Positions 1 through 64,000 of a stretch of 64,000 nucleotides of DNA are shown here, piece after piece (the stretch's first letter is position 1; every line of letters starts with the position of its first letter). The position numbers were made by a program, and so were the translations under genes. The stretch comes from Aliikangiella coralliicola (GTDB lineage Bacteria > Pseudomonadota > Gammaproteobacteria > Enterobacterales > Kangiellaceae), in the NCBI RefSeq assembly GCF_007004725.1, contig NZ_ML660164.1, positions 1-64,000 on the forward strand. Reading direction: 5' to 3'. Below the pieces are notes generated by a model. It did not search any database. It saw only the letters and a list, made by a program, of their open reading frames with translations, and was not told the DNA's origin.

Positions 1-23
1 GCGAATACGTTTCAGGAATGAAT

Positions 24-222
24 AGACAGTCACGAGTTTTGCGGTTGAGGAGTTAAAGCCTGACACCAATGCGGTGACTGTCTGCTAAAGAGTGCACTAA
101 ACGCAGAGACCAACAATATTGAGAAAAGAAGTGACTGTCTGTTGGTTCAATTTTTGATAACGAATAAGGTGACTGTCTGTGAATAAGCCCCTGAGCAATC
201 TACTGTTGGTTCGTTTTTGATA
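24..222. repeat. Cluster of GTGACTGTCTG repeats
   Basis: The 11-mer GTGACTGTCTG occurs three times in direct orientation, at 74-84, 131-141 and 169-179. Its first ten bases occur once inverted, at 24-33. A second short unit, CTGTTGGTTC followed by a T-run and GATA, occurs at 139-159 and again at 203-222. The inverted copy could pair with any direct copy. The stretch carries no convincing complete gene. A frame open from the left edge ends at a TAA at 54-56 and could be the last 17 codons of a gene lying mostly outside the window. The layout resembles repeats next to REP-associated transposase genes, but this is inference. Confidence 0.6.
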
Positions 223-228
223 CATCAA

Positions 229-894
229 CTAACCCAAGTTCAAAACTTTTTGCAACCACCCAGAAATAATTTCGATTTGAGGTTGGCATACAGAATGTTC
301 CATGGGAAATGTTTTAAAGTCTGTTTGATACCCTTGGGTAGTGAGTGCTGAGTGACAGTGCTCACCCAGTTGAACAGGTACCACAGGATCAGCCGTTCCA
401 TGATGAATTTCGATAGGAATATTTTTATTGATATCATTTAATTGAATAATTTCTTCTGTAGCGAAATAAGTCGACATCGCCAACAATCCGCCAAGTTGAA
501 CTGGAGCTGTTAATGCACATTGAATTGCTACCGCGCCGCCCTGCGAAAAGCCCGCTAGAATAATACGGTTGCTGCTAATTCCACGTTCAATTTCTCGTTC
601 AACAAATTGATTGATTAGCTCTGATGATTTTAAGAGTTGTTCATAATCAACCTTACGACTAATTGACATTTCTAAAATATCGTACCAAGCTGGCATAACA
701 TAGCCGCCATTGATTGTTACTGGAATGGACGGAGCATGTGGGAAAATAAATCTGACCGCTGCAGATTTGGGAAGCCTTAATTCGGGGACTATTGGTTCAA
801 AATCGTGCCCATCGGCCCCCAAACCATGCAACCAAATGACTGATGCATCAGGATTTTGACTAGTTTCGACTTCAATGTGAGGTAAATAATTCAT
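229..894 (-). CDS. Carboxylesterase / phospholipase (alpha/beta hydrolase)
   Basis: The protein, about 221 residues, belongs to the small carboxylesterase family (abhydrolase_2, EstB-like) that hydrolyses short acyl esters in the cytoplasm. The oxyanion-hole motif is the N-terminal WLHGLGADG. The nucleophile elbow is GFSQGG. The acidic residue lies in GTADPVVP and the catalytic histidine in MEHSVC, so the triad looks complete. I chose the ATG at 894 because family members begin just before this point; the frame extends to a TTG at 915 with no better ribosome binding site. The gene is monocistronic and ends against the repeat cluster at the left edge. The physiological substrate is not visible from sequence. 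Confidence 0.9.
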   Translation of the reverse strand: MNYLPHIEVETSQNPDASVIWLHGLGADGHDFEPIVPELRLPKSAAVRFIFPHAPSIPVTINGGYVMPAWYDILEMSISRKVDYEQLLKSSELINQFVEREIERGISSNRIILAGFSQGGAVAIQCALTAPVQLGGLLAMSTYFATEEIIQLNDINKNIPIEIHHGTADPVVPVQLGEHCHSALTTQGYQTDFKTFPMEHSVCQPQIEIISGWLQKVLNLG

Positions 895-1086
895 AAGAAT
901 AAACCTGAACGACAATGCAAATTAAAATACAGGCCGTGGATTATACGTTAAAGTAAAACAAAAGGGGAAAGCCAAATTAGCATCTATTCGGTTTTGATAG
1001 CACTGGAAAGTTATCAGATGAATTAAGTCGGCGTAAGGAGAATTAATCAAACACTAAACTTAAAATTAATTTTTTGATAAATAATC

Positions 1087-4000
1087 ATGGGAATAATTCG
1101 AGCTTCTGATTTCAACAAGCAAGTGATAACCATCCAATTAGTTAAAAAGCTTGTTGGGCGTGCTACTTTTCTAGTCTTTGGCTGCTATTTACTTTTTATC
1201 ACTGATTTACAATCTAGACCTAATTCATTACCTTTTTCCAGATTGACTGATGAACAAGGGCTGCCGAGTAACGAGATTATCACCAGCCTTCAAGATCGCT
1301 ATGGCTACATGTGGTTTGGTACTAGCGCCGGTCTTAGTCGCTTTGACGGTTATGAGTTTGTAAACTTTCGACATGATCCTCAAGATCCAGGTAGTTTATT
1401 AGCGGATAAAATTTGGGCACTATACGAGGACAATCAGGGAATCTTGTGGATTGGCACTGAGTTTGGCGGGCTCAATCGCTATGATCCTGATACTGGACAA
1501 TTTACAGCTTACATTCATGATCCTTCTAACAAGCATTCGATTAGCCATAACTATGTTCGTGAAATTCGACCGGCCAAAAACAACAAACTTTGGATTGGCA
1601 CCAGTGGTGGTGGACTCAACTTATTTGATCCGAAAAAAGGCCAGTTTAAACATTTTCAACATTCAGCGTCTGATCCTACAGGAATATCGGGCAATTATAT
1701 TCGAGCGCTGAAAGTTGACGCTGATGGTGGGTTGTGGATTGGATTGCGTTTTAACGGCCTTAATTATTTATCACCCGATGGAAAATTTACCCATTTCCGT
1801 CATCAGCCAGGCGACGATAACCAGATTAGTTCCGATATGGTGCAAAGTTTGTTATTGACTAAAGACAATGAACTTTTTGTGGGAACTTGGGATACCGGTT
1901 TAAACCGGTTAGATATCAACTCCGGCGAGTGGATGCAATTTAAAAATGCTACGCAAGAAAGCGCATCAATTGGCGAGGATGCCATTGTTTCTTTACTCCA
2001 AACTGATTCTGGAGACATCTGGATGGGGACTATTACAAACGGTTTGTATCATTTCGATAAGCGGTTGCAAAAGTTTTCGGTTTACCAAAATTATCCCGCA
2101 GATATTCAAAGTATACCCTTCGGTGGTGTCTATACACTAACCCAAGATCATCAAGGGTTTATCTGGGCTGGAACATGGGGAGGTGGTGTCGCGAAGGTTA
2201 ATCCAAGAGCCAGTCAGTTAGTTCGTCATCGGCATTTACCTGGGGATTCCGGTAGCCTTGCTTATGGTTCAGCTGAAGGCGTTGCCGTTGATTACCAGGG
2301 AACATTGTGGGTTGGTATTGAAGGTGGTGGGTTAAATGCGCTTGAAAAAAATCAGGATCAGTTTATTCGATTTTCTCATGATCCAGGCAACCCCGAAAGT
2401 TTAAGCGATAATGATGTTGAGGTGGTTTATCAAGATCCTTTCGAACCCGAAACTTTATGGATTGGAACTCGTTTTGGCGGCGTTAACCAATTCAATATTA
2501 ATACCAGAAAAGTTGTTCGATATTTAAGTCAGGGTAACGAGAAAAGTGATTTAAGTGGAAATGATGTTAGAGCAATCTATCGAGATAGAAACGGTATTTT
2601 ATGGGTAGGAACAACTAACGGACTTAATCAAATTGATCTGAAAGAGTGGGAAGTAATCCAATATCGACATGACCCCGATAATCATCAAAGTATAAGCCAT
2701 GATAGCATTTATGTTATTTTTGAAGATTCCCAAAGTAATATCTGGATTGGAACTAGCGGTGGAGGTCTCAATAGAATTGACCAAAATAAAAAAAGTTTTG
2801 CTACTTATAAACACGAGAGCGATAATCCGCGTTCGCTTAGCCATAATATGATCTGGGATATTATCGAAGATAATAAAAATCAATTATGGATTTCAACAGG
2901 AAGAGGGCTTAACCGGCTGATAGATAAAAATACTTCACCAAAGAATGCCCAGTTCGAATATTTTGGTAAACAAAAGCTGGTTTCTTTGTTAATCGATAAT
3001 GAAAATAAATTCTGGATTAGCGCGCAGAAAGGTATTTATCGGTTTGACCCGGACTCCGGTAATTTTAAACTTTTTGGAACGGCTGATGGCGCTTTGAGTA
3101 GGCATAGTTATCCAGCTAAATTTAAAGACACAGAAGGAAATTTTTATTTTGGTGGCTATGATGGCGTAACAAAATTCAATCCGAAATCATTAAGCGATCA
3201 CAATGAGCAATCGAGAGTTCTTTTTTCGGAATTAGTATTTTATAACCAGATTATAAGTTCTGATGATGAAACTTCAATTTTGAGTCGGCGAATTGAAGAT
3301 ACTGAAACCCTTCAAATTCCCTATAATGAGCCAGTATTTTCCTTGCGTTATTCAGCCCGAGATTACTCGTTAATGGATAATGTTGTCTATCGGTACAAAT
3401 TACATGGTTTTGATTCTAAATGGACTGAAACGAAACTGAATAGTTTAACCTACACGAACCTGGACCCGGGAGAATACCAGCTCGAAATTAAAGCAAGTGA
3501 TAAAGATGGAGTTTGGAGCCAAAAAGTCACTCGCTTGAATATAGTGATCGATCCTCCTCCCTGGAGAACTTTCTGGGCTTATACACTCTACGTACTCAGT
3601 TTTATGGGGTTGATTCGATATTATCTACACTCTCAGAAAAGAAAGCTCGCCTATGAAGCGCTAAAGAAAATTAGCTTGACCGATCAATTGACCGGTTTGA
3701 AAAACCGATATTTTGTTGATAAGTATATTCAAGATGATGTCGAGTGGTGTTTGCGAAAATATCAGAACCTCTCAAGGCAAGAAGAGCATTATAACTCGAA
3801 TCACTCAGATTTGATTTTTTACTTAATTGATATCGATCATTTTAAACGGATTAATGACCAGTATGGACATAAAGTCGGTGATATTGTCCTAAAGCAGATG
3901 AGACAAAGACTTGAAAAAGTTTTTCGAAAATCAGACTACCTGGTCCGTTGGGGCGGAGAAGAGTTTTTGGTGATTGCTCGATTTACCGGAAGAGAAAATG

Positions 4001-4356
4001 CGGCTGAAATTGCGGAGCGATTTAGACGGGCGGTTGCCATGCAAGATTTTAACGTATCCGATGAAATCAGTTTGCAAATAACTTGCTCTCTCGGTTTTGT
4101 GCCATTTCCTGTGATTACTTCTTCTCCCACTTTGATTAGCTGGAATAAAACCTTAGAGCTTGCAGATCATTGTTTATACGCTGCAAAACACACCCAACGT
4201 AATGCCTGGGTTGGGATGGCTGGTTTTGAATCAAGTGATTCTGGCGACTTGTCTTTTTCTCTATTGCGTCATCACACTGCACAGTTGATAGCAAACCAAA
4301 AGCTCAAAATTGTGACTTCTATTTCCGGTGATAGTCGAATTTCCTGGGATTGGTGA
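1087..4356 (+). CDS. Beta-propeller sensor diguanylate cyclase (Reg_prop-Y_Y_Y-GGDEF)
   Basis: A 1089-residue membrane sensor predicted to make cyclic-di-GMP. A hydrophobic N-terminal segment (about residues 26-42) is a signal anchor. It is followed by many two-component-regulator propeller repeats with the recurring pattern WIGT..GGLNR (to about residue 720), a Y_Y_Y domain (about 750-818) and a transmembrane helix (about 826-845). The GGDEF domain starts at LTDQLTGLKNR (about 863). The active-site motif is GGEEF at 956-960. RKSD at 947-950 sits five residues upstream and matches the allosteric I-site, so product inhibition is likely. The propeller should lie in the periplasm and bind an unknown ligand. 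The gene is monocistronic. The ATG at 1087 has only a weak ribosome binding site. Confidence 0.93.
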   Translation: MGIIRASDFNKQVITIQLVKKLVGRATFLVFGCYLLFITDLQSRPNSLPFSRLTDEQGLPSNEIITSLQDRYGYMWFGTSAGLSRFDGYEFVNFRHDPQDPGSLLADKIWALYEDNQGILWIGTEFGGLNRYDPDTGQFTAYIHDPSNKHSISHNYVREIRPAKNNKLWIGTSGGGLNLFDPKKGQFKHFQHSASDPTGISGNYIRALKVDADGGLWIGLRFNGLNYLSPDGKFTHFRHQPGDDNQISSDMVQSLLLTKDNELFVGTWDTGLNRLDINSGEWMQFKNATQESASIGEDAIVSLLQTDSGDIWMGTITNGLYHFDKRLQKFSVYQNYPADIQSIPFGGVYTLTQDHQGFIWAGTWGGGVAKVNPRASQLVRHRHLPGDSGSLAYGSAEGVAVDYQGTLWVGIEGGGLNALEKNQDQFIRFSHDPGNPESLSDNDVEVVYQDPFEPETLWIGTRFGGVNQFNINTRKVVRYLSQGNEKSDLSGNDVRAIYRDRNGILWVGTTNGLNQIDLKEWEVIQYRHDPDNHQSISHDSIYVIFEDSQSNIWIGTSGGGLNRIDQNKKSFATYKHESDNPRSLSHNMIWDIIEDNKNQLWISTGRGLNRLIDKNTSPKNAQFEYFGKQKLVSLLIDNENKFWISAQKGIYRFDPDSGNFKLFGTADGALSRHSYPAKFKDTEGNFYFGGYDGVTKFNPKSLSDHNEQSRVLFSELVFYNQIISSDDETSILSRRIEDTETLQIPYNEPVFSLRYSARDYSLMDNVVYRYKLHGFDSKWTETKLNSLTYTNLDPGEYQLEIKASDKDGVWSQKVTRLNIVIDPPPWRTFWAYTLYVLSFMGLIRYYLHSQKRKLAYEALKKISLTDQLTGLKNRYFVDKYIQDDVEWCLRKYQNLSRQEEHYNSNHSDLIFYLIDIDHFKRINDQYGHKVGDIVLKQMRQRLEKVFRKSDYLVRWGGEEFLVIARFTGRENAAEIAERFRRAVAMQDFNVSDEISLQITCSLGFVPFPVITSSPTLISWNKTLELADHCLYAAKHTQRNAWVGMAGFESSDSGDLSFSLLRHHTAQLIANQKLKIVTSISGDSRISWDW

Positions 4357-4432
4357 AAGACTAAATACAGTTATGGCTTGATAAGCCATTCCTCTCATCC
4401 AATAGTAAAATTACTCTCAAAGCAACGAAAGT

Positions 4433-4466
4433 ACTCACTTAATCACCTTGGGTAGATTAAGTGAGT
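4433..4466. terminator. Hairpin between convergent genes
   Basis: A perfect 12-bp stem (ACTCACTTAATC at 4433-4444 with GATTAAGTGAGT at 4455-4466) closes a 10-nt loop. Flanking AGCAA (4421-4425) and TTGCT (4467-4471) could extend it through a bulge. A second smaller hairpin, TGGCTT-GAT-AAGCCA, lies at 4374-4388. Both sit between the convergent 3' ends of the diguanylate cyclase and HAMP genes, so a bidirectional terminator is the simplest reading. There is no clean T-run on either strand. Confidence 0.5.
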
Positions 4467-4523
4467 TGCTTGTTAGCTATTTTGGGATGTTGAAGCGTGC
4501 TAGCGCGATTAACCCGCTTAGTC

Positions 4524-5873
4524 TTACGAAAGAGAAAGAGCTTCAGTGGGCAGTACTTTACTGGTTTCCTGAGCCGGTGCATTTGCCATTGATTTTATTT
4601 TGTGATTGATAAACGGCGTTAGGTGTTTTATTAGCTCTTGATGTTTTTGAGTGAGCTGGCCTTCGTGATAACTTGCGAATACTAACGCCATTTCTTGAGA
4701 GTCAAAGTCAAGCGGATGGACTAATGCGGATTTTAGCGGATAACGGCTATTCAGTGTCTGTAAAATTAAGTTGTTTCTGAATTGCTTTAAGTACTCATCT
4801 ATATTGTTTATCTGAATTGTATCTCCATCTGCAAATAATTTTGTTAAGTGCTCTTTTTGAGCCTGATTCTCGACCGCTATATTGATTTTATTCAAGTTCT
4901 TAAAGTTTGCTTGCGGAGAAACATGGCTTAACCGATAACCTTCATTAGATAGGTTTTTTTTCACCAGAACAACTAAGTCACAACCAATATAAGTTGTTAA
5001 CTGTGAGAATAAAATGTCGACTATTTCGGCTGAGGATTTTACGCTTTGTAGTTTTGACAATATCGATAGTATTGATTCCGAACGCGCAGACATCTGATTA
5101 AATGAATGAATCAGTTGACCAATTTCATCGGAACGCTGAGACGTGATTTGATGGCCAAAGTCGCCTTCGGATACTCGTTGGAAAGCGCTTTTGGTTGTTT
5201 GAACTGGCTTAATAATTTGTAAGTAAAAAAAGAACGCAAATCCAATCGTAAAAATTATCAGAGTAGCGATAGTTAAGTTTACAGTTGTTTTAGATAAATC
5301 GGCTTGTTGAGAGTTAATAGTATTAAAATTACTGATTAACGTATCGAACAGGTTTGATAGCTGCGATGCATTTTCTGAGATATATTTCGCTCCCCATTCT
5401 AATCTTGGTTCTTCTTTATTGTCACCAAACTGTTCCGAGAGTTCGATTTTAAATTGCTCCCAGCGGTTTTGGGTATTTTCAATCGTAAGGTTGAGTTGTA
5501 TCACGTTAGAAGGACTAATAAAATTAATAGCACTTTGTGATAGTGCCGTGAGAATGTTTCTAGTTTGTGATAAATGTGTGATTTTTTCATCGATGTCCGC
5601 CAGGTCTTGCTGGAGAACTTTATAATAAACGTCGAGATCACGAAAGTAACTCTCATAGTCTCGAGCCGCGTTTGACAGATAAATAGTGTTACTACGTTGA
5701 ATGTTTTTTAACGAGTCGGAAAGAGAGTAGATGTGAGTTTTTTCATTATTCAATGTCTGGTTTTGACTGGCGCTTTCTAAAATACAGTAGACTAAAATCA
5801 TGACAACTGCGATTAGTAAAGTAAGACCGGAAAATATCTTATTTTGAATACTGCTGTGAAACTTTGTCAACAT
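4524..5873 (-). CDS. Membrane HAMP-domain sensor-like protein, no recognisable output domain
   Basis: The protein, about 449 residues, has a transmembrane helix near residues 13-33, a periplasmic stretch of about 165 residues that looks helical, and a second helix near 200-220. A HAMP domain follows (RVSEGDFGHQI, then RSDEIGQLIHSFNQM). The remaining 170 residues look like a GAF-type domain. No histidine kinase, GGDEF, EAL or methyl-accepting signalling region follows, which is odd for a HAMP protein. The start is placed at the ATG at 5873 behind GTGAG; the frame reaches a TTG at 5906. It lies convergent to the diguanylate cyclase gene, so a role in the same signalling circuit is possible but unproven. 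Confidence 0.75.
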   Translation of the reverse strand: MLTKFHSSIQNKIFSGLTLLIAVVMILVYCILESASQNQTLNNEKTHIYSLSDSLKNIQRSNTIYLSNAARDYESYFRDLDVYYKVLQQDLADIDEKITHLSQTRNILTALSQSAINFISPSNVIQLNLTIENTQNRWEQFKIELSEQFGDNKEEPRLEWGAKYISENASQLSNLFDTLISNFNTINSQQADLSKTTVNLTIATLIIFTIGFAFFFYLQIIKPVQTTKSAFQRVSEGDFGHQITSQRSDEIGQLIHSFNQMSARSESILSILSKLQSVKSSAEIVDILFSQLTTYIGCDLVVLVKKNLSNEGYRLSHVSPQANFKNLNKINIAVENQAQKEHLTKLFADGDTIQINNIDEYLKQFRNNLILQTLNSRYPLKSALVHPLDFDSQEMALVFASYHEGQLTQKHQELIKHLTPFINHKIKSMANAPAQETSKVLPTEALSLS

Positions 5874-5993
5874 CTTGATACTCACGCTATTTGTTAATTG
5901 TGCCAATTAAGATGCGTCGAGTTAACGTATGTTACATTTCGTTAGAGTGAAAAATTGATGTAAATATTACCAGTTTGATAGTGATTAAAAATT

Positions 5994-6020
5994 AAAAAAG
6001 CCGGCAACTGAGGCCGGCTT
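5994..6020 (-). terminator. Rho-independent terminator of the aminotransferase gene
   Basis: AAGCCGGC (5998-6005) and GCCGGCTT (6013-6020) form an 8-bp GC-rich stem with a 7-nt loop. On the minus strand the stem is followed by six T residues (5999-5994). It lies 21 bp past the stop codon of the aminotransferase gene and upstream of the HAMP gene. Confidence 0.9.
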
Positions 6021-6040
6021 ATTGTTAATAGTGTTTGAGA

Positions 6041-7231
6041 TTAAAGAACACTTTTAAGTGACTTGGCGACATACTCCAAACTCTGGCTATTTAAACCGGC
6101 GATGTTTATTCTGCTAGAGCCTGCCATATAAATGCCGAACTCATCGCGTAGACGCTGGATTTGATCGCCATTAATACCAAGGTAACTGAACATACCTTTC
6201 TGTCGATTGATAAAGCTGAAATCTTGTTCGATACCTTGTTGTTGAATATTTTCATACAAACCGTTGCGCAGAGATTTCATCCGTGTAGCCATTGCGTTAA
6301 GTTCGTTTTCCCATTCGTTGCGTAACTCACTGTCGGACAAAATAATGTCAACAAGAAAACCACCATAAGCGGGGGACATTGAATAGTTTGCGCGGGCAAT
6401 ATCTTGAACCTGAGTTTGAATAACATTTGTGTGTTCAGCATTTTTAGTTTGAACTAACAGGGTTCCGACTCGTTCGCGATAAAGACCGAAATTTTTTGAA
6501 CATGAAGTCGCTATCAACATCTCTTCAACGTTTTCTGAGAGGTATCGAATACCTTTAACGTCTTCTTCCAGTCCATCTCCCAAGCCTTGGTAAGCTATGT
6601 CGATGAAAGGAATGAAACCCTGTTTAGCCGCTCTTTCGGCAACCCGCTGCCAGTTTTCGAACGATAAATCAGCACCGGTAGGGTTATGACAGCAACCATG
6701 TAATAAAACAATATCATTAGGACCTAATTCAGCTAGTTTTGTGTCCATTGCTTCAAAATTTACGCCGCCAGTTGATGGATCAAAGTAAGGATAGGTTTTT
6801 ATATTTAACCCGGAAGAGCTAATTAACGGAATATGGTTTGCCCAGGTTGGGTCACTGACCCATACTGTCAAGTCGCTGTTAAGCCGCTTCAATAATTCTG
6901 CACCAATTCGTAAAGAGCCACATCCGCCCGGGCACTGCAGTCCTGATACTCGGCCATCTTTCAATGCTGCAGATTCCGCGCCGAAAACCAGTTGTTTGAT
7001 TCCTTCAACGAAACCGATGACTCCGCCTGGTCCGATATAAGTTTTTGAGTCTTCTGTCTCCATATGCCGAGCGGCAGCCTTTTGAACTGCGGTCATAATT
7101 GAAGTATGTCCAGTTTCGTCGCGATAAACACCTACGCCCAAATCAACTTTATTTGGATTGGTGTCATTTTGAAAAGCGGAAATTAAACCTAAAAGCGGAT
7201 CGGCTGGTAATGCATTTAAGCGGTCAAACAT
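6041..7231 (-). CDS. Aspartate/aromatic amino acid aminotransferase (class I, PLP)
   Basis: The 396-residue protein matches the class I fold-type I aminotransferases of the AspC/TyrB group, which exchange the amino group between aspartate or aromatic amino acids and 2-oxoglutarate. The N-terminal MFDRLNALPADPLLGL and the VDLGVGVYRDE motif are typical. The pyridoxal-phosphate lysine lies in ATSCSKNFGLYRERVG near residue 246. C-terminal substrate-binding residues lie in the SRINIAGL segment. Length is normal. The ATG at 7231 is preceded by GGAG. AspC and TyrB cannot be separated by eye, so no symbol is given. The gene is monocistronic and ends in a clear terminator. Confidence 0.93.
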   Translation of the reverse strand: MFDRLNALPADPLLGLISAFQNDTNPNKVDLGVGVYRDETGHTSIMTAVQKAAARHMETEDSKTYIGPGGVIGFVEGIKQLVFGAESAALKDGRVSGLQCPGGCGSLRIGAELLKRLNSDLTVWVSDPTWANHIPLISSSGLNIKTYPYFDPSTGGVNFEAMDTKLAELGPNDIVLLHGCCHNPTGADLSFENWQRVAERAAKQGFIPFIDIAYQGLGDGLEEDVKGIRYLSENVEEMLIATSCSKNFGLYRERVGTLLVQTKNAEHTNVIQTQVQDIARANYSMSPAYGGFLVDIILSDSELRNEWENELNAMATRMKSLRNGLYENIQQQGIEQDFSFINRQKGMFSYLGINGDQIQRLRDEFGIYMAGSSRINIAGLNSQSLEYVAKSLKSVL

Positions 7232-7616
7232 TGTGCAACTCCGGTGAAATTATTTTTTATTTGGGCATTATTTTGCGATGGCTAATTGTACTCCTTGAAG
7301 TGAGGGGTTAGCCAGTCAAGACAGGTAATTTTTTGCTTCAACCCAACTAAAAGTTATGATTTAACCTCCGCTTCAGCCAAGTAATGCAAATTAGTGATAA
7401 TAGTGCGTTGCTGAGCCTGAGGTATCATCACTTAATTGCTTCTGCTTGAGTGTTTATAACCGATAGTTCTGTTTTTTGAGCTTCGAGTAGAAGCTATATT
7501 CGTCTTTTGCGCCAGCTAATTTGAGGGCTAATTGTTATTGAGAATTGAATCGGCGTTACTGAGAGACTAAAATAGCCCACGAATTTAGCATGTAGCAGTT
7601 GAGGCTGGAAGATAGA
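7232..7616. other. Divergent intergenic region, aminotransferase / ispF
   Basis: This 385-bp stretch carries the promoters of two divergent units: the aminotransferase and the ispF-truD-surE-pcm-yqaA operon. A short inverted repeat, AGCTTC-GAGTA-GAAGCT, lies near 7478-7494. I see no gene, no strong sigma-70 pair and no recognisable operator. Confidence 0.5.
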
Positions 7617-8093
7617 ATGATCCGAATTGGGCATGGGTTTGATGTTCACGCATTTGGTGGCGATAAACCACTGATATTAGGTGGGGTAGAAGTTAGCGAT
7701 CATATTGGATTGATTGCGCACTCCGACGGTGACGTATTATTGCATGCCGTCTGCGATGCGCTGTTAGGTGCTGCGGCACTTGGCGATATTGGTCGGCATT
7801 TTCCTGATACCGACGCTGATTTTGCCGGTGCTGATAGCCGTATATTGCTGTCTGAAGTCGTTAGTCTGGTTGAGAATGCTAATTATAATATCAACAACAT
7901 TGATGTGACTGTCATTGCACAAACGCCAAAAATGGCTCCGCATATCGAATCAATCAGGAAAAATATTGCGACCGACTTAAAAGTTCAGATTAATCAGGTG
8001 AATGTGAAAGCGACCACCACTGAAGCACTTGGTTATGTCGGTCGTAAAGAAGGTATTGCCGTGCATGCTGTAGTATTGCTTGAAGCGGTTTGA
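7617..8093 (+). CDS. ispF: 2-C-methyl-D-erythritol 2,4-cyclodiphosphate synthase
   Basis: IspF converts CDP-methylerythritol 2-phosphate to the cyclic diphosphate in the non-mevalonate isoprenoid pathway. The 158-residue length is standard. Metal ligands are visible as D9 and H11 in GHGFDVH and H43 in SDGDVLLH. The ATG at 7617 lies behind GGAAG; six further upstream codons in frame are dropped because the family starts at [11 protein letters not shown]. It is the first gene of the isoprenoid/truD/surE/pcm cluster. In enterobacteria ispD and ftsB precede it; here an aminotransferase on the other strand does. Confidence 0.97.
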
Positions 8094-8097
8094 GCTG

Positions 8098-9249
8098 GTG
8101 TCAGAGATTCCTTTCTATCAAAAGCCTTCCAGTCATGAACTGGGTGGACATAAATCGAACACTAGCGACCCAGCTGAACAAAAAAAGGATTGCTTAGATT
8201 TTTCTAAGCATCTCGAGCAACTACCGACAGCAAATTCCTCTCCAATTGTTAGTGGCACCATTCGAGAAGAAAATGCCGATTTTCGAGTGACAGAAACGCT
8301 TTCTTTTGAACCCTCCGGTGAGGGAGAGCATCTTTTTCTATTTATTGAAAAAACAGGCTGTAATACCGATTGGGTCGCCAAAGAATTACAACGACACTTT
8401 AATTTACGTTCGCAAGATATCGGCTACGCGGGCAAAAAAGATCGCTATAGTGTTTCGCGTCAATGGTTTAGCTTGCATCTCCCTGGCAAAGAAGTGTCGT
8501 TAGATACCGTGGATAATGAACACTACCGGGTAATTAAAGCTGTTCGACATAACAAAAAGTTACGCAAAGGTGTCATTAAACATAATCACTTTCAGCTTAA
8601 AATATCTCAATTGTCGGCTGGTATTGATGAAAATATATTAGCGAAAATTAGTGTTGAAGGGGTTCCAAACTATTTTGGTTATCAGCGATTTGGCCGTCAT
8701 GGCGATAACCTGGTGAAGGCTGTCAAGTTGCTGGAAAAACAGATCAAGGTGAAATCTCGCAATAAAAAAGGATTGTATTTGTCGGCAATGCGCTCGTTTT
8801 TCTTTAATCAGTTGTTGGCACAGCGAGTGGCTGATGGAAACTGGAATTACGCACTCAATGGTGACTGTCTGTCGCTCGACGGCTCTCAATCGTATTTTAA
8901 TTGTGAAGAAGTTGATTCAAAGTTGCAGGAGCGATTAAAGAATGGAGATGTTCACATTAGTGGCTTGATGCCAGGAAAAGGGCGTTCTGAGACAACTTAT
9001 GAAGCGCGAGATTATGAACAAGCGCTGATAAATGCTTACCCTGAATGGTTCGATGGGGTGGCTGAGGCTGGAGTGTCTTCTTCACGTAGGCCGCTCAGAG
9101 TTATTCCGATTAACTTGCAATATGCAATCGAAACGAATCAGGTAATGAGAATTGAATTTGCATTGCCGAGTGGCAGTTTCGCAACCTCTGTATTACGTGA
9201 AGTTGTTAATATCAAGGACGCTGCTTTGGAAAGGAGTTTAGCGAAATGA
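8098..9249 (+). CDS. truD: tRNA pseudouridine(13) synthase
   Basis: TruD isomerises uridine 13 to pseudouridine in tRNA-Glu. The catalytic aspartate lies in AGKKDRYSVS and the FEPSGEGEHLFL and GVPNYFGYQRFG motifs are typical of the family. The region after residue 60 aligns with the normal N-terminus, so about 50 residues at the front are an extension with little conservation. No ATG is available: I use the GTG at 8098, five bases after the ispF stop. A TTG at 8080 overlapping ispF is the alternative. Neither has a strong ribosome binding site, which fits translational coupling to ispF. Confidence 0.93.
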   Translation: MSEIPFYQKPSSHELGGHKSNTSDPAEQKKDCLDFSKHLEQLPTANSSPIVSGTIREENADFRVTETLSFEPSGEGEHLFLFIEKTGCNTDWVAKELQRHFNLRSQDIGYAGKKDRYSVSRQWFSLHLPGKEVSLDTVDNEHYRVIKAVRHNKKLRKGVIKHNHFQLKISQLSAGIDENILAKISVEGVPNYFGYQRFGRHGDNLVKAVKLLEKQIKVKSRNKKGLYLSAMRSFFFNQLLAQRVADGNWNYALNGDCLSLDGSQSYFNCEEVDSKLQERLKNGDVHISGLMPGKGRSETTYEARDYEQALINAYPEWFDGVAEAGVSSSRRPLRVIPINLQYAIETNQVMRIEFALPSGSFATSVLREVVNIKDAALERSLAK

Positions 9250-9306
9250 TGTTAACAAAAGGCGAGTTGCTCACCTGGAAATGTTGCTTAGGAAAATGGT
9301 CTTATT

Positions 9307-10065
9307 ATGACTGATAAAATCAATATCTTGATTAGTAATGATGATGGCGTCAAAGCGCCTGGTATCGAAATTCTAGCGGAACATATTAAGCGGACGCACC
9401 AGGTTACGGTTGTTGCGCCGGATAAGAACCGAAGTGGTAGTAGCAATGCATTAACTCTCGATACACCCTTAAGATGTGAGCAGTTAGACAATGGATTTTA
9501 TTCTGTGACTGGAACACCTTGCGATTGTGTTCACCTCGGCTCTCATCGATTAATGGAGCAAAAGCCCGACATGGTTATTTCTGGTATCAATCATGGGGCA
9601 AACCTGGGGGATGATGTCATGTATTCGGGAACAGTGGCGGCTGCCATGGAAGGACGAAGTATGGGGTTTCCGGCAGTGGCAATTTCTCTGGCGAGTAGCG
9701 ACTGTACCCATTTTCAAACAGCGGCAGAGATAATGGCTAAGGTGTTGGTCAGATTAAAGACCTTTAGCCTGACTTCCAATATTATCTTGAACATTAATGT
9801 TCCTGATTTACCAATGGCCGAAATTCAAGGATTTCGCTTAACGCGGTTGGGTTGTCGTCACAGAGCTGATACTATTGTGTCGAGCAAAGATCCCAGGGGG
9901 CGCAAAATATATTGGCTTGGGCCACCGAGTGAGCCGCAAGATATCGGGGAGGGGACCGATTTTGACGCGGTAGCTAAGGGCTTTGTTTCTATCTCGCCGT
10001 TAGCGGTCGATTTTACTGCTTATCAGAGCTTTAATTCAGTAAAAGAGTGGATGTCAAAATTATGA
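9307..10065 (+). CDS. surE: 5'/3'-nucleotidase SurE
   Basis: SurE is a metal-dependent phosphatase acting on nucleoside monophosphates and short polyphosphate, linked to stationary-phase survival. The metal site ISNDDG is at residues 9-14, followed by APDKNRSGSS and the conserved SGINHGANLGDDVMYSGTVA region. The 252-residue length is normal. It lies 57 bp after truD and its last codons overlap the start of pcm. Position between truD and pcm is the classical gammaproteobacterial arrangement. Confidence 0.97.
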   Translation: MTDKINILISNDDGVKAPGIEILAEHIKRTHQVTVVAPDKNRSGSSNALTLDTPLRCEQLDNGFYSVTGTPCDCVHLGSHRLMEQKPDMVISGINHGANLGDDVMYSGTVAAAMEGRSMGFPAVAISLASSDCTHFQTAAEIMAKVLVRLKTFSLTSNIILNINVPDLPMAEIQGFRLTRLGCRHRADTIVSSKDPRGRKIYWLGPPSEPQDIGEGTDFDAVAKGFVSISPLAVDFTAYQSFNSVKEWMSKL

Positions 10066-10730
10066 TAACAACAAATCTCGCCGGTATCGGGATGACTTCA
10101 CAAAGAACGCGTAGCCGTTTAATTCAGAGACTCCGCGACAAAGGTATCGTTGAAAACTCTGTTTTGTCAGTGATGGAGAAGCTTCCACGACACATTTTTA
10201 TTGATGAAGCCTTATCACACCGCGCCTACGAAGACACTTCACTACCCATTGGTATGGGCCAAACTATTTCCCAGCCTTATATTGTTGCACGAATGACCGA
10301 GCTATTGGTGATGAGCGGCAAGATGACAAATGTGCTGGAAGTTGGGACCGGTTGTGGCTATCAAACCAGTGTACTGGCAGGCGTTTCAAAATGGGTTTAC
10401 ACCATTGAAAGAATTCAGCCATTACAAAAACAGGCGATTGACCGGTTTAAGTTGCTCAACCTTCACAATGTCAATTATCGGCATGGTGACGGCTATCTGG
10501 GTTGGGAAGAAGAAGCGCCGTTTGATGCAATCATTGTTACTGCGGCCCCTGATCAAGTGCCGCAACCTTTAATCGATCAGCTTGCCATTGGTGGTCGTAT
10601 GGTTATTCCTGTGACAGTCGCAAATGGTGATCAACAATTACATTTACTAGAAAAAACAGAAGAAGGAATTACCTCAATGCAGGTTGAAGAAGTAAAATTT
10701 GTTCCGCTGGTTGGGGGGACAATTGGGTGA
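10062..10730 (+). CDS. pcm: Protein-L-isoaspartate O-methyltransferase
   Basis: Pcm methylates isoaspartyl residues in damaged proteins using S-adenosylmethionine, starting their repair. The active-site loop is PIGMGQTISQPYIVA and the SAM motif is VLEVGTGCGYQT. The ATG at 10062 overlaps the surE stop as ATGA, which indicates translational coupling; a GTG at 10047 in frame is a weaker alternative. The product is about 222 residues with a short N-terminal lead before the family core. Damage-repair genes next to rpoS fit a stationary-phase role. Confidence 0.96.
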   Translation: MITTNLAGIGMTSQRTRSRLIQRLRDKGIVENSVLSVMEKLPRHIFIDEALSHRAYEDTSLPIGMGQTISQPYIVARMTELLVMSGKMTNVLEVGTGCGYQTSVLAGVSKWVYTIERIQPLQKQAIDRFKLLNLHNVNYRHGDGYLGWEEEAPFDAIIVTAAPDQVPQPLIDQLAIGGRMVIPVTVANGDQQLHLLEKTEEGITSMQVEEVKFVPLVGGTIG

Positions 10731-11311
10731 GAATATTTAAAAGGATGTACGAAGTTTGCCTTCGCTGGGCAAAGCACAAACACGCGACCTACTATCTGGG
10801 CATCATGAGTTTTGCAGAATCAGTGATATTTCCCATTCCCGTTGATGTTATGTTAGCGCCGATGTGTCTGGCGAGGTTGGAGAAAGTTTGGCATTACGCG
10901 TTGGTGGCAACTGTGACGAGCGTTCTCGGTGGTGTGTTTGGCTATTTTCTGGGTATGTTCTTCTTTGATAGCCTGATCGAGCCGTTACTGGTCAAACTTA
11001 ATTACATGGATACTTACGGCAAAGCAGAAACCTGGTTTGCAGAGTATGGCGTTTGGGTGGTATTTGTGGTTGGGTTTGCACCTATTCCCTACAAAATATT
11101 TACGATCAGCGCCGGAGCTTTGAATATGGCTCTAATTCCCTTCATTATCGCTTCGCTAATCGGTCGAGCCGGACGTTTTTATCTAGTTGCCGGGTTGATG
11201 AAACTTGGCGGTGAGAAAATGGAGAAAAAACTTCACGAGATTGTCGATATCCTGGGCTGGGGTTTAGTGATAGTTGCTATTTTTGGTTATTTGATGTACA
11301 AATACTTATAG
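10727..11311 (+). CDS. yqaA: YqaA-type DedA-like inner membrane protein
   Basis: The 194-residue protein belongs to the VTT/DedA-like group and resembles YqaA. It has four or five hydrophobic segments and the PIPYKIFTISAGALNM stretch seen in the family. The GTG start overlaps the pcm stop as GTGA, so it is the last coupled gene of the ispF operon. DedA relatives are implicated in lipid-carrier transport and membrane homeostasis; the role of YqaA itself is not settled. The 294 bp that follow are AT-rich. Confidence 0.9.
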   Translation: MRIFKRMYEVCLRWAKHKHATYYLGIMSFAESVIFPIPVDVMLAPMCLARLEKVWHYALVATVTSVLGGVFGYFLGMFFFDSLIEPLLVKLNYMDTYGKAETWFAEYGVWVVFVVGFAPIPYKIFTISAGALNMALIPFIIASLIGRAGRFYLVAGLMKLGGEKMEKKLHEIVDILGWGLVIVAIFGYLMYKYL

Positions 11312-11605
11312 GCTTTTTTAAAACAATCATTTAACGCGTTTTTTTAAATTCGTTTTTGAGATATTAGGTTGGTTTTTAGCCAAATTCGTGGTTTTAATTA
11401 ACAGGTGTACTTTAATTTTTTAGGTGTTTTTAAACGAAATCTGTTTTCACGAATATTTACCCGTCTTAATTCAGTGAAATAATAATGCTGAATTAATTGT
11501 TTTAAATTATGATATCTTTGTATTACAAGTGGTTATTTTATGTTGTATTTCTGTAAACTACTTGATGTTTTCGTCAACTGAGAGCGGGCTAACGAGAAGA
11601 TATTA
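11312..11605. other. AT-rich region upstream of nlpD
   Basis: This 294-bp gap separates the ispF-yqaA operon from nlpD. It is very AT-rich with several T-runs. It probably holds the nlpD-rpoS promoter, but no single -35/-10 pair stands out. No gene is visible. Confidence 0.4.
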
Positions 11606-12598
11606 GTGAGAACCCTGAGTGACTATGGAAAACTGTCTTTTGTCATAGCAACATTATCTGGTTGGTTGCTAGGCTGCTCTCATAACTCGCCCGCGCCCGT
11701 CTACGATCTTTATTCTAAGTCTTATCAAAAAAAAACGATTGATCAAAATCAAAAGACTTATCAAAAACGCTCAAGTCATTCATCAAATCAATTTAAGGCC
11801 GCTGATAGTTATGTTGTAAAACCCGGCGACACATTATTTTCGATCGCCTGGCATCATGCTGTTGATTATCGAGAAGTTGCGCGAATTAATCAGCTGAATA
11901 ATAATCTGATTTACCCTGGACAAAAACTTCAATTGACGGCGCCTGAATCTTCGAATGTTTTTGATGCGGAATCATTATTATTAGCACTCAATCGAGAGGT
12001 GCTTAAGCAACCGACTAATATTGCTAGGAAAACAGCAGCGAATAAAAAAGCCTCACTGAAGAATACAAGGGTGGTACGAACTAAACCAGCTTCTAAAAAA
12101 TATGTTAAAAATAATTCTAAAGTAATTGCAAAAGCGACAAAGGTTGCGTCAGTTACTCCGTCGAGCAAAATGAAAAAGCGCTCGAACCGTTCACGCGCAA
12201 TAAAAAATAGTTCCCTCAATTGGATTTGGCCGACGGATGGGAAAATTCTTGAAGGCTTTTCATCAAAGTCCAATGATAATCGAGGACTTGATATCGCGGG
12301 CAAGCGTGGGCAGCCGGTGCGCGCCAGTGCGCCTGGTAGAGTTGTTTATGAAGGAAGCGGTCTGAGAGGTTATGGCAATCTTGTGATTATTAAGCACGAT
12401 AGTAATTACTTGAGTGCGTATGCCCATAACGCAAAGATTTATGTTTCCGAGAACGAAGTTGTAAAGGCAGGTCAGCGTATTGCTGATATAGGAAGTAGCG
12501 GAGCACAAAGAGATAAATTGCACTTTGAAATTCGCTACAAAGGCAAGCCAGTTGATCCGCTCAACTACTTGCCAGAGAAAGTTTCTAAAAAATATTAA
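11606..12598 (+). CDS. nlpD: NlpD-type LytM-domain lipoprotein (amidase activator)
   Basis: NlpD activates the septal peptidoglycan amidase AmiC from the outer membrane. The signal peptide ends in a lipobox with C24 (GWLLGC). A LysM domain follows (SYVVKPGDTLFSIAW, about 67-112), then a Lys/Ser-rich linker and a LytM/M23 domain (about 208-325). The usual zinc motifs are degenerate: HxxxD reads NRGLD and HxH reads KLHFEIR, as in E. coli NlpD, so it should not cut peptidoglycan itself. Translation starts at a GTG behind GAGAAG. It precedes rpoS, and in E. coli the main rpoS promoter lies inside nlpD. The stop codon lies in a perfect inverted repeat. Confidence 0.94.
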   Translation: MRTLSDYGKLSFVIATLSGWLLGCSHNSPAPVYDLYSKSYQKKTIDQNQKTYQKRSSHSSNQFKAADSYVVKPGDTLFSIAWHHAVDYREVARINQLNNNLIYPGQKLQLTAPESSNVFDAESLLLALNREVLKQPTNIARKTAANKKASLKNTRVVRTKPASKKYVKNNSKVIAKATKVASVTPSSKMKKRSNRSRAIKNSSLNWIWPTDGKILEGFSSKSNDNRGLDIAGKRGQPVRASAPGRVVYEGSGLRGYGNLVIIKHDSNYLSAYAHNAKIYVSENEVVKAGQRIADIGSSGAQRDKLHFEIRYKGKPVDPLNYLPEKVSKKY

Positions 12599-12615
12599 AA
12601 ATATTTTTTAGAAAC
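12581..12615. repeat. Perfect 16-bp inverted repeat over the nlpD stop codon
   Basis: The 16-bp arm at 12581-12596 is the exact reverse complement of 12600-12615, with a 3-nt A loop. The arms contain A6 and T6 runs, so the stem is AT-rich. The TAA of nlpD is at 12596-12598, inside the hairpin. It could protect the nlpD 3' end, weaken read-through into rpoS, or bind a protein. No T-run follows it. Confidence 0.75.
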
Positions 12616-12785
12616 CTAAAGTTATATTAACGGTGGTCGATAATATCAGAGTGGCTACCTAAAATGTAACATTAAGTAATAATAGTAGTCGTCATTAAAC
12701 TGGAGTTACAAAGTACAATTGGCTGGTATGTGTGCTTAGTAATTTCGTCTTTTGGGACATTTGTCCTCACGGTGGAGAGCAAGCA

Positions 12786-13751
12786 ATGGCAAAACAAAAT
12801 ACAAACAAAGTTAGTCCATATGAAACCGATCTTGACCTTCTTGAACCAGAAGCGGCGCAACTGGAAGAAATTGACTTTCAGGAAAAATGCAAAAGTACCG
12901 CGGGTCGGAGAGAAGGCGGATTTGATGCTACTCAGATGTACCTTGGTGAAATAGGTGCCTCACCGCTACTTACTGCGGAAGAAGAAGTTTATTATGCACG
13001 CAAGGCGTTAAGAGGCTGCGAAGCTTCACGCAAACGAATGATTGAAAGTAACCTTCGCCTGGTTGTTAAAATTGCACGAAGGTATAACAACCGAGGGCTT
13101 GCCTTATTAGACTTAATTGAAGAAGGTAATCTGGGATTAATCAGGGCAGTAGAAAAGTTTGACCCTGAGCGCGGATTTCGTTTTTCAACTTATGCGACCT
13201 GGTGGATCCGTCAGACGATAGAACGGGCCATCATGAATCAAACCAGAACGATTCGATTACCAATCCATGTTGTTAAAGAATTAAATGTGTATTTGCGAGC
13301 TTCTCGTGAACTTGCACAAAAATTAGATCATGAACCTACCGCCGAAGATATTGCTAAAAAACTCGGAAAGCCGGTTGAGACGGTTGCCAGGATGTTAGGT
13401 CTGAATGAGAGAATATCATCTGTTGATTGCCCAATTGGGGCAGACAACGACAAACCTCTACTCGACACAATTGCCGACGAACGAGAGTGTGGCCCGTCTA
13501 ATCGACTACAAGACGAAGACCTCAAGCAAAGCATTGAGTATTGGTTAAATCAACTTGGCGAAAAGCAAAAAGAAGTGCTTGCTCGCAGATTTGGTTTATT
13601 AAATTATGAAGCGGCAACGCTTGAAGATGTCGGAATGGAAATAGGTCTGACCCGCGAGAGAGTTCGACAAATTCAGGTTGAAGCGTTACGTCGACTACGC
13701 TTTATGCTGGAAAGACAAGGGTTGTCACTTTCGAGTATTTTTAACGTGTAG
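12786..13751 (+). CDS. rpoS: RNA polymerase sigma factor RpoS
   Basis: RpoS is the stationary-phase and general stress sigma factor. The 321-residue protein shows region 1.2 ([16 protein letters not shown]), region 2 with [20 protein letters not shown] and [20 protein letters not shown], region 3, and the region 4.2 helix-turn-helix ([20 protein letters not shown]). The ATG at 12786 lies behind GGAGAG; the frame is open 18 codons further upstream, but family members begin near here. The 187-bp leader after nlpD could form small hairpins, for example GGAC-ATTT-GTCC at 12755-12766. A terminator follows. Confidence 0.98.
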
Positions 13752-13802
13752 TTTATGCTCGCGTAAGCAATCTCCTGTTGTCTAATTGTTATCAATTATT
13801 TT

Positions 13803-13827
13803 AGCGCATCAAACGATGCGCTTTTTT
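13803..13827 (+). terminator. Rho-independent terminator of rpoS
   Basis: AGCGCATC (13803-13810) pairs with GATGCGCT (13815-13822) around AAAC and is followed by a T-run to 13827. It lies 52 bp after the rpoS stop codon. Confidence 0.93.
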
Positions 13828-13932
13828 ATTCCCACCAATAAAATTTTAACCTGAATAAGTCTCACTCGTAACAAGCAAACTCTGATTACTATCTATTTAT
13901 TAATCCCGAACTCAGGTTAGTTATTAACAATG

Positions 13933-14208
13933 CTAAGTGATTTTTATGACAAGGGCATGAATGTCTGTTTGCATCATGTCACCCAATGCTTGATACACTA
14001 GTTGTTGTTGTTTTACGCGACCAAGTCCCTCAAATTGTCCACTTTGAATAATTACCGTGAAGTGACCTTTGCCGGATTTTGCACCTGCATGACCAGCATG
14101 TAAATGGCTATCGTCGATAATTTCCAGTTTGGTTGGGGCTAGCGATTGGTTCAGCAAATCCGTCATACGCTCGATACGCTGTTGGTTGTCGATAGTGTTT
14201 GTTGACAT
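13933..14208 (-). CDS. BolA family protein
   Basis: A 91-residue BolA-type protein. The class II KH-like core is visible as LEIIDDSHLHAGHAG, then GKGHFTVII and HALVI near the end. BolA relatives partner with monothiol glutaredoxins and Fe-S clusters or act on morphology genes. The histidine-rich HLHAGH loop is the likely metal/cluster ligand region. The ATG at 14208 follows GAGT; an adjacent TTG at 14211 is also in frame. It is probably cotranscribed with yciI and yciB upstream. Confidence 0.92.
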   Translation of the reverse strand: MSTNTIDNQQRIERMTDLLNQSLAPTKLEIIDDSHLHAGHAGAKSGKGHFTVIIQSGQFEGLGRVKQQQLVYQALGDMMQTDIHALVIKIT

Positions 14209-14263
14209 CAATTTTTACTCTTAATTTGGACTTTTTATAGCTTATTGGTTACCACTATTGGAT

Positions 14264-14563
14264 TTAAGGTAAGACCATGTTAAATGGTTTTACCACAACC
14301 GATTTGTAAACGCCCGCTTCAATATAAGGATCAGATGCTGCCCAGTCTTCTGCTGTTTGCAAATTACTAAATTCTGCGACAATTAAGCTGCCGGTAAACC
14401 CTGCATCGCCTGGTTCTATGTTATCAATTGCAGGGTGTGGACCGGCGACAATCAAACGACCCTGTTGTTTCAGTTGTTGAAGTCTTTGCAAGTGCGCTTC
14501 ACGTGCAGTTTTTCTTAATGGGAGGCTGTTATCGACATCTTGAGAAATTACAGCGTATAACAT
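14264..14563 (-). CDS. yciI: YciI family protein
   Basis: A 99-residue dimeric alpha-beta barrel protein of the YciI family. The conserved His/Asp pair is likely H23 (TAREAHLQRL) and D79 (ASDPYIEAGVY). The biochemical role of YciI is not established. Its ATG touches the TAA stop of yciB (TAAATG), so the two are translationally coupled. Confidence 0.93.
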   Translation of the reverse strand: MLYAVISQDVDNSLPLRKTAREAHLQRLQQLKQQGRLIVAGPHPAIDNIEPGDAGFTGSLIVAEFSNLQTAEDWAASDPYIEAGVYKSVVVKPFNMVLP

Positions 14564-15169
14564 TTAGTCTTCCTTATTCGTTGTTTTAATATTAGTTGAA
14601 GAATCTGTTGCTGAATCGTCTTCCGGAAAATACGGAAATAATTTGTAAAGCGTATAAATCAGTAGTAAAAAAGTTAAGGCGAGTAGTCCGAATAATTTAA
14701 AATTAACCCAGAAAGCTTCAGAAAAATTAAATGCCACATAGAGGTTTAGAAAACCGAAAATAATGTAGGCAATCGGCCACGAAAGGTTAATTTTTTTCCA
14801 GATATTCTCGGGAACTTCCATCTTGTCTTCGACTGCTGCTTGCATCATTTCCTGGATTAATAACTTTTTCGAAATGAACTGTCGAAAAAGAAATACCGCA
14901 GCCATCACCCAAACCACAATACTGGCTTTCCATTGAATAAATGCGGCGTTCTTAAATAGTAAAGTAAACGCCCCAAAAACTAATGTGATCAATAAGGTCC
15001 AAAGGTGAAGTTTTTCAAACTTTCCAGTAATTAATCGAGAACCGATGGTTTGAATCACCGCTGCAACCATTAGCCCCTGAACCGCTGGATATATTGGTTT
15101 TTCAGCGCCGGTAAAAAAATAAATGCCGACAAAAACGGCTAAAGGGAAAAAATCAAGAAAAAGCTTCAT
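14564..15169 (-). CDS. yciB: YciB inner membrane septation protein
   Basis: The 201-residue protein is of the YciB (IspZ) family, with the start MKLFLDFFPLAVFVGIYF and five hydrophobic helices. YciB affects envelope integrity and septation. The C-terminal 25 residues are hydrophilic and Ser/Thr/Asp-rich, an extension beyond the family core. It heads the yciB-yciI-bolA minus-strand unit and is divergent from the PHP gene. Confidence 0.95.
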   Translation of the reverse strand: MKLFLDFFPLAVFVGIYFFTGAEKPIYPAVQGLMVAAVIQTIGSRLITGKFEKLHLWTLLITLVFGAFTLLFKNAAFIQWKASIVVWVMAAVFLFRQFISKKLLIQEMMQAAVEDKMEVPENIWKKINLSWPIAYIIFGFLNLYVAFNFSEAFWVNFKLFGLLALTFLLLIYTLYKLFPYFPEDDSATDSSTNIKTTNKED

Positions 15170-15507
15170 GTGAGATATTTACCGCAAGTCATTCCAGATA
15201 TGGCCGTATCATACATTGATATTTGTGCCGAGGCTATGATCTGCTTGTCAGTAATCAGGTTGGTTGTTTATTGAACAGCTTGCTTTTAGAGCAGTTATCA
15301 GTCGCAGCGCAAAATGGATTACAAAAGGTATTCGATTCTATGGGACCTTACAGGATATCTTCTCATTTCTGTTATACTGCAGACTCGTTTCAGCGCTGAG
15401 ATTTTTCGAGCAGCTCGGAGTTGTTGCGAAAGCTGATTTTACCGTCAATATGATATGCGGCAATTCAGAGGCTAATTAACAAGTAACTACAAGGTATCCG
15501 AAACCTA
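15170..15507. other. Divergent intergenic region, yciB / PHP phosphoesterase
   Basis: These 338 bp carry the divergent promoters of the yciB and PHP units. A plus-strand frame at 15264-15479 lacks a ribosome binding site and resembles no family, so I do not call it. GTTATACT at 15370-15377 is a plausible -10 region for the plus strand. No attenuator was recognised. Confidence 0.4.
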
Positions 15508-16341
15508 ATGCGCTATGATTTTCACTGTCACAGTCATTTTTCAGATGGTGCGCTATCGCCCGAAGCATTGATTGATTATGCAATAGATAAAGAGATAGAT
15601 GTTCTCGCGCTAACGGATCACGACTCCACTGGTGGATTAGAAAGCGCACGTGAGCAAATAAAAGCGATTGGCGCTTCGCTTCGCTTACTCAATGGTATAG
15701 AAATATCCGCTCTGACCGAATTCGGTGAAATACATATTGTTGGCCTCGATATCGATGCTGAAAATGAAGGGTTAAAGAGAACCCTGGCCATTCAACAGAA
15801 GAATCGCTGGAGCAGGGTTGAGGAGTATGACGTCAAATTAGCAAAAATAGGCGTCAAAGGCATATTGCAAGAAGTTCGCAACCAGGCAGTGGAAGTGGCA
15901 ACTCGACCGCATATTGCCAGGGCCATCGTTAACCTGGGTTTTGCAAAAGATATGGATCAAGCATTTAAGCGTTACATTGGAAAAAAAGGGCGTATTAAGG
16001 TTTCCAAAAGTTGGGTACCCATGGCAGAAGCGATTGATTTGATAAGACAAGCCGGTGGAATTTCTGTGCTGGCACATCCCACGAGATACCCGCTATCAAA
16101 TCGTAAATTGAGTTTGTTAATCGAATCATTTAAGTGCGAAGGTGGAAATGCGATGGAAATGGCTTACCCTAGTTTAAACAGGGATAAGTCCGATTGGTTG
16201 AAAATCCATCGAGAAAAAAATGGACTGCTCGCCTCAAGCGGTTCTGATTTTCATTACCCCAACCTGCGATGGACTGATTTGGGAAGATTCCCCAATCTGG
16301 ACCCTTCAATTCCTCACGTAAAAGACGAATTGATAAAATAA
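15508..16341 (+). CDS. rnm: PHP-domain nucleotidase / 5'-3' exoribonuclease AM
   Basis: The 277-residue protein belongs to the YciV/TrpH PHP family, which cleaves 3',5'-bisphosphonucleotides and matures 5' ends of RNA. PHP metal ligands are visible: DFHCHSHFSDG at residues 4-14, ALTDHDSTGG near 35, and the HPTRYP and GSDFHYP motifs towards the C-terminus. The ATG at 15508 follows AAGGTA at a somewhat long distance. It shares a neighbourhood with yciB, yciI and yciO, as in other gammaproteobacteria. The mobile element that follows sits between it and yciO. Confidence 0.95.
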   Translation: MRYDFHCHSHFSDGALSPEALIDYAIDKEIDVLALTDHDSTGGLESAREQIKAIGASLRLLNGIEISALTEFGEIHIVGLDIDAENEGLKRTLAIQQKNRWSRVEEYDVKLAKIGVKGILQEVRNQAVEVATRPHIARAIVNLGFAKDMDQAFKRYIGKKGRIKVSKSWVPMAEAIDLIRQAGGISVLAHPTRYPLSNRKLSLLIESFKCEGGNAMEMAYPSLNRDKSDWLKIHREKNGLLASSGSDFHYPNLRWTDLGRFPNLDPSIPHVKDELIK

Positions 16342-16351
16342 AAATAACATG

Positions 16352-16621
16352 CTAGGGCGTGTTTATCTTTCGTTCTTTGAGATTGTTGCGGCTAAAATTT
16401 TGCCAATCAAGAAGAGCGGAGCGTGGTTTAGTTATTCTAAATGAGCGACAAACGACGCAGAGTGGCGAAATTTTAGCCACAACCCGAAGGGCCGGGTCAT
16501 TTTTTCGCCCAGCTGCGTTAAAAGATGAACCTGTAGAATGGCTACATGGCTAATCTTTCGCCTTGCTGGACAAAAAAATGACCTCGGCAATCTCAAAGAA
16601 CGAAAGATAAACACGCCCTAG
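16352..16621. mobile_element. 270-bp MITE-like element with perfect 34-bp terminal inverted repeats
   Basis: The 34 bases at 16352-16385 are the exact reverse complement of 16588-16621. Both ends begin with CTAG: the structure is C-TA-GGGCGTG...CACGCCC-TA-G, which fits insertion into CTAG with a TA duplication, the habit of IS630-type elements. The interior has no transposase but is full of nested inverted repeats: GGCTAAAATTT (left) with AAATTTTAGCC (16467-16477), GGTCATTTTTT with AAAAAATGACC, and TGTAG-AATGG-CTACA. Two short frames inside, one per strand, both begin MFIFRSLRL because of the inverted ends and are not genes. The transcript would fold strongly. Confidence 0.8.
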
Positions 16622-16774
16622 TGACCGAGTCAGAAATAAATAGAAAAACGAGTCTATTTAAAACCGGCTAAAAGATATCGACTGATAAACGCCGAATATC
16701 CATGCTATGATTGACTTAGTAAGCTAATCTATTGATTTGGTTAATATTTAACCAAGCACATAAGGCTTTAAACA

Positions 16775-17398
16775 ATGACACAGTTTTACGAAATCCATGC
16801 GCAAAATCCACAACTAAGATTGATCTCTCAGGCCGTTGCGTCAGTTCGTAATGGCGGTCTGATCGTTTATCCGACAGATTCTGGTTACGCATTGGGCTGT
16901 CATATTGGAGATAAAAAGGCGCTAGACAGGATCCGAAAAATAAGAAAGCTTGATAAATCACACAACTTTACGCTGGTGTGTCGAGATCTATCTGAACTCG
17001 GAATTTATGCCAGAGTCGATAATACGTCTTTTCGAGTATTAAAAAATCATACGCCCGGGCCTTATACCTTTATTTTGAGGGCATCACCGGAAGTACCGAA
17101 TCGCCTTCAACATCCAAAAAGAAAAACCATCGGAATCAGGGTCCCTGACTCGCCAATTGCTCTAGCGCTGCTTGAAGCGTTAGGTGAACCGCTGATGAGT
17201 ACCAGTCTAATTCTCCCGGAAGAAACCTCGGCATTGGCAGATCCGGAAGAGATTTATGAAAAGCTAAAAGGAAAGGTGGATCTCGTGATTAACGGAGGAT
17301 TTGTCAGTGATCAGCCAACTTCTGTTATTGATATGTTAGACGGATTTCCAAAAGTCAGCCGGTACGGTGCCGGTAATCCTGAGGCATTTGAGTCGTAG
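16775..17398 (+). CDS. yciO: YciO/Sua5/YrdC family protein
   Basis: The 207-residue protein has the YrdC fold used to make threonylcarbamoyl-AMP for tRNA t6A. Conserved pieces are GGLIVYPTDSGYALGC, KSHNFTLVCRDLSEL, PGPYTFIL and the SRYGAGN tail. It resembles YciO more than TsaC, and YciO has no firmly known main role. The ATG at 16775 has a poor ribosome binding site. It lies 153 bp beyond the mobile element and upstream of a tRNA gene. Confidence 0.93.
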   Translation: MTQFYEIHAQNPQLRLISQAVASVRNGGLIVYPTDSGYALGCHIGDKKALDRIRKIRKLDKSHNFTLVCRDLSELGIYARVDNTSFRVLKNHTPGPYTFILRASPEVPNRLQHPKRKTIGIRVPDSPIALALLEALGEPLMSTSLILPEETSALADPEEIYEKLKGKVDLVINGGFVSDQPTSVIDMLDGFPKVSRYGAGNPEAFES

Positions 17399-17462
17399 CT
17401 GAACAATCTTTAAGCATTAGTAAAGACAAATCATTTTATTTATAAAAACTCACGCTAATTGA

Positions 17463-17490
17463 TTGCAATCATCCAAACATCGGATATAAT
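17463..17490 (+). promoter_or_regulatory. Candidate sigma-70 promoter of tRNA-Leu
   Basis: TTGCAA (17463-17468) and a perfect TATAAT (17485-17490) are separated by 16 bp and end 17 bp before the tRNA. The position and match are good; it has not been tested. Confidence 0.7.
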
Positions 17491-17507
17491 TGCTCGCTCA
17501 TTTCGGA

Positions 17508-17594
17508 GCCAGAGTGGTGAAATTGGTAGACACAGGGGATTCAAAATCCCCCGCTAGTGATAGTGTGCCGGTTCGAGTCCGGCCTCTGGTACCA
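17508..17594 (+). tRNA. tRNA-Leu (anticodon CAA)
   Basis: An 87-nt class II tRNA. The acceptor stem GCCAGAG pairs with CTCTGGT, making a G1-U72 wobble at the end. The D-loop contains GGTAGAC. The anticodon stem is GGGGA/TCCCC around a loop with CAA. A long variable arm follows, then the T-arm GCCGG-TTCGAGT-CCGGC. CCA is encoded at 17592-17594. It reads UUG codons. Confidence 0.97.
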
Positions 17595-17652
17595 TCCGAA
17601 TTGAAGGTAATTGCTTAACATCCAAATATATTCCTATATATCGCTTCCAGAG

Positions 17653-18471
17653 TCACCAAGCCCAATTCATCAGATAAGACTCTGTTTTCTTCACTTTTCT
17701 AAGTGCTTGATTAAACCTCGACACTAGTTTTTCAGATACGGTCTTTTTGCTAAACATAAATGAAACTGTTCCTGAGTAGACGGTGATTTTACAGGATTTG
17801 AGTGCGCCGCTCAGATTGTTTTTCCTCAAGCTGTAGGAAAGAACAGTGGGATCTTCGAAAAAGCCATCTAACCTATCGCTTTTAAGTAAATCAATAAGAT
17901 TCGCGTTTTTGTTCGCGTAGACCAACTTTTTATTAAGTTGTGGTGTGTTCTGCACTTTAGAAACCGAATCGCCGTAAATGTTTCCCTGGGTCAGGCCAAT
18001 CCTGACGCCACTTTTGACGATATCTGAAAAACTTTTTCCTGAACACTGGTTAACGAATTGAGGCTTTACATATAAAACCAGCACTTCTTGCCGGTAAGGT
18101 TCAGAAAATAATGCATATTTCTGTCTTTCAGCGGTAACGGTGGTATCCATTGTGAAGTCAACAGAGCCGTCTCTCACACTTTGAATGTTTTGACTGAAAG
18201 GTTGTCGAACAAACTTCAATTCACAGTTTGCTTGCTCCGCAATTTGTTTGACAAGGTCAATTTGTAGTCCAGTGGGAGAGTCACCTTGCTCAACAAATTG
18301 ATAAGGAGCCCAGTCCCCCCAACCCAGAGTTAATTCACATTGAGCATTCGTAGCGAGACTAGCAGTTCTTTCTTCGATTAGAGATGATGCATTTGAGCCA
18401 GGTGTGAAAATAAAAGCCGCTAATAACAAGGCTTTTTTGATAGCTAACCTGCTCAAAATCCAACTCAACAT
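17653..18471 (-). CDS. Periplasmic solute-binding protein, amino-acid type (SBP_bac_3)
   Basis: The 272-residue protein has an N-terminal signal peptide (about residues 1-28) and a family 3 solute-binding fold: GDWAPYQFVEQGDSPTGLQIDLVKQIAEQ, then DGSVDFTMDTTVTAERQKYALFSEPY. No ABC permease or ATPase lies nearby, so it is an orphan receptor, possibly serving a distant transporter or sensor. Four or five cysteines could form disulfides. It is monocistronic and reads towards the tRNA. Confidence 0.85.
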   Translation of the reverse strand: MLSWILSRLAIKKALLLAAFIFTPGSNASSLIEERTASLATNAQCELTLGWGDWAPYQFVEQGDSPTGLQIDLVKQIAEQANCELKFVRQPFSQNIQSVRDGSVDFTMDTTVTAERQKYALFSEPYRQEVLVLYVKPQFVNQCSGKSFSDIVKSGVRIGLTQGNIYGDSVSKVQNTPQLNKKLVYANKNANLIDLLKSDRLDGFFEDPTVLSYSLRKNNLSGALKSCKITVYSGTVSFMFSKKTVSEKLVSRFNQALRKVKKTESYLMNWAW

Positions 18472-18696
18472 AGGCCACCCTGGCGTTATTGGTTTATATT
18501 TGCCAAAACATAGAGTTTATATATTAAACAAAATCAATAAATAAATCGAGCATTGAGATATTTTGTCGGTTCGAGCCATTGATGAAAATAAATTGAGTCG
18601 CGAACCGTTTTGAGCATTTTGATTGTAAAATTCAACTTTTTAGCCGCCGATATTTAGTTACAATGACATCAAGAAAAGGTTAACGGGAGCGATTGT

Positions 18697-19422
18697 GTGA
18701 AGAATTTCTTATTCGTCAAATTCATTTATTTAACCCTCTTTCTACCTATGGCTTACGCGGGTGGATTAACTTTGACCGAAAGAAGCGGTGAGGATCTCAC
18801 TCGCGATAAAACAAGTAAACCAATCGAAATTATTCAATTTGCAGGCGTTAAAACCGGGCAACGCGTTTTAGATTTGCTTGGTGGTGGTGGTTATTATAGC
18901 GAGCTGTTATCTCAAGCTGTTGGCTCAAAAGGCTCTGTAGTCCTCCATAATAATCAGGCTTACATACCCTATATCGGAAAAGAACTAGAAGGAAGACTCG
19001 GTAATAATCGGTTGAAAAATGTGACTCGGCTCATGAGCGAAGCATCGTCACTGAAGCTAGGTGAAAGCCAGTTCGATTTCATTTTTCTGGTACTGGGGTA
19101 TCATGATTTCTATGTTGTGGACAAGAACTGGAAAGTGTCCGCTGATCAAGTTGTACCACAAATGCACCAATCCCTTAAAGCCGGAGGGAAACTACTGATT
19201 ATTGATCACAATGCAATAAAAGGAAGCGGCACCAGTCAATCACAAACACTTCATCGAATTGAAGATGAATTTGTTAAAGCCGATTTGGAGAAAAGAGGAT
19301 TTAGGCTAATAAAAAAATCTCCAATTCTTATGAATAAGAAAGATCCCCTGGATATCAGCGTTTTTCAGCCAGACATTCGTCGTAAGACCAGCCGTTTTGT
19401 AATGCTTTTCGAGAAAATCTGA
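18697..19422 (+). CDS. Exported class I SAM-dependent methyltransferase-like protein
   Basis: The 241-residue protein has a clear signal peptide ending MAYAGG (about residues 1-22) ahead of a Rossmann methyltransferase domain. The SAM motif is RVLDLLGGGGYYSELL; LLIIDHNA and the C-terminal half match the COG4798-type predicted methyltransferases. Export of a SAM-dependent enzyme is surprising because SAM is cytoplasmic. The family is often predicted with a signal peptide. The start is a GTG behind GGGAGC. No substrate can be named. Confidence 0.82.
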   Translation: MKNFLFVKFIYLTLFLPMAYAGGLTLTERSGEDLTRDKTSKPIEIIQFAGVKTGQRVLDLLGGGGYYSELLSQAVGSKGSVVLHNNQAYIPYIGKELEGRLGNNRLKNVTRLMSEASSLKLGESQFDFIFLVLGYHDFYVVDKNWKVSADQVVPQMHQSLKAGGKLLIIDHNAIKGSGTSQSQTLHRIEDEFVKADLEKRGFRLIKKSPILMNKKDPLDISVFQPDIRRKTSRFVMLFEKI

Positions 19423-19532
19423 TATTTCCTTCAAAAAGATGATCAAGCTCAATCGATTGCAGCATCGATAATATCAATCGAGTTGTAAATAATTCGCATT
19501 TAGATTAGTGTCTCAAGAAGGAAAGAGAGCAA

Positions 19533-19772
19533 ATGAGTTTAACTGATCTGGCGAGACATTTTTATGTTTCGGAATCGGTGATGTTGAGTATGATCGCGCA
19601 ATGGGAGAGGAAAGGTCGCATTGAAAAAGAAAAAGTGGCGCAAACCAATGGTTGCGGAGTTGGAGGAAGTTCCAGCTGCGGCACATGCAACGAATCTGGT
19701 GATCTGAATGTATTTTATCGCTGGAATAAAGTGGCCCAGGAAAAATTCTCTGTTCGACCTCAAGTAGATTAG
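19533..19772 (+). CDS. FeoC-like small winged-helix protein
   Basis: A 79-residue protein with a winged-helix segment (LTDLARHFYVSESVMLSMI, WERKGRIEKE) and a cysteine cluster C41-x7-C49-x2-C52, followed by FYRWN. This is the pattern of FeoC-like regulators, which may hold an Fe-S cluster and accompany the ferrous iron transporter FeoB. No feoA or feoB lies here. Its N-terminus looks short compared with family members, and an in-frame TAG just upstream rules out a longer start. GGAAAGAGAG precedes the ATG. Confidence 0.7.
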   Translation: MSLTDLARHFYVSESVMLSMIAQWERKGRIEKEKVAQTNGCGVGGSSSCGTCNESGDLNVFYRWNKVAQEKFSVRPQVD

Positions 19773-19825
19773 CTGATTCAATAAGGTTTTAATCGATTTG
19801 AGGTTATCAGAAAGCCAGGTGAACA

Positions 19826-20176
19826 ATGTTTTTGTCGAAGAAAGAGAAACAGAAGCTCAAGTTATCCATTAAAGAACAAATCATCACTTTACAGAATCAA
19901 TTATCAATGGCCAAAGAGTCAAGTAAGACCGTCGAGTTAGACCAGTCCCTTGCTGGAAGGGTTTCAAGAATTGACGCCATTCAGCAGCAAAAAATGGCAC
20001 AGGCCGGGTTAAATCGGACTCAGCAGAGAATTAATGTTTTGAATAAAACGATCGAGCAAATTGACAATGAAGACTTTGGATACTGTGAAGAATGTGGCGA
20101 CGAAATTGGCTTTTCACGATTACAGATCAAGCCGGAGTCGACCAATTGTGTTGCTTGTCAGCAAAGTAAAGAGTAG
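19826..20176 (+). CDS. TraR/DksA family zinc-finger protein
   Basis: A 116-residue protein with an N-terminal helical region and a four-cysteine zinc finger, C87-x2-C90-x17-C108-x2-C111, preceded by GYCEECGDEIGFSRL. DksA-like proteins bind in the RNA polymerase secondary channel and tune transcription with ppGpp. This one is shorter than DksA and of the type with DQSLAGRVSRIDAIQQQKMAQA. Whether it binds polymerase is unknown. It lies 53 bp after the FeoC-like gene and could be cotranscribed with it. Confidence 0.88.
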   Translation: MFLSKKEKQKLKLSIKEQIITLQNQLSMAKESSKTVELDQSLAGRVSRIDAIQQQKMAQAGLNRTQQRINVLNKTIEQIDNEDFGYCEECGDEIGFSRLQIKPESTNCVACQQSKE

Positions 20177-20260
20177 CCAATTACAGGTTGGTTAAAAATA
20201 AGAGAGCAGTACCCAAAAACGCTTTAGGTAAAATCGAACAAGCTGTCGAGAAACTTTTAT

Positions 20261-20797
20261 TTATTCAGCAATCAACAAACGAGAGCGTAGCCCCAATTCT
20301 GTCGAATAGCCGAGATTTCTTGAAATGATATGTCCATTTTCAGACAGGAGATAGTAACTCGGAAACGCATTAATTTGATAATCTTGTTGTACTTCTGTGG
20401 TGCCGAGCAATACAGGCATCGTCAACTTGTGTTCCTTTAAAAACTCATCTACTTCGTCCACAGAACGCCAGTCAAGCGCTACCACCAAAATCCTTAAATT
20501 TGGATAGCTTTCAGATTCTTCGATGACTTGAAGGTTATCAATTGAAGCATGACAAATTGAACACCAGGGGGCGAAAAAGTAGATCAGCGTTTGATGTGCT
20601 TTTCCTTCGTGGTGTAGTGAAACCGCCTTTCCATTAATGTCTATCAGCGTAAATTGGGGCGCTATGATTTGCTCACCAGTCGGTAGCATATCTTTTTGTT
20701 GCCACCAACTTAGCGCAAAAAAAATAGTGATATATATTGAAATTTGTAGTGCCCAGGATAAAAGCGATTTTATTTTTGTTTTCTTTTTTTCAGTCAT
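20261..20797 (-). CDS. Membrane-anchored thioredoxin-like protein (TlpA/ResA type)
   Basis: The 178-residue protein has one N-terminal transmembrane helix (about 14-32) and a periplasmic thioredoxin domain with the redox motif PWCSICH (C79, C82). The cis-proline loop is AFPSYYLL. It should reduce or oxidise thiols in the periplasm; related proteins serve cytochrome c maturation or protein disulfide handling. It lies three bases after nudC and is probably cotranscribed with it. The partner is unknown. Confidence 0.88.
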   Translation of the reverse strand: MTEKKKTKIKSLLSWALQISIYITIFFALSWWQQKDMLPTGEQIIAPQFTLIDINGKAVSLHHEGKAHQTLIYFFAPWCSICHASIDNLQVIEESESYPNLRILVVALDWRSVDEVDEFLKEHKLTMPVLLGTTEVQQDYQINAFPSYYLLSENGHIISRNLGYSTELGLRSRLLIAE

Positions 20798-20800
20798 TGG

Positions 20801-21718
20801 CTAATCTTTTTCGATATCCCTCAACGAATACCCGGTTTGTTGTTTAAACCAGTCATCAATTAAATACCAGGAAATTGAAACTGAGTAGGGCATTAGTAAA
20901 TTGCCACTTTTTATTTCAGATTCGATTTCTTTCGCTGTAAACCATTGTGCTTTTTCTAACTCTTGATCAATAAGAGTAATTTCTGTCTGGGATGTTACGC
21001 TTTTAAAGCCAACCATTAACGAACTTGGAAATGGCCAGGGCTGTGAGGCGAAATAGTCGACTTTATCAATTACCAGTCCCACTTCTTCAAGTGCTTCGCG
21101 TTTTACCGCGGCTTCCAGGGATTCTCCCGGCTCGGCAAAACCCGCAATGACTGAGTACCGTTTTTCTGGCCATTCAGATTGTCGGGCGAGTAGCAATTTT
21201 GCTTCGCTATCTTGATTATTCGAAATGGCGGTAATTACGGCCGGTTCGATTCTCGGAAAGTGCTCTTTAGCACACTTTGAGTTAGCACACTTTCTGGCAT
21301 GTCCAGACTGTGTAATGCTCGTTTCACTCCCGCATTTGGCGCAGTATTGGTGATTATGATGCCAGTTGAGTAGTCCTTTAGAGTAAAATAAGAGTCCCAG
21401 ATGATAGTCTGTCGCCATCAGGCTCGCGCTACGCAAATCGACCAGGCGTAAATCTTTAAACCCCGAATCCCAATTATCCAGGTGATAGGCAAAGTAATTA
21501 TTTTGCCTGTGTTCCCCCAGATAGATTGACGTTGAGAGTGTTACGCTCATTTTTTCTAGCTCCTGGGTCGAAAAATAAAGATTCTCATTTTCCCGAATGA
21601 TGAGCTGGTTTTTATGCCAAAGTAAGTTGAGACAATTTTCACTAGAAGCATATTGCTTAATTGTCGATGTACTTTGCCGAATATGTGACTGTCTATCGAT
21701 TGGAGAATAGGAAATCAT
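20801..21718 (-). CDS. nudC: NAD(H) pyrophosphatase NudC
   Basis: NudC cleaves NADH and removes NAD caps from RNA. The 305-residue protein has a zinc ribbon (YCAKCG, then CANSKCAKEHFPR, about 126-150) and a complete NUDIX box GFAEPGE...REALEEVG (about 200-222). The family signature SQPWPFPSSLM follows it. Position and length are normal. The N-terminal 100 residues are less conserved. The 3' end is three bases from the thioredoxin-like gene; the yeiH-type gene ends 7 bp upstream of its start, so all three may be cotranscribed. Confidence 0.96.
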   Translation of the reverse strand: MISYSPIDRQSHIRQSTSTIKQYASSENCLNLLWHKNQLIIRENENLYFSTQELEKMSVTLSTSIYLGEHRQNNYFAYHLDNWDSGFKDLRLVDLRSASLMATDYHLGLLFYSKGLLNWHHNHQYCAKCGSETSITQSGHARKCANSKCAKEHFPRIEPAVITAISNNQDSEAKLLLARQSEWPEKRYSVIAGFAEPGESLEAAVKREALEEVGLVIDKVDYFASQPWPFPSSLMVGFKSVTSQTEITLIDQELEKAQWFTAKEIESEIKSGNLLMPYSVSISWYLIDDWFKQQTGYSLRDIEKD

Positions 21719-21725
21719 ATTGACC

Positions 21726-22658
21726 TCAAAGCAACTTGATTAACCAAAGTGAGATTACTGACATTAATATCCACAGGATAGTTCCTTGCAGTAAAGCAGA
21801 CCATTGGAGTGTTTTTAGCGTTTCGCGAGTAAAACCTGTGCCGATTAAAAACAGGCTTATGGCCATGCCTTTTTTCGCGATCAGGGGAGCGTAGCTGGCA
21901 TAAGGCGTTAAGAAAGGGACAAAACTTGCGAGCAGGCTTGCGCCGACAAAATATAAAATAAAGTGTGGGATTTGGGTCGAGGTTTTTTTGTAATTGAATG
22001 AAAACGCTGCGAAAAAAACCAGGGGGATAATCCATAACGCACGAGCTAATTTGGTGGTTGTGGCGATTTTTAATGATTCTTCACCGTAACTCGCAGCCGC
22101 GCCGACTACAGAGCTTGTATCGTGTATGCCTAATGCAGCCCACATACCGAATTCCTGCTGAGTTAACCCAAGGTATTTTCCTAATTCAGGGTAAACAAGA
22201 AGTGCTAAAGCATTGAGTAAAAAAACAATAGAAATGGAAACTAGTATGTGGGTTGGCCGCGCGTGAATTGCCGGCGCGAAGGCTGCTATCGCGCTTGCCC
22301 CACAAATAGCTGTGCCGCCAGTGATCAGAAATGAGAGTTTCTTGTCCACACTAGCGAGTTTTCCAATTAACAGGCCGCAGACAATAGCGAAGATAATCGT
22401 TAATACAGTGATGAAAAAGCCGTCAACCGCTGTTTCTAAGATTTCCTTAATATTTAAACCGAACCCCATTACCACAATGCTAACTTTAAGCAAAATACCT
22501 GATGCCCATTGGGTTTTTAGTTGGAAAGGGTTGCCAAGAATTACCGCGTAAGCCATTCCCAAAAGCAAACTGGCGGCGATGTTTATCCATCCACTAATAA
22601 CGACCAGAAGCAGAAAAATCAGGATAATTCGGGATATTTGATCGGAAAATTTCGCCAT
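21726..22658 (-). CDS. YeiH family putative sulfate exporter
   Basis: The 310-residue protein has about ten hydrophobic helices and the family motifs GGTAICGASAIAAFAP and GIHDTSSVVGAAASYG. YeiH/UPF0324 proteins are annotated as putative sulfate or sulfonate exporters on limited evidence. It is the first gene of a minus-strand unit with nudC and the thioredoxin-like gene. No sulfur-metabolism gene lies next to it, so the substrate is open. Confidence 0.9.
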   Translation of the reverse strand: MAKFSDQISRIILIFLLLVVISGWINIAASLLLGMAYAVILGNPFQLKTQWASGILLKVSIVVMGFGLNIKEILETAVDGFFITVLTIIFAIVCGLLIGKLASVDKKLSFLITGGTAICGASAIAAFAPAIHARPTHILVSISIVFLLNALALLVYPELGKYLGLTQQEFGMWAALGIHDTSSVVGAAASYGEESLKIATTTKLARALWIIPLVFFAAFSFNYKKTSTQIPHFILYFVGASLLASFVPFLTPYASYAPLIAKKGMAISLFLIGTGFTRETLKTLQWSALLQGTILWILMSVISLWLIKLL

Positions 22659-22753
22659 TGAAATGTTAACAAATGTTTGTGAAGATTAATGATAACTAAA
22701 AAAATACTTAAATAACAGGAAGTTAAGTATTAAATATTTGTAATATATTGAGT

Positions 22754-22807
22754 TTGGATAAATGACTGACTTGGTGTTATAGTCTAATACAACACTTAAG
22801 CAGTGTT
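22754..22807 (+). promoter_or_regulatory. Candidate promoter and GntR operator
   Basis: TTGGAT (22754-22759) and TATAGT (22778-22783) are 18 bp apart and form a plausible promoter. Just downstream, AACACT-TAAGC-AGTGTT (22791-22807) is a perfect palindrome around the expected transcription start. A repressor there would block the promoter, which fits autoregulation by the GntR-type gene that starts at 22835. Confidence 0.6.
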
Positions 22808-22834
22808 AACTAACCAGTCAAGTGAGAGAACTCT

Positions 22835-23212
22835 ATGAACGCGATGATGTGGAATGACCAAACGCCAATCTTCCGCCAGCTTAAAGAAAAAGTTGTAGAG
22901 CTGATTATGGATGGTGAGGTGTCCGAAGGGGAGGCGGTGCCTTCTGTTCGTCAGGTTGCGGCAGATTACCAGATAAATCCATTAACTGTGTCTAAGGCTT
23001 ATCAAGAATTAGTTGACGACCAAATTTTAGAAAAAAAACGAGGCTTAGGAATGTTTGTGACCCAGGGTGCAAAAGATAAGTTATTTGAAGATGAGAAAAA
23101 ACAATTTCTTGAAGTTGAATGGCCCAAAATCATGATTCGAATTCAACGTCTGGGGCTTTCTGTTCAGGAGTTGACTAAACAAGCAGTAGCAGCGGATGGA
23201 GAAAACTCATGA
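22835..23212 (+). CDS. GntR family transcriptional regulator (YtrA subfamily)
   Basis: The 125-residue protein has an N-terminal winged helix-turn-helix (PIFRQLKEKVVELIMDGEV, VPSVRQVAADYQINPLTVSK, KRGLGMFV) and only a short helical C-terminal tail. This small layout defines the YtrA group, which represses adjacent ABC transporter operons. GAGAGA precedes the ATG. Its TGA overlaps the ATG of the ATPase gene. The ligand is unknown. Confidence 0.93.
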   Translation: MNAMMWNDQTPIFRQLKEKVVELIMDGEVSEGEAVPSVRQVAADYQINPLTVSKAYQELVDDQILEKKRGLGMFVTQGAKDKLFEDEKKQFLEVEWPKIMIRIQRLGLSVQELTKQAVAADGENS

Positions 23213-24063
23213 GTACAATTATTCGGGCGAATGGCTTGAGTAAATCCTATGGTTCATTCCAGGCCTTAAAAAATGTGAATTTCACAGTCGAACGAGGCAA
23301 AATTGTTGGTTTGGTTGGTCCTAATGGTGCGGGTAAAACCACAATTCTTAAAGCGATTTTAGGCTTAACTTCCTATAGCGGAGAGCTTGATGTTCTGGGG
23401 CTTGAACCCAGTAAACAACGTCATCAGTTGATGCAAAAAGTCTGTTTTATCGCTGATGTTGCGGTGTTACCAAAATGGATGAAAGTCAAAGAGGCCGTTG
23501 AATTTGTAACGGAAGTCCATCCTCACTTCAACCTGGACAGGGCAAAGCACTTTTTGAACAAAACTAATATCAAGTTAAATTCAAAGGTGAAAGAGCTATC
23601 GAAAGGTATGGTTGCTCAGTTACATCTTGCATTGGTCATGTCAATCGAAGCTGAGCTATTGGTGTTGGACGAACCAACATTGGGCTTAGATATTCTTTAC
23701 CGAAAGGAATTTTATAATCAGTTATTGGCAGAGTTTTTTGATGAAGGTCGCAGTATTCTGGTTACAACGCATCAAATTGAGGAAGTCGAAAACTTGCTAA
23801 CTGATTTGATTTTTATTCGAGACGGCGAAATTGTCCTGGATTCATCCATGGAAGAGATCGGTGACAAATATGTTGAAGTGATGGTTAGCCGAGAAGATGC
23901 TGAAAAAGCGAAGGCGCTGAATCCTGTTATGGAACGTGATGTATTTGGACGAAAAGTCTATTTATTCGAAGGCGTTGGTCGAGAACAATTGGAAGCCTTG
24001 GGCGAATTACATTCACCCAGTGTAGCAGATTTGTTTGTAGCGAAGATGAAGGAGGGTAAATAA
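23209..24063 (+). CDS. ABC transporter ATP-binding protein
   Basis: The 284-residue ATPase has Walker A GPNGAGKTT (37-45), the signature LSKGMVAQLHLA, Walker B LLVLDEPTLGLD and the switch histidine in TTHQIEEVE. The C-terminal 80 residues form a non-ATPase extension typical of the drug/bacitracin-type exporters. It overlaps the regulator gene as ATGA and the permease gene as TAATG. Substrate could be an antimicrobial peptide or lipid; this is inferred from similarity of YtrA-linked systems. Confidence 0.94.
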   Translation: MSTIIRANGLSKSYGSFQALKNVNFTVERGKIVGLVGPNGAGKTTILKAILGLTSYSGELDVLGLEPSKQRHQLMQKVCFIADVAVLPKWMKVKEAVEFVTEVHPHFNLDRAKHFLNKTNIKLNSKVKELSKGMVAQLHLALVMSIEAELLVLDEPTLGLDILYRKEFYNQLLAEFFDEGRSILVTTHQIEEVENLLTDLIFIRDGEIVLDSSMEEIGDKYVEVMVSREDAEKAKALNPVMERDVFGRKVYLFEGVGREQLEALGELHSPSVADLFVAKMKEGK

Positions 24064-24980
24064 TGAAAACTTTTAAAGCTCTGGTGAAGAGAGAGTTCTG
24101 GGAGCACAAAGGGTCATTTTTTTACGCGCCTGCTGTCATGGTTATCGTATTTGCAGTAATGCTAGTTGTTTTTGGATTAAGTGGGGACAGGTTAATAATC
24201 GATGGTGAGCACGAAATTTCGTTTTCTGAACAATTGCCAAAGGTTGTGAGTTCGTTCGAACAATTACCTGAAGAAGCCAAAGAAAAGGCGGTTACGATTG
24301 GACTATCTGCGCCAGCAATGTTATTTGGGTTTGTGATGTTGTTTATCAGCATGTTTTATTGTTTAAACTCACTTTATGAAGAAAGAAAGGATAGAAGTAT
24401 TTTATTCTGGAAGTCGTTACCGGTATCCGATATTGAAACCATTTTGTCGAAATTTGTATCAGTCGTATTCCTGGTGCCGGCCATTTACTTTGCTGTGATT
24501 GTTGTATTTCAGTTATTTATTTTGATTTATGTCACAGTTGGCTCATGGTTTGGTGGTGGTAGTGGTGTAACAATTTGGACTGCATCTAATCTATTTGCTC
24601 TATGGTTTAACATGTTAGTGGCGATGATCGGTGGAAGTTTATGGTTAGCGCCTTTGTGGGGCTGGTTTATGTTGGCCTCTTCCTGGGCGAAGAAAGTCTC
24701 CTTTCTTTGGGGCGGATTACCAATCATGTTAGTCATTGTTTGTGAGGGATATATATTTCGTACCACCGAATTCGCTCAATTAATCGGTGAGAGGATTGCT
24801 GAAGGCTTCGCTATCCAAAATTATGCTCTATATCAGCTGGCTGGCGGCGACATATTGGACTTCGAAGTGAACTCGGCGCTTCATTCCTTCGTTTCAGCGG
24901 AATTTTGGGGCGGGTTGATCGTTGCTGCTGTATTATTATCTGGAGCTGTTTATATTCGTCGATTTAGAGATGAGTCTTGA
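24063..24980 (+). CDS. ABC-2 type permease
   Basis: A 305-residue membrane protein with six hydrophobic segments and a larger outside loop after the first helix (about residues 40-80). It pairs with the preceding ATPase: its ATG overlaps the ATPase stop by one base. The charged N-terminus (MKTFKALVKREFWEHKGSFF) is typical of ABC-2 permeases, where it meets the ATPase. A small protein gene follows 69 bp downstream. Confidence 0.9.
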   Translation: MKTFKALVKREFWEHKGSFFYAPAVMVIVFAVMLVVFGLSGDRLIIDGEHEISFSEQLPKVVSSFEQLPEEAKEKAVTIGLSAPAMLFGFVMLFISMFYCLNSLYEERKDRSILFWKSLPVSDIETILSKFVSVVFLVPAIYFAVIVVFQLFILIYVTVGSWFGGGSGVTIWTASNLFALWFNMLVAMIGGSLWLAPLWGWFMLASSWAKKVSFLWGGLPIMLVIVCEGYIFRTTEFAQLIGERIAEGFAIQNYALYQLAGGDILDFEVNSALHSFVSAEFWGGLIVAAVLLSGAVYIRRFRDES

Positions 24981-25049
24981 TAAAAAGCTCATCTTGATTA
25001 AAAAACGATCATGTGAGAAGATTAGTAGGTCTACTAGAAGGTTAGGAAA

Positions 25050-25235
25050 ATGATATTAAATAGGAAAAGTGCTAAAAAAACCAGCCGAATCAGCTTGTTA
25101 ATTGCGATGGCTATGTTAAGCACCATTTTTGCGGTGCTCCATACGCAAGGTTATCAAGTAGAACATATCGCTGAAAATGGAATGCAGGTATGCAAAGCTG
25201 GTGTTGTTGATCTATTTACATCACTGCTTTGGTAA
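25050..25235 (+). CDS. Small single-helix membrane protein, unrecognised
   Basis: A 61-codon frame with a basic N-terminus (MILNRKSAKKTSRIS) and one hydrophobic stretch (about 15-31), then a soluble tail with one cysteine. AGGTTAGGAAA precedes the ATG. It lies between the permease stop and a strong terminator at 25287, in the same direction, so it could be the fourth gene of the transporter operon. I recognise no family. A spurious frame is possible. Confidence 0.5.
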   Translation: MILNRKSAKKTSRISLLIAMAMLSTIFAVLHTQGYQVEHIAENGMQVCKAGVVDLFTSLLW

Positions 25236-25286
25236 GCAAAGACAAGTAATCGTCTAATTTACCTTAACTAATCGAATCTGCTTATA

Positions 25287-25313
25287 AAGCGGGCCTATAC
25301 GGCTCGCTTTTTT
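25287..25313 (+). terminator. Rho-independent terminator of the GntR-ABC operon
   Basis: AAGCGGGCC (25287-25295) pairs with GGCTCGCTT (25301-25309), one G-T wobble, around a 5-nt loop, and six T residues end at 25313. Confidence 0.92.
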
Positions 25314-25359
25314 ATTGCGATTACAAAAATAAATTAATCGTAGCACTCATTAATTGCCG

Positions 25360-25680
25360 TCAGCTAATTCGACTGGCTGTGGCTAACTGGCATAAAACAT
25401 AGGGGGCAACAACAACAGCCCAAAGTTGGGTTGTAGGTTGGCAATTTTTCTTAACCCATTGGGGCGTCGCGAAAGCAATTTCTTTACTGAGAATTAATGT
25501 TTCAACATCGTCTTGTTGATTAGAGGCTATTTTTTCTGCTACCTCAACCAGATCTTTATGCTCAGATACTCTTAATAAGTTACCTTTGGCGAAAAAGAGC
25601 TGAAGTTCCTTCCAGCTTATCTGAGCGGTTTCCAGGTTGAGTTTTTGCTTGGTTGTCAGTTCGATTTCAGATTGAGACAT
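25360..25680 (-). CDS. DUF2288 family protein
   Basis: A 106-residue soluble protein with the DUF2288 pattern: ISWKELQLFFAKGNLLRV, DLVEVAEKIA and LWAVVVAPYVLCQ. Function is unknown in this family. It is monocistronic and convergent to the ABC operon. Start is an ATG without a strong ribosome binding site. Confidence 0.88.
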   Translation of the reverse strand: MSQSEIELTTKQKLNLETAQISWKELQLFFAKGNLLRVSEHKDLVEVAEKIASNQQDDVETLILSKEIAFATPQWVKKNCQPTTQLWAVVVAPYVLCQLATASRIS

Positions 25681-26004
25681 CGGATAAGTCCCTTGTTAGC
25701 ATTTATCCGGTCAATTATAACAGACTTATAGTGCTTGGTTGAATTTCGTCATAATTCTTAATTGGCGGTACTCTTAACAGGCAGCAAGGTTTAAACTTAT
25801 GATGTTTTCATTGAGTGAAGGTTATAAAAGTTAACAGTATATAAAGGCCGGCGGCACCCACATGGACGTTCAGCAGATATTCAGTTTTCATTCATTTATG
25901 TGATGCTAACCTCCCAGTCTGGTATACTTTTGTTTACAAAGGTCTTTTTATCACCTGCAAAGACTTTTTAAGCACATCCGTGCATCAAACGCGAGGTAAT
26001 TGCT
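25681..26004. other. Intergenic region upstream of the DUF3016 gene
   Basis: 324 bp with a probable plus-strand promoter near 25921-25935 (TATACTTTTG). No gene, repeat or clear operator was seen. Confidence 0.4.
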
Positions 26005-26523
26005 ATGAAATTGAATCACCCCAAGATATTGCTTCTAATAACTGTTGTCGCCATGTTTATTGGATTTTCGCAGTCTGCAGCCGCGGGCGTAGAAGTCAAA
26101 TTTGTTGAGCCAGACAAGTTTAGGGATATCGATCTATCGGGATTTAGCAAAAAGCGCAGTATCGAACATGTACAAAAAGATTTAACCAAGCTTTTTCAGG
26201 AACTTGCAAAAGATTATGTCGGTGAGAAGGAAAATTTGTCTATTGAAGTAACGAATATCGATCTCGCGGGTTATATCGATTATATGCGAGGCGATGGAAA
26301 CAGAGATATTAGAATTGTCAGAAATACGGATATTTATAAGTTGTATTTCCGATTTGAATCCAAAAATGAAGCAGGCGCGACCACCAAGCAGGGCGAAAAG
26401 AAAATTCGCGAGTTTTTGACCCACAGGCCTTCTCGTCTGATTAAAAACTCCCACGGAAGTACTGTTAACTACTTTGAAGATGATATTAAAAAGTGGTTTA
26501 AAGAAGAATTTGCTGCTAACTAG
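26005..26523 (+). CDS. DUF3016 periplasmic protein
   Basis: A 172-residue protein with a signal peptide cut near AAAG (residue 27) and the DUF3016 pattern: VEVKFVEPDKFRDID, LSIEVTNIDLAGYI and the ending YFEDDIKKWFKEEF. The family is found in gammaproteobacteria and has no assigned role. GCGAGG lies upstream of the ATG. It is monocistronic and convergent to the rsx operon. Confidence 0.88.
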   Translation: MKLNHPKILLLITVVAMFIGFSQSAAAGVEVKFVEPDKFRDIDLSGFSKKRSIEHVQKDLTKLFQELAKDYVGEKENLSIEVTNIDLAGYIDYMRGDGNRDIRIVRNTDIYKLYFRFESKNEAGATTKQGEKKIREFLTHRPSRLIKNSHGSTVNYFEDDIKKWFKEEFAAN

Positions 26524-26592
26524 GTTACAATCAAACGCCGAGCAAGAATAAGTCCAAGCACAAGAGCTAGAGACTAGAGAGAGTCGGGTCCG

Positions 26593-27279
26593 TCAGGTTT
26601 GCTGGAGACCAGGCTCAATCTCTACCGCTTGGCGGTTTTTAGCGCGTTTATCAATGATATTTTTGGTAGCGACCAACAAGCCCAATCCTATAAATGCCCC
26701 TGGTGGTAGTATCGCGAACAAGAATTTTTGATCAGTTAAATAGAAATGAATAGTCAAATCTCGGGCCCATTCTCCCAGTAGTAAATGGGCGCCATCAAGA
26801 ATGGTTCCCTGGCCAATAAACTCCCTCAATGCACCTAGTATCATTAACACCGCGGTAAAACCAATTCCTTGAAATACGCCGTCGATAAAAGCAGGCACCG
26901 GCCGATTGCGGCTGGCAAACGCTTCCGCTCTGCCAATTATGGTGCAGTTAGTGACAATCAAAGGAATAAAGATACCGAGTATCAGGTATAGCTCATAAGT
27001 AAAAGCGTTCATCAGCAGTTGTATATTGGTCACAAATGACGCAATTAGCATGACAAAAATCGGAATGCGAATTTCTTTGGGAATATGATTGCGAATAATT
27101 GAAACGGTCAAGTTAGAGCCGACTAGCACAAAAGTAGTCGCTATTCCCAAGCCTAATCCATTGATTAGGGTACCGGTGACGGCTAATAGCGGGCAAAGTC
27201 CAAGTAGTTGTACCAATGCAGCGTTATTGTCCCAAAGGCCGTCAACAATGACTTTTTTATTATCCGTCAGGAGTTTCAT
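26593..27279 (-). CDS. rsxE: Rsx/Rnf electron transport complex subunit E
   Basis: RsxE is an inner-membrane subunit, about 228 residues, with six helices. It pairs structurally with RsxA in the ion-coupled ferredoxin:NAD oxidoreductase. The [20 protein letters not shown] and [15 protein letters not shown] segments are typical. The ATG at 27279 overlaps the rsxG stop as ATGA. It is the last rsx gene; no nth follows, unlike E. coli. No obvious terminator is seen before 26524. Confidence 0.95.
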
Positions 27280-27932
27280 TTTTCGCCCCCACAACCAGAA
27301 CCTTTAGCGTATAGCGTATCACGATTTTGCTGATGGAAAAGGAGGGAGTTATAAACTGATTTAACGATTGCCCTCGGTGTTATGGTTGCCCCGGTAAAGG
27401 CATCGAATTCACCGCCGTCCTTTTTGACTAACCAATTTTCTTTAGCGGTATTCGTTAATGATTTATCGTTAAACTGTTTTATCCAGTCTGATTTTTCGAT
27501 TTCTATTTTGTCTCCCAGACCCGGAGTTTCCTGATGCTCTGTAACCCGGACACCTGCGATGGTGCCGTTTTCATAAATACCGATCACAAGATTGATTTTT
27601 CCAGCATACCCGTCCGGCGCAACGCTCGTCATAAAAACAGCATAATCTTTTTCGTTATTGCGCATTCGGTAGGCCTTAAGATTTTCTGGGGTCCCTAAAA
27701 ACTCGGGGCTACTAATCACGGTACAATCGTGGTAAACATCATTATTATATGCATCAGCCGGAATTATTTCATTAAGCCGTCTGGCCATCGCTGCTTCAAT
27801 TTCCTCCGCGATTTTGTCTTTAGTTATCAGGTGCGTTATTGCGATAAGCCCAGTGGAAACCAGCGCAAAAATCGCCAGAATCAAGCCATTTTGAATACTT
27901 ACTTTTTTGATAGACTCAGCGGAATCACTCAT
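27276..27932 (-). CDS. rsxG: Rsx/Rnf electron transport complex subunit G
   Basis: RsxG carries a covalent FMN through a phosphoester bond to threonine. The flavinylation motif is [12 protein letters not shown] near the C-terminus. One N-terminal helix (about 14-34) anchors the periplasmic domain. I chose the ATG at 27932, which overlaps the end of rsxD and gives about 218 residues; frames upstream extend into rsxD and would add about 29 residues. The C-terminal end GSGCGGEK is cysteine-bearing. Confidence 0.95.
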
Positions 27933-29016
27933 TGGCGGCTGTACCATTTTGTTTGTCATCGTCTTGATCTTGCTGATCTTTAGAGTGGCCGTAAATTGTT
28001 GGCTTAGTGTAATGGTCAATAGTCGGCGTCGCGAGATTCAATAACAATACGGCAAAAGCGATTGCTTCAGGATATCCGCCAAATGTCCGAATAATAACGA
28101 CCAGGAAACCGATTGACGCACCATAGATGAGTCTGCCTTTCGGTGTGGTTGCAGCAGATACCGGATCGGTTGCGATAAAAAATGCGCCTAGCATCGTTGC
28201 GCCGGAGGTCAGGTGAAACCAGGATGAAGAAAATAACTCTTCATCAAATAAATTGAGAACGCCGCTGGTGACAAAGATACTTGCTAATAATGAAACCGGA
28301 ATTTGCCAGCGAATAACCTTGTTAAATAGTAAATATATTCCGCCAATTAAATAGCCAAAGTTTACCCACATCCAGCCATTTTGGTTGGCTTGAAAGAGCT
28401 CCTTGGAGAAAATCTCTGAAGACATTTTGCCAAGGACATGTTCCGTCTTAACATGGTCTAGTGGTGTCGCCATAGTGTAACCGTCGGCCAATGTTCGAAA
28501 GTCGTTAACAGTGAGTCCGCTGCTTGTTTGGCTAAAAAGAACTAACTCCAGGGATTGAACCAGTGAAGGTTGATTAGCGGTTAAATCCCGTGATGGCATC
28601 CAGGCCGTCATTTCAACTGGAAATGAAATTAATAATAGAACGTAGCCAACCATTGCCGGGTTAAACGGATTAAGCCCTAAGCCACCGTACAACTGTTTCG
28701 CAAATATAATCGCAAACCAGGTGCCGATAAATGTCATCCAGATTGGCAAGGTCGTTGGTATTGCCAAACCAAGTAAGATGCCGGTCAGCAGTGCTGAGTT
28801 GTCTTTCAGGACTTCTTGCGGCGCGCGATTTCTCAAATACAATACAAAGTATTCGGCTGTGACAGCAAAAATACTACACAAGATTAAGTTAATTAATACA
28901 CCGTAGCCGAAAAAGTAAAATTGAATTGCCGCGCCTGGTATTAACGCCAGAATCACAAGCAGCATCACTTTGTTGGTGGGGAGCGAGTGGTGAAAAAATG
29001 GAGAAGATAGTTTCAT
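27925..29016 (-). CDS. rsxD: Rsx/Rnf electron transport complex subunit D
   Basis: A 363-residue membrane subunit related to NqrB, with about nine helices and the motif GGLGLNPFNPAMVGY. The covalent FMN threonine probably lies in MATPLDHVKTEH, where the usual SGAT reads YTMAT. The C-terminus is acidic and asparagine-rich. It overlaps rsxC as ATGA at its start and rsxG at its end. Confidence 0.94.
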   Translation of the reverse strand: MKLSSPFFHHSLPTNKVMLLVILALIPGAAIQFYFFGYGVLINLILCSIFAVTAEYFVLYLRNRAPQEVLKDNSALLTGILLGLAIPTTLPIWMTFIGTWFAIIFAKQLYGGLGLNPFNPAMVGYVLLLISFPVEMTAWMPSRDLTANQPSLVQSLELVLFSQTSSGLTVNDFRTLADGYTMATPLDHVKTEHVLGKMSSEIFSKELFQANQNGWMWVNFGYLIGGIYLLFNKVIRWQIPVSLLASIFVTSGVLNLFDEELFSSSWFHLTSGATMLGAFFIATDPVSAATTPKGRLIYGASIGFLVVIIRTFGGYPEAIAFAVLLLNLATPTIDHYTKPTIYGHSKDQQDQDDDKQNGTAANE

Positions 29017-30686
29017 TCGTTAGCTTCTCCGCTATCTTGTGTTGTTTGGCTCTGTGCAAGCCCAGCTTTTTTTTGTTTCACTCTCTCCAGCGCACGGTTA
29101 ATCGCGGCCTGTTTGCCAGAAGGATCTTCTTGTTGGTTATTCGCTGCTTTTTTGCGTTCTTCAGCTGCTTTTTTATGTTTCATGGCTCTTTCTTCTTTTG
29201 CTCTGGCCAGACGCATTTCTCTGAACTCGAATCGTTGTTTAGCTTTTTCCGCTTTTTCCTGGTTGGCTTTATTTTTACGAATTTCCGACTTACCAAAACG
29301 ATAATAGTGGACCAATGGTATTTCACTAGGGCACACATAAGCACAAGCGCCGCATTCTATACAATCAAATAGCCCTTGTTTTTCTAAAGGCTCCCATTGT
29401 TTACTTTCGCTAAACCAATAAAGTTGTTGCGGTAGTAAATCAACCGGACAGGCCTGCTGACACTCGCTGCAGCGAATACAAGCTTGATGAGGTTTTGTCT
29501 CGATAACCCAGGATTTTTCATTGCTCTGAGTGCGGTTAAATATAATGCAGTTAGTTGATTTGGTGACTGGCGTGTCAAAATTAGAAATACTTTGCCCCAT
29601 CATAGGGCCACCTAAAATGGCTGCAGAAATTTTCTTTCTATCGACTTCAAAGGTTTCAATTAAGTGAGTGAGCTTTGTGCCAAATGGGATCCAGTAGTTG
29701 CCCGGTTTATTAACCAGATCACCGGTGATTGTAACCAGTCTTTCAGTTAAAGGTTTTTGGTTAACTACTGCGTTGTATATGCTGTGTAACGTCGCGACGT
29801 TTTGAACCAACAAACCGAGAGACGCAGGTAGCTGATCCTTAGGCACTTGTTTGCCGGTAACCAGCTCAATTGTTTGTTTCTCGCCTCCACTAGGGTATTT
29901 GGTTGGGGCAATCACTATTCTTAACGATGGTTCTGTACCAGCAGAGGAGTTCTTTGGTTCACCAGAAGAATCGATAGTAGATTTTTGCGCTTCCCTGATT
30001 AGACGGATCGCTTTTTCCAGCGATGAAATGGCTTCCGGTTTATTATCTTCAATTGCAAATATAATTTCTGTGGCGTTAACTATTTTTGCGGCAATCTGAC
30101 TGCCTTCTATCACTTGTTCCGGGTGCTCTCTCAATAAGCGATCGTCGCAAGTAATGTAAGGTTCGCACTCCATCGCATTCACGATAAGCGTTTTAATATT
30201 TGCGGTCTTGAGTTTAGCTTCTGTTGGAAAGGTTGCGCCTCCTAACCCGACAATACCTGCATTTTTAATGCAATTTCTTAGGTTATCGCTGGTTTCTTCT
30301 CGCCAATGATTTAATCGTGGCAAATATTCTGAGTTAAGGTTTTGCTGGTCATTTGTTTCTAATTCGATAGCCGCGGTTGGCAAGCCAGATGGGTGGCCGG
30401 TATGATGAGGACCGATGGATTTAACAATTCCGGAAACTGGTGCATGAATATTGGCGCCTAATCCAGAAGTGCAACTTGCAATGAGTTGGCCTTTTTCGAC
30501 TGTTTCGCCGACATTGACGATTGGCTGGCTTGCATTTCCAATATGTTGCTGCAGTGGGATGACGAGATTCGAGGGGGAGGGTAGAGCCGATATTTCAGCC
30601 TGATTGGAAATCGACTTAAATTCCTGCGGGTGAACGCCCCCATGAAAATGTCCTTTGGCTTTTTCGATGATAGGGAGATCCGTCAT
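29013..30686 (-). CDS. rsxC: Rsx/Rnf electron transport complex subunit C
   Basis: RsxC, 557 residues, carries the NADH/FMN-binding module (FHGGVHPQEFK at the start, then IVGLGGATFPTEAKL) and two 4Fe-4S clusters: CIRCSECQQACPVDL and CIECGACAYVCPSE (about 400-455). A Lys/Ala/Glu-rich C-terminal tail of about 80 residues is probably disordered or helical, as in other long gammaproteobacterial RsxC proteins. Spacing to rsxB is 46 bp; the overlap with rsxD is ATGA. Confidence 0.96.
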   Translation of the reverse strand: MTDLPIIEKAKGHFHGGVHPQEFKSISNQAEISALPSPSNLVIPLQQHIGNASQPIVNVGETVEKGQLIASCTSGLGANIHAPVSGIVKSIGPHHTGHPSGLPTAAIELETNDQQNLNSEYLPRLNHWREETSDNLRNCIKNAGIVGLGGATFPTEAKLKTANIKTLIVNAMECEPYITCDDRLLREHPEQVIEGSQIAAKIVNATEIIFAIEDNKPEAISSLEKAIRLIREAQKSTIDSSGEPKNSSAGTEPSLRIVIAPTKYPSGGEKQTIELVTGKQVPKDQLPASLGLLVQNVATLHSIYNAVVNQKPLTERLVTITGDLVNKPGNYWIPFGTKLTHLIETFEVDRKKISAAILGGPMMGQSISNFDTPVTKSTNCIIFNRTQSNEKSWVIETKPHQACIRCSECQQACPVDLLPQQLYWFSESKQWEPLEKQGLFDCIECGACAYVCPSEIPLVHYYRFGKSEIRKNKANQEKAEKAKQRFEFREMRLARAKEERAMKHKKAAEERKKAANNQQEDPSGKQAAINRALERVKQKKAGLAQSQTTQDSGEANE

Positions 30687-30732
30687 GACTGCGACACTGA
30701 CTCTGTTAGAATGTTGCTTGGGCGAATATTGC

Positions 30733-31311
30733 TCATGTAACCACCTTAACGGGGATCACCTGAGGATCAGAAACTGTCTTAGGATCGGGCCAGCGCCAGT
30801 CTTGAGAAGTCGTCTCAATGATCGGCATGTCAATGCAATCTACCGGGCAGGGAGGAACGCAGAGGTCACATCCAGTACATTCAGAAGCGATGACGGTGTG
30901 CATCAACTTGGCTGCACCAACGATAGCGTCAACCGGACATGCCTGAATACACTTAGTACAACCAATACATTCGTCTTCTCGAATTACTGCAACGCGTGGT
31001 AATGATTCTTCACCGCAAGATTCATCTAACTCAACGACTTCCATATCGAGTAGCTCGGCAAGTGCCTTAATTCCCGCTTCTCCCCCCGGTGGACAACGAT
31101 TAATTGCTTCTCCTGCGGCGATAGCTTCTGCATAGGGTTTACAACCTGGGTGGCCACATTGGCCGCACTGGGTTTGCGGTAAGATATCGTTAATTTGATC
31201 AACGATAGGGTTGCCTTCCACTTTAAATTTAACCGAGGCAAAACCAAGTAGACTACCGCAGACAAACGCGATGGTTACCAGTGTGAGCGTGGCGATTAGA
31301 AACTCCTGCAT
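30733..31311 (-). CDS. rsxB: Rsx/Rnf electron transport complex subunit B
   Basis: RsxB, 192 residues, is an iron-sulfur protein on the cytoplasmic face. One N-terminal helix anchors it, followed by a four-Cys cluster ([14 protein letters not shown] then NRCPPGG) and two ferredoxin clusters ([16 protein letters not shown] and [16 protein letters not shown]). All cysteines are present. Its ATG overlaps the rsxA stop by one base (TAATG). RsxB probably takes electrons from or gives them to ferredoxin; in E. coli Rsx reduces SoxR. Confidence 0.97.
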
Positions 31312-31892
31312 TAGAGTTTTACCAGCCCTGCAAAACCCATAAAGGCGAGCGACATAAGCCCCGCAGTGATTAAGGCAATGGCTGCTCCCTGGAAAGGTTC
31401 TGGCACATCAGCTACCGCGATTCTTTCTCGGATACCGGCGAATAAAATTAGCACTAACGAAAAGCCTAATGCTGCGCCAAAGCCAAAAACGATTGATTCG
31501 ATGAAGTTGTGTGCCTGATTGACGTTCAATAACGCGACGCCAAGCACTGCGCAGTTAGTCGTTATTAGTGGCAAAAATATTCCTAACAAGCGATACAGCA
31601 TCGGACTGGTTTTATGGATCACCATTTCTGTAAACTGGACCACTACTGCGATTGCCAGAATAAAGGATAGAACCTGTAAATATTCCAGCCCCAGTGGTTG
31701 CAATACGTAAGTGCTAATAAGATAGCTGGCCACTGAGGCGAGTGTTAACACAAATGTCGTTGCGGCAGCCATTCCCGTCGCCGTTTCTACTTTGCTGGAA
31801 ACCCCCATAAAAGGGCACAACCCCAAAAACTTGGCTAACACGAAATTGTTAACCAATACGGTGCTAATAAGTAATAAGACAATTTCCGACAT
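31311..31892 (-). CDS. rsxA: Rsx/Rnf electron transport complex subunit A
   Basis: RsxA is a 193-residue inner-membrane protein with six helices, exactly the E. coli length. It starts [30 protein letters not shown] and shares a symmetric fold with RsxE. The ATG at 31892 is taken; the frame runs upstream to 31985 inside the preceding gene but without family similarity. It is the first rsx gene, 19 bp after the small membrane gene. Confidence 0.96.
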
Positions 31893-31911
31893 AAAACTCT
31901 GGACCCCTTGA

Positions 31912-32259
31912 TCAGGATTGGGGTTGAGATGGTCCTTTCTTTGCGTCGATAAAATATTTGAATGCCAGCGACGCCGCGAAGACAATTCCCCAAACTATCA
32001 ATAAGGTGACCAGGCCTTTGTAAATCGCGCTAGCGCCAACCATTTCAGCGTTAAGCACACTGGTTAGAATAAGCGGGGCCATGGTGTCTGCATCAGCAAC
32101 CGTTTGTGGTGTAAACGCGCCTACTGCAATCAGCGATAAGATACCTGCACGGAGTTTAAAGTTCGTTTTTCTGAGCTTTAGATCCAACATAAATAGTAGG
32201 GCGAGCCCTAACGCAACGTAGGCTAACCAGGCTTGTGGATAGAGTGCAAAAGTTTCCAT
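31912..32259 (-). CDS. Small membrane protein between metG and rsxA, unrecognised
   Basis: A 115-residue protein with three hydrophobic segments (about 10-25, 38-52, 80-103) and a polar C-terminus. It sits 16 bp after metG and 19 bp before rsxA in the same direction, so it is very probably in the rsx operon. I recognise no family. It could be an accessory membrane protein of the Rnf complex; nothing in the sequence proves this. Codon use looks like its neighbours. Confidence 0.75.
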
Positions 32260-32275
32260 TGGCTAATTCTCTTGT

Positions 32276-34321
32276 TTATTTGACTCGCATGCCAGGCTGA
32301 GCGCCGTCATCAGGGTTTAAAATCCAGAGATCTTTTCCGCCAGGGCCTGCTGCGAGTACCATACCTTCAGACATACCAAAGCGCATTTTTCGAGGTTTTA
32401 GATTGGCAACCATGACTGTTAGCTTGCCTTCCAAATCCTCTGGCGAATACGCTGATTTAATGCCCGCGAATACTTGTTTGACTACGCCATCGAGGTCGAG
32501 TTGCAATCGAAGTAATTTGTCTGCGCCTTCAACGTGTTCTGCCTTGATAATTTTAGCAATTCGCAGGTCCATTTTATCAAAATCTGAAAATTCAATTTCA
32601 GGTTTAAGCGGCTCGGCTAATTGAGGTTGGCTTGCTGCTTCGGCTTCTTCTTTTGAGTCTTCGATCATGGCTTCCAATTTTTTCGGATCGATACGCTGAA
32701 CCATCGGTTTAAATCGGTTAATGGAATGGCCTTCTAAAACTTGATCAATATCGCTCCACTTCAAAGGCGGAATTTGTAAAAAGGCTTCAACTTGTTCTGC
32801 TATCGCAGGTACTGCAGGTTTGAGGTATATACTTAAAATTCTGAATAGGTTAAGCGATACAGAACTGACTATTTGCACTTCGTTTGCCTTGGCTTCATCT
32901 TTGATTTTCACCCAAGGTTCTTCAGCCGCAATATACTGATTCGCTTTATCTGCTAACGCCATTATCTCGCGAATGGCACGTCCATATTGTTTATTTTCGT
33001 AAAAGTCAGCAATGGTTTGTTGAGCTTGTTGAAATTCCACGATCAATGGGTGGTTTGCCACGCCTGAAGATAGAACTCCATCAAACTTCTTGGTTATGAA
33101 ACTAGCGCATCGGCTAGCGATGTTAATGTACTTACCAACAAGATCGGAGTTAATACGCGCAACAAAATCATCAAGATTCAAATCAAAGTCATCGACCTTA
33201 CTACTTAATTTCGCCATAAAATAATAGCGAAGATATTCAGGGTTTAAATGGTTAAGGTAAGTTCTCGCCTTAACAAAAGTCCCCTTGGATTTAGACATTT
33301 TTGTACCATTAACCGTCAAAAAACCATGGGCATGAACTTTGGTCGGTTTCTTAAAACCACTACCTTCAAGCATGGCTGGCCAGAACAGCGTATGGAAATA
33401 GACGATGTCTTTACCGATAAAGTGATGTATTTCTGCGTCGCTTTTAGGGTCCCAGAACTCATCAAAATTCAAGTCATCGCGTTTATCACAGAGGTTTTTA
33501 AAACTGGCCATATAGCCAATAGGCGCATCTACCCAGACATAAAAATATTTGTTAGGCGCATTGGGAATTTCAAAGCCAAAGTAGGGCGCATCACGAGAGA
33601 TGTCCCATTCCTGAAGACCAGCATCAAACCATTCGTCTAGCTTATTGGCAATTTGCTCTTGCACATGACCTTGCCGTGTCCAGGTTTTTAACATTGCGTC
33701 GAAGTCAGTGAGTTTAAAAAAGAAGTGTTCAGAGTCTTTTTCAATAGGTGTCGCGCCAGACACGGCAGACTTTGGGTTCTTTAGTTCCGTTGGGCTATAA
33801 GTTGCGCCGCAATTATCGCAATTGTCGCCGTATTGATCTTCAGAACCACATTTGGGGCACTCGCCCTTAACAAATCGGTCTGGTAAGAACATGTTTTTCT
33901 CAGGGTCGTAAAGCTGACTGATAGTACGTCTGGCAATATGTCCCGACTCATTAAGGCGATTATAAATGAGTTCACACAGCTCTCTATTCTCTTCACTATG
34001 AGTGGAATGATAATTGTCATAGTGAACTAAGAAATCTTCAAAATCCTGCAAATGCTCTTCTCGAGTCGCAGCGATAAAATCTTCGGGTGTGATGCCTTCT
34101 TTTTGCGCGCGTAGCATGATAGGTGTGCCGTGTGTGTCATCGGCACAAACGCTAATACATTGGTGACCTCGCATCTTTTGAAAACGGGTCCAGATATCCG
34201 TTTGGATATGTTCCAGCATATGGCCAATATGGATTGAGCCATTGGCGTAAGGTAAAGCACTGGAAACTAAAATACGTCTTTTAGGGCTGGACTGGTTTTC
34301 ACTCACTGCTATATCACTCAT
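32276..34321 (-). CDS. metG: Methionyl-tRNA synthetase
   Basis: MetG charges tRNA-Met. The 681-residue protein has HIGH at 31-34, a knuckle with zinc ligands (CPKCG...CDNCG, about 150-172), [10 protein letters not shown] near residue 340 and a C-terminal tRNA-binding OB domain ([18 protein letters not shown]). This is the long dimeric form. It leads the minus-strand unit that continues into the small membrane gene and rsx. It is divergent from apbC, a pairing common in gammaproteobacteria. Confidence 0.98.
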
Positions 34322-34609
34322 TGTTATTCATCGGTTAGACGGTTTGTTCGATTGCCGGTATTTGATTGACTATGTGGTTGCAAGTGTCTCATTGCGCGAT
34401 TGGCGACTAGCTTTCTGCAGCCTCAGTAATAGCGCGTTAGCAACAAACTGGCGGGTTAATCATGTTGCCCGCTTAGCTGGCGCAACTATACCGTTTTTTA
34501 TCTCCGCTTTCACCTAAAACCACTGAAAACCTTACAAAATAAGCGAGTATTTCTCAACTTGCATAAGGTATAATCCAGCAATCTTATTTTAACCTGATCC
34601 TAATAATCG

Positions 34610-35713
34610 ATGTTAGACGAACAAGCTATTTTAGATGTACTTGAGAATGGTGATTTTGCCAGTGTACCACCCGGGTTTGAATTAACCGCCTGTGTGCAAA
34701 AGACCAAAGTCATCGGCGATCATATCCAATTAGAAATTGTTCTGCCTTTTCCTTGTCAGGGAATTAAGCTGTCATTGGCAGAAGAGATAGAACAAGAAAT
34801 CATTAACAACTGGCCGCAGTCCAAGAAAATTGCGATTGAGATTAAGCAGCGTTTAACGGCTTACGAGACCAAAGCTGGCGTGCCTCCCATAGCAAAAATA
34901 AAGAATATTCTCGCAATTGCGTCGGGTAAAGGCGGTGTTGGCAAGTCGACTACAAGTGTCAATCTTGCTTTGGCGCTTCAAGCCGAGGGAGCGAAAGTAG
35001 GGATTTTAGACGCTGATATCTACGGACCCAGTATCCCGATTATGCTTGGTATACCTGATGCCAGACCAGTATCTGAAGATAAGAAAACCATTTTACCGTT
35101 AGAGGCACACTCCATTGAAGCCATGTCGATCGGCTTTTTAGTCGAAGAAAAACAGGCAATGGTCTGGCGGGGACCAATGGCGTCTTCAGCGCTGCAACAA
35201 ATCGTGCGCGATACACGCTGGGGAGAGCTGGATTACCTGATAGTCGATTTACCGCCTGGAACCGGCGATATCCAGTTAACTTTATCTCAAAAAATTCCAG
35301 TTACAGCAGCTGTGATTGTGACTACGCCGCAAGACCTTGCATTGGCCGACGCTAAAAAGGCAGTGACCATGTTTGGCAAAGTCAATATCCCGGTCATGGG
35401 CGTTGTAGAGAATATGTCGACTCATATTTGCAGTAATTGTGGCCATCAGGAAGCTATTTTTGGCGAGGGGGGTGGTAATATTCTGTCAGAAGATTATGAT
35501 ATGCCGCTATTGGGTCAATTACCGTTGGCAATGTCAATCCGACAACAGTTGGATCAGGGGAAACCGGCGGTGGCGGACGATCCTCAAAGCAGTATCAGTC
35601 AAACCTATCGTCAGATAGCCAGAAACCTGACAGCAAACCTGTCTAAGTTGGCGAAAGACTATTCTAAAGGCACTGATAGTATAGAAATCAAAACCTGGTC
35701 TCCGAAATCTTAA
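34610..35713 (+). CDS. apbC: Iron-sulfur cluster carrier ApbC (Mrp family)
   Basis: ApbC is a dimeric P-loop ATPase that carries and transfers 4Fe-4S clusters. The 367-residue protein has an N-terminal DUF59-like part, the deviant Walker A GKGGVGKST (about 106-114) and the cluster-binding CSNC (274-277) in MSTHICSNCGHQE. The Walker B region is DYLIVDLPPGTGD. The C-terminus is a little longer than usual. It is divergent from metG and followed by dcd at 92 bp. Confidence 0.96.
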   Translation: MLDEQAILDVLENGDFASVPPGFELTACVQKTKVIGDHIQLEIVLPFPCQGIKLSLAEEIEQEIINNWPQSKKIAIEIKQRLTAYETKAGVPPIAKIKNILAIASGKGGVGKSTTSVNLALALQAEGAKVGILDADIYGPSIPIMLGIPDARPVSEDKKTILPLEAHSIEAMSIGFLVEEKQAMVWRGPMASSALQQIVRDTRWGELDYLIVDLPPGTGDIQLTLSQKIPVTAAVIVTTPQDLALADAKKAVTMFGKVNIPVMGVVENMSTHICSNCGHQEAIFGEGGGNILSEDYDMPLLGQLPLAMSIRQQLDQGKPAVADDPQSSISQTYRQIARNLTANLSKLAKDYSKGTDSIEIKTWSPKS

Positions 35714-35805
35714 TGACCTGGGCTGTTGAACCGATATTCAACAAGCAGCGACAAAGGTATATTTGAGACCGGGATATTCGAGACCAGAACTTTCGAGAAA
35801 ATAAT

Positions 35806-36369
35806 ATGAGCATTAAATCAGATAAGTGGATCCGTCGTCAGGCGGCTGAGGGAATGATCGAGCCATTTGCTTCCGAGCAAGTCAGGCACGTTAATGGTAA
35901 AAGAATCGTGTCATACGGTACGTCGAGTTATGGTTACGATGTGCGATGTTCGAATGAGTTTAAAATTTTTACCAATGTTCATTCAGCGGTTGTTGATCCT
36001 AAAGAATTTGATGATAAGAGCTTTGTCAATGTTGAATCTGATGTTTGCATTATCCCACCTAATTCTTTTGCGTTAGCTCGCACAGTAGAGTATTTTCGAA
36101 TTCCTCGAAGTGTATTGACCGTGTGTTTAGGTAAATCCACCTATGCGCGATGTGGGATCATCGTCAATGTGACGCCCCTGGAGCCAGAGTGGGAAGGTCA
36201 TGTGACTTTAGAGTTTTCGAATACGACGCCATTACCGGCAAAAATTTACGCCAATGAAGGTGTTGCACAAATGTTATTTTATGAATCAGATGAAATTTGT
36301 GAGACTTCGTATGCTGATCGGGGTGGTAAATATCAAGGACAGACCGGCGTTACTCTGCCAAAGACTTAA
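35806..36369 (+). CDS. dcd: dCTP deaminase
   Basis: Dcd converts dCTP to dUTP for thymidylate synthesis. The 187-residue protein has the family motifs [37 protein letters not shown] and [20 protein letters not shown]. The catalytic glutamate lies in LEFSNT. Length is normal. ATG at 35806; it is cotranscribed with apbC or has its own promoter in the 92-bp gap. A terminator follows. Confidence 0.97.
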
Positions 36370-36397
36370 TTGAAACTCTGACAAAATAGTTTCTTGA

Positions 36398-36432
36398 AAG
36401 ACGGTTTCGAATTTGTTGGAACCGTCTTTTTT
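36398..36432 (+). terminator. Rho-independent terminator of dcd
   Basis: AAGACGGTT (36398-36406) pairs with AACCGTCTT (36420-36428) and ends in T-runs to 36432. It begins 28 bp after the dcd stop. Confidence 0.9.
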
Positions 36433-36843
36433 ATTGCCGGTAATAAACTTCCTCGGTACATCGATTTTGTTTTGCAGCCATAACAAGTAGTTGTACTAAC
36501 ATATCAACTAATATCGATACATTTTTCTCAGATTTGTTACGCTTATAATCAATCGGTGAGTTTAAGATAAGCCGTTTGGTTTGAGGCTTGGATGAGAATC
36601 CTCTTTATTTGCAATTAAAAGGTCGACATTGCGGATTAATCAAAGCCTTCCAGTTTCGATTAATCTGTCATATTGGCGAAAAAACGATAACTTAGATAAA
36701 CTCATGTTAGGTCGTACGTATTTATAAGGTATTTACTTTTATGATCTGATTTTAAAACCATTAATGACAGTAATGATCAACTTAGGCGAGCTGGCTTGAT
36801 TGATTTGTCTTTGGTTTCATTTCGTATTAGCCTGGAGCATTAA
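36433..36843. other. Intergenic region upstream of the DUF599 gene
   Basis: About 410 bp. TATAAT at 36544-36549 is the best -10 match, without a convincing -35. GGAG lies just before the GTG at 36844. No gene or repeat was seen. Confidence 0.4.
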
Positions 36844-37578
36844 GTGGAAATTTTTTCTTTAGCAGATTGGTTGGCGTTAGGTTGGTTTCTCCTGTGTTGG
36901 GGAGGTTACACCTATTTTGCAAATCGCTATCGCAAAGAAGCCGTTAATCTATCTCAGTCCTTAACGGAAATTCGGGGCAGTTGGATGGAGGCGATGGTTA
37001 AACGTGAAATGCGAATCGCTGATGCAACCGTATTAGGTATTCTTCAAAGAACGGTTACTTTTTTTGCTTCGACGACAATATTTATTCTCGCAGGTTTATT
37101 AGCCGTTTTAGGGGCGTCAGATAAGGCAATGCAACTTGCTCATGCGTTACCTTTTGTTGCTGAACATAGCCAGGCAGCATGGGAACTAAAAATATTGTTA
37201 ATGGTGTTTATATTTATCTACGCTTTTTTCAAATTTTCCTGGTCAGTCAGACAATATAATTTTGCGTTAGTCATGTTTGGTGCAGCGCCGGAAAGAGAAG
37301 AAGAATCATTTGAAGACTATGTTCAGTGTTCAAATGCGTTGCTGACTTCTGCAAACAATTCTTTTAACTATGGTTTAAGGGCTTATTCTCTTTCAATGGC
37401 AACGATTGGCTGGTTTGTGCATCCGTTTCTTTTTATGTTTTCAACGGCATGGGTTGTTGCTATTTTATATCGTCGAGAGTTTCATTCTCGAACCTTAGCG
37501 GCGATGCAGTCTGCAATTAATAGTTTTAAACAGCGTGATAATAAGGTCAATGCTAGCGACGTAGACGAAGTGCATTAA
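36844..37578 (+). CDS. DUF599 membrane protein
   Basis: The 244-residue protein matches DUF599: LADWLALGWFLLCWGGYTYF at the start, REMRIADATVLGILQRTVTFFAS, then FFKFSWSVRQYNFALVMFGAAP. Four hydrophobic segments. No function is known. Translation starts at GTG behind GGAG. Its last 26 bases overlap the 3' end of the convergent ccoI gene, so the two transcripts must be complementary at their ends. Confidence 0.9.
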   Translation: MEIFSLADWLALGWFLLCWGGYTYFANRYRKEAVNLSQSLTEIRGSWMEAMVKREMRIADATVLGILQRTVTFFASTTIFILAGLLAVLGASDKAMQLAHALPFVAEHSQAAWELKILLMVFIFIYAFFKFSWSVRQYNFALVMFGAAPEREEESFEDYVQCSNALLTSANNSFNYGLRAYSLSMATIGWFVHPFLFMFSTAWVVAILYRREFHSRTLAAMQSAINSFKQRDNKVNASDVDEVH

Positions 37579-39982
37579 TCACAACAATGAGAGAGCTTGT
37601 TGTCATTCCGATGGCAGCTAACCAGGCAGGAACGAGTCCTGCAATAGCGAAAGGAATTGCGGTAAGATTATAAATTACAGCCCAGCTAATATTTTGACGA
37701 ATGATCTTCTCCAGCTTTTTACTCAATTGAATGGCGAGTGGAATAACTGTCAGATCATGACTGACCAAAACTGCGTCAGATGAAGTTTTCGAGAGTTCGG
37801 ATGCAGTTCCCATCGTTACGCTAACGTCCGCTTGACCGAGAGCTCCAATATCGTTAACGCCGTCTCCGACCATTAATACAGAGCGTTTATTTTCCTGAGC
37901 ATCTTGAATGATACTGAGTTTTTCTTCTGGTGTCGCACTATGAAAAAATGCCTCAATTGCTAATTTTTGTGCGATGGATTCACAAGCGTTTTTGCTATCA
38001 CCACTAAGAAGATGGATATTCTGGCGGTTAGTGTGAAGTTGTTTTGTGGTCTCGATGGCTGTTGGGTTGAGTTTATCAGATAGAACAAAAGTTGCGATGT
38101 GCTCGTCATTTCTCGCAAGAAAAACATAAACCAGAGATTGAGTATTCGAACTTTGTTGTTTGATATGTTTTGAGCTTTGATGGCCTTTTTGAAAAGCAAA
38201 TTCGGGTTTGCCAATTCTAAAACAGTTCTGTTTTTCACCATCGAGCTTAATTTGACCTTGAATACCACCAGCGATGACTTCTGTTAACTCCGAGACTTTG
38301 ATTGAATGACTATTCAAATGTTTAAAGCCTTCTGCTATCGGGTGATTGGATATTTTTTCTAAAGCTGCGGCGATATTTTCGCACTCTGAAGCGCTCAGGT
38401 CTGCATGAGTTTGGGTTTCGATCAGTGTCATCTGGCCAAGGGTTAGCGTACCGGTTTTATCAAAATAAACGTCGGTTATTTTTCCAAGTTTTGACAATGT
38501 TCCCTTATTTTTGATCATGAGTCCCTTGTCAGTTAATTTGGCGATAGCTGCGGCGACTGCAGCAGGAGTTGCCAGGGAAAGGGCACACGGACAACTAACA
38601 ACCAGCAGAGACAGGATGACTGGAAACACATTTGACGGATCAATCTGCCACCAGATTGCACCACTGATGACACATAACACGAGCAAAATAATAACGTACC
38701 AGTTGGCCACTTTGTCGGCAAGGGTGACACGATCAGATGTGAGGTTTTCGGATTTATTTTGTAGTTGGATGAGTTTTTGAATGCGGCTGCTCTTCAAATC
38801 ATGGGTAGCACGCATGACAAAGCCCGCGCTATTGTTGGTTGAGCCGCTGAATAATTTATCTCCTGTGGATTTGGAAATTGGCATAAACTCGCCAGTGATA
38901 ACTGCCTGATTAATTTCTGCTTGTGGACTCGTTAACACGCCGTCAACGGGAATGACTGCTCCGGCATTTATTATCAGCTGATCGTTTTCTCTGACCTCTG
39001 CAACGGGAATTATTTCGATTGATTCATCGTCTTTTTTTCTAGAAACAGAGAGGGGAAGCAAGCGATTAAAATTCTGTTGTTTCAATATCGCTTTTAATCT
39101 CATGCGGTGTTCTAAATATCGCCCAACCAGGAGGAAAAAAGTAAACATCACAACAGAGTCGAAATAAAAAACATTGTTATGAGTTAACAGTGAAAATACG
39201 CTGGCCGCATACGCAGATAAGATTGCGATTGACACTGGTAAATTCATTCCAAAATAGTGATGCTTTAACGAATTCCAGGCGCTGACAAAAAAAGGTGAGG
39301 CCGAGTAGAAAACCACGGGAGTGGCTAATAAGCCGCTGACCAGATGCAGGAAGTAAGCATGCTGCTCTGATATGTCCTGAAAGTCGCCGATGTAAAGCCC
39401 GGTAGCGAACATCATCACCTGCATCATTGCCAGGCCGGCAACAATCAAACGTTTAACAAAGGCTTTTTCTTCGCGTTTTGCTGACTGTTCCAGTTGATCT
39501 TCACTAAAGGGATATGCGCGGTATCCAAGTTGTCGGATGTTCTTTAAGGTCGGACTGATTTGAGCATCTTTTTGGAATTTAATCGTTGCACGTTGAGTGG
39601 TGGTGTTAATCTGGATATCGATAATTTCAGGACGAACACCAACTTGTTTTTTGATCAACCAGCCGCAAGCGGCACAAGTGATTCCTTCGATTCCTAACTC
39701 GATGGTTTTACTATTGTTCTCATCGTGAGTGATGGAATTCATCACTGCTGGATTATCTAAAGATTCAAGCTCAAAAATTTCTTCGGGCAGTATATCTTCT
39801 GCTTTGTTATTTTTTTCAGTTCTAAATTGATAGAAATCTTCTTGACCGTTGTTACAAATCAACTGGGCGACCGCCAGGCAGCCGGGGCAACAGAACTGCC
39901 TTATCTCAGTCAGAACTTCGAGTTGAAAATTTTGACCCGCTGGAACTTCAAGATCACAGTGATAACAACGGTCGACCATCAT
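37553..39982 (-). CDS. ccoI: Copper-transporting P-type ATPase CcoI (FixI)
   Basis: CcoI loads copper into the cbb3 oxidase. The 809-residue protein has an N-terminal cysteine motif (CYHCD, CCPGC), a heavy-metal-binding domain with CAAC at 103-106, the transmembrane motif CPC (SCPCALSLATP), the phosphorylation motif DKTGTLT and GDGVNDIGAL. The start MMVDRC overlaps the ccoH stop. It ends the ccoNOQPGHI unit. A ccoS gene, usual after ccoI, is not present: the 3' end runs into the convergent DUF599 gene. Confidence 0.96.
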   Translation of the reverse strand: MMVDRCYHCDLEVPAGQNFQLEVLTEIRQFCCPGCLAVAQLICNNGQEDFYQFRTEKNNKAEDILPEEIFELESLDNPAVMNSITHDENNSKTIELGIEGITCAACGWLIKKQVGVRPEIIDIQINTTTQRATIKFQKDAQISPTLKNIRQLGYRAYPFSEDQLEQSAKREEKAFVKRLIVAGLAMMQVMMFATGLYIGDFQDISEQHAYFLHLVSGLLATPVVFYSASPFFVSAWNSLKHHYFGMNLPVSIAILSAYAASVFSLLTHNNVFYFDSVVMFTFFLLVGRYLEHRMRLKAILKQQNFNRLLPLSVSRKKDDESIEIIPVAEVRENDQLIINAGAVIPVDGVLTSPQAEINQAVITGEFMPISKSTGDKLFSGSTNNSAGFVMRATHDLKSSRIQKLIQLQNKSENLTSDRVTLADKVANWYVIILLVLCVISGAIWWQIDPSNVFPVILSLLVVSCPCALSLATPAAVAAAIAKLTDKGLMIKNKGTLSKLGKITDVYFDKTGTLTLGQMTLIETQTHADLSASECENIAAALEKISNHPIAEGFKHLNSHSIKVSELTEVIAGGIQGQIKLDGEKQNCFRIGKPEFAFQKGHQSSKHIKQQSSNTQSLVYVFLARNDEHIATFVLSDKLNPTAIETTKQLHTNRQNIHLLSGDSKNACESIAQKLAIEAFFHSATPEEKLSIIQDAQENKRSVLMVGDGVNDIGALGQADVSVTMGTASELSKTSSDAVLVSHDLTVIPLAIQLSKKLEKIIRQNISWAVIYNLTAIPFAIAGLVPAWLAAIGMTTSSLIVVINALRLRR

Positions 39983-40479
39983 CTACCATTGGTGCTAATC
40001 GTGAGCTGTGAGCTTTCTGGATAATGCCAGCGAGATTTGAGTAACCAGGTCTCAGTGTCGTTGAGCAGTCGAATGTGCCAATAGGCTTGTGGCAGCTCTG
40101 GTAGCTGGGCGACATATTCCTGAGCCGAAAGCTTTTCTAACTGGAGATTCTGGTCAAGTTTTTGTTGAGTAGGGTGAGAAAAAGTGAGTTTTAATTGTCG
40201 AAAGTCGGTTTGTTCACCATTGAGTTTTACTACCAGCAATTGACTTGCTGTGTCCACCTCTAGTTGAGCAGAGAGATTGAGTTCCTTTGCAAATGCCTGT
40301 TTGGCAAGTGACTGATTGATGGCGAGGCCTTTTTTAAAATAATCATCCTGTACCATACTATGTGGTTGATCGGATGCAATTTGAAAAGTAATGACACCTG
40401 CCACAATGGTCAGTAGCGGAATCGAGAATACTAGCCAGGGCCAGAACTGTTTAAACCAGGGTTTTTGCTGTGAGTCCAT
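39979..40479 (-). CDS. ccoH: FixH/CcoH family protein
   Basis: A 166-residue protein with one N-terminal helix (about 15-33) and the family motif ASDQPHSMVQDDYFKKGLAINQ. CcoH stabilises the assembling cbb3 oxidase. The rest is a periplasmic beta-rich domain. It starts four bases after ccoG and overlaps ccoI by four bases. Confidence 0.93.
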   Translation of the reverse strand: MDSQQKPWFKQFWPWLVFSIPLLTIVAGVITFQIASDQPHSMVQDDYFKKGLAINQSLAKQAFAKELNLSAQLEVDTASQLLVVKLNGEQTDFRQLKLTFSHPTQQKLDQNLQLEKLSAQEYVAQLPELPQAYWHIRLLNDTETWLLKSRWHYPESSQLTISTNGR

Positions 40480-40483
40480 CGGG

Positions 40484-41881
40484 TTACCTTTTTTTCGGGC
40501 CGAGAAATTTTGCCTTGGCTACATGAATATCGTTTGAGCCATCTTTAGTTGTCGTCGTTATTTTGAAGAAAATATCATTTGAACGCTGACTGAGTGCCTC
40601 TTGAGGTGCGCTGACTCGTAACGGTAGCGTGAGGACTTTTCCTGCTTCGATAGAAAATTCTTTTTCACCTTGAACTTGAGTATCGCTGATTCCTTCAACG
40701 CTAAGCATATAATGTTGAGAAACCTGTGACATGTTTAATATTTTTAGTTGGTAAGTATTTTCAATACTACCATCGAATGCTTCGGTATAGAGATTATTTC
40801 TATCTCGAATAACATTGACATCTAGTGGCGTTCTAGACGCAATCAAATAAATAAAAGTGAATATCAGGCCGAGAAAAAGCGAAATGTAAAGCAAAGTTCT
40901 TGGTCTGAATAACTTGGTTTCCTTGCCTTTTTCTGCATGTTCCGTCGTATATTGAATTAACCCTTTGGGATAGTCCATTTGTTCCATGACATTATCACAA
41001 ACATCGATACACGCGGCGCAAGCGATACACTCGTATTGTAATCCGTCCCGGATATCAATGCCGGTGGGGCACACGTGAACACACTGGTGGCAATCAATAC
41101 AATCGCCAAGTCCTTTTGATTGATAATCAGAATTCTTTTTTCGTTTACCCCGGTTTTCACCGCGTTTTTTATCATAGGAAATGATTAACGTATCTTTATC
41201 GAACATCGCACTTTGAAAGCGAGCATAAGGACACATGTGCAAGCAAACCTGTTCGCGTAACCTGCCTGCATTGCCATAGGTCGCCAATGAATAAAGGCCA
41301 ATCCAGAACCATTCCCATGGACCTAAAGAGAGACTAACTATTCCATCCCACAATTCTCTGATCGGCGAGAAGTAGCCAACAAAGGTGTAGCCGGTAAACA
41401 AGGCAAAAACAATCCAGAGTGTATGCTTGGTTGTTTTCTTGAATATTTTTTCCGGTCCCCAAGGTTTTTTGTCTAACTTCATTCGCTTGTTGCGATTACC
41501 TTCAACTAGCTCTTCAATCCAGATGAACGTTTCGGTCCAAACTGTTTGCGGGCAAGCGTAACCACACCACACTCGGCCGGCAATTGCGGTAAATAAAAAT
41601 AGTCCTACCGCACAAATCACCAAAAGCAAGGTCAGGTAAACAAAGTCCTGTGGCCAGAAGGTAATACCGAAAAGATGAAATTGCCTGGCCGGTAAATCAA
41701 GTAAAATGGCTTGACGAGAATCCCAGGTGACCCAGGGAGCCAGGTAGTAAAAACCAAGTAAAAATAAAACAGAAAAAATACGAAGTTTTGCAAAAATTCC
41801 ATTAACCTGGCGAGGATATATTTTGTCAGGTTTGGCGTAAAGATCACGAATGATATAAGTATCGGATTGAGATTGTGACAT
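40484..41881 (-). CDS. ccoG: Cytochrome c oxidase accessory protein CcoG
   Basis: CcoG is a membrane ferredoxin that reduces Cu(II) for oxidase assembly. The protein of about 465 residues has five helices, the CGYACPQTVW motif, two 4Fe-4S clusters (CIDCHQCVHVCPTGIDIR and CIACAACIDVCD) and a C-terminal IgG-like domain. I start at the ATG at 41881; the frame opens at a TTG at 41896. It lies 93 bp after ccoP. Confidence 0.96.
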   Translation of the reverse strand: MSQSQSDTYIIRDLYAKPDKIYPRQVNGIFAKLRIFSVLFLLGFYYLAPWVTWDSRQAILLDLPARQFHLFGITFWPQDFVYLTLLLVICAVGLFLFTAIAGRVWCGYACPQTVWTETFIWIEELVEGNRNKRMKLDKKPWGPEKIFKKTTKHTLWIVFALFTGYTFVGYFSPIRELWDGIVSLSLGPWEWFWIGLYSLATYGNAGRLREQVCLHMCPYARFQSAMFDKDTLIISYDKKRGENRGKRKKNSDYQSKGLGDCIDCHQCVHVCPTGIDIRDGLQYECIACAACIDVCDNVMEQMDYPKGLIQYTTEHAEKGKETKLFRPRTLLYISLFLGLIFTFIYLIASRTPLDVNVIRDRNNLYTEAFDGSIENTYQLKILNMSQVSQHYMLSVEGISDTQVQGEKEFSIEAGKVLTLPLRVSAPQEALSQRSNDIFFKITTTTKDGSNDIHVAKAKFLGPKKR

Positions 41882-41974
41882 CTTATCAATTTCCAAGCAT
41901 TAGCAGGTTTCGTGCAGAAGCGCCAAAGGCATTTGCCTCTGGCGTTAACTGAAAGCTAAGTTTCGCAGTAGCCT

Positions 41975-42856
41975 TTATTGATTCGAGAGGCTATAAACGT
42001 AAGCTGCAACCAGGTGAGATTTTGCATCACCTAGAATATCTTTATGTGGCGGCATCTCACCGGTGCGACCGTTTCTGATGGTGTCCGCTATTGCCGTTTT
42101 TGAGGCACCGTGTAGCCAGATATTATCGGTCAGGTTAGGCGCGCCGACACTTGTATTTCCTTTACCGTCAGTACCATGACAAACGAAGCATTGAACGTCA
42201 AAAGTCGCTTTACCTGCCGCCGCTTTTGCTTCATCAACTTTATTGCCGGAAAGCTGACCAACATAGTTAACCAACTCATCAACCTGACTTGCAGTGAGGT
42301 TAGCGCCGAAAGGAGGCATTGCACCTATTCTTCCGTTAACAATACTATGCTTTAACTGCTCAGGTGAACCGCCCCACAACCAGTCTTTATCGGTTAGGTT
42401 TGGATAACCGGGGTTGCCGCGTGCATCAGAACCGTGACAGCCAAAACAGGTGTTAACAAAGATTCTTTTACCCATTTCAGTTGCCTGTTTAATTTTGGCG
42501 AGTTCTGCAATGGGTACATCGGCATACTTATCAAAAAGAGGCTGGTACAGTCTTTTGGCCGACTCAACTTCATTGTTATGCTGTCCTTCCATTGACCACT
42601 CCAAAGTTCCTTTGAAGTTGCCCAGACCGGGGTAAAGTACCAGGTAACCAATGCTGAATACTAAAGTGATATAAAACATGTTTAACCACCAGCGTGGCAG
42701 AGGGTTATTATATTCTTCGATTCCGTCGTAGACGTGCCCGGTTGTTTCGCCTTCTTCGCTTTCTTTAATTCTTCTGGTCCAGTAGAGCAGTCCCCAACAT
42801 CCTAAAATGTTGATAGCTACAATGATTATGACCCACCAATTCCAAAATTCAGTCAT
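41975..42856 (-). CDS. ccoP: cbb3 cytochrome oxidase subunit III (CcoP)
   Basis: CcoP is a membrane-anchored dihaem cytochrome c that passes electrons to CcoO. The 293-residue protein has two N-terminal helices and two CxxCH haem sites, CFGCH at 137-141 and CFVCH at 223-227; methionines after each (GAMPPF, GEMPPH) are the likely axial ligands. It overlaps ccoQ by eight bases. Confidence 0.97.
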   Translation of the reverse strand: MTEFWNWWVIIIVAINILGCWGLLYWTRRIKESEEGETTGHVYDGIEEYNNPLPRWWLNMFYITLVFSIGYLVLYPGLGNFKGTLEWSMEGQHNNEVESAKRLYQPLFDKYADVPIAELAKIKQATEMGKRIFVNTCFGCHGSDARGNPGYPNLTDKDWLWGGSPEQLKHSIVNGRIGAMPPFGANLTASQVDELVNYVGQLSGNKVDEAKAAAGKATFDVQCFVCHGTDGKGNTSVGAPNLTDNIWLHGASKTAIADTIRNGRTGEMPPHKDILGDAKSHLVAAYVYSLSNQ

Positions 42857-43040
42857 GGTTTTTCACCTTAGTTTTATCCTGGTTTATTTGTTCACTACGC
42901 TCATCCCCGTCGTTAAAGACAAGGTTCGCAGCGTCTTCATAGTGGCGCTTGTTCTTTTTACTGAATACTTGATAGATCAGTACGATAAACAAAACAAACA
43001 GAGCAAGCGTAATCAAACTTCGAATTAGGTTGATATCCAC
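42849..43040 (-). CDS. ccoQ: cbb3 cytochrome oxidase subunit CcoQ
   Basis: A 63-residue protein with one transmembrane helix (about 8-26) and a charged tail (DGDERSEQINQDK). Its position between ccoO and ccoP and its size identify it. CcoQ stabilises the core oxidase in some species. It overlaps ccoP and lies six bases after ccoO. Confidence 0.93.
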   Translation of the reverse strand: MDINLIRSLITLALFVLFIVLIYQVFSKKNKRHYEDAANLVFNDGDERSEQINQDKTKVKNHD

Positions 43041-43046
43041 TTTAAG

Positions 43047-43655
43047 TTACCTTTTGTCTTTTAAAGCCAGACCAAGCGCTTGAAGATAAGCAACAACGGC
43101 GTCTAATTCCGTTTTGCCTTCAACGGCTGCACTAGCGCCGGCGATGTCCTCATCGGTGTAAGGAACCCCCAAAAACTTAAAGGCTTTTAGCTTTTCTGGA
43201 GTGAGTTCGCTATCGATAAGTTTATGTTCCAACCAGGGAAAAGCAGGCATGTTTGATTCTGGGACAACGTCTCTTGGATTGATCAGGTGAACACGATGCC
43301 ATTCGTCGCTGTAGCGTCCGCCAACACGGGCAAGGTCGGGACCGGTTCGTTTAGAACCCCATAAAAATGGATGTTCCCAAACATGCTCGCCGGCGACAGA
43401 ATAGTGGCCATAGCGCTCTGTCTCAGCTCTGAATGGTCGAATCATTTGTGAGTGACAAGTAGTACAACCCTCACGAATGTATATGTCTCTTCCTTCTAAC
43501 TGCAGCGCGGTGTAGGGTTTTAACCCGGCAACAGGTTCTGTTGTATCTTTTAAGAAAAATAGTGGGACGATTTCTGCCAAACCACCGAAGCTGATGACAA
43601 TAATAATTAAAATCCCCATCAGGCCAATATTTTTTTCAATCGCTTCATGTTGCAT
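43047..43655 (-). CDS. ccoO: cbb3 cytochrome oxidase subunit II (CcoO)
   Basis: CcoO is a monohaem cytochrome c. The 202-residue protein has one N-terminal helix and the haem site CTTCH at 64-68, followed by [14 protein letters not shown] and a distal methionine in SNMPAFPWL. All features are typical. It lies three bases after ccoN. Confidence 0.98.
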
Positions 43656-43658
43656 CGA

Positions 43659-45089
43659 TTAGCCCTCCTTTATATTGTTTGATTCAGACGCATCGACGTC
43701 AGGTCCAGCTTGAATTGTTTTAATGACGTTGTATGCCATAATGAGCATCCCGGCCAAGAATAAAATTCCGCCTAAAAGTCTAATTCCATAATAGGGGTAG
43801 GTGGCTTGAACTGATTCAACGAAACTATAAGTCAAGGTACCGTCTTCATTTACAGCTCGCCACATCAAACCTTGCATGACACCGGCAATCCACATTGCTG
43901 ATATGTATAGAACGACACCAATGGTAGATACCCAAAAATGGATATTTACAAGATTAATACTGACCATATCTTTGCGGCCAAATAACTTAGGGATCATGTA
44001 GTACATCGCCCCAATAGTGACAAACGCAACCCAGCCTAATGCGCCTGAGTGAACGTGACCAATGGTCCAGTCGGTGTAGTGTGATAGCGCATTGACGGTT
44101 TTGATGGCCATCATCGGTCCTTCAAAAGTAGCCATTCCATAAAACGAAAGTGATACGATCAAAAACTTAAGAATAGGGTCGCTACGAAGTTTGTGCCAGG
44201 CGCCGGACAAAGTCATGATTCCGTTGATCATTCCGCCCCAGGAAGGTGCTAGTAAGATAAGAGAAAAAACCATTCCTAAAGATTGCGCCCAGCTTGGTAA
44301 AGCTGTGTAGTGTAGATGATGTGGGCCGGCCCACATGTAAATCGCTATTAAAGCCCAGAAATGAACAATAGATAGGCGATAGGAATAAACAGGGCGTCCC
44401 GCCTGTTTCGGTATAAAGTAATACATTATGCCAAGAAAGCCTGCTGTCAGGAAAAATCCGACCGCGTTATGCCCATACCACCATTGTACCATTGCATCGA
44501 TAGCACCGGAGTAAGCAGAATAGGATTTAGTCAGTGATACTGGAACAGCGGCGCTATTAACGATGTGCAAGACTGCAACGGTAAGAATGAAGGCGCCATA
44601 AAACCAGTTGGCAACATAAATGTGTGGTGCCTTACGTTTCATGATTGTGCCAAAATACAATATTGCGTAAGCCACCCAGACGACGGCAATTAGAATATCG
44701 ATTGGCCACTCAAGCTCTGCATATTCTTTGGCGCTGGTCCAGCCCATCGGTAGTGAAATCGCCGCTAACACAATCACCAGCTGCCATCCCCAAAATACAA
44801 ATGCGGCCAGTCCATTACTGATGAGCGGGGCCTGGCAAGTTCTCTGTACAACGTAAAGTGAAGTTGCCATTAATGCACAACCGCCAAACGCGAAGATAAC
44901 AGCGTTGGTGTGTAAAGGTCTTAAACGACCGTAAGTTAAATACTCGATACCATAAGTTAGGTCAGGCCAAAATAACTGTGCGGCGATAATCACGCCAACC
45001 AGCATTCCGACGATACCCCATACGACAGTCATAATAGAAAACTGTCTGACCACACGATAGTTATAGGTCAGAGAATTAGTTTCAGACAT
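43659..45089 (-). CDS. ccoN: cbb3 cytochrome oxidase subunit I (CcoN)
   Basis: CcoN is the catalytic subunit with haems b and b3 and CuB that reduces oxygen with high affinity. The protein, about 476 residues, has twelve helices and the conserved [39 protein letters not shown] and [12 protein letters not shown] histidines. I place the start at the ATG at 45089 behind GGGA; ATGs at 45101 and beyond are in frame. A perfect FNR box lies about 77 bp upstream. Confidence 0.98.
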
Positions 45090-45165
45090 TTTTATTCCCA
45101 TTGTTATAAAAGAAACCGGCGAATATCGCCGCAACGAATTTTGCCTTAATAGCAGTGCGTCAAAT

Positions 45166-45179
45166 TTGATCTAAATCAA
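45166..45179. promoter_or_regulatory. Perfect FNR/Anr box upstream of ccoN
   Basis: TTGAT-CTAA-ATCAA matches the FNR consensus exactly. If it acts at -41.5 on ccoN, transcription would start near 45131 with CAAAAT (minus strand, 45143-45138) as the -10 element. This fits low-oxygen activation of cbb3 oxidase. The site is symmetric and could also act on the plus strand. Confidence 0.88.
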
Positions 45180-45255
45180 TAAAATATTTATGGGTATTTA
45201 GTGATTACTCTTGGACATGTAAATATTCACGTAATTATAGAACAAGGAGATATGA

Positions 45256-45342
45256 ATGCACATATTATCAGTTGATTTTTGCACAAAAAAAACTAATGAA
45301 TATCTATCAAATTATTATTGTTATTGCTGTTTGCCTGAATGA
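45256..45342 (+). CDS. Possible 28-codon cysteine-rich small protein
   Basis: An ATG at 45256 lies six bases after AAGGAG (45244-45249), an ideal ribosome binding site, in a gap with no other gene. The frame gives 28 residues ending YYCYCCLPE, with cysteines at 9, 22, 24 and 25. It lies divergent from ccoN and 77 bp from the FNR box, and a hairpin follows its stop. No promoter is clear. An ATG at 45252 in another frame gives only seven codons. It could be chance in AT-rich DNA. Confidence 0.3.
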   Translation: MHILSVDFCTKKTNEYLSNYYCYCCLPE

Positions 45343-45352
45343 GGACAGATAG

Positions 45353-45401
45353 GCTCACTTACTCTCCGTGGACGCTTATGCGAGGAGAGTAAATTGTGAG
45401 C
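45353..45401. terminator. Large hairpin between uspE and ccoN
   Basis: GCTCAC and TTACTCTCC (45353-45367) pair with GGAGAGTAA (45384-45392) and GTGAGC (45396-45401), with a 3-nt bulge. It could end uspE transcripts (minus strand) or the small frame at 45256. No T-run follows on either strand. Confidence 0.45.
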
Positions 45402-45459
45402 GGTTGTAATTGTGATTGGTTGAATTGATATTAGTCAATCGGACCATTCATTCAAAAAA

Positions 45460-46374
45460 TTAATTGATTGAGCCCGGCTTTAACGCGAGAACTTCGCATT
45501 GAAGATGAGTTAGCACGCGTTCCGCTGTGTTCCCCATAAAGGCACCTTTAATACCGCTTCTGCCGATTGTTCCCATGACCACTAATTGTGAGTCAATTTC
45601 TTCAGCTAAGGCGGGGATTCTATCTTCTGCAAGCCCTTCAACGACATGCTGGTTTTCACTGGAAACATTGAAGTCAGTAACCAGTGAAGCCAGTTTTTCG
45701 TGATTCAGACTGTTGACCTGGGTACGTAGATCCTCCAGGTCAAATCCGGGAATCGAGATAGCCTTATCAACCATCGGCGTGATATGAGTGCTGACAGCAT
45801 GGATTGGTGCGTCAGTCAGCCGGCCTAGCAATTTAGCATAGCCGACAATCTGACTGTTAAAAGATTGCTCTTTAGGATCTTCTGAAGCGGCGTCTACTGC
45901 CGCTAAAATCGGAGATGTGAGTTTCCATTGCTCATCTTTAACCAGTAGAATAGGGGCTGGACATTGCCTCAACAGTTGCCAATCCATGGGCATAGTAAAG
46001 GGGTTAATACTTGAAGCACTTTCGCTAATCCGTTTAACCACCAGGTCAGGTTTCGTTTCTTCGCAAGCTTCAATCACCGCTTTTTGAATTTTTCGGTGCC
46101 ATTTTACCTGGGTTGTAACCGGAATCCCCTTCGATTCGATGTTGGCTTTTAGTTCATTCAGGTAGTCCAGACGTTCCTGTAGTTTTTGTTCCTTAATCAG
46201 TTTTTTTTGAGATCCGGGCAGCAGGGGGGATAATTCTGTCCCTGGATCATAAACCCAACTTAACAGATTTAGTTTTATGTCGTAAAATTCAGCAAATTGT
46301 ATCGCTCGGCTTAAAGCGATGTGATTCCGCCGCTTACCGCTGACGATGACTAAGATGTTCTGTGGAAACTTCAT
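45460..46374 (-). CDS. uspE: Universal stress protein E (tandem USP domains)
   Basis: A 304-residue protein with two UspA-type domains. The second has the nucleotide-binding pattern GTIGRSGIKGAFMGNTAERVL-like, split here into GTIGRSGIKG and GNTAERVL. UspE proteins serve stress resistance and motility/adhesion traits in E. coli, and often sit near fnr. Here it lies upstream of the cbb3 locus on the same strand. GGAGGGAAAAA precedes the ATG. Unusual 20-bp tandem repeats lie just upstream. Confidence 0.92.
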   Translation of the reverse strand: MKFPQNILVIVSGKRRNHIALSRAIQFAEFYDIKLNLLSWVYDPGTELSPLLPGSQKKLIKEQKLQERLDYLNELKANIESKGIPVTTQVKWHRKIQKAVIEACEETKPDLVVKRISESASSINPFTMPMDWQLLRQCPAPILLVKDEQWKLTSPILAAVDAASEDPKEQSFNSQIVGYAKLLGRLTDAPIHAVSTHITPMVDKAISIPGFDLEDLRTQVNSLNHEKLASLVTDFNVSSENQHVVEGLAEDRIPALAEEIDSQLVVMGTIGRSGIKGAFMGNTAERVLTHLQCEVLALKPGSIN

Positions 46375-46698
46375 TTTTTCCCTCCGGAATTATTTACAAT
46401 ACTTTTTGTCCTAGTTCCGTAACATTTGTCCTGGTTCTGTGACAAGTAGGCTTGGCAAAAATTAACTCGGTCAAAAATTCGGCAAAAACTGATGTAACTA
46501 AAGCTCCGACCAGTATAAAATACTCTTTGGTGGAAAACTACGAATTTTCTGACTTTGTTGATAGAAAGAAAACCGAACTAATTGATATTTAAATTGTTTT
46601 TATAATGGGTGTTTTAGGGCGAAAAGCTCGAACAACCGTAAAATGCAGCAATTAAGAAGTACAAGTTTCAATAATTTATCCAGATTAAGGGAAAATTT
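46375..46698. other. Divergent intergenic region, uspE / MMPL
   Basis: 324 bp with the uspE-side tandem repeat at 46405-46444 and AT-rich DNA before the MMPL gene. No clear sigma-70 pair or gene was seen beyond the repeat. Confidence 0.4.
46405..46444. repeat. Two 20-bp tandem repeats upstream of uspE
   Basis: TTTGTCCTAGTTCCGTAACA (46405-46424) is followed directly by a copy (46425-46444) with three transitions. The unit is two helical turns long, so two copies of a regulator would bind on the same DNA face. The repeat is 31 bp upstream of the uspE start codon. Confidence 0.7.
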
Positions 46699-49260
46699 AT
46701 GCCAAATTGGCTAAAGCAATTATATAAAGATTACGTGTTACAACATACCTGGGTAACTGCAATCATCGTGATTGCTATCATTGCAACCATTGGTTCACAT
46801 TCAGCTGATTTTCGGATGGATGCCTCTGCTGACTCGCTGATATTGGAAAACGATCGCTCATTAGAATTTTATCGTAAAGTCAAAAAGAAATATGGAACAG
46901 ATGATTACCTTTTCATTACCTTCCAGCCGAAAGCGCCTTTGTTTTCTGACCAGTCGATTAAGCAACTTAAATCGCTAAAAGACCAGATTGCCGCCTTGCC
47001 CGATGTTGAGACTGTTATTTCGCTGGTTGATGCGCCCATATTCAATCCCGATAAGGTGAGTTTGGCCAATATTGAAAATGATCTTTATTTTATTGAAGAC
47101 GAAGGAATTGACCTGGCTCAGGCGAAGCAAGATATTCTAAGTATTCCCCTGTATCGTAATCTATTGGTTAGTACTGATGGAGAAACGACGGCAATTCAAG
47201 CCAATTTAAAAGGTAACCCCAAATATTTTAAATTGAATGATGAACTCCGCAAGCTGCAATGGAAGCGGGTTAATAAGCAGCCGCTCAGCGCATATGAAGC
47301 GCAGGCGGAAGCTAACTTAAGACAAGAGCTGCGATTATTAGCAGATGAAATAGCCTTGCGTGATGAAAGGGTTATTACTCAAATCAGAAATCTAAAAACA
47401 GGTTATCAAGACGTCGGCACGATTTATCTGGGTGGTATTCCGATGATTGCTTACGACATGATTGATTATGTCAAAAGTGATTTAGTCATTTTTGGTTTGG
47501 GCGTCTTTGTTTTATTGGTGGCGATCCAGGCATTTATTTTTCGGCGGGCTCGCTGGATTATTATCACGCTAGGGTGTTGTACGATTACTGCGGTGACCAG
47601 CATTGGAATTCTTGGCGTTCTAGACTGGCCGGTAACAGTTATCTCATCTAATTTTGTTGCGCTACTCCTGATAATAACGATGTCGCTCGTTATTCATTTG
47701 ATCGTTCGATTCCGACAGGTGGAACGAGATTTTCGAGAAATGAGTTATAACGATAAAATTCTCGAAACGATTTCATCTATGTTTACACCTTGCGCCTACA
47801 CTTCGTTAACAACAATTGTCGCGTTTGGTTCGTTAATGGTCAGCGATATTCGTCCGGTGATTGATTTTGGCAAAATGATGATTATGGGCGTGAGTCTGGC
47901 GTTTGTTATCGCATTTTTAATGTTTCCATTATTGATGAAACTTAGAAAAAAATCAGGACTGGACAAACGTAAAGAAAGTGGCTTTTTTACCTTTACCAAT
48001 CAATTGGCGAAAATAACTGACAAGTGGCGCTGGCAAGTGGCAAGTGTTGCGGTATTGATGAGTGTCGCTAGTGCCTGGGGAATTAGTTATCTGTCGGTCG
48101 ATAATCGTTTCATTGATTATTTTAAAAGCAACACCGAGATTCATCAGGGAATGAAAGTTATTGATACTGAGCTAGGTGGTACGACGCCGCTAGAAATAAT
48201 TATAGAACGTAGCGCGATCGAAGAAGACTTTGCATTTATTGAAGAAGAAAGTGAAGAAGATGAGTGGGAAGATGAATTTGAAGCAGGCGAGAGCGAAAGT
48301 GATGTCGCCGATGCGGCAAAAGAGGACGAGACCCCTCGTTTATGGATGACTTCTCACGGCATTGATAAGCTACATCGAATTCAGAACTTTTTAGAAAGTA
48401 TTAGTGTGACGGGAAAAACTTTATCGTTGGCCGCTGGTTTGCAAATTGTTGAGCAAATTAACGGTAACGAGCGTCTGAGTGATTTTGAACTTGCTTTGCT
48501 GCAAAAGAAAATTCCCGAAGATTTAAGAGAGCAAGTTCTGTCTCCTTTTTATGATCGTGAAAATGACGAAGTGAGGTTTTTGATTCGAGTTAAAGAGTCT
48601 GATCCTGAGCTTGACCGCAATCAATTATTGGCTGACATTAGCGACTTTTTTGTTAATGAAATGAAATTTTCAAAACAGGATTTTCATTTTACCGGAATGT
48701 TGATTTTGTATAACAACATGTTGGAGAGTCTGTTTAAATCGCAAATTCTGACCCTTGGCGTTGTATTTGGTATTATCCTGTTGATGTTTATTATTCTGTT
48801 CCGCTCGATAACACTTGCTCTTTTGGGAATGTTTCCGAATCTGGTTGGAGCGTGTTTTGTACTAGGACTGATGGGGTGGTCTGGTATCCCGTTGGACATG
48901 ATGACAATTACGATTGCTGCAATAAGTATCGGTATTGCGGTAGACAATACTATTCATTACATTCATCGGTTTAAAATGGAGTATGCTCGATTAGGAGATT
49001 ACACCAAAGCGATGTATGCCTGTCATGACACTATCGCCAGGGCGATGTATTTTACATCGATTACGATTATTGCTGGATTTTCGGTGCTTGTGTTATCTAA
49101 CTTTATGCCGTCGATATACTTTGGTGTGTTTACCAGTTTGGCAATGTTTATTGCGCTGTTAGCAAACCTGACTTTGTTACCTGTATTATTGTTGTTGTTT
49201 AAACCCTTACAGAAAAATATTGAGTCGATTGAATCTGTTGAGACAGAGACTGCGGCGTAA
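46699..49260 (+). CDS. MMPL/RND family predicted exporter
   Basis: An 853-residue RND-type protein of the COG1033 group with two six-helix bundles. Each half has one N-terminal helix, a large periplasmic loop and five helices; the second half has GIAVDNTIHYIHRF typical of the family. A very acidic insert (about residues 510-545, with EEDEWEDEFEAGE and similar) lies in the second periplasmic loop. Substrates of such proteins include lipids and hopanoids; none can be assigned here. It is monocistronic with a terminator. Confidence 0.9.
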   Translation: MPNWLKQLYKDYVLQHTWVTAIIVIAIIATIGSHSADFRMDASADSLILENDRSLEFYRKVKKKYGTDDYLFITFQPKAPLFSDQSIKQLKSLKDQIAALPDVETVISLVDAPIFNPDKVSLANIENDLYFIEDEGIDLAQAKQDILSIPLYRNLLVSTDGETTAIQANLKGNPKYFKLNDELRKLQWKRVNKQPLSAYEAQAEANLRQELRLLADEIALRDERVITQIRNLKTGYQDVGTIYLGGIPMIAYDMIDYVKSDLVIFGLGVFVLLVAIQAFIFRRARWIIITLGCCTITAVTSIGILGVLDWPVTVISSNFVALLLIITMSLVIHLIVRFRQVERDFREMSYNDKILETISSMFTPCAYTSLTTIVAFGSLMVSDIRPVIDFGKMMIMGVSLAFVIAFLMFPLLMKLRKKSGLDKRKESGFFTFTNQLAKITDKWRWQVASVAVLMSVASAWGISYLSVDNRFIDYFKSNTEIHQGMKVIDTELGGTTPLEIIIERSAIEEDFAFIEEESEEDEWEDEFEAGESESDVADAAKEDETPRLWMTSHGIDKLHRIQNFLESISVTGKTLSLAAGLQIVEQINGNERLSDFELALLQKKIPEDLREQVLSPFYDRENDEVRFLIRVKESDPELDRNQLLADISDFFVNEMKFSKQDFHFTGMLILYNNMLESLFKSQILTLGVVFGIILLMFIILFRSITLALLGMFPNLVGACFVLGLMGWSGIPLDMMTITIAAISIGIAVDNTIHYIHRFKMEYARLGDYTKAMYACHDTIARAMYFTSITIIAGFSVLVLSNFMPSIYFGVFTSLAMFIALLANLTLLPVLLLLFKPLQKNIESIESVETETAA

Positions 49261-49285
49261 TTATTACAAGTCATTGAGTTGAGAC

Positions 49286-49310
49286 AGGAGGTCTATTTGG
49301 CCTCCTTTTT
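49286..49310 (+). terminator. Rho-independent terminator of the MMPL gene
   Basis: AGGAGGTC (49286-49293) pairs with GGCCTCCT (49299-49306), one G-T pair, and ends in a T-run. It starts 26 bp after the stop codon. Confidence 0.92.
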
Positions 49311-49384
49311 TATTGTTCCGATTTAGGCTCGGTTTTACAGTATGCTCATGTCAACTTTTAACAAATTAATATTTTAAATTTAAA

Positions 49385-50767
49385 ATGAATAAAATAATAA
49401 CAGTATTAATCATTGGTACTTTTTTGTTGGTTGTAGGTTGCAAGTCAACAGAGGTTAACCGAGCCGGCGAACACGCCTCTCAAGGCGAATCCGCATTTAT
49501 GAATGAAGTAAAAACTAAAGCGGTAGTTTATTCTCAGGTCGATAACACAAAACAGGAAAAACTATTTTTAGATGGAAATTCTTCTAGCGCGATTGATGAG
49601 TTGAAAAAGCAGAATAAGAATCATACTGCAGCGGATTATTTTATTCTGGGTAATATGCTCTACCGCACTGATATAGAAGCGTCGTTTAACTATCATAAAA
49701 TGGCTTATCGCGAATATCCGAATGAGCCTTCAGTTCAACTGGAAATGGCCATGCAATATCACCGTGAAGGTGATTGTAAAACAGCGCTTCCTTTTTACGA
49801 AAAGATCATATCCAGCGGCTCTCTTTCGAGTAAGCCTAAATTTGTACTTGTAGCTCACTGTTACCTTAAAGCTGGGAAGTATGAAAAAGCGGTAGAATAT
49901 TGGCAAATGTCTGACTTTGCTAATTATCATGTTTCTATCGATAAGACGATTCACGATGTTTTTGGAAAGACGCACCCGATGAGTCGCTATTCGAAATTAG
50001 CGCAGAGAATTAAGCAAGGTGACGAGTCTGCGATTGGTTCTATTTTGGAACTTTCTGAGCGTTGGGATTTAGATTGGTGGAATATTAGCTTTAATGAGAA
50101 AGCTTATTCCAATGCATTAAGTTTAATCTACGAAACCTGGCCTGCGGAAAGCAAGGTTGGCCAGGAGTTGCTGCATTATGAGTTGATGAACTCTGCAAGC
50201 GATTTATCAGAGTTCAAAGAGTATTGTGATAAGTTCGGTTACTTTTCAACAGCGAGCAGTTTACCCAAAAATCCTTATTTGATGAAAAAGTTGGTTACTA
50301 GTGCCTTGGAGTTGAAATATATAACACCAGAGCAGTTGCTCGATAAACATTTCGATTATATTAAGAATAATTTAGCGCCTGATGAACAAGCTATCTACCA
50401 GCTTGAAGTTTTAGCGCATATCTTGGTAAGCACAAAAAATAACGACAAACTTCCGGAAATTGACGAAATCGGTTGGAAAAAATATAAGAAGGTAAAGTTT
50501 GCCAAGAGTTTTTATATTGGGCATTTGATTAAAAATGAAAACAAAATTCAATTTAATGATCCAGTATTGGAGGCAATGATTAACGACTTTCCTAAAGAAC
50601 CTTACTTTAGAGTTCAGCAATACGCGATTGCGTTAAAGGCCAATAAGCAAACTAAAAAGCAGCTAGTAGCTCTGATTGATGCAGAATACTATGGTTTGCT
50701 TTCGAATCGAAATCAGTTTGCCCGTAGTTTAAATAGCTTTTATCACCGGTTAGCGACTCAGTATTGA
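49385..50767 (+). CDS. TPR-like lipoprotein, unrecognised
   Basis: A 460-residue protein with a lipoprotein signal (LLVVGC, Cys at about 19) and helical tetratricopeptide-like repeats in the first 180 residues (AADYFILGNMLYRTD, PSVQLEMAMQYHREGDCKTALPFYEKI, LVAHCYLKAGKYEKAVEYW). The rest is helical without a family I recognise. It is probably an outer-membrane-associated protein. Monocistronic; the 231 bp after it hold no gene. Confidence 0.7.
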   Translation: MNKIITVLIIGTFLLVVGCKSTEVNRAGEHASQGESAFMNEVKTKAVVYSQVDNTKQEKLFLDGNSSSAIDELKKQNKNHTAADYFILGNMLYRTDIEASFNYHKMAYREYPNEPSVQLEMAMQYHREGDCKTALPFYEKIISSGSLSSKPKFVLVAHCYLKAGKYEKAVEYWQMSDFANYHVSIDKTIHDVFGKTHPMSRYSKLAQRIKQGDESAIGSILELSERWDLDWWNISFNEKAYSNALSLIYETWPAESKVGQELLHYELMNSASDLSEFKEYCDKFGYFSTASSLPKNPYLMKKLVTSALELKYITPEQLLDKHFDYIKNNLAPDEQAIYQLEVLAHILVSTKNNDKLPEIDEIGWKKYKKVKFAKSFYIGHLIKNENKIQFNDPVLEAMINDFPKEPYFRVQQYAIALKANKQTKKQLVALIDAEYYGLLSNRNQFARSLNSFYHRLATQY

Positions 50768-50998
50768 CTAATTGTTTGTATAAAAAAGCGAGTATTGAAA
50801 ATGCGGTTATCCTAAAGTGTATTGTGTCGACAGCTAGATGAAATTCGATAATTAGATGAGCAGAAATTTATTATCCTAAGCAGCGTTCTATTTCTCTCTC
50901 TGTTGAAGGAGAGAGTTAACAAGTAATGTCTATTTTGGGGAGGTTTTTATCATTCCCGACTATTGTTGCAGGCTTTCCATTCCGTCTGTAAATTTTAT

Positions 50999-51403
50999 TT
51001 ATGAATAAGACGTTGCGAGCTGTTTGATTTTTTCCACCATTGCCTGCAATCCATTTCCGCGGGTTGGACTAAGGTGCTTAATGAGATCAAGTTGGCTGAA
51101 GTAATTTTGAATATCAAATTCAATAATTTGTTGTGATGATTTGTTGTTGTAGGCTGCCATCACGATAGCAAGTAATCCTCTGACAATAAGTGCGTCACTA
51201 TCGACCTGAAAACTAAATTTATCGTTCTCGAATGTCGGCTCAATCCATACCAGACTCTGGCATCCGGGGACTAATCTTTCTTCGGTTTTTAAAGCATCGT
51301 CCATCGGTGGTAACGATTTGCCAAGGTCGATCATATATTTGTAGCGATCTTCCCATGAGTCAAAAAAACTTAGCGTATCAATAATGTCTTCTGGTGTCGT
51401 CAT
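50999..51403 (-). CDS. sufE: Cysteine desulfurase sulfur acceptor SufE
   Basis: SufE takes persulfide from SufS and passes it to SufB. The 134-residue protein has the acceptor cysteine C48 in VPGCQSLVW and ends in typical helices. It is the last gene of the suf unit, 94 bp after sufT. Length and context are normal. Confidence 0.96.
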   Translation of the reverse strand: MTTPEDIIDTLSFFDSWEDRYKYMIDLGKSLPPMDDALKTEERLVPGCQSLVWIEPTFENDKFSFQVDSDALIVRGLLAIVMAAYNNKSSQQIIEFDIQNYFSQLDLIKHLSPTRGNGLQAMVEKIKQLATSYS

Positions 51404-51497
51404 GTTGTCTAACTGCTTTCGTTTAACTTTATTTTATTTATCTTCAGGTATTGTGGCTAATTTGCGTAAGTATCTTGCTATGATGGCTGGTTGAAAA

Positions 51498-52031
51498 CTA
51501 AAAAAACATTCCTGTTTCTAGCTTCGCTTCGTCACTCATCATATCGCGAGTCCAAGGTGGCTCAAATATCAACTCTACATCCACTTGAGCGACATTAGGA
51601 ACTTTTGAAACGCGATACTTAATATCACTTACCAATACCGGACCCATTCCACAAGCTGGCGCAGTCAACGTCATCGAGATTTGAATAGACTTGTTTTGCT
51701 GGTCAATATCGACCGAATAAATCAAACCTAAATCTACCAGGTTAACCGGGATTTCTGGGTCGTAAATACTTTTCAGCGCTTGCCAAACTTGCTCTTCAAT
51801 AATTTCATCAGAGGTTGGCTGTTCAAATTCGAGTTTCTCTTCTTTTAAGCCGAGGGCTGCTGCATCGGTTCCATCAACTCGTGCCATATTGCCGTTGACC
51901 GCAACGGTATAGTTTCCGCCTAAAGCTTGGGTTATTGTCACAAAGGTGTCTTTAGGAATAATGATTTTTGTGCCGGCCGGAACTAGCCGGGCGGGACAAT
52001 CTTTAACGGCCACAACCATTCTTTTTTGCAT
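51498..52031 (-). CDS. sufT: Fe-S assembly protein SufT (DUF59)
   Basis: The protein, about 177 residues, has a short N-terminal beta part (RMVVAVKDCPARLVPAGTKI) and a DUF59 domain (YDPEIPVNLVDLGLIY, TLTAPACGMGPVLVSDIK, PPWTRDMMSDEAKLE). SufT helps mature Fe-S proteins when demand is high. I start at the ATG at 52031, four bases after sufA; the frame runs upstream into sufA. The cysteine in APACGMG is the likely cluster ligand. Confidence 0.92.
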   Translation of the reverse strand: MQKRMVVAVKDCPARLVPAGTKIIIPKDTFVTITQALGGNYTVAVNGNMARVDGTDAAALGLKEEKLEFEQPTSDEIIEEQVWQALKSIYDPEIPVNLVDLGLIYSVDIDQQNKSIQISMTLTAPACGMGPVLVSDIKYRVSKVPNVAQVDVELIFEPPWTRDMMSDEAKLETGMFF

Positions 52032-52035
52032 AGTG

Positions 52036-52398
52036 TTACTGCTCCACGCTAAAACTCTCGCCACATCCACACAGAGCTGTTGCGTTAGGGTTGTTAAAAT
52101 CGAGTCGAAAGTTAACGCCTTCCTGAATATAGTCGACGCAAGTTCCATTTATCAAAGGAATCACTTTGGGAGAAATAAACAATGTTAATTTTTCACCCAG
52201 TTGATAGTCGATAGCATCTTCAGCAATTTCGAAACAAAGTTCGAGCAAATATTTATAACCTGAACAGCCACTTTCTTTGACATTAAACTCAATGCCTTTG
52301 GCTTGCCGCTTTGCAACCTGATTACTTAAGTGCTTAATCGCTGTATCAGTAAAAGATACTGGCAAAGTGGTTTTAGGATTGTAAGTTGCAACTGTCAT
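52036..52398 (-). CDS. sufA: A-type Fe-S carrier (SufA/IscA family)
   Basis: The 120-residue protein has the three cluster cysteines of A-type carriers: SGCSGYKY and CGCGESF. It accepts clusters from the SufBCD scaffold and delivers them. Position after sufS identifies it as SufA rather than ErpA. It is four bases from sufT and 85 bp after sufS. Confidence 0.94.
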   Translation of the reverse strand: MTVATYNPKTTLPVSFTDTAIKHLSNQVAKRQAKGIEFNVKESGCSGYKYLLELCFEIAEDAIDYQLGEKLTLFISPKVIPLINGTCVDYIQEGVNFRLDFNNPNATALCGCGESFSVEQ

Positions 52399-52483
52399 AA
52401 TATTTACTTCCAGCTCTCTGCGTTTAATTCTCTATGTTTAAATCTTCGGAGTTAATACTTTTACCGAATGCTTTTATCTAATC

Positions 52484-53746
52484 CTACATTAGAAACTGCT
52501 TAGCTTTTTCCAATGCCTCAAATAGTTTGTCAACTTCCTGTTTTGTATTATAGAAACTGAATGAAGCTCTGATTGTTCCTTTCAAGTCTAGCGCATCCAT
52601 TAATGGCATAGCGCAATGATGGCCGGTTCTTACCGCGATTCCTTGTTGGTCGAGTATCATGCCGACGTCTTGAGAATGACAACCTTCGATAATAAAACTT
52701 AGCACAGAGGTTTTGTTACAATCAGAGCCTATGATTTTCATTTCAGGAATAGATTGTGCCTTTTCTGTGGCGTAGTTAATTAAATCCATTTCGTATTCGG
52801 TCATGCCGTCTCGGTCGAATTGTTCAAGGTAATCAATGGCAGCTGCCATCGCGATTGAACCTTCGATGTTGGGCGTTCCTGCTTCAAACTTGTAGGGAAG
52901 TTTGTTAAAAGTTGTGCCGCTAAAACTGACTTTCTCAATCATTTCACCGCCGCCGTGCCAAGGTGGCATGGCATCAAGTAAATCTCGCTTACCATAGAGC
53001 ACACCGATACCCGTGGGGGCAAACATTTTGTGTCCGGAAAAAGCGTAAAAGTCACAATCTAGTTGCTGGACATCAATGACTAAGTGAGGCGCTGCTTGCG
53101 CGCCGTCAATGAGTACTTTGGCGCCGACCTGATGCGCGGCTTTAATCATATCTTCGACAGGATTAATCACGCCGAGAGCATTAGAAATATGACCGACCGC
53201 TACTAGTTTGGTTTTGGCCGAAAGTAGCTGAGTAAAATGCTCGTAATCAAGTTCGCCATTGGTTTTGATATTAACTGGTAGCAAGCGAGCGCCAACAGAT
53301 TCACAAAGTATTTGCCAGGGAACAATATTGGAGTGATGTTCTAATGTTGTGACGATTATTTCGTCGCCCGCACCAATATTTTCTCGCCCCCAAGTTTGCG
53401 CAACCAGATTAATTGATTCTGTTGTACCACGAGTCCAGATAATTTCTTCTCTTGAATTTGCGCGGATAAAATTTTGAACTTTGACGCGGGCATTTTCAAA
53501 TAACTCAGTTGCCTTGTCGCTTAATGCGTGGGCGCCACGATGAACATTTGAATTAAAATGTTGGTAGTAGTTGTCGATAGCGTCAATAACCGTCTGAGGC
53601 TTTTGAGAGGTTGCGCCGTTATCGAGATAGATCAATGATTGATTATGAACTTTTTCATTGAGAATAGGGAAGTCGCTTCGAACTTCTTTTATATCAAACT
53701 TCCGCTTCGCGTTTGTTTGATTGTCTAAAGCAGTTATGTTGTTCAT
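52484..53746 (-). CDS. sufS: Cysteine desulfurase SufS
   Basis: SufS removes sulfur from cysteine. The protein, about 420 residues, has the PLP lysine in SGHKMFAPTGIG (near 240) and the catalytic cysteine in RTGHHCAMPLM (near 378). The N-terminus is about 15 residues longer than in E. coli SufS. The ATG at 53746 is chosen; a TTG at 53755 is in frame. It follows sufD at 63 bp. Confidence 0.97.
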   Translation of the reverse strand: MNNITALDNQTNAKRKFDIKEVRSDFPILNEKVHNQSLIYLDNGATSQKPQTVIDAIDNYYQHFNSNVHRGAHALSDKATELFENARVKVQNFIRANSREEIIWTRGTTESINLVAQTWGRENIGAGDEIIVTTLEHHSNIVPWQILCESVGARLLPVNIKTNGELDYEHFTQLLSAKTKLVAVGHISNALGVINPVEDMIKAAHQVGAKVLIDGAQAAPHLVIDVQQLDCDFYAFSGHKMFAPTGIGVLYGKRDLLDAMPPWHGGGEMIEKVSFSGTTFNKLPYKFEAGTPNIEGSIAMAAAIDYLEQFDRDGMTEYEMDLINYATEKAQSIPEMKIIGSDCNKTSVLSFIIEGCHSQDVGMILDQQGIAVRTGHHCAMPLMDALDLKGTIRASFSFYNTKQEVDKLFEALEKAKQFLM

Positions 53747-53809
53747 ATTACTCAATTACTCATCATTTACTTGCTATTTTAAATACCGCTTTTTGTTCTT
53801 CGTCGGCGA

Positions 53810-55165
53810 CTAGTCAATATGACTCATATACTCATCTAGCAAATTTGCCAGATAGGACTTAACGGGCTCAAGTTGAATATTATTCAGCAGCTCTTGTATG
53901 AAACCGATACTCAACATTTTTTTCGCTTGCCGCTGATTGATACCACGGGTTTGTAAATAATAAACCGCTTTTTCATCGAGCTTGGCAATCGTAGCGCCAT
54001 GAGCGCATTTAACATCGTCTGCATAAATTTCTAATTCTGGCTTGGTATTAACTTCAGCCTGATTAGTCAATAACAGGTTTTTGTTATTAAGAAATGCGTC
54101 TGACTTTTGAGCATCCTGAAAAATGTGTATCTTTCCGTTAAAGGTTGCGCTTGCTTTATCTGCAATAATTCCTCTAAAGACTTCATTCGTATTGCAATGA
54201 GGAACGCGGTGTTCGATGTTAGTGTGATAATCGATTGTCTGCTCATTTGCTGGTAAATAAATACCTGTTAAATTACATTCCGCATTTTGACCTGCATGGA
54301 TAACATCAATATCTGTGCGGTTGAGTTTACTTCCAACGCCTAAGTAAAAACTATTCAGCACCGCGTCTTTTCCAAGTAGGCTTTTAACCTGGCTTACCTG
54401 AGTCGCACTATCTTGTTCCAGATTGAGGCGATAATGATCAATGTGACTATTAGCGGCCAGATTGATCGATGTTTTTTGCAAAGCAAGCAGAGGAGGCTGA
54501 TTACTTTTATCTGGTTGTGTTTCTTGCGCTGTTTGTGTAGATGTAGTGCTTTCAAAATGCTCAATCAAGGTCAAGCGACTGGATTCTCCTTGTTCAACAA
54601 TAACTTTATTGTCAGATAAGCTCGCATTTTCAGACGTGCTTGAGAGATGACGTAAATAGATTGGAGTGCTGATGTCAGCGTTTCTTTCTACTTCGATCAA
54701 AATGCCCTTGTCACACATCGCATCGTTTAGATTAAGCAGTAAATTTTTACTATCAAAATCAGGATCCAGATGGGCTAAAATGGCGTCTTGTTGTGAGTCA
54801 TCTGCATTTTGAATTGCAGTCAGTCTCAAACCTTCTGGAACATTTAGCGCATTTAAATCGCTAACCAGATAACCATCAATAAATGTCAATTCAATCGCAG
54901 ACTCAATAGAGATTGATTGACTGGCGCTTACAACTGCTTCTATTTCATTTGGTTGGGGAGCCGGTGCTTTGACAAACGATTGGCCGGCTAAAAAAGCGGT
55001 ATCGTTATACTTCCAGTGTTCTATTTTTCGCCCCGGCGTTTTGGCGCTTTTAAAATGTTGCAACGCCTGCTGTTTAATCGGAGCCAGCCATGATGGGCTT
55101 AACTCATTGTTAAACTGAGAAAGCTCAAGGGCATCACGATTAAGAAAATCTATTGCATAACTCAT
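53810..55165 (-). CDS. sufD: Fe-S cluster assembly protein SufD
   Basis: SufD, 451 residues, pairs with SufB and SufC in the scaffold. Family signs are GRKIEHWKYND at the start, a beta-helix middle and IFQDAQKSDAFLNNKNLLLT with KCAHGATIAKLDEKAVYYLQTRG near the end. Residues about 205-225 contain a Gln/Ser/Thr-rich loop (STTSTQTAQETQPDKSN), an insertion. It lies 19 bp after sufC. Confidence 0.97.
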   Translation of the reverse strand: MSYAIDFLNRDALELSQFNNELSPSWLAPIKQQALQHFKSAKTPGRKIEHWKYNDTAFLAGQSFVKAPAPQPNEIEAVVSASQSISIESAIELTFIDGYLVSDLNALNVPEGLRLTAIQNADDSQQDAILAHLDPDFDSKNLLLNLNDAMCDKGILIEVERNADISTPIYLRHLSSTSENASLSDNKVIVEQGESSRLTLIEHFESTTSTQTAQETQPDKSNQPPLLALQKTSINLAANSHIDHYRLNLEQDSATQVSQVKSLLGKDAVLNSFYLGVGSKLNRTDIDVIHAGQNAECNLTGIYLPANEQTIDYHTNIEHRVPHCNTNEVFRGIIADKASATFNGKIHIFQDAQKSDAFLNNKNLLLTNQAEVNTKPELEIYADDVKCAHGATIAKLDEKAVYYLQTRGINQRQAKKMLSIGFIQELLNNIQLEPVKSYLANLLDEYMSHID

Positions 55166-55184
55166 ACTAATACACCATTTAATG

Positions 55185-55928
55185 TTAAAGCTGGTTAATC
55201 CAGCTGTAACCCTTTTCTTCTAGTTCGTGAGCGAGTTCTTTGCCACCTGATTTAATAATTTTTCCATCAGATAAAACATGGACATAGTCCGGAACGATAT
55301 AGTCGAGCAATCTTTGATAATGAGTCACGACGATAAATGAGCGATCTGAATTTCGACAGGCATTAACGCCATCAGCTACCACTTGCAATGCATCGATATC
55401 AAGGCCAGAGTCGGTTTCATCTAAAATGCACAATTTCGGCTCGAGAAGCATCATTTGCATGATCTCGTTGCGCTTTTTTTCACCGCCAGAAAAACCTTCG
55501 TTAACACCTCGTTTTAAAAAGTCTTGATCAAGGTTGACGGCTTTACATTTTTCGCGTGCTAATTTCATAAAGGCTACTGCGTCGTAGGGCTCCTTTCCCT
55601 GATGTGCACGAGTCGCGTCAATGCTGGCTTTTAGAAACTCCATATTACTCACACCAGGAATTTCAACTGGATATTGAAAAGCGAGAAATAATCCTTCTTT
55701 TGCTCGTTCGTCAGCCTCTAATTCCAGAATGTTTTTCTCATCAAAAACGACTTCGCCATCAGTGACTTCATAGCCGTCTCTTCCTGATAGAACGTAACCA
55801 AAAGTACTTTTTCCTGAGCCGTTAGGCCCCATAATCGCGTGAACTTCACCTGGTTTCACTTCTAGTGAAAGTCCTTTAATAATGTTTTTATCTTCTACAT
55901 TTGCGTGTAAGTTTTTTATTGATAACAT
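55185..55928 (-). CDS. sufC: Fe-S cluster assembly ATPase SufC
   Basis: SufC is an ABC-type ATPase that drives the SufBD scaffold. The 247-residue protein has Walker A GPNGSGKST, the signature FSGGEKKRNEI, Walker B CILDETDSGLD and the switch histidine in VVTHYQRL. It follows sufB at 101 bp, where a short tandem repeat lies. Confidence 0.98.
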   Translation of the reverse strand: MLSIKNLHANVEDKNIIKGLSLEVKPGEVHAIMGPNGSGKSTFGYVLSGRDGYEVTDGEVVFDEKNILELEADERAKEGLFLAFQYPVEIPGVSNMEFLKASIDATRAHQGKEPYDAVAFMKLAREKCKAVNLDQDFLKRGVNEGFSGGEKKRNEIMQMMLLEPKLCILDETDSGLDIDALQVVADGVNACRNSDRSFIVVTHYQRLLDYIVPDYVHVLSDGKIIKSGGKELAHELEEKGYSWINQL

Positions 55929-55994
55929 CGATACTTTCTCAAATTAGATTGGCTTTAGACCAACAAAAATAATTCTATAGAATGTTAATGCCCA

Positions 55995-56039
55995 GAATTT
56001 TAGCCCAAGGAACTTTAACCCCAAGAACTTTAACCCACA
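55995..56039. repeat. Three 15-bp tandem units at the sufB stop
   Basis: Three 15-bp copies of the pattern GAACTTTAACCCCAA (55995-56009 degenerate, 56010-56024, 56025-56039) run into the last codons of sufB. A partial fourth GAACCTT follows. It is probably slippage duplication; no role is visible. Confidence 0.6.
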
Positions 56040-57472
56040 GAACCTTCAAGGCTAACTTCTAACAACTTTCCTGCTTCAACAGCAAACTCCATTGGGAGCT
56101 CCTTAAAAACTTCTTTACAGAAACCGTTAACGATCATCGAAACTGCTTTTTCTGCGTCGATGCCCCGTTGCTGGCATAAAAATAGTTGATCTTCACTGAC
56201 CTTAGAAGTTGTTGCTTCGTGTTCAACAATGGCGTTTGGATGCTTGCTTTCGATATAGGGAAAGGTGTGTGCGCCACAGCGATCTCCAATCAATAGTGAA
56301 TCACACTGGGTATAATTTCTCGCGCCATCTGCACGTGGACTCATTCGGACTAATCCGCGGTACGCATTTTGGCTTTTTCCTGCAGAAATACCCTTTGAAA
56401 CGATGGTTGATTTGGTGTTTTTACCCAAGTGAATCATCTTGGTGCCGGTATCCGCTTGTTGGAAATTTCGAGTGAGCGCAACTGAATAAAATTCACCGAT
56501 ACTATTGTCGCCACGAAGAACGACGGAAGGGTATTTCCAGGTAATTGCTGAGCCTGTTTCTACTTGCGTCCAGGAAATCTTGGCATTGTTGTGACAAACA
56601 CCACGTTTGGTCACAAAGTTGTATATGCCGCCTTTACCTTCTTCATCACCGGGATACCAGTTTTGAACGGTCGAATATTTAATTTCTGCGTCACCTAACG
56701 CAACTAATTCAACGACAGCTGCGTGTAGTTGATTTTCATCACGCATCGGCGCGGTACAGCCTTCAAGGTAGCTGACATAACTTCCTTCGTCGGCAATAAT
56801 TAGCGTTCTTTCGAATTGGCCTGTTTTGGCTTCATTAATTCTAAAATAGGTCGATAATTCCATCGGGCAGCGAACGCCTTTTGGAATGTAGACAAAAGAG
56901 CCATCGCTAAAAACGGCAGAATTTAACCCGGCAAAATAATTGTCTTTTTGTGGTACGACTGACCCTAAATATTTTTTTACCAGCTCAGGGTGTGAATGAA
57001 CTGCTTCGGAAATTGGGCAGAAAATGACACCAGCTTCAGCCAGTTTTTCTTTAAATGTGGTTGCAACCGAAACCGAGTCAAATACAACGTCGACTGCGAC
57101 GCCAGCAAGTATTTCCTGTTCGTGTAACGGGATACCTAATTTGTTGTATGTCTCAATGAGTTCAGGATCGACTTCGTCCAGGCTTTTTGGCGCATCGTCA
57201 ATGCTCTTCGGTGCTGAGTAAAAAGAGACATCAGCAAGGTCTATTTTAGGGTAATTAAGGTGAGCCCATTCAGGCTCTTGCATCTTTTGAAAGCTTTCAA
57301 ACGCTTTCAAACGCCATTCTAACAGCCATTGAGGTTCTTTCTTTTTGTTGGAAATAAACCGAATGACTTCTTCAGTTAAGCCGGGCGGTAATGTCTCTGA
57401 TTCGATATCAGTAACAAACCCTGCTTCATATTCAGTTTTTACGTATTGGTCAATAACTTCCGCTTCTGACAT
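56030..57472 (-). CDS. sufB: Fe-S cluster assembly protein SufB
   Basis: SufB is the scaffold on which clusters form. The 480-residue protein has the long beta-helix with [24 protein letters not shown], the [20 protein letters not shown] motif and [20 protein letters not shown]. It follows iscR at 72 bp. Its first residues ([19 protein letters not shown]) are typical. Confidence 0.98.
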
Positions 57473-57544
57473 TACAAATACTCTCTAATATTCAATTGCG
57501 CTGCTAATTTCTTAAAATCAAATAACGCTTAAACGTCGCCAAAA

Positions 57545-58012
57545 CTAGTTGAGTGTAGTCAGCTCAATGTCTGGTTCTCTATTTCGTTTAGCCCGTTCCA
57601 GTGCTTGTTGCTCATTCTGTAGAATGAGTTCTCCCAGGGTAATATTGTCTAAAAAGGACTGAATTCTATCGCTAAGCGCCATCCACAGATTATGCGTAAT
57701 ACATTGGTTGCCTTCATGGCAATTGGCGCGACCTTCACAGCGTGAAGCGTCCATTGATTCGTTAACTGCATTAATGACACTGGCGACGCTAATTTCATCA
57801 CAAGGGCGGCTTAGCTTATATCCGCCGCCAGGACCTCTGATACTTTGGACCAATTGTTCTCGTCTTAACTTGGAAAAAAGCTGCTCCAGATAAGATAAGG
57901 AAATAGCTTGTCTTTCCGAGATCTCGTTTAAATTAACCGGGTTATTCTTACTGTTAATGGCTAGATCAAGCATCGCAGTAACAGCATATCTACCTTTGGT
58001 TGTCAGTCGCAT
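57545..58012 (-). CDS. iscR: Fe-S cluster regulator IscR (Rrf2 family)
   Basis: IscR senses cluster status and controls Fe-S assembly operons. The 155-residue protein has an N-terminal winged helix ([18 protein letters not shown]) and the cluster ligands C92, C98, C104 and H107, at the same spacing as in E. coli. It heads the suf operon, so here IscR controls SUF rather than ISC. A good type 1 site lies upstream, which implies autoregulation. Confidence 0.97.
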
Positions 58013-58105
58013 AAGCTACCTCTAAGCACCAGTGATTTTCGAGCTTTGCGCGATTAGCTCGCGTAGTCAGAAGCATATCACTATATAATTGGGGCGCATT
58101 GTCCA

Positions 58106-58130
58106 ATAACCAAGTATTTTAGTCAAGTAT
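58106..58130 (-). promoter_or_regulatory. IscR type 1 binding site and iscR promoter
   Basis: On the minus strand this 25-bp stretch matches the IscR type 1 consensus (ATASYYGACTRWWWYAGTCRRSTAT) at 22 of 25 positions by my count. It overlaps a -35 TTGACT (58126-58121), with GACAAT 17 bp downstream (58103-58098) as a weak -10. A 13-bp direct repeat, CAAGTATTTTAGT twice, spans 58111-58136. Cluster-bound IscR would repress here. Confidence 0.75.
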
Positions 58131-58213
58131 TTTAGTCAACTTACTAGCGACAAAAACGAATAAGCTGATCTCGATCATCTTTTTCTGCGATGTCACTGGT
58201 TTAGAGTCTCTTT

Positions 58214-58990
58214 TTATTGATTTTTTTGATTAATCAATTGGAGCATCGACTTAAAAGCCTTCGGATTTGCTGCAAGAATTGAATCGCTTTGTGCGTAATT
58301 CGGATTGCCGGTTACATCGGCGACCATTCCGCCTGCTTCTTTTACTAACAAGATACCTGCTGCGGTATCCCATTCACTTAATCCAAACTCCCAGAAGCCA
58401 TCAAATCGTCCTGCAGCGACGTAAGCGAGGTCGAGTGCGGCAGAACCTGCTCGGCGCATGTCTGAACAATGAGGGTAAAGCTTGTTGAAAATTGTCATAT
58501 ACTCGTCAAGCTTTTGCTTGTTTCTAAAGGGAAAACCCGTTGCGAGTAAACTATGCTCAAGCCCTTTGGTGTTGCTAACCCTGATACGTTTACCGTTAAA
58601 CTGAGCACCGCGTCCTCTGACTGCAGTAAATAATTCTTCACGGATTGGGTCATAGACGACGCCGATTTCCGTTTTGCCTTTATAGTTGCAAGCAATTGAA
58701 ATTGCCCAGTGCGGTACTTTGCGGATAAAGTTGGTGGTTCCATCAATTGGATCAATTATCCATTGATAGTCGCTTTCGCCGGTTGAGCCGCTTTCTTCTC
58801 CAAGAAATGCGTGATCTGCATAAGAATGGGAAATGGTGTCAATAATCAGCCGCTCAGCCGCCTGATCGACATTGGTCACATAATCATGTTGAGACTTACT
58901 TTGTACCGAACGAATTTTGTCTGACTCGCGGATTATAAAGTCGCCTGCCTTACGGGCTGCGCGCACTGCAATAGTTAAAAAAGCTTGCAT
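58214..58990 (-). CDS. suhB: Inositol-1-monophosphatase SuhB
   Basis: The 258-residue protein has the IMPase metal motifs GEESG, WIIDPIDGTTNF and the SEWDTAAG loop. SuhB acts on inositol phosphates and, in E. coli, also joins rRNA antitermination complexes. It sits upstream of iscR with 201 bp between; the usual trmJ neighbour is absent. Start ATG at 58990. Confidence 0.96.
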   Translation of the reverse strand: MQAFLTIAVRAARKAGDFIIRESDKIRSVQSKSQHDYVTNVDQAAERLIIDTISHSYADHAFLGEESGSTGESDYQWIIDPIDGTTNFIRKVPHWAISIACNYKGKTEIGVVYDPIREELFTAVRGRGAQFNGKRIRVSNTKGLEHSLLATGFPFRNKQKLDEYMTIFNKLYPHCSDMRRAGSAALDLAYVAAGRFDGFWEFGLSEWDTAAGILLVKEAGGMVADVTGNPNYAQSDSILAANPKAFKSMLQLINQKNQ

Positions 58991-59405
58991 GATTAGAGAT
59001 CCTAAATTGTTTAATAGCGGGGTAGCGCTCTCAATTTTGCCGATAAATTCGGCGAGAGACTACGCGGGCGCAAGTATATCGTAAAAGATACGGTGATAAA
59101 ACTCCCACGCCGGAAATTCGATGATTTGAAAAACAACTTGTTGAAGTGGTATTAACCTGGATCAAGTTTACAGTGGATGGAGCTGACGATAAGGCAAAGA
59201 TTAGTGTATGCTTGCGTTCAAATTTAACGCATTTGTTGGTCTATCTGATCGCGGTCTGGCGAAGAGTGATGAGCTTTCCTGAATTGTATGACCGAACGAT
59301 CTAATTTACCCAATAACCTCAATCGCCGAGATATCCTGTTATACCAACCGGCGTTTCTAGAATGGATATCTCTGTAGAAATGTTCAAATAAGTAGGAGTT
59401 GTAAA
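58991..59405. other. Divergent intergenic region, suhB / moaB
   Basis: 415 bp with the divergent promoters. ACAACTTGTT (59132-59141) is a small palindrome, and TTAAC-CTGG-ATCAA (59152-59165) is a half-match to an FNR box. No gene was seen; short frames lack ribosome binding sites. Confidence 0.4.
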
Positions 59406-59906
59406 GTGACTAAACTTAATATTGCGGTATTAACGGTTTCTGATACTCGAAATGTCGAAACTGACACTTCAGGGGATTGCCTGGTCAATGGACTTGAGCT
59501 GGATGGTCATAATCTTGCGGATCGAAAAATTGTTAAGGACGATATTTATCAAATACGCGCAGTTATTTCTCAGTGGATTGCTGATGCCTCGGTTAATGTG
59601 GTTGTCGTGACCGGAGGCACTGGGTTTTACGGTCGAGATTCAACACCCGAAGCAGTAACGCCTTTATTTGACAAAAATATGGAAGGATTTGGAGAATTGT
59701 TCAGGCAGGTTTCTTATGAAGAAATAGGATCCTCTACGATTCAGAGCCGGGCTATCGGCGGTTTCGCTAACAACACAGTGATTTTCTGTGTGCCTGGCTC
59801 TACAGGTGCTTGTCGTACCGCGTGGGATAAAATTATCAGACAGCAGCTTGACGCCGACTTTAAGCCTTGCAACTTTGTGAAACTAATAACAACGGGTGTT
59901 CATTAG
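59406..59906 (+). CDS. moaB: Molybdenum cofactor biosynthesis protein MoaB
   Basis: The 166-residue protein has the MoaB/MogA fold: VLTVSDTRNVETDTSG, VVVTGGTGFYGRDSTPEA, FRQVSYEEIGSSTIQSRA and CVPGSTGA. It adenylylates molybdopterin. The GTG start lies behind GGAG. No other molybdenum gene is nearby. The DUF885 gene starts 77 bp after its stop. Confidence 0.95.
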   Translation: MTKLNIAVLTVSDTRNVETDTSGDCLVNGLELDGHNLADRKIVKDDIYQIRAVISQWIADASVNVVVVTGGTGFYGRDSTPEAVTPLFDKNMEGFGELFRQVSYEEIGSSTIQSRAIGGFANNTVIFCVPGSTGACRTAWDKIIRQQLDADFKPCNFVKLITTGVH

Positions 59907-59983
59907 CATTCGAGCGATTTAGTATTAGAGTAATACCATCGCGGGATTCTGAGAAAACGATAATAAAAAGTGGGAACGATAAA

Positions 59984-61753
59984 ATGACTAAAAAAAATAT
60001 TGCCTTGTTATTCCTGTTAAGTATGGGCTTTTTATCTTTGGCCTCTTATGCAGAAGCCGGCGCTAATGGAAAGGCATTGCACCAGTTGTTTGCGAAAGAC
60101 TGGCAAGCCAGGTTAGAGCGAAATCCTATGTTGGCTACTCGAATGGGCGTGACGAATTCGGCCCATTTGTTGTTTGACGCCTCAGAGTCTGCCTACCAGG
60201 ACTGGGCGCGAAAAACCCAAAGCTTTATTAATGAGTTGAAAAAAATTGAATTCCAGAAACTATCGAAAGATGACCAAATCAATTATCAAATATTTCATCA
60301 ACAGTTGAAACGCCGGCTTTCTGAAATTCAATTTAAGTCGTATCAGATTCCATTTTTCTCGGATTCCGGGTTTCATACTCAGATGATGCGGTTGAATACT
60401 GAAGTTCCGCTGAAAACGGCGAAAGACTATGAGAACTATATCGCCAGACTTAATGGTATACCCAGGTATTTTAAACAGAATACCGATAATATGAAAAATG
60501 GTTTGGCGCGCGGCTTTTCGATGCCTGCGGTGGTAATGATCGGCTTTTCTGATGTGATCAAAAAAGCGTATAGCGGCGGCGTCGCTCAGAGCCCATTGTG
60601 GCAGCCATTTAACAAAATGCCTGATTCAATTTCTGCGCAAGATCAAAAACGGCTAAAACTGGCAGGGGAGAAAGCGCTCCAAAATGCGGTTCTACCTGCT
60701 TTTCAGCGGCTATTTCGTTTTTTTGAAGAAACCTACATTCCAAAAACCAAGCAATCACTGGGCGCTTATGAATTTCCAGATGGAAAAGCCTATTACGCGG
60801 CGCAAATTGCCCATTACACAACGCTCGATTTGTCCGCAGAAGAAATCCATAACATTGGACTGAAAGAAGTTGCTCGAATTCGCGCAGAAATGGAAGAAGT
60901 TATTAAGGAGACTGGGTTTAAAGGTGATTTCAGAGCGTTTTTAAAACATTTAAGACAGTCACCGGAGTTTTACGCAAAAACGCCGCAAGATTTGATTAAA
61001 GAGGCTTCCTATATTTCAAAAAAGATGGACGGCAAATTACCCAGTCTGTTCACTCGTTTACCACGACAACCCTATACCGTAGAACCTGTGCCTGATGCGA
61101 TCGCACCCAAATATACGACAGGACGCTATTTGTCCGCGCCGCTTGATAGTGAGCGCCCTGGCGTTTACTGGGTTAATACTTATGCGCTGAATAAACGACC
61201 TTTGTATGTGCTGGAGGCGCTAACGCTTCACGAAGCAGTTCCCGGTCATCACTTGCAAAATGCGCTCAATCAGGAGCTGGAAAATTTACCAAATTTCAGA
61301 CGATACTCTTATATCTCGGCCTTTGGTGAAGGTTGGGGACTTTACAGTGAACGTCTTGGCCTGGAAGTTGGTTTTTACCAGGATCCCTACAGTAACTTCG
61401 GTCGATTAACCTATGAAATGTGGCGAGCGGCCAGATTAGTGATTGATACGGGCATTCATTCAAAAGGGTGGACCCGAGAGCAAGCTATTGAATTATTGGA
61501 AAATAACTCGGCTTTATCGACTCATAATATCAGGACAGAAGTTGATCGTTATATCAGTTGGCCTGGACAAGCTTTGTCTTACAAGTTAGGCGAAATTAAA
61601 ATCCGCGAATTAAGGGCGAAGGCTGAAAAGGCGCTAGAAGGGAAGTTTGATATTCGCTTGTTTCACGATGAAATCCTTAAAAATGGTTCCATTCCGCTAG
61701 CGGTGCTTGAATCACAGATAGATGATTTTATTTCGCGCCAATTAAAAAAGTGA
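59984..61753 (+). CDS. DUF885 family, predicted periplasmic metallopeptidase
   Basis: The protein, about 589 residues, has a signal peptide (MTKKNIALLFLLSMGFLSLA, cut near AEAG) and a DUF885 domain. A zinc-type motif ALTLHEAVPGHHLQ lies near residue 420 and AFGEGWGLYSERLG follows, as in gluzincin-like family members. Peptidase activity is inferred. The ATG at 59984 behind GGGA is chosen; the frame extends back into moaB. Confidence 0.9.
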   Translation: MTKKNIALLFLLSMGFLSLASYAEAGANGKALHQLFAKDWQARLERNPMLATRMGVTNSAHLLFDASESAYQDWARKTQSFINELKKIEFQKLSKDDQINYQIFHQQLKRRLSEIQFKSYQIPFFSDSGFHTQMMRLNTEVPLKTAKDYENYIARLNGIPRYFKQNTDNMKNGLARGFSMPAVVMIGFSDVIKKAYSGGVAQSPLWQPFNKMPDSISAQDQKRLKLAGEKALQNAVLPAFQRLFRFFEETYIPKTKQSLGAYEFPDGKAYYAAQIAHYTTLDLSAEEIHNIGLKEVARIRAEMEEVIKETGFKGDFRAFLKHLRQSPEFYAKTPQDLIKEASYISKKMDGKLPSLFTRLPRQPYTVEPVPDAIAPKYTTGRYLSAPLDSERPGVYWVNTYALNKRPLYVLEALTLHEAVPGHHLQNALNQELENLPNFRRYSYISAFGEGWGLYSERLGLEVGFYQDPYSNFGRLTYEMWRAARLVIDTGIHSKGWTREQAIELLENNSALSTHNIRTEVDRYISWPGQALSYKLGEIKIRELRAKAEKALEGKFDIRLFHDEILKNGSIPLAVLESQIDDFISRQLKK

Positions 61754-61963
61754 TAGCAAAGGCGGGCGCTGCGAGCGCTCGTTAAAGCGTTTTCAATGAA
61801 AAAATTATCCCGAATTCAGGTTAAGCTGTATTCGCCTGTTAGCTTAAAACTAATCCATAAGTGCTTTAATGATAATCGTTAATCAGGGACAGTTGTATTA
61901 GTAAAAACGAGCATTGGTAGAAATAGGGTATTAGTAAGAATAGAACGGATTTAGAAGCGCTGA

Positions 61964-61998
61964 AAAGATAAGAAAAGCGTGGCTGATTTACCACGCTT
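61964..61998 (-). terminator. Rho-independent terminator of the HD-GYP gene
   Basis: AAGCGTGG (61975-61982) pairs with CCACGCTT (61991-61998) around an 8-nt loop. On the minus strand the T-rich tail TTTTCTTATCTTTT follows. It lies 30 bp past the HD-GYP stop. Confidence 0.85.
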
Positions 61999-62028
61999 AA
62001 ATTTGGGGCTACTGGATACTATTTTGAT

Positions 62029-63339
62029 CTACTGGATATTGAGAAATGAGAACCAACTGTTTGCGTTGCCAAACAGCTTCTCGTGAAGTTCTTCAGCATT
62101 AATGTCAACGCTGGTACTCCGTAGGCTTTTGTCTATTTGTACTGGGATACCGTACTCATCAGTTGGATCTTTGGCCAGATTAAGGACTTTAGGCTTTTCC
62201 AGATTCATATTCATATTGTCTTTAACCAGCGCAACTCTTGGTCTTAAGCGAGATTTTTCTGGTTGCTCAACCACTACACCAATAGAATTATCCGTCAGTT
62301 TTACCAAACTTCCAGTCGGATAAATACCGATTGCCTGTATAAATTGTTCGATCAATTCTGCCTGAAACAGACTGCCGCGTAATGAATATAGGTGTGAGAT
62401 TGCTTCGACTGGCGTTAGTGCTTCACGGGAAGATTGGGGGTTAATCAATTGTTCGTAATAATCCGCTAATCCGGCCACTCGTGCTAGAAACGGAATACGA
62501 TTTCCAACTAATTTACGCGGATAACCCGTGCCGTTATTTCTTTCGCAATAAGCCGACAAGATATAATTTACCTGGTGACTGGATGAGAACATTTTTTCAG
62601 TTTCTTCCATCGTCAGGCTAATATGTTCTTGGTATTGCTGAAGTTCTTCGCTAGATTCGTGGCTGTATAATAGTTCTTTCGGAAGCTTACACTTACCGAT
62701 TGGCGCTAGCAGTAACGCGGTACCGATATCTCTTAAATCATGACGAGATAGTCCAAGGTGACGAGCGAAAATAATTCCCCAGATAGCGCTTCTGATCGCC
62801 TGTTGATAAAGTGCTTCATTGTCAGCGCTGATGCGGCATAACCAGGCGAGAGCATTGGGGTTGTTAACGATACTCTTTACCATTTGGTTAGAAGCTGAAC
62901 GAACTTCATTGATATTGACATAGCCATTTTGCATCATGCATCGATACAGTGCAGACATTTGCGCTGTCACTTGTTGATACATCTGCGCAGCGGCTCTCAC
63001 TTCTTTTTTTAACTTGGTTGTAATCAGATAGTTTTCAATGCGAGGTTTAAACCTTGCTTTTTCATTGATCAACCGAACCGTTTTTGCATCGAGTTCATCA
63101 ACTGCATCTTCAACATTTTTAGGGGTTAAAAATAACCGTGACTTAACGTCAACTTTGCTTAAAAATCGATCAACGTAAACTTTATTACAATAGTGGGCGA
63201 GCAGATCGAGTTCTTCCTGCTTGCTAATATGAAATCCCTGGATTGGGAAAGGTGTCTGCACCCATGGTACATCCAAACGAGAGACGTACATGCCTATCTC
63301 GAGATTTTGTACTGGAATTTCTTGGGTTGTTAGATGCAT
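62029..63339 (-). CDS. Degenerate HD-GYP domain protein (DUF3391 N-terminus)
   Basis: A 436-residue protein with an N-terminal DUF3391 domain (EIPVQNLEIGMYVSRLDVPW) and an HD-GYP-type fold. Active HD-GYP enzymes have HDIGK; here the segment reads LAPIGKCKLP, with the HD replaced by AP (about residue 212). HHExxDGxGYP reads YCERNNGTGYP (263-273): the GYP is kept but metal-binding His and Asp are lost. It probably cannot hydrolyse cyclic-di-GMP and may bind it or a partner instead. Confidence 0.88.
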   Translation of the reverse strand: MHLTTQEIPVQNLEIGMYVSRLDVPWVQTPFPIQGFHISKQEELDLLAHYCNKVYVDRFLSKVDVKSRLFLTPKNVEDAVDELDAKTVRLINEKARFKPRIENYLITTKLKKEVRAAAQMYQQVTAQMSALYRCMMQNGYVNINEVRSASNQMVKSIVNNPNALAWLCRISADNEALYQQAIRSAIWGIIFARHLGLSRHDLRDIGTALLLAPIGKCKLPKELLYSHESSEELQQYQEHISLTMEETEKMFSSSHQVNYILSAYCERNNGTGYPRKLVGNRIPFLARVAGLADYYEQLINPQSSREALTPVEAISHLYSLRGSLFQAELIEQFIQAIGIYPTGSLVKLTDNSIGVVVEQPEKSRLRPRVALVKDNMNMNLEKPKVLNLAKDPTDEYGIPVQIDKSLRSTSVDINAEELHEKLFGNANSWFSFLNIQ

Positions 63340-63789
63340 TACCGGGGGCCTCTGCTAACTCTGTCGATTTGTCCCGAACAACAAATACATTCCTTTAGGT
63401 AAAGTACATCATAGCCAAATCTTTCCTTGAATAGGCGGAACCGCTTCACATTATTGGGAACTAATTTTAATAGTAGACTAATAATGATTGATTATTCTCT
63501 ACTTGAGATGTATTTATTGCATATTGGGAATTTTACAATCTCTGATATTCTAGCCTGATTTTAACAAGTTATTCTCATTGAAAATGCGAAAAACTATAAA
63601 TATTTCAATAAGGTAATAACATTTATTTTAGTTGTCAATAGTAAATATTTTGGATTTTGTCGCTGTATTTTCCAATTCTTTGGTCTTTTATTGATTGGTA
63701 AAAAAATCACCTGTTAAATGATAGTTACCGGGTCCATTTTGTTTAAAAAATCTCGCCAGGTTATTTTTACCAATGATCTGTGTATATTT
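63340..63789. other. Intergenic region between HD-GYP gene and cmoB
   Basis: 450 bp, very AT-rich, holding the HD-GYP promoter and the end of cmoB. No gene, repeat or recognised operator was seen. Confidence 0.4.
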
Positions 63790-64000
63790 TTATTTATTGG
63801 CGACGATTATAGCTCTTTTCGGCGCTGAGTAACCTTCGATGGTTTTGTTAATATTTTCCGGGTCCAGGTAATTTTCCAGTGAGTGAAAATGCATCCATTC
63901 TGTTGATCGTTGTTCCTCAAGGCTTGTCTGATTGATATCCACGGTTCTAATATTATTGAATCCACACTTTGCCAGCCATAATTCCAATGCACGTGCTGAA
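63790..64000 (-). CDS. cmoB: tRNA uridine-34 carboxymethyltransferase CmoB, C-terminal part
   Basis: The frame runs off the right edge, so only the last 70 residues are seen. They match the end of Cmo[42 protein letters not shown] and APKRA. CmoB transfers a carboxymethyl group from carboxy-SAM to tRNA uridine 34. The frame has no internal stop to position 64000. Confidence 0.9.

Follow-up and report, generated by a model that had tools for sequence, protein, structure and literature searches.

The interior of a MITE is usually seen as a remnant of the parent insertion sequence (IS) or as chance DNA lying between two ends. An autonomous partner in the same genome is common for MITEs without being strictly required, since genomes can lose it. 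ISAba12 is an IS5-family element. Strong hairpins and TA ends are described in general terms in MITE reviews (PMC10969869; PMC2229807). Among described elements, MITEAba12 is likewise short and gene-free, with inverted ends matching an IS, and is thought to be moved in trans; it differs from the element presented here by its 9-bp duplications, its 16-bp ends and its length of 111-114 bp, and the accessible part of its description holds no conserved, covarying interior common to families (PMC6382973). The Correia/NEMIS, ERIC, RUP and CIR elements share TA termini and strongly folding transcripts with our element, and CIR also has two arms joined through a linker, but they measure ~100-200 bp and are set apart, by description, through other ends and other hosts (PMC2229807). 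RUP is tied to IS630-Spn1 (PMC2229807).

Other comparisons concern the ~100-nt hairpin module found within the element. REP/BIME repeats (GTAG and CGTC families) are intergenic hairpins, often in inverted pairs, but are 20-40 bp long, the GTAG families being tied to RAYT tyrosine transposases, and the accessible part of their description includes neither a TA duplication nor 31-bp ends (PMC3733652). A REP is a 20-40-bp palindrome tagged with GTAG or CGTC at one end, which does not describe ~100-nt modules in a 264-bp element. MRSC-65-2, a mobile hairpin with over 20,000 examples, resembles the module by its covarying long stem, its many copies per genome and its supposedly selfish nature, but is a single long stem with a UYCCGG repeat (PMC11109978); TYCCGG occurs in 0 of 136 module rows (alignments A1, A2 and A3, which overlap). 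The same study reports 250 mobile or repeat candidates in all, and the module may have been seen before among them, without its transposon plan (PMC11109978). The 101-bp R178 repeat of P. fluorescens (PMC2718517) might be related to the module, to which it is likened by description and not by sequence. No description of the module was found in the open-licence full-text literature by searches with terms and short sequence words, a corpus that mostly excludes subscription journals.

The window analyzed here, a stretch of 64 kb, contains between a PHP-domain gene and yciO an element (Table 1) that, judged on its sequence, is a real and mobile MITE, gene-free, with 31-bp ends and inserted at a duplicated TA. 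The explanation that we favor, and consider probable, is that it is a MITE with a hairpin module selected for its shape, probably moved in trans by an IS5 transposase of the NF033580 type. It is ordinary as a MITE; what makes it unusual is its membership in a MITE superfamily that spans the phylum, is defined by structure and appears to lack a description in the literature consulted.

Table 1. Coordinates in the window of the element, its parts and the flanking genes.
Feature	Position	Strand	Basis or remark
Element, 264 bp, gene-free	16355..16618	.	sequence reading, repeat scan, copy comparison
Left TA of target duplication, inside CTAG	16353..16354	.	
Right TA of target duplication	16619..16620	.	
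Left terminal inverted repeat, 31 bp, GGGCGTGTTTATC...	16355..16385	+	shares its final base with module A
Right terminal inverted repeat, 31 bp, fully complementary to the left repeat	16588..16618	-	
Module A, sense on + strand	16385..16483	+	covariance model R1, 86.1 bits, E 2e-19
Central turn CCC-GAA-GGG between modules	16483..16491	.	read from sequence
Module B, sense on - strand	16490..16588	-	covariance model R1, 73.4 bits, E 3.3e-16
Flanking gene, PHP-domain protein	15508..16341	+	PF02811; ORF
Flanking gene yciO, Sua5/YciO/YrdC domain	16775..17398	+	PF01300; ORF

The original prediction described positions 16352-16621 correctly, with two perfectly complementary 34-nt arms between PHP and yciO, both neighbors being recognized by their Pfam domains. 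These arms form the only perfect inverted repeats of at least 20 bp within 1 kb in the whole window. However, the outer 3 bp of each arm (CTA and TAG) belong to the target CTAG; the ends proper are 31 bp long, and the predicted TA flanks correspond to a 2-bp duplication. The element begins with GGGCG and ends with CGCCC. Layered inverted repeats and the lack of a gene had also been noticed, rightly: no ORF of at least 100 aa overlaps the element, whose minimum free energy (MFE) of -137.7 kcal/mol (z = -15.3) was equaled in 0 of 200 shuffles. A non-autonomous element and a structured RNA had been offered as alternatives. Mobile it is, but the choice is not either/or, the element carrying a conserved, covarying structure: in its interior, one ~100-nt hairpin module is present twice, in inverted orientation, on either side of the CCC-GAA-GGG turn.

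The same architecture recurs elsewhere. Among 58 distinct end-to-end stretches of 20-420 bp, many of which are paralogs, 34 measure 266-270 bp including both TAs; the interiors differ in sequence, and many share the fold. Once set to one orientation, most hairpins present a common head, roughly CAAGGCG - stem - TAG(T/C)(T/C)ATTCTA - stem - AACGCAG. Comparison of 33 representatives from different loci gave identities of 34% and 32% for the arms, which between families are mostly unrelated in sequence and yet pair, and of 70% and 75% for the heads, the latter values being inflated by the placement of head segments by best motif match (the invariant columns given below come from a MAFFT alignment instead). 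The mean pairing energy is -27.1 kcal/mol for the two arms of one module and -8.3 for swapped arms; 83 of 1028 swaps reach the level of the weakest own pair, which indicates that some arms are still related. The representatives are a manual selection from modules 92-102 nt long, from which other modules that passed, such as L089_1 and L095_0, and near-identical paralogs were omitted. The seed of 29 modules omits L081_0, L088_1, L163_1 and L186_1, the anchors of which were misaligned.

In A1, the plain MAFFT alignment of these 29 modules, the 33 named pairs are formed in 89.5% of cells, a proportion that falls to 58.9% in shuffled and to 37.5-42.2% in slid alignments; the modules were excised by MFE folding before alignment, a step that favors paired arms, and the shuffled and slid controls are to be read with it. 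Changes on both sides affect 31 of the 33 pairs, and the other two never vary. Double-change cells number 310 versus 103, and the covariation score is 0.798 versus 0.225 for shuffled and 0.13-0.18 for slid alignments. RNAalifold, supplied with no structure, returned a nearly identical fold with double changes in 33 of 35 pairs. For 46 modules from genomes outside the seed, pairing reaches 89.0%, the score 0.644 versus 0.196 and double-change cells 390 versus 138; for 61 hits of the order, seed members included, the values are 90.0%, 0.821 versus 0.219 and 691 versus 220, both alignments being fitted to the model and leaning towards it. Four loop-flanking bases, C25, G28, C75 and G79, are identical in 29 of 29 and 46 of 46 modules and in 59-60 of the 61. 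The weak pairs of A1 are 23-81 (unpaired in 17/29) and 33-70 (15/29). At the foot of the apical hairpin the commonest pair is G-U (22/29, 27/46 and 40/61), and tandem G-A/A-G mismatches are present in 15 of the 29 modules. Because the arms change together while a few internal-loop bases stay almost fixed, the module most likely persists through selection on its shape. Some members depart from the common outline. In L006, L010 (both modules) and L012 an extra stretch of 15-16 nt, a potential small hairpin (e.g. TTCGG...CCGAA), directly follows the head CAAG, as if the internal loop tolerated a side arm. Three 315-bp copies in genome G013 (L069, L070 and L071) contain an insertion of ~45 nt at the apex of one module.

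The covariance model R1 retrieves exactly the two modules from the window and nothing at E<=1 from 50 other loci (160,619 bases, autonomous ISs included). At E<=1e-5, its E-values being rough, it recovers modules within the order from 181 of 394 genomes, representing 50 of 114 genera, and across the phylum from 126 of 398 genomes, representing 60 of 213 genera; by hand count, the best E is 1e-10 or lower in 126 of the 181 positive genomes of the order. At most 10 candidates were scored per genome under strict filters, so copy numbers are lower bounds. The loci examined as elements are the best-scoring 30 of the order and 25 of the phylum together with 11 further regions, a set that lies above the weak hits near E 1e-6. 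A second, inverted module is present in 49 of the 55 best-scoring loci (21/25 for the phylum; 28/30 for the order, L189-L218). The end motif stands 30-32 nt before the module in 98 of the 107 hits of these loci (42/46 and 56/61, respectively), and was met at 26-38 nt in 132/4000 and 101/4000 random control windows. The spacing between modules is 6-8 nt in 48 of 50 pairs. The 11 further regions were obtained from model hits, except L246, which came from the end pattern; ten of them are elements 262-282 bp long that have such ends, and L249 has both modules and no end seen by the pattern.

Starting from the end pattern alone, 28 loci were collected, with a module beside the end in 12, of which 5 are seed members; L187 has a weak hit elsewhere and 15 have none. 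With no module adjoining the end in 16 of these 28 loci, not every pair of ends requires one. Palindromes made of ends only also exist, as do elements in which a single module was detected. Two 232-bp stretches, L170:1501-1732 (G163) and L171:1287-1518 (G150), show the same kind of ends around an unrelated interior without a model match; other cargo thus seems to use these ends.

The recurrence of fold and spacing in distant bacteria despite sequence change suggests that the shape itself is functional. That a gene-free element retains so precise a plan throughout a phylum, its arms covarying and its loop-flanking bases hardly changing, would be difficult to account for if its shape had no function. 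We see even chances that these elements form one very large, undescribed superfamily across Pseudomonadota, made of non-autonomous transposons defined by their folded cargo and not by sequence. In such a superfamily, the inverted halves would yield a junction of nearly constant length with a module ~31 nt from each end, the loop-flanking bases of which are almost invariant. The ends would adapt to any IS5-type transposase at hand, and the fold, persisting throughout, would thus be the selected part. It would be a device of structured RNA or single-stranded DNA, either promoting its own spread or rendering its insertions harmless. The old question of why bacterial MITEs form strong hairpins becomes testable, with a defined module, four bases and a spacing at hand. 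With modules present in 181 of 394 genomes within a single order, many intergenic repeats that are presently unlabeled could also be annotated by means of the covariance model.

Regarding the working of the element, each half comprises, going inwards, a transposon end, ~31 nt, one ~100-nt module and the central turn. The two halves being inverted, the whole could adopt, as RNA or single-stranded DNA, a symmetric junction of end stem, module A, mini-hairpin and module B. One module is sense on each strand, so that a transcript or single strand coming from either side would meet a sense module first. The module could help the element spread, acting in the transposition complex at a fixed distance from the ends, or favor host tolerance by rendering read-through transcripts harmless; these two roles are put forward jointly and tentatively, with somewhat less than even confidence. 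The former is conceivable because a sense module lies inward of each end, the latter because a sense module faces both sides and because G-U pairs and tandem G-A mismatches suit RNA. Against the module being needed for transposition stand ISs without it and the single-module and end-only versions. 

These same RNA-like pairs at the apical foot and in the tandem mismatches, and the sense module met by transcripts from both sides, would also befit RNA insulators or regulators that fold in the transcripts of neighboring genes, protect, process or terminate them and are retained for their benefit to the host. We consider this rather unlikely, since the flanking genes show no bias towards a convergent arrangement (14 convergent, 17 divergent, 34 tandem and 28 of 93 unclassed, with a crude ORF caller) and no Rfam 15 family is matched above cut-off. 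The Rfam search of the window element produced a single chance-level SNORD59 match (19.3 bits, cut-off 45), and that of 20 module loci only tRNA above cut-off, a sub-threshold mir-153 match (28.6 bits, cut-off 54) overlapping a module of L224. A simple terminator role, taken separately, is disfavored by the lack of enrichment between convergent genes in these counts. None of these results points to regulation of PHP or yciO by the element.

Mutation could in principle maintain arm pairing on its own, as template-switch correction of quasi-palindromes during replication changes both arms. In the outer 34 pairs of ten copies in the host genome, 12 of 18 deviating cells are indeed double Watson-Crick changes, the pattern expected if the two ends of a copy correct each other, a count drawn from few copies whose changes are inherited. 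Over the whole fold of the same copies, however, one-sided deviating cells outnumber two-sided ones (45 vs 21), single changes being common inside. Such correction would also close the internal loops, which persist with almost fixed bases, and it leaves the spacings of 30-32 nt and 6-8 nt unexplained. We regard it as distinctly improbable and retain selection on shape as the preferred reading of the module.

The enzyme that moves the element was sought with the profiles PF01609 and NF033580. PF01609 gave 11 matches in 4 of 8 genomes, and a scan of those loci for end patterns led to an IS in G040, in which a DDE transposase lies between the inverted ends TA-GAGGCTGTTGATC and TA-GAGGTTGTTGATC, 878 bp apart. 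The protein is an IS5-family transposase (NF033580, 275 bits for a cut-off of 110) with DUF4096 and DDE_Tnp_1 domains, and relatives of it are present in 31 of the 197 genomes searched within the order. Among 30 fetched transposase loci, both ends could be placed in 8, 811-888 bp apart around the transposase. The 16 ends of these 8 ISs, located with a pattern modeled on MITE ends, match the element end at 12-16 of 17 positions, and the closest to the window element, GGGCGTGTTGATCTTTC, has one mismatch over 17. Only 15 of the 4,445 TA sites in the 8 IS loci reach 12 matches, 14 of them being IS ends and one not; two of the 16 IS ends do not directly follow TA. The TA target is shared with the element, and CTAG surrounds 4 of the 8 ISs. 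The proteins of three of them (G040, L097 and L100) exceed the NF033580 cut-off. Presumably, these ISs belong to the IS427 subgroup. They differ from the element by their transposase gene, their length and the lack of a module, none being detected in autonomous ISs by R1. Since ISs of the IS5 group carry ends close to those of the element, its mobility is attributed to this group, and the most likely mobilizer is an IS5-family transposase (NF033580) acting in trans, a mode of movement that we infer from end similarity.

TA duplication and CTAG insertion also fit the IS630 family. The original prediction had attributed the element to an IS630-type transposase, and the TA duplication, common to the IS5 group, and the CTAG insertion at this locus agree with mobilization by this Tc1/mariner-like family. 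The ISs found with near-identical ends nevertheless encode IS5-family transposases, in searches run with IS5-type profiles, and the IS630 attribution appears very unlikely. Returning to the IS5-family mobilizer, no PF01609 or NF033580 match was found by profile search in the host genome, so the host copies may be stranded or use another enzyme. In the family, NF033580 matches 6 of 40 genomes, and the one match above cut-off is a chimeric reading frame of G013. This frame (L054:1441-2088) joins a DUF4096 N-terminal part to a DDE_Tnp_1_3 part and adjoins the end TAGAGCGTGTTGATC. No IS with exactly the window end GGGCGTGTTTATC was found, the pairing of ends in four genomes giving short palindromes and lone ends. 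The named genome collection scanned for TAGGGCGTGTTTATCTTTCRTT yielded 18 stretches, all from one MAG. One genome, G129, holds both an IS (L097/L245) and an element (L244), with ends that are alike and not identical.

The host genome (7.04 Mb in 22 contigs) contains ten full-length copies including that of the window, the other nine being 83-98% identical to it, in addition to one diverged element (L011), halves and lone ends. TA flanks both sides of nine of the ten copies, and the tenth has TG on one side. The base before TA is C or T in 9/10 copies and the base after it G or A in 10/10. C before and G after are combined in only 3/10, one of which has TG replacing one TA. The general target rule is pyrimidine-TA-purine; the predicted insertion at TA, at this locus within CTAG, is borne out, but the preference for CTAG is weaker than claimed. 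The two ends of one host copy tend to carry the same variant (TTTACC in L006, TTTGCC in L009), a hint that both ends of a copy change in concert.

In 7 of 7 genomes of the genus, the gene after PHP is yciO. The gap between them spans 436 nt in the host; in each of the six congeners it measures ~90-233 nt, which leaves no room for the element. The element is thus multicopy and missing from the orthologous gap of its relatives, and the outcome that would have spoken against mobility in the original prediction, a single copy fixed at the orthologous position, is contradicted. A MITE is accordingly recognizable in the short length, the lack of a transposase gene, the terminal inverted repeats, the target duplication, the multiple copies and the empty sites in relatives, an autonomous partner in the same genome being the one usual feature that is missing, as judged by PF01609 and NF033580. 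That the element is immobile and regulates the PHP-yciO pair, a role for which only the position 11 nt past PHP and 154 nt ahead of yciO would speak, can practically be dismissed given the empty gaps, the nine other full-length copies and a sole sigma-70-like match near yciO (16682-16711) that lies downstream of the element, such matches being at chance level.

A DNA search with the window element returned one weak plasmid match (Methylophaga frappieri) and none in phages. Other members matched more plasmid records, namely 4 for L229, 1 for L194 and 13 for L248; L248 gave no match in the E. coli genomes searched, nor L229 in phages. A gene is listed beneath 1 of the 18 best plasmid places, in a gene table that is incomplete. 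The plasmid carriers belong to Vibrio, Pseudoalteromonas, Catenovulum, Azotobacter, Pseudomonas, Halomonas and Methylophaga. Two TA-flanked palindromes were also noticed: L067:558-587 (G006:C6:4057-4086), of 30 bp, is made of TA and two 13-bp ends, and L068:483-523 (G013:C6:31982-32022), of 41 bp, contains little beyond two transposon ends. In the window itself, the stretch 17513-17595, just downstream of yciO, resembles a tRNA gene by eye.
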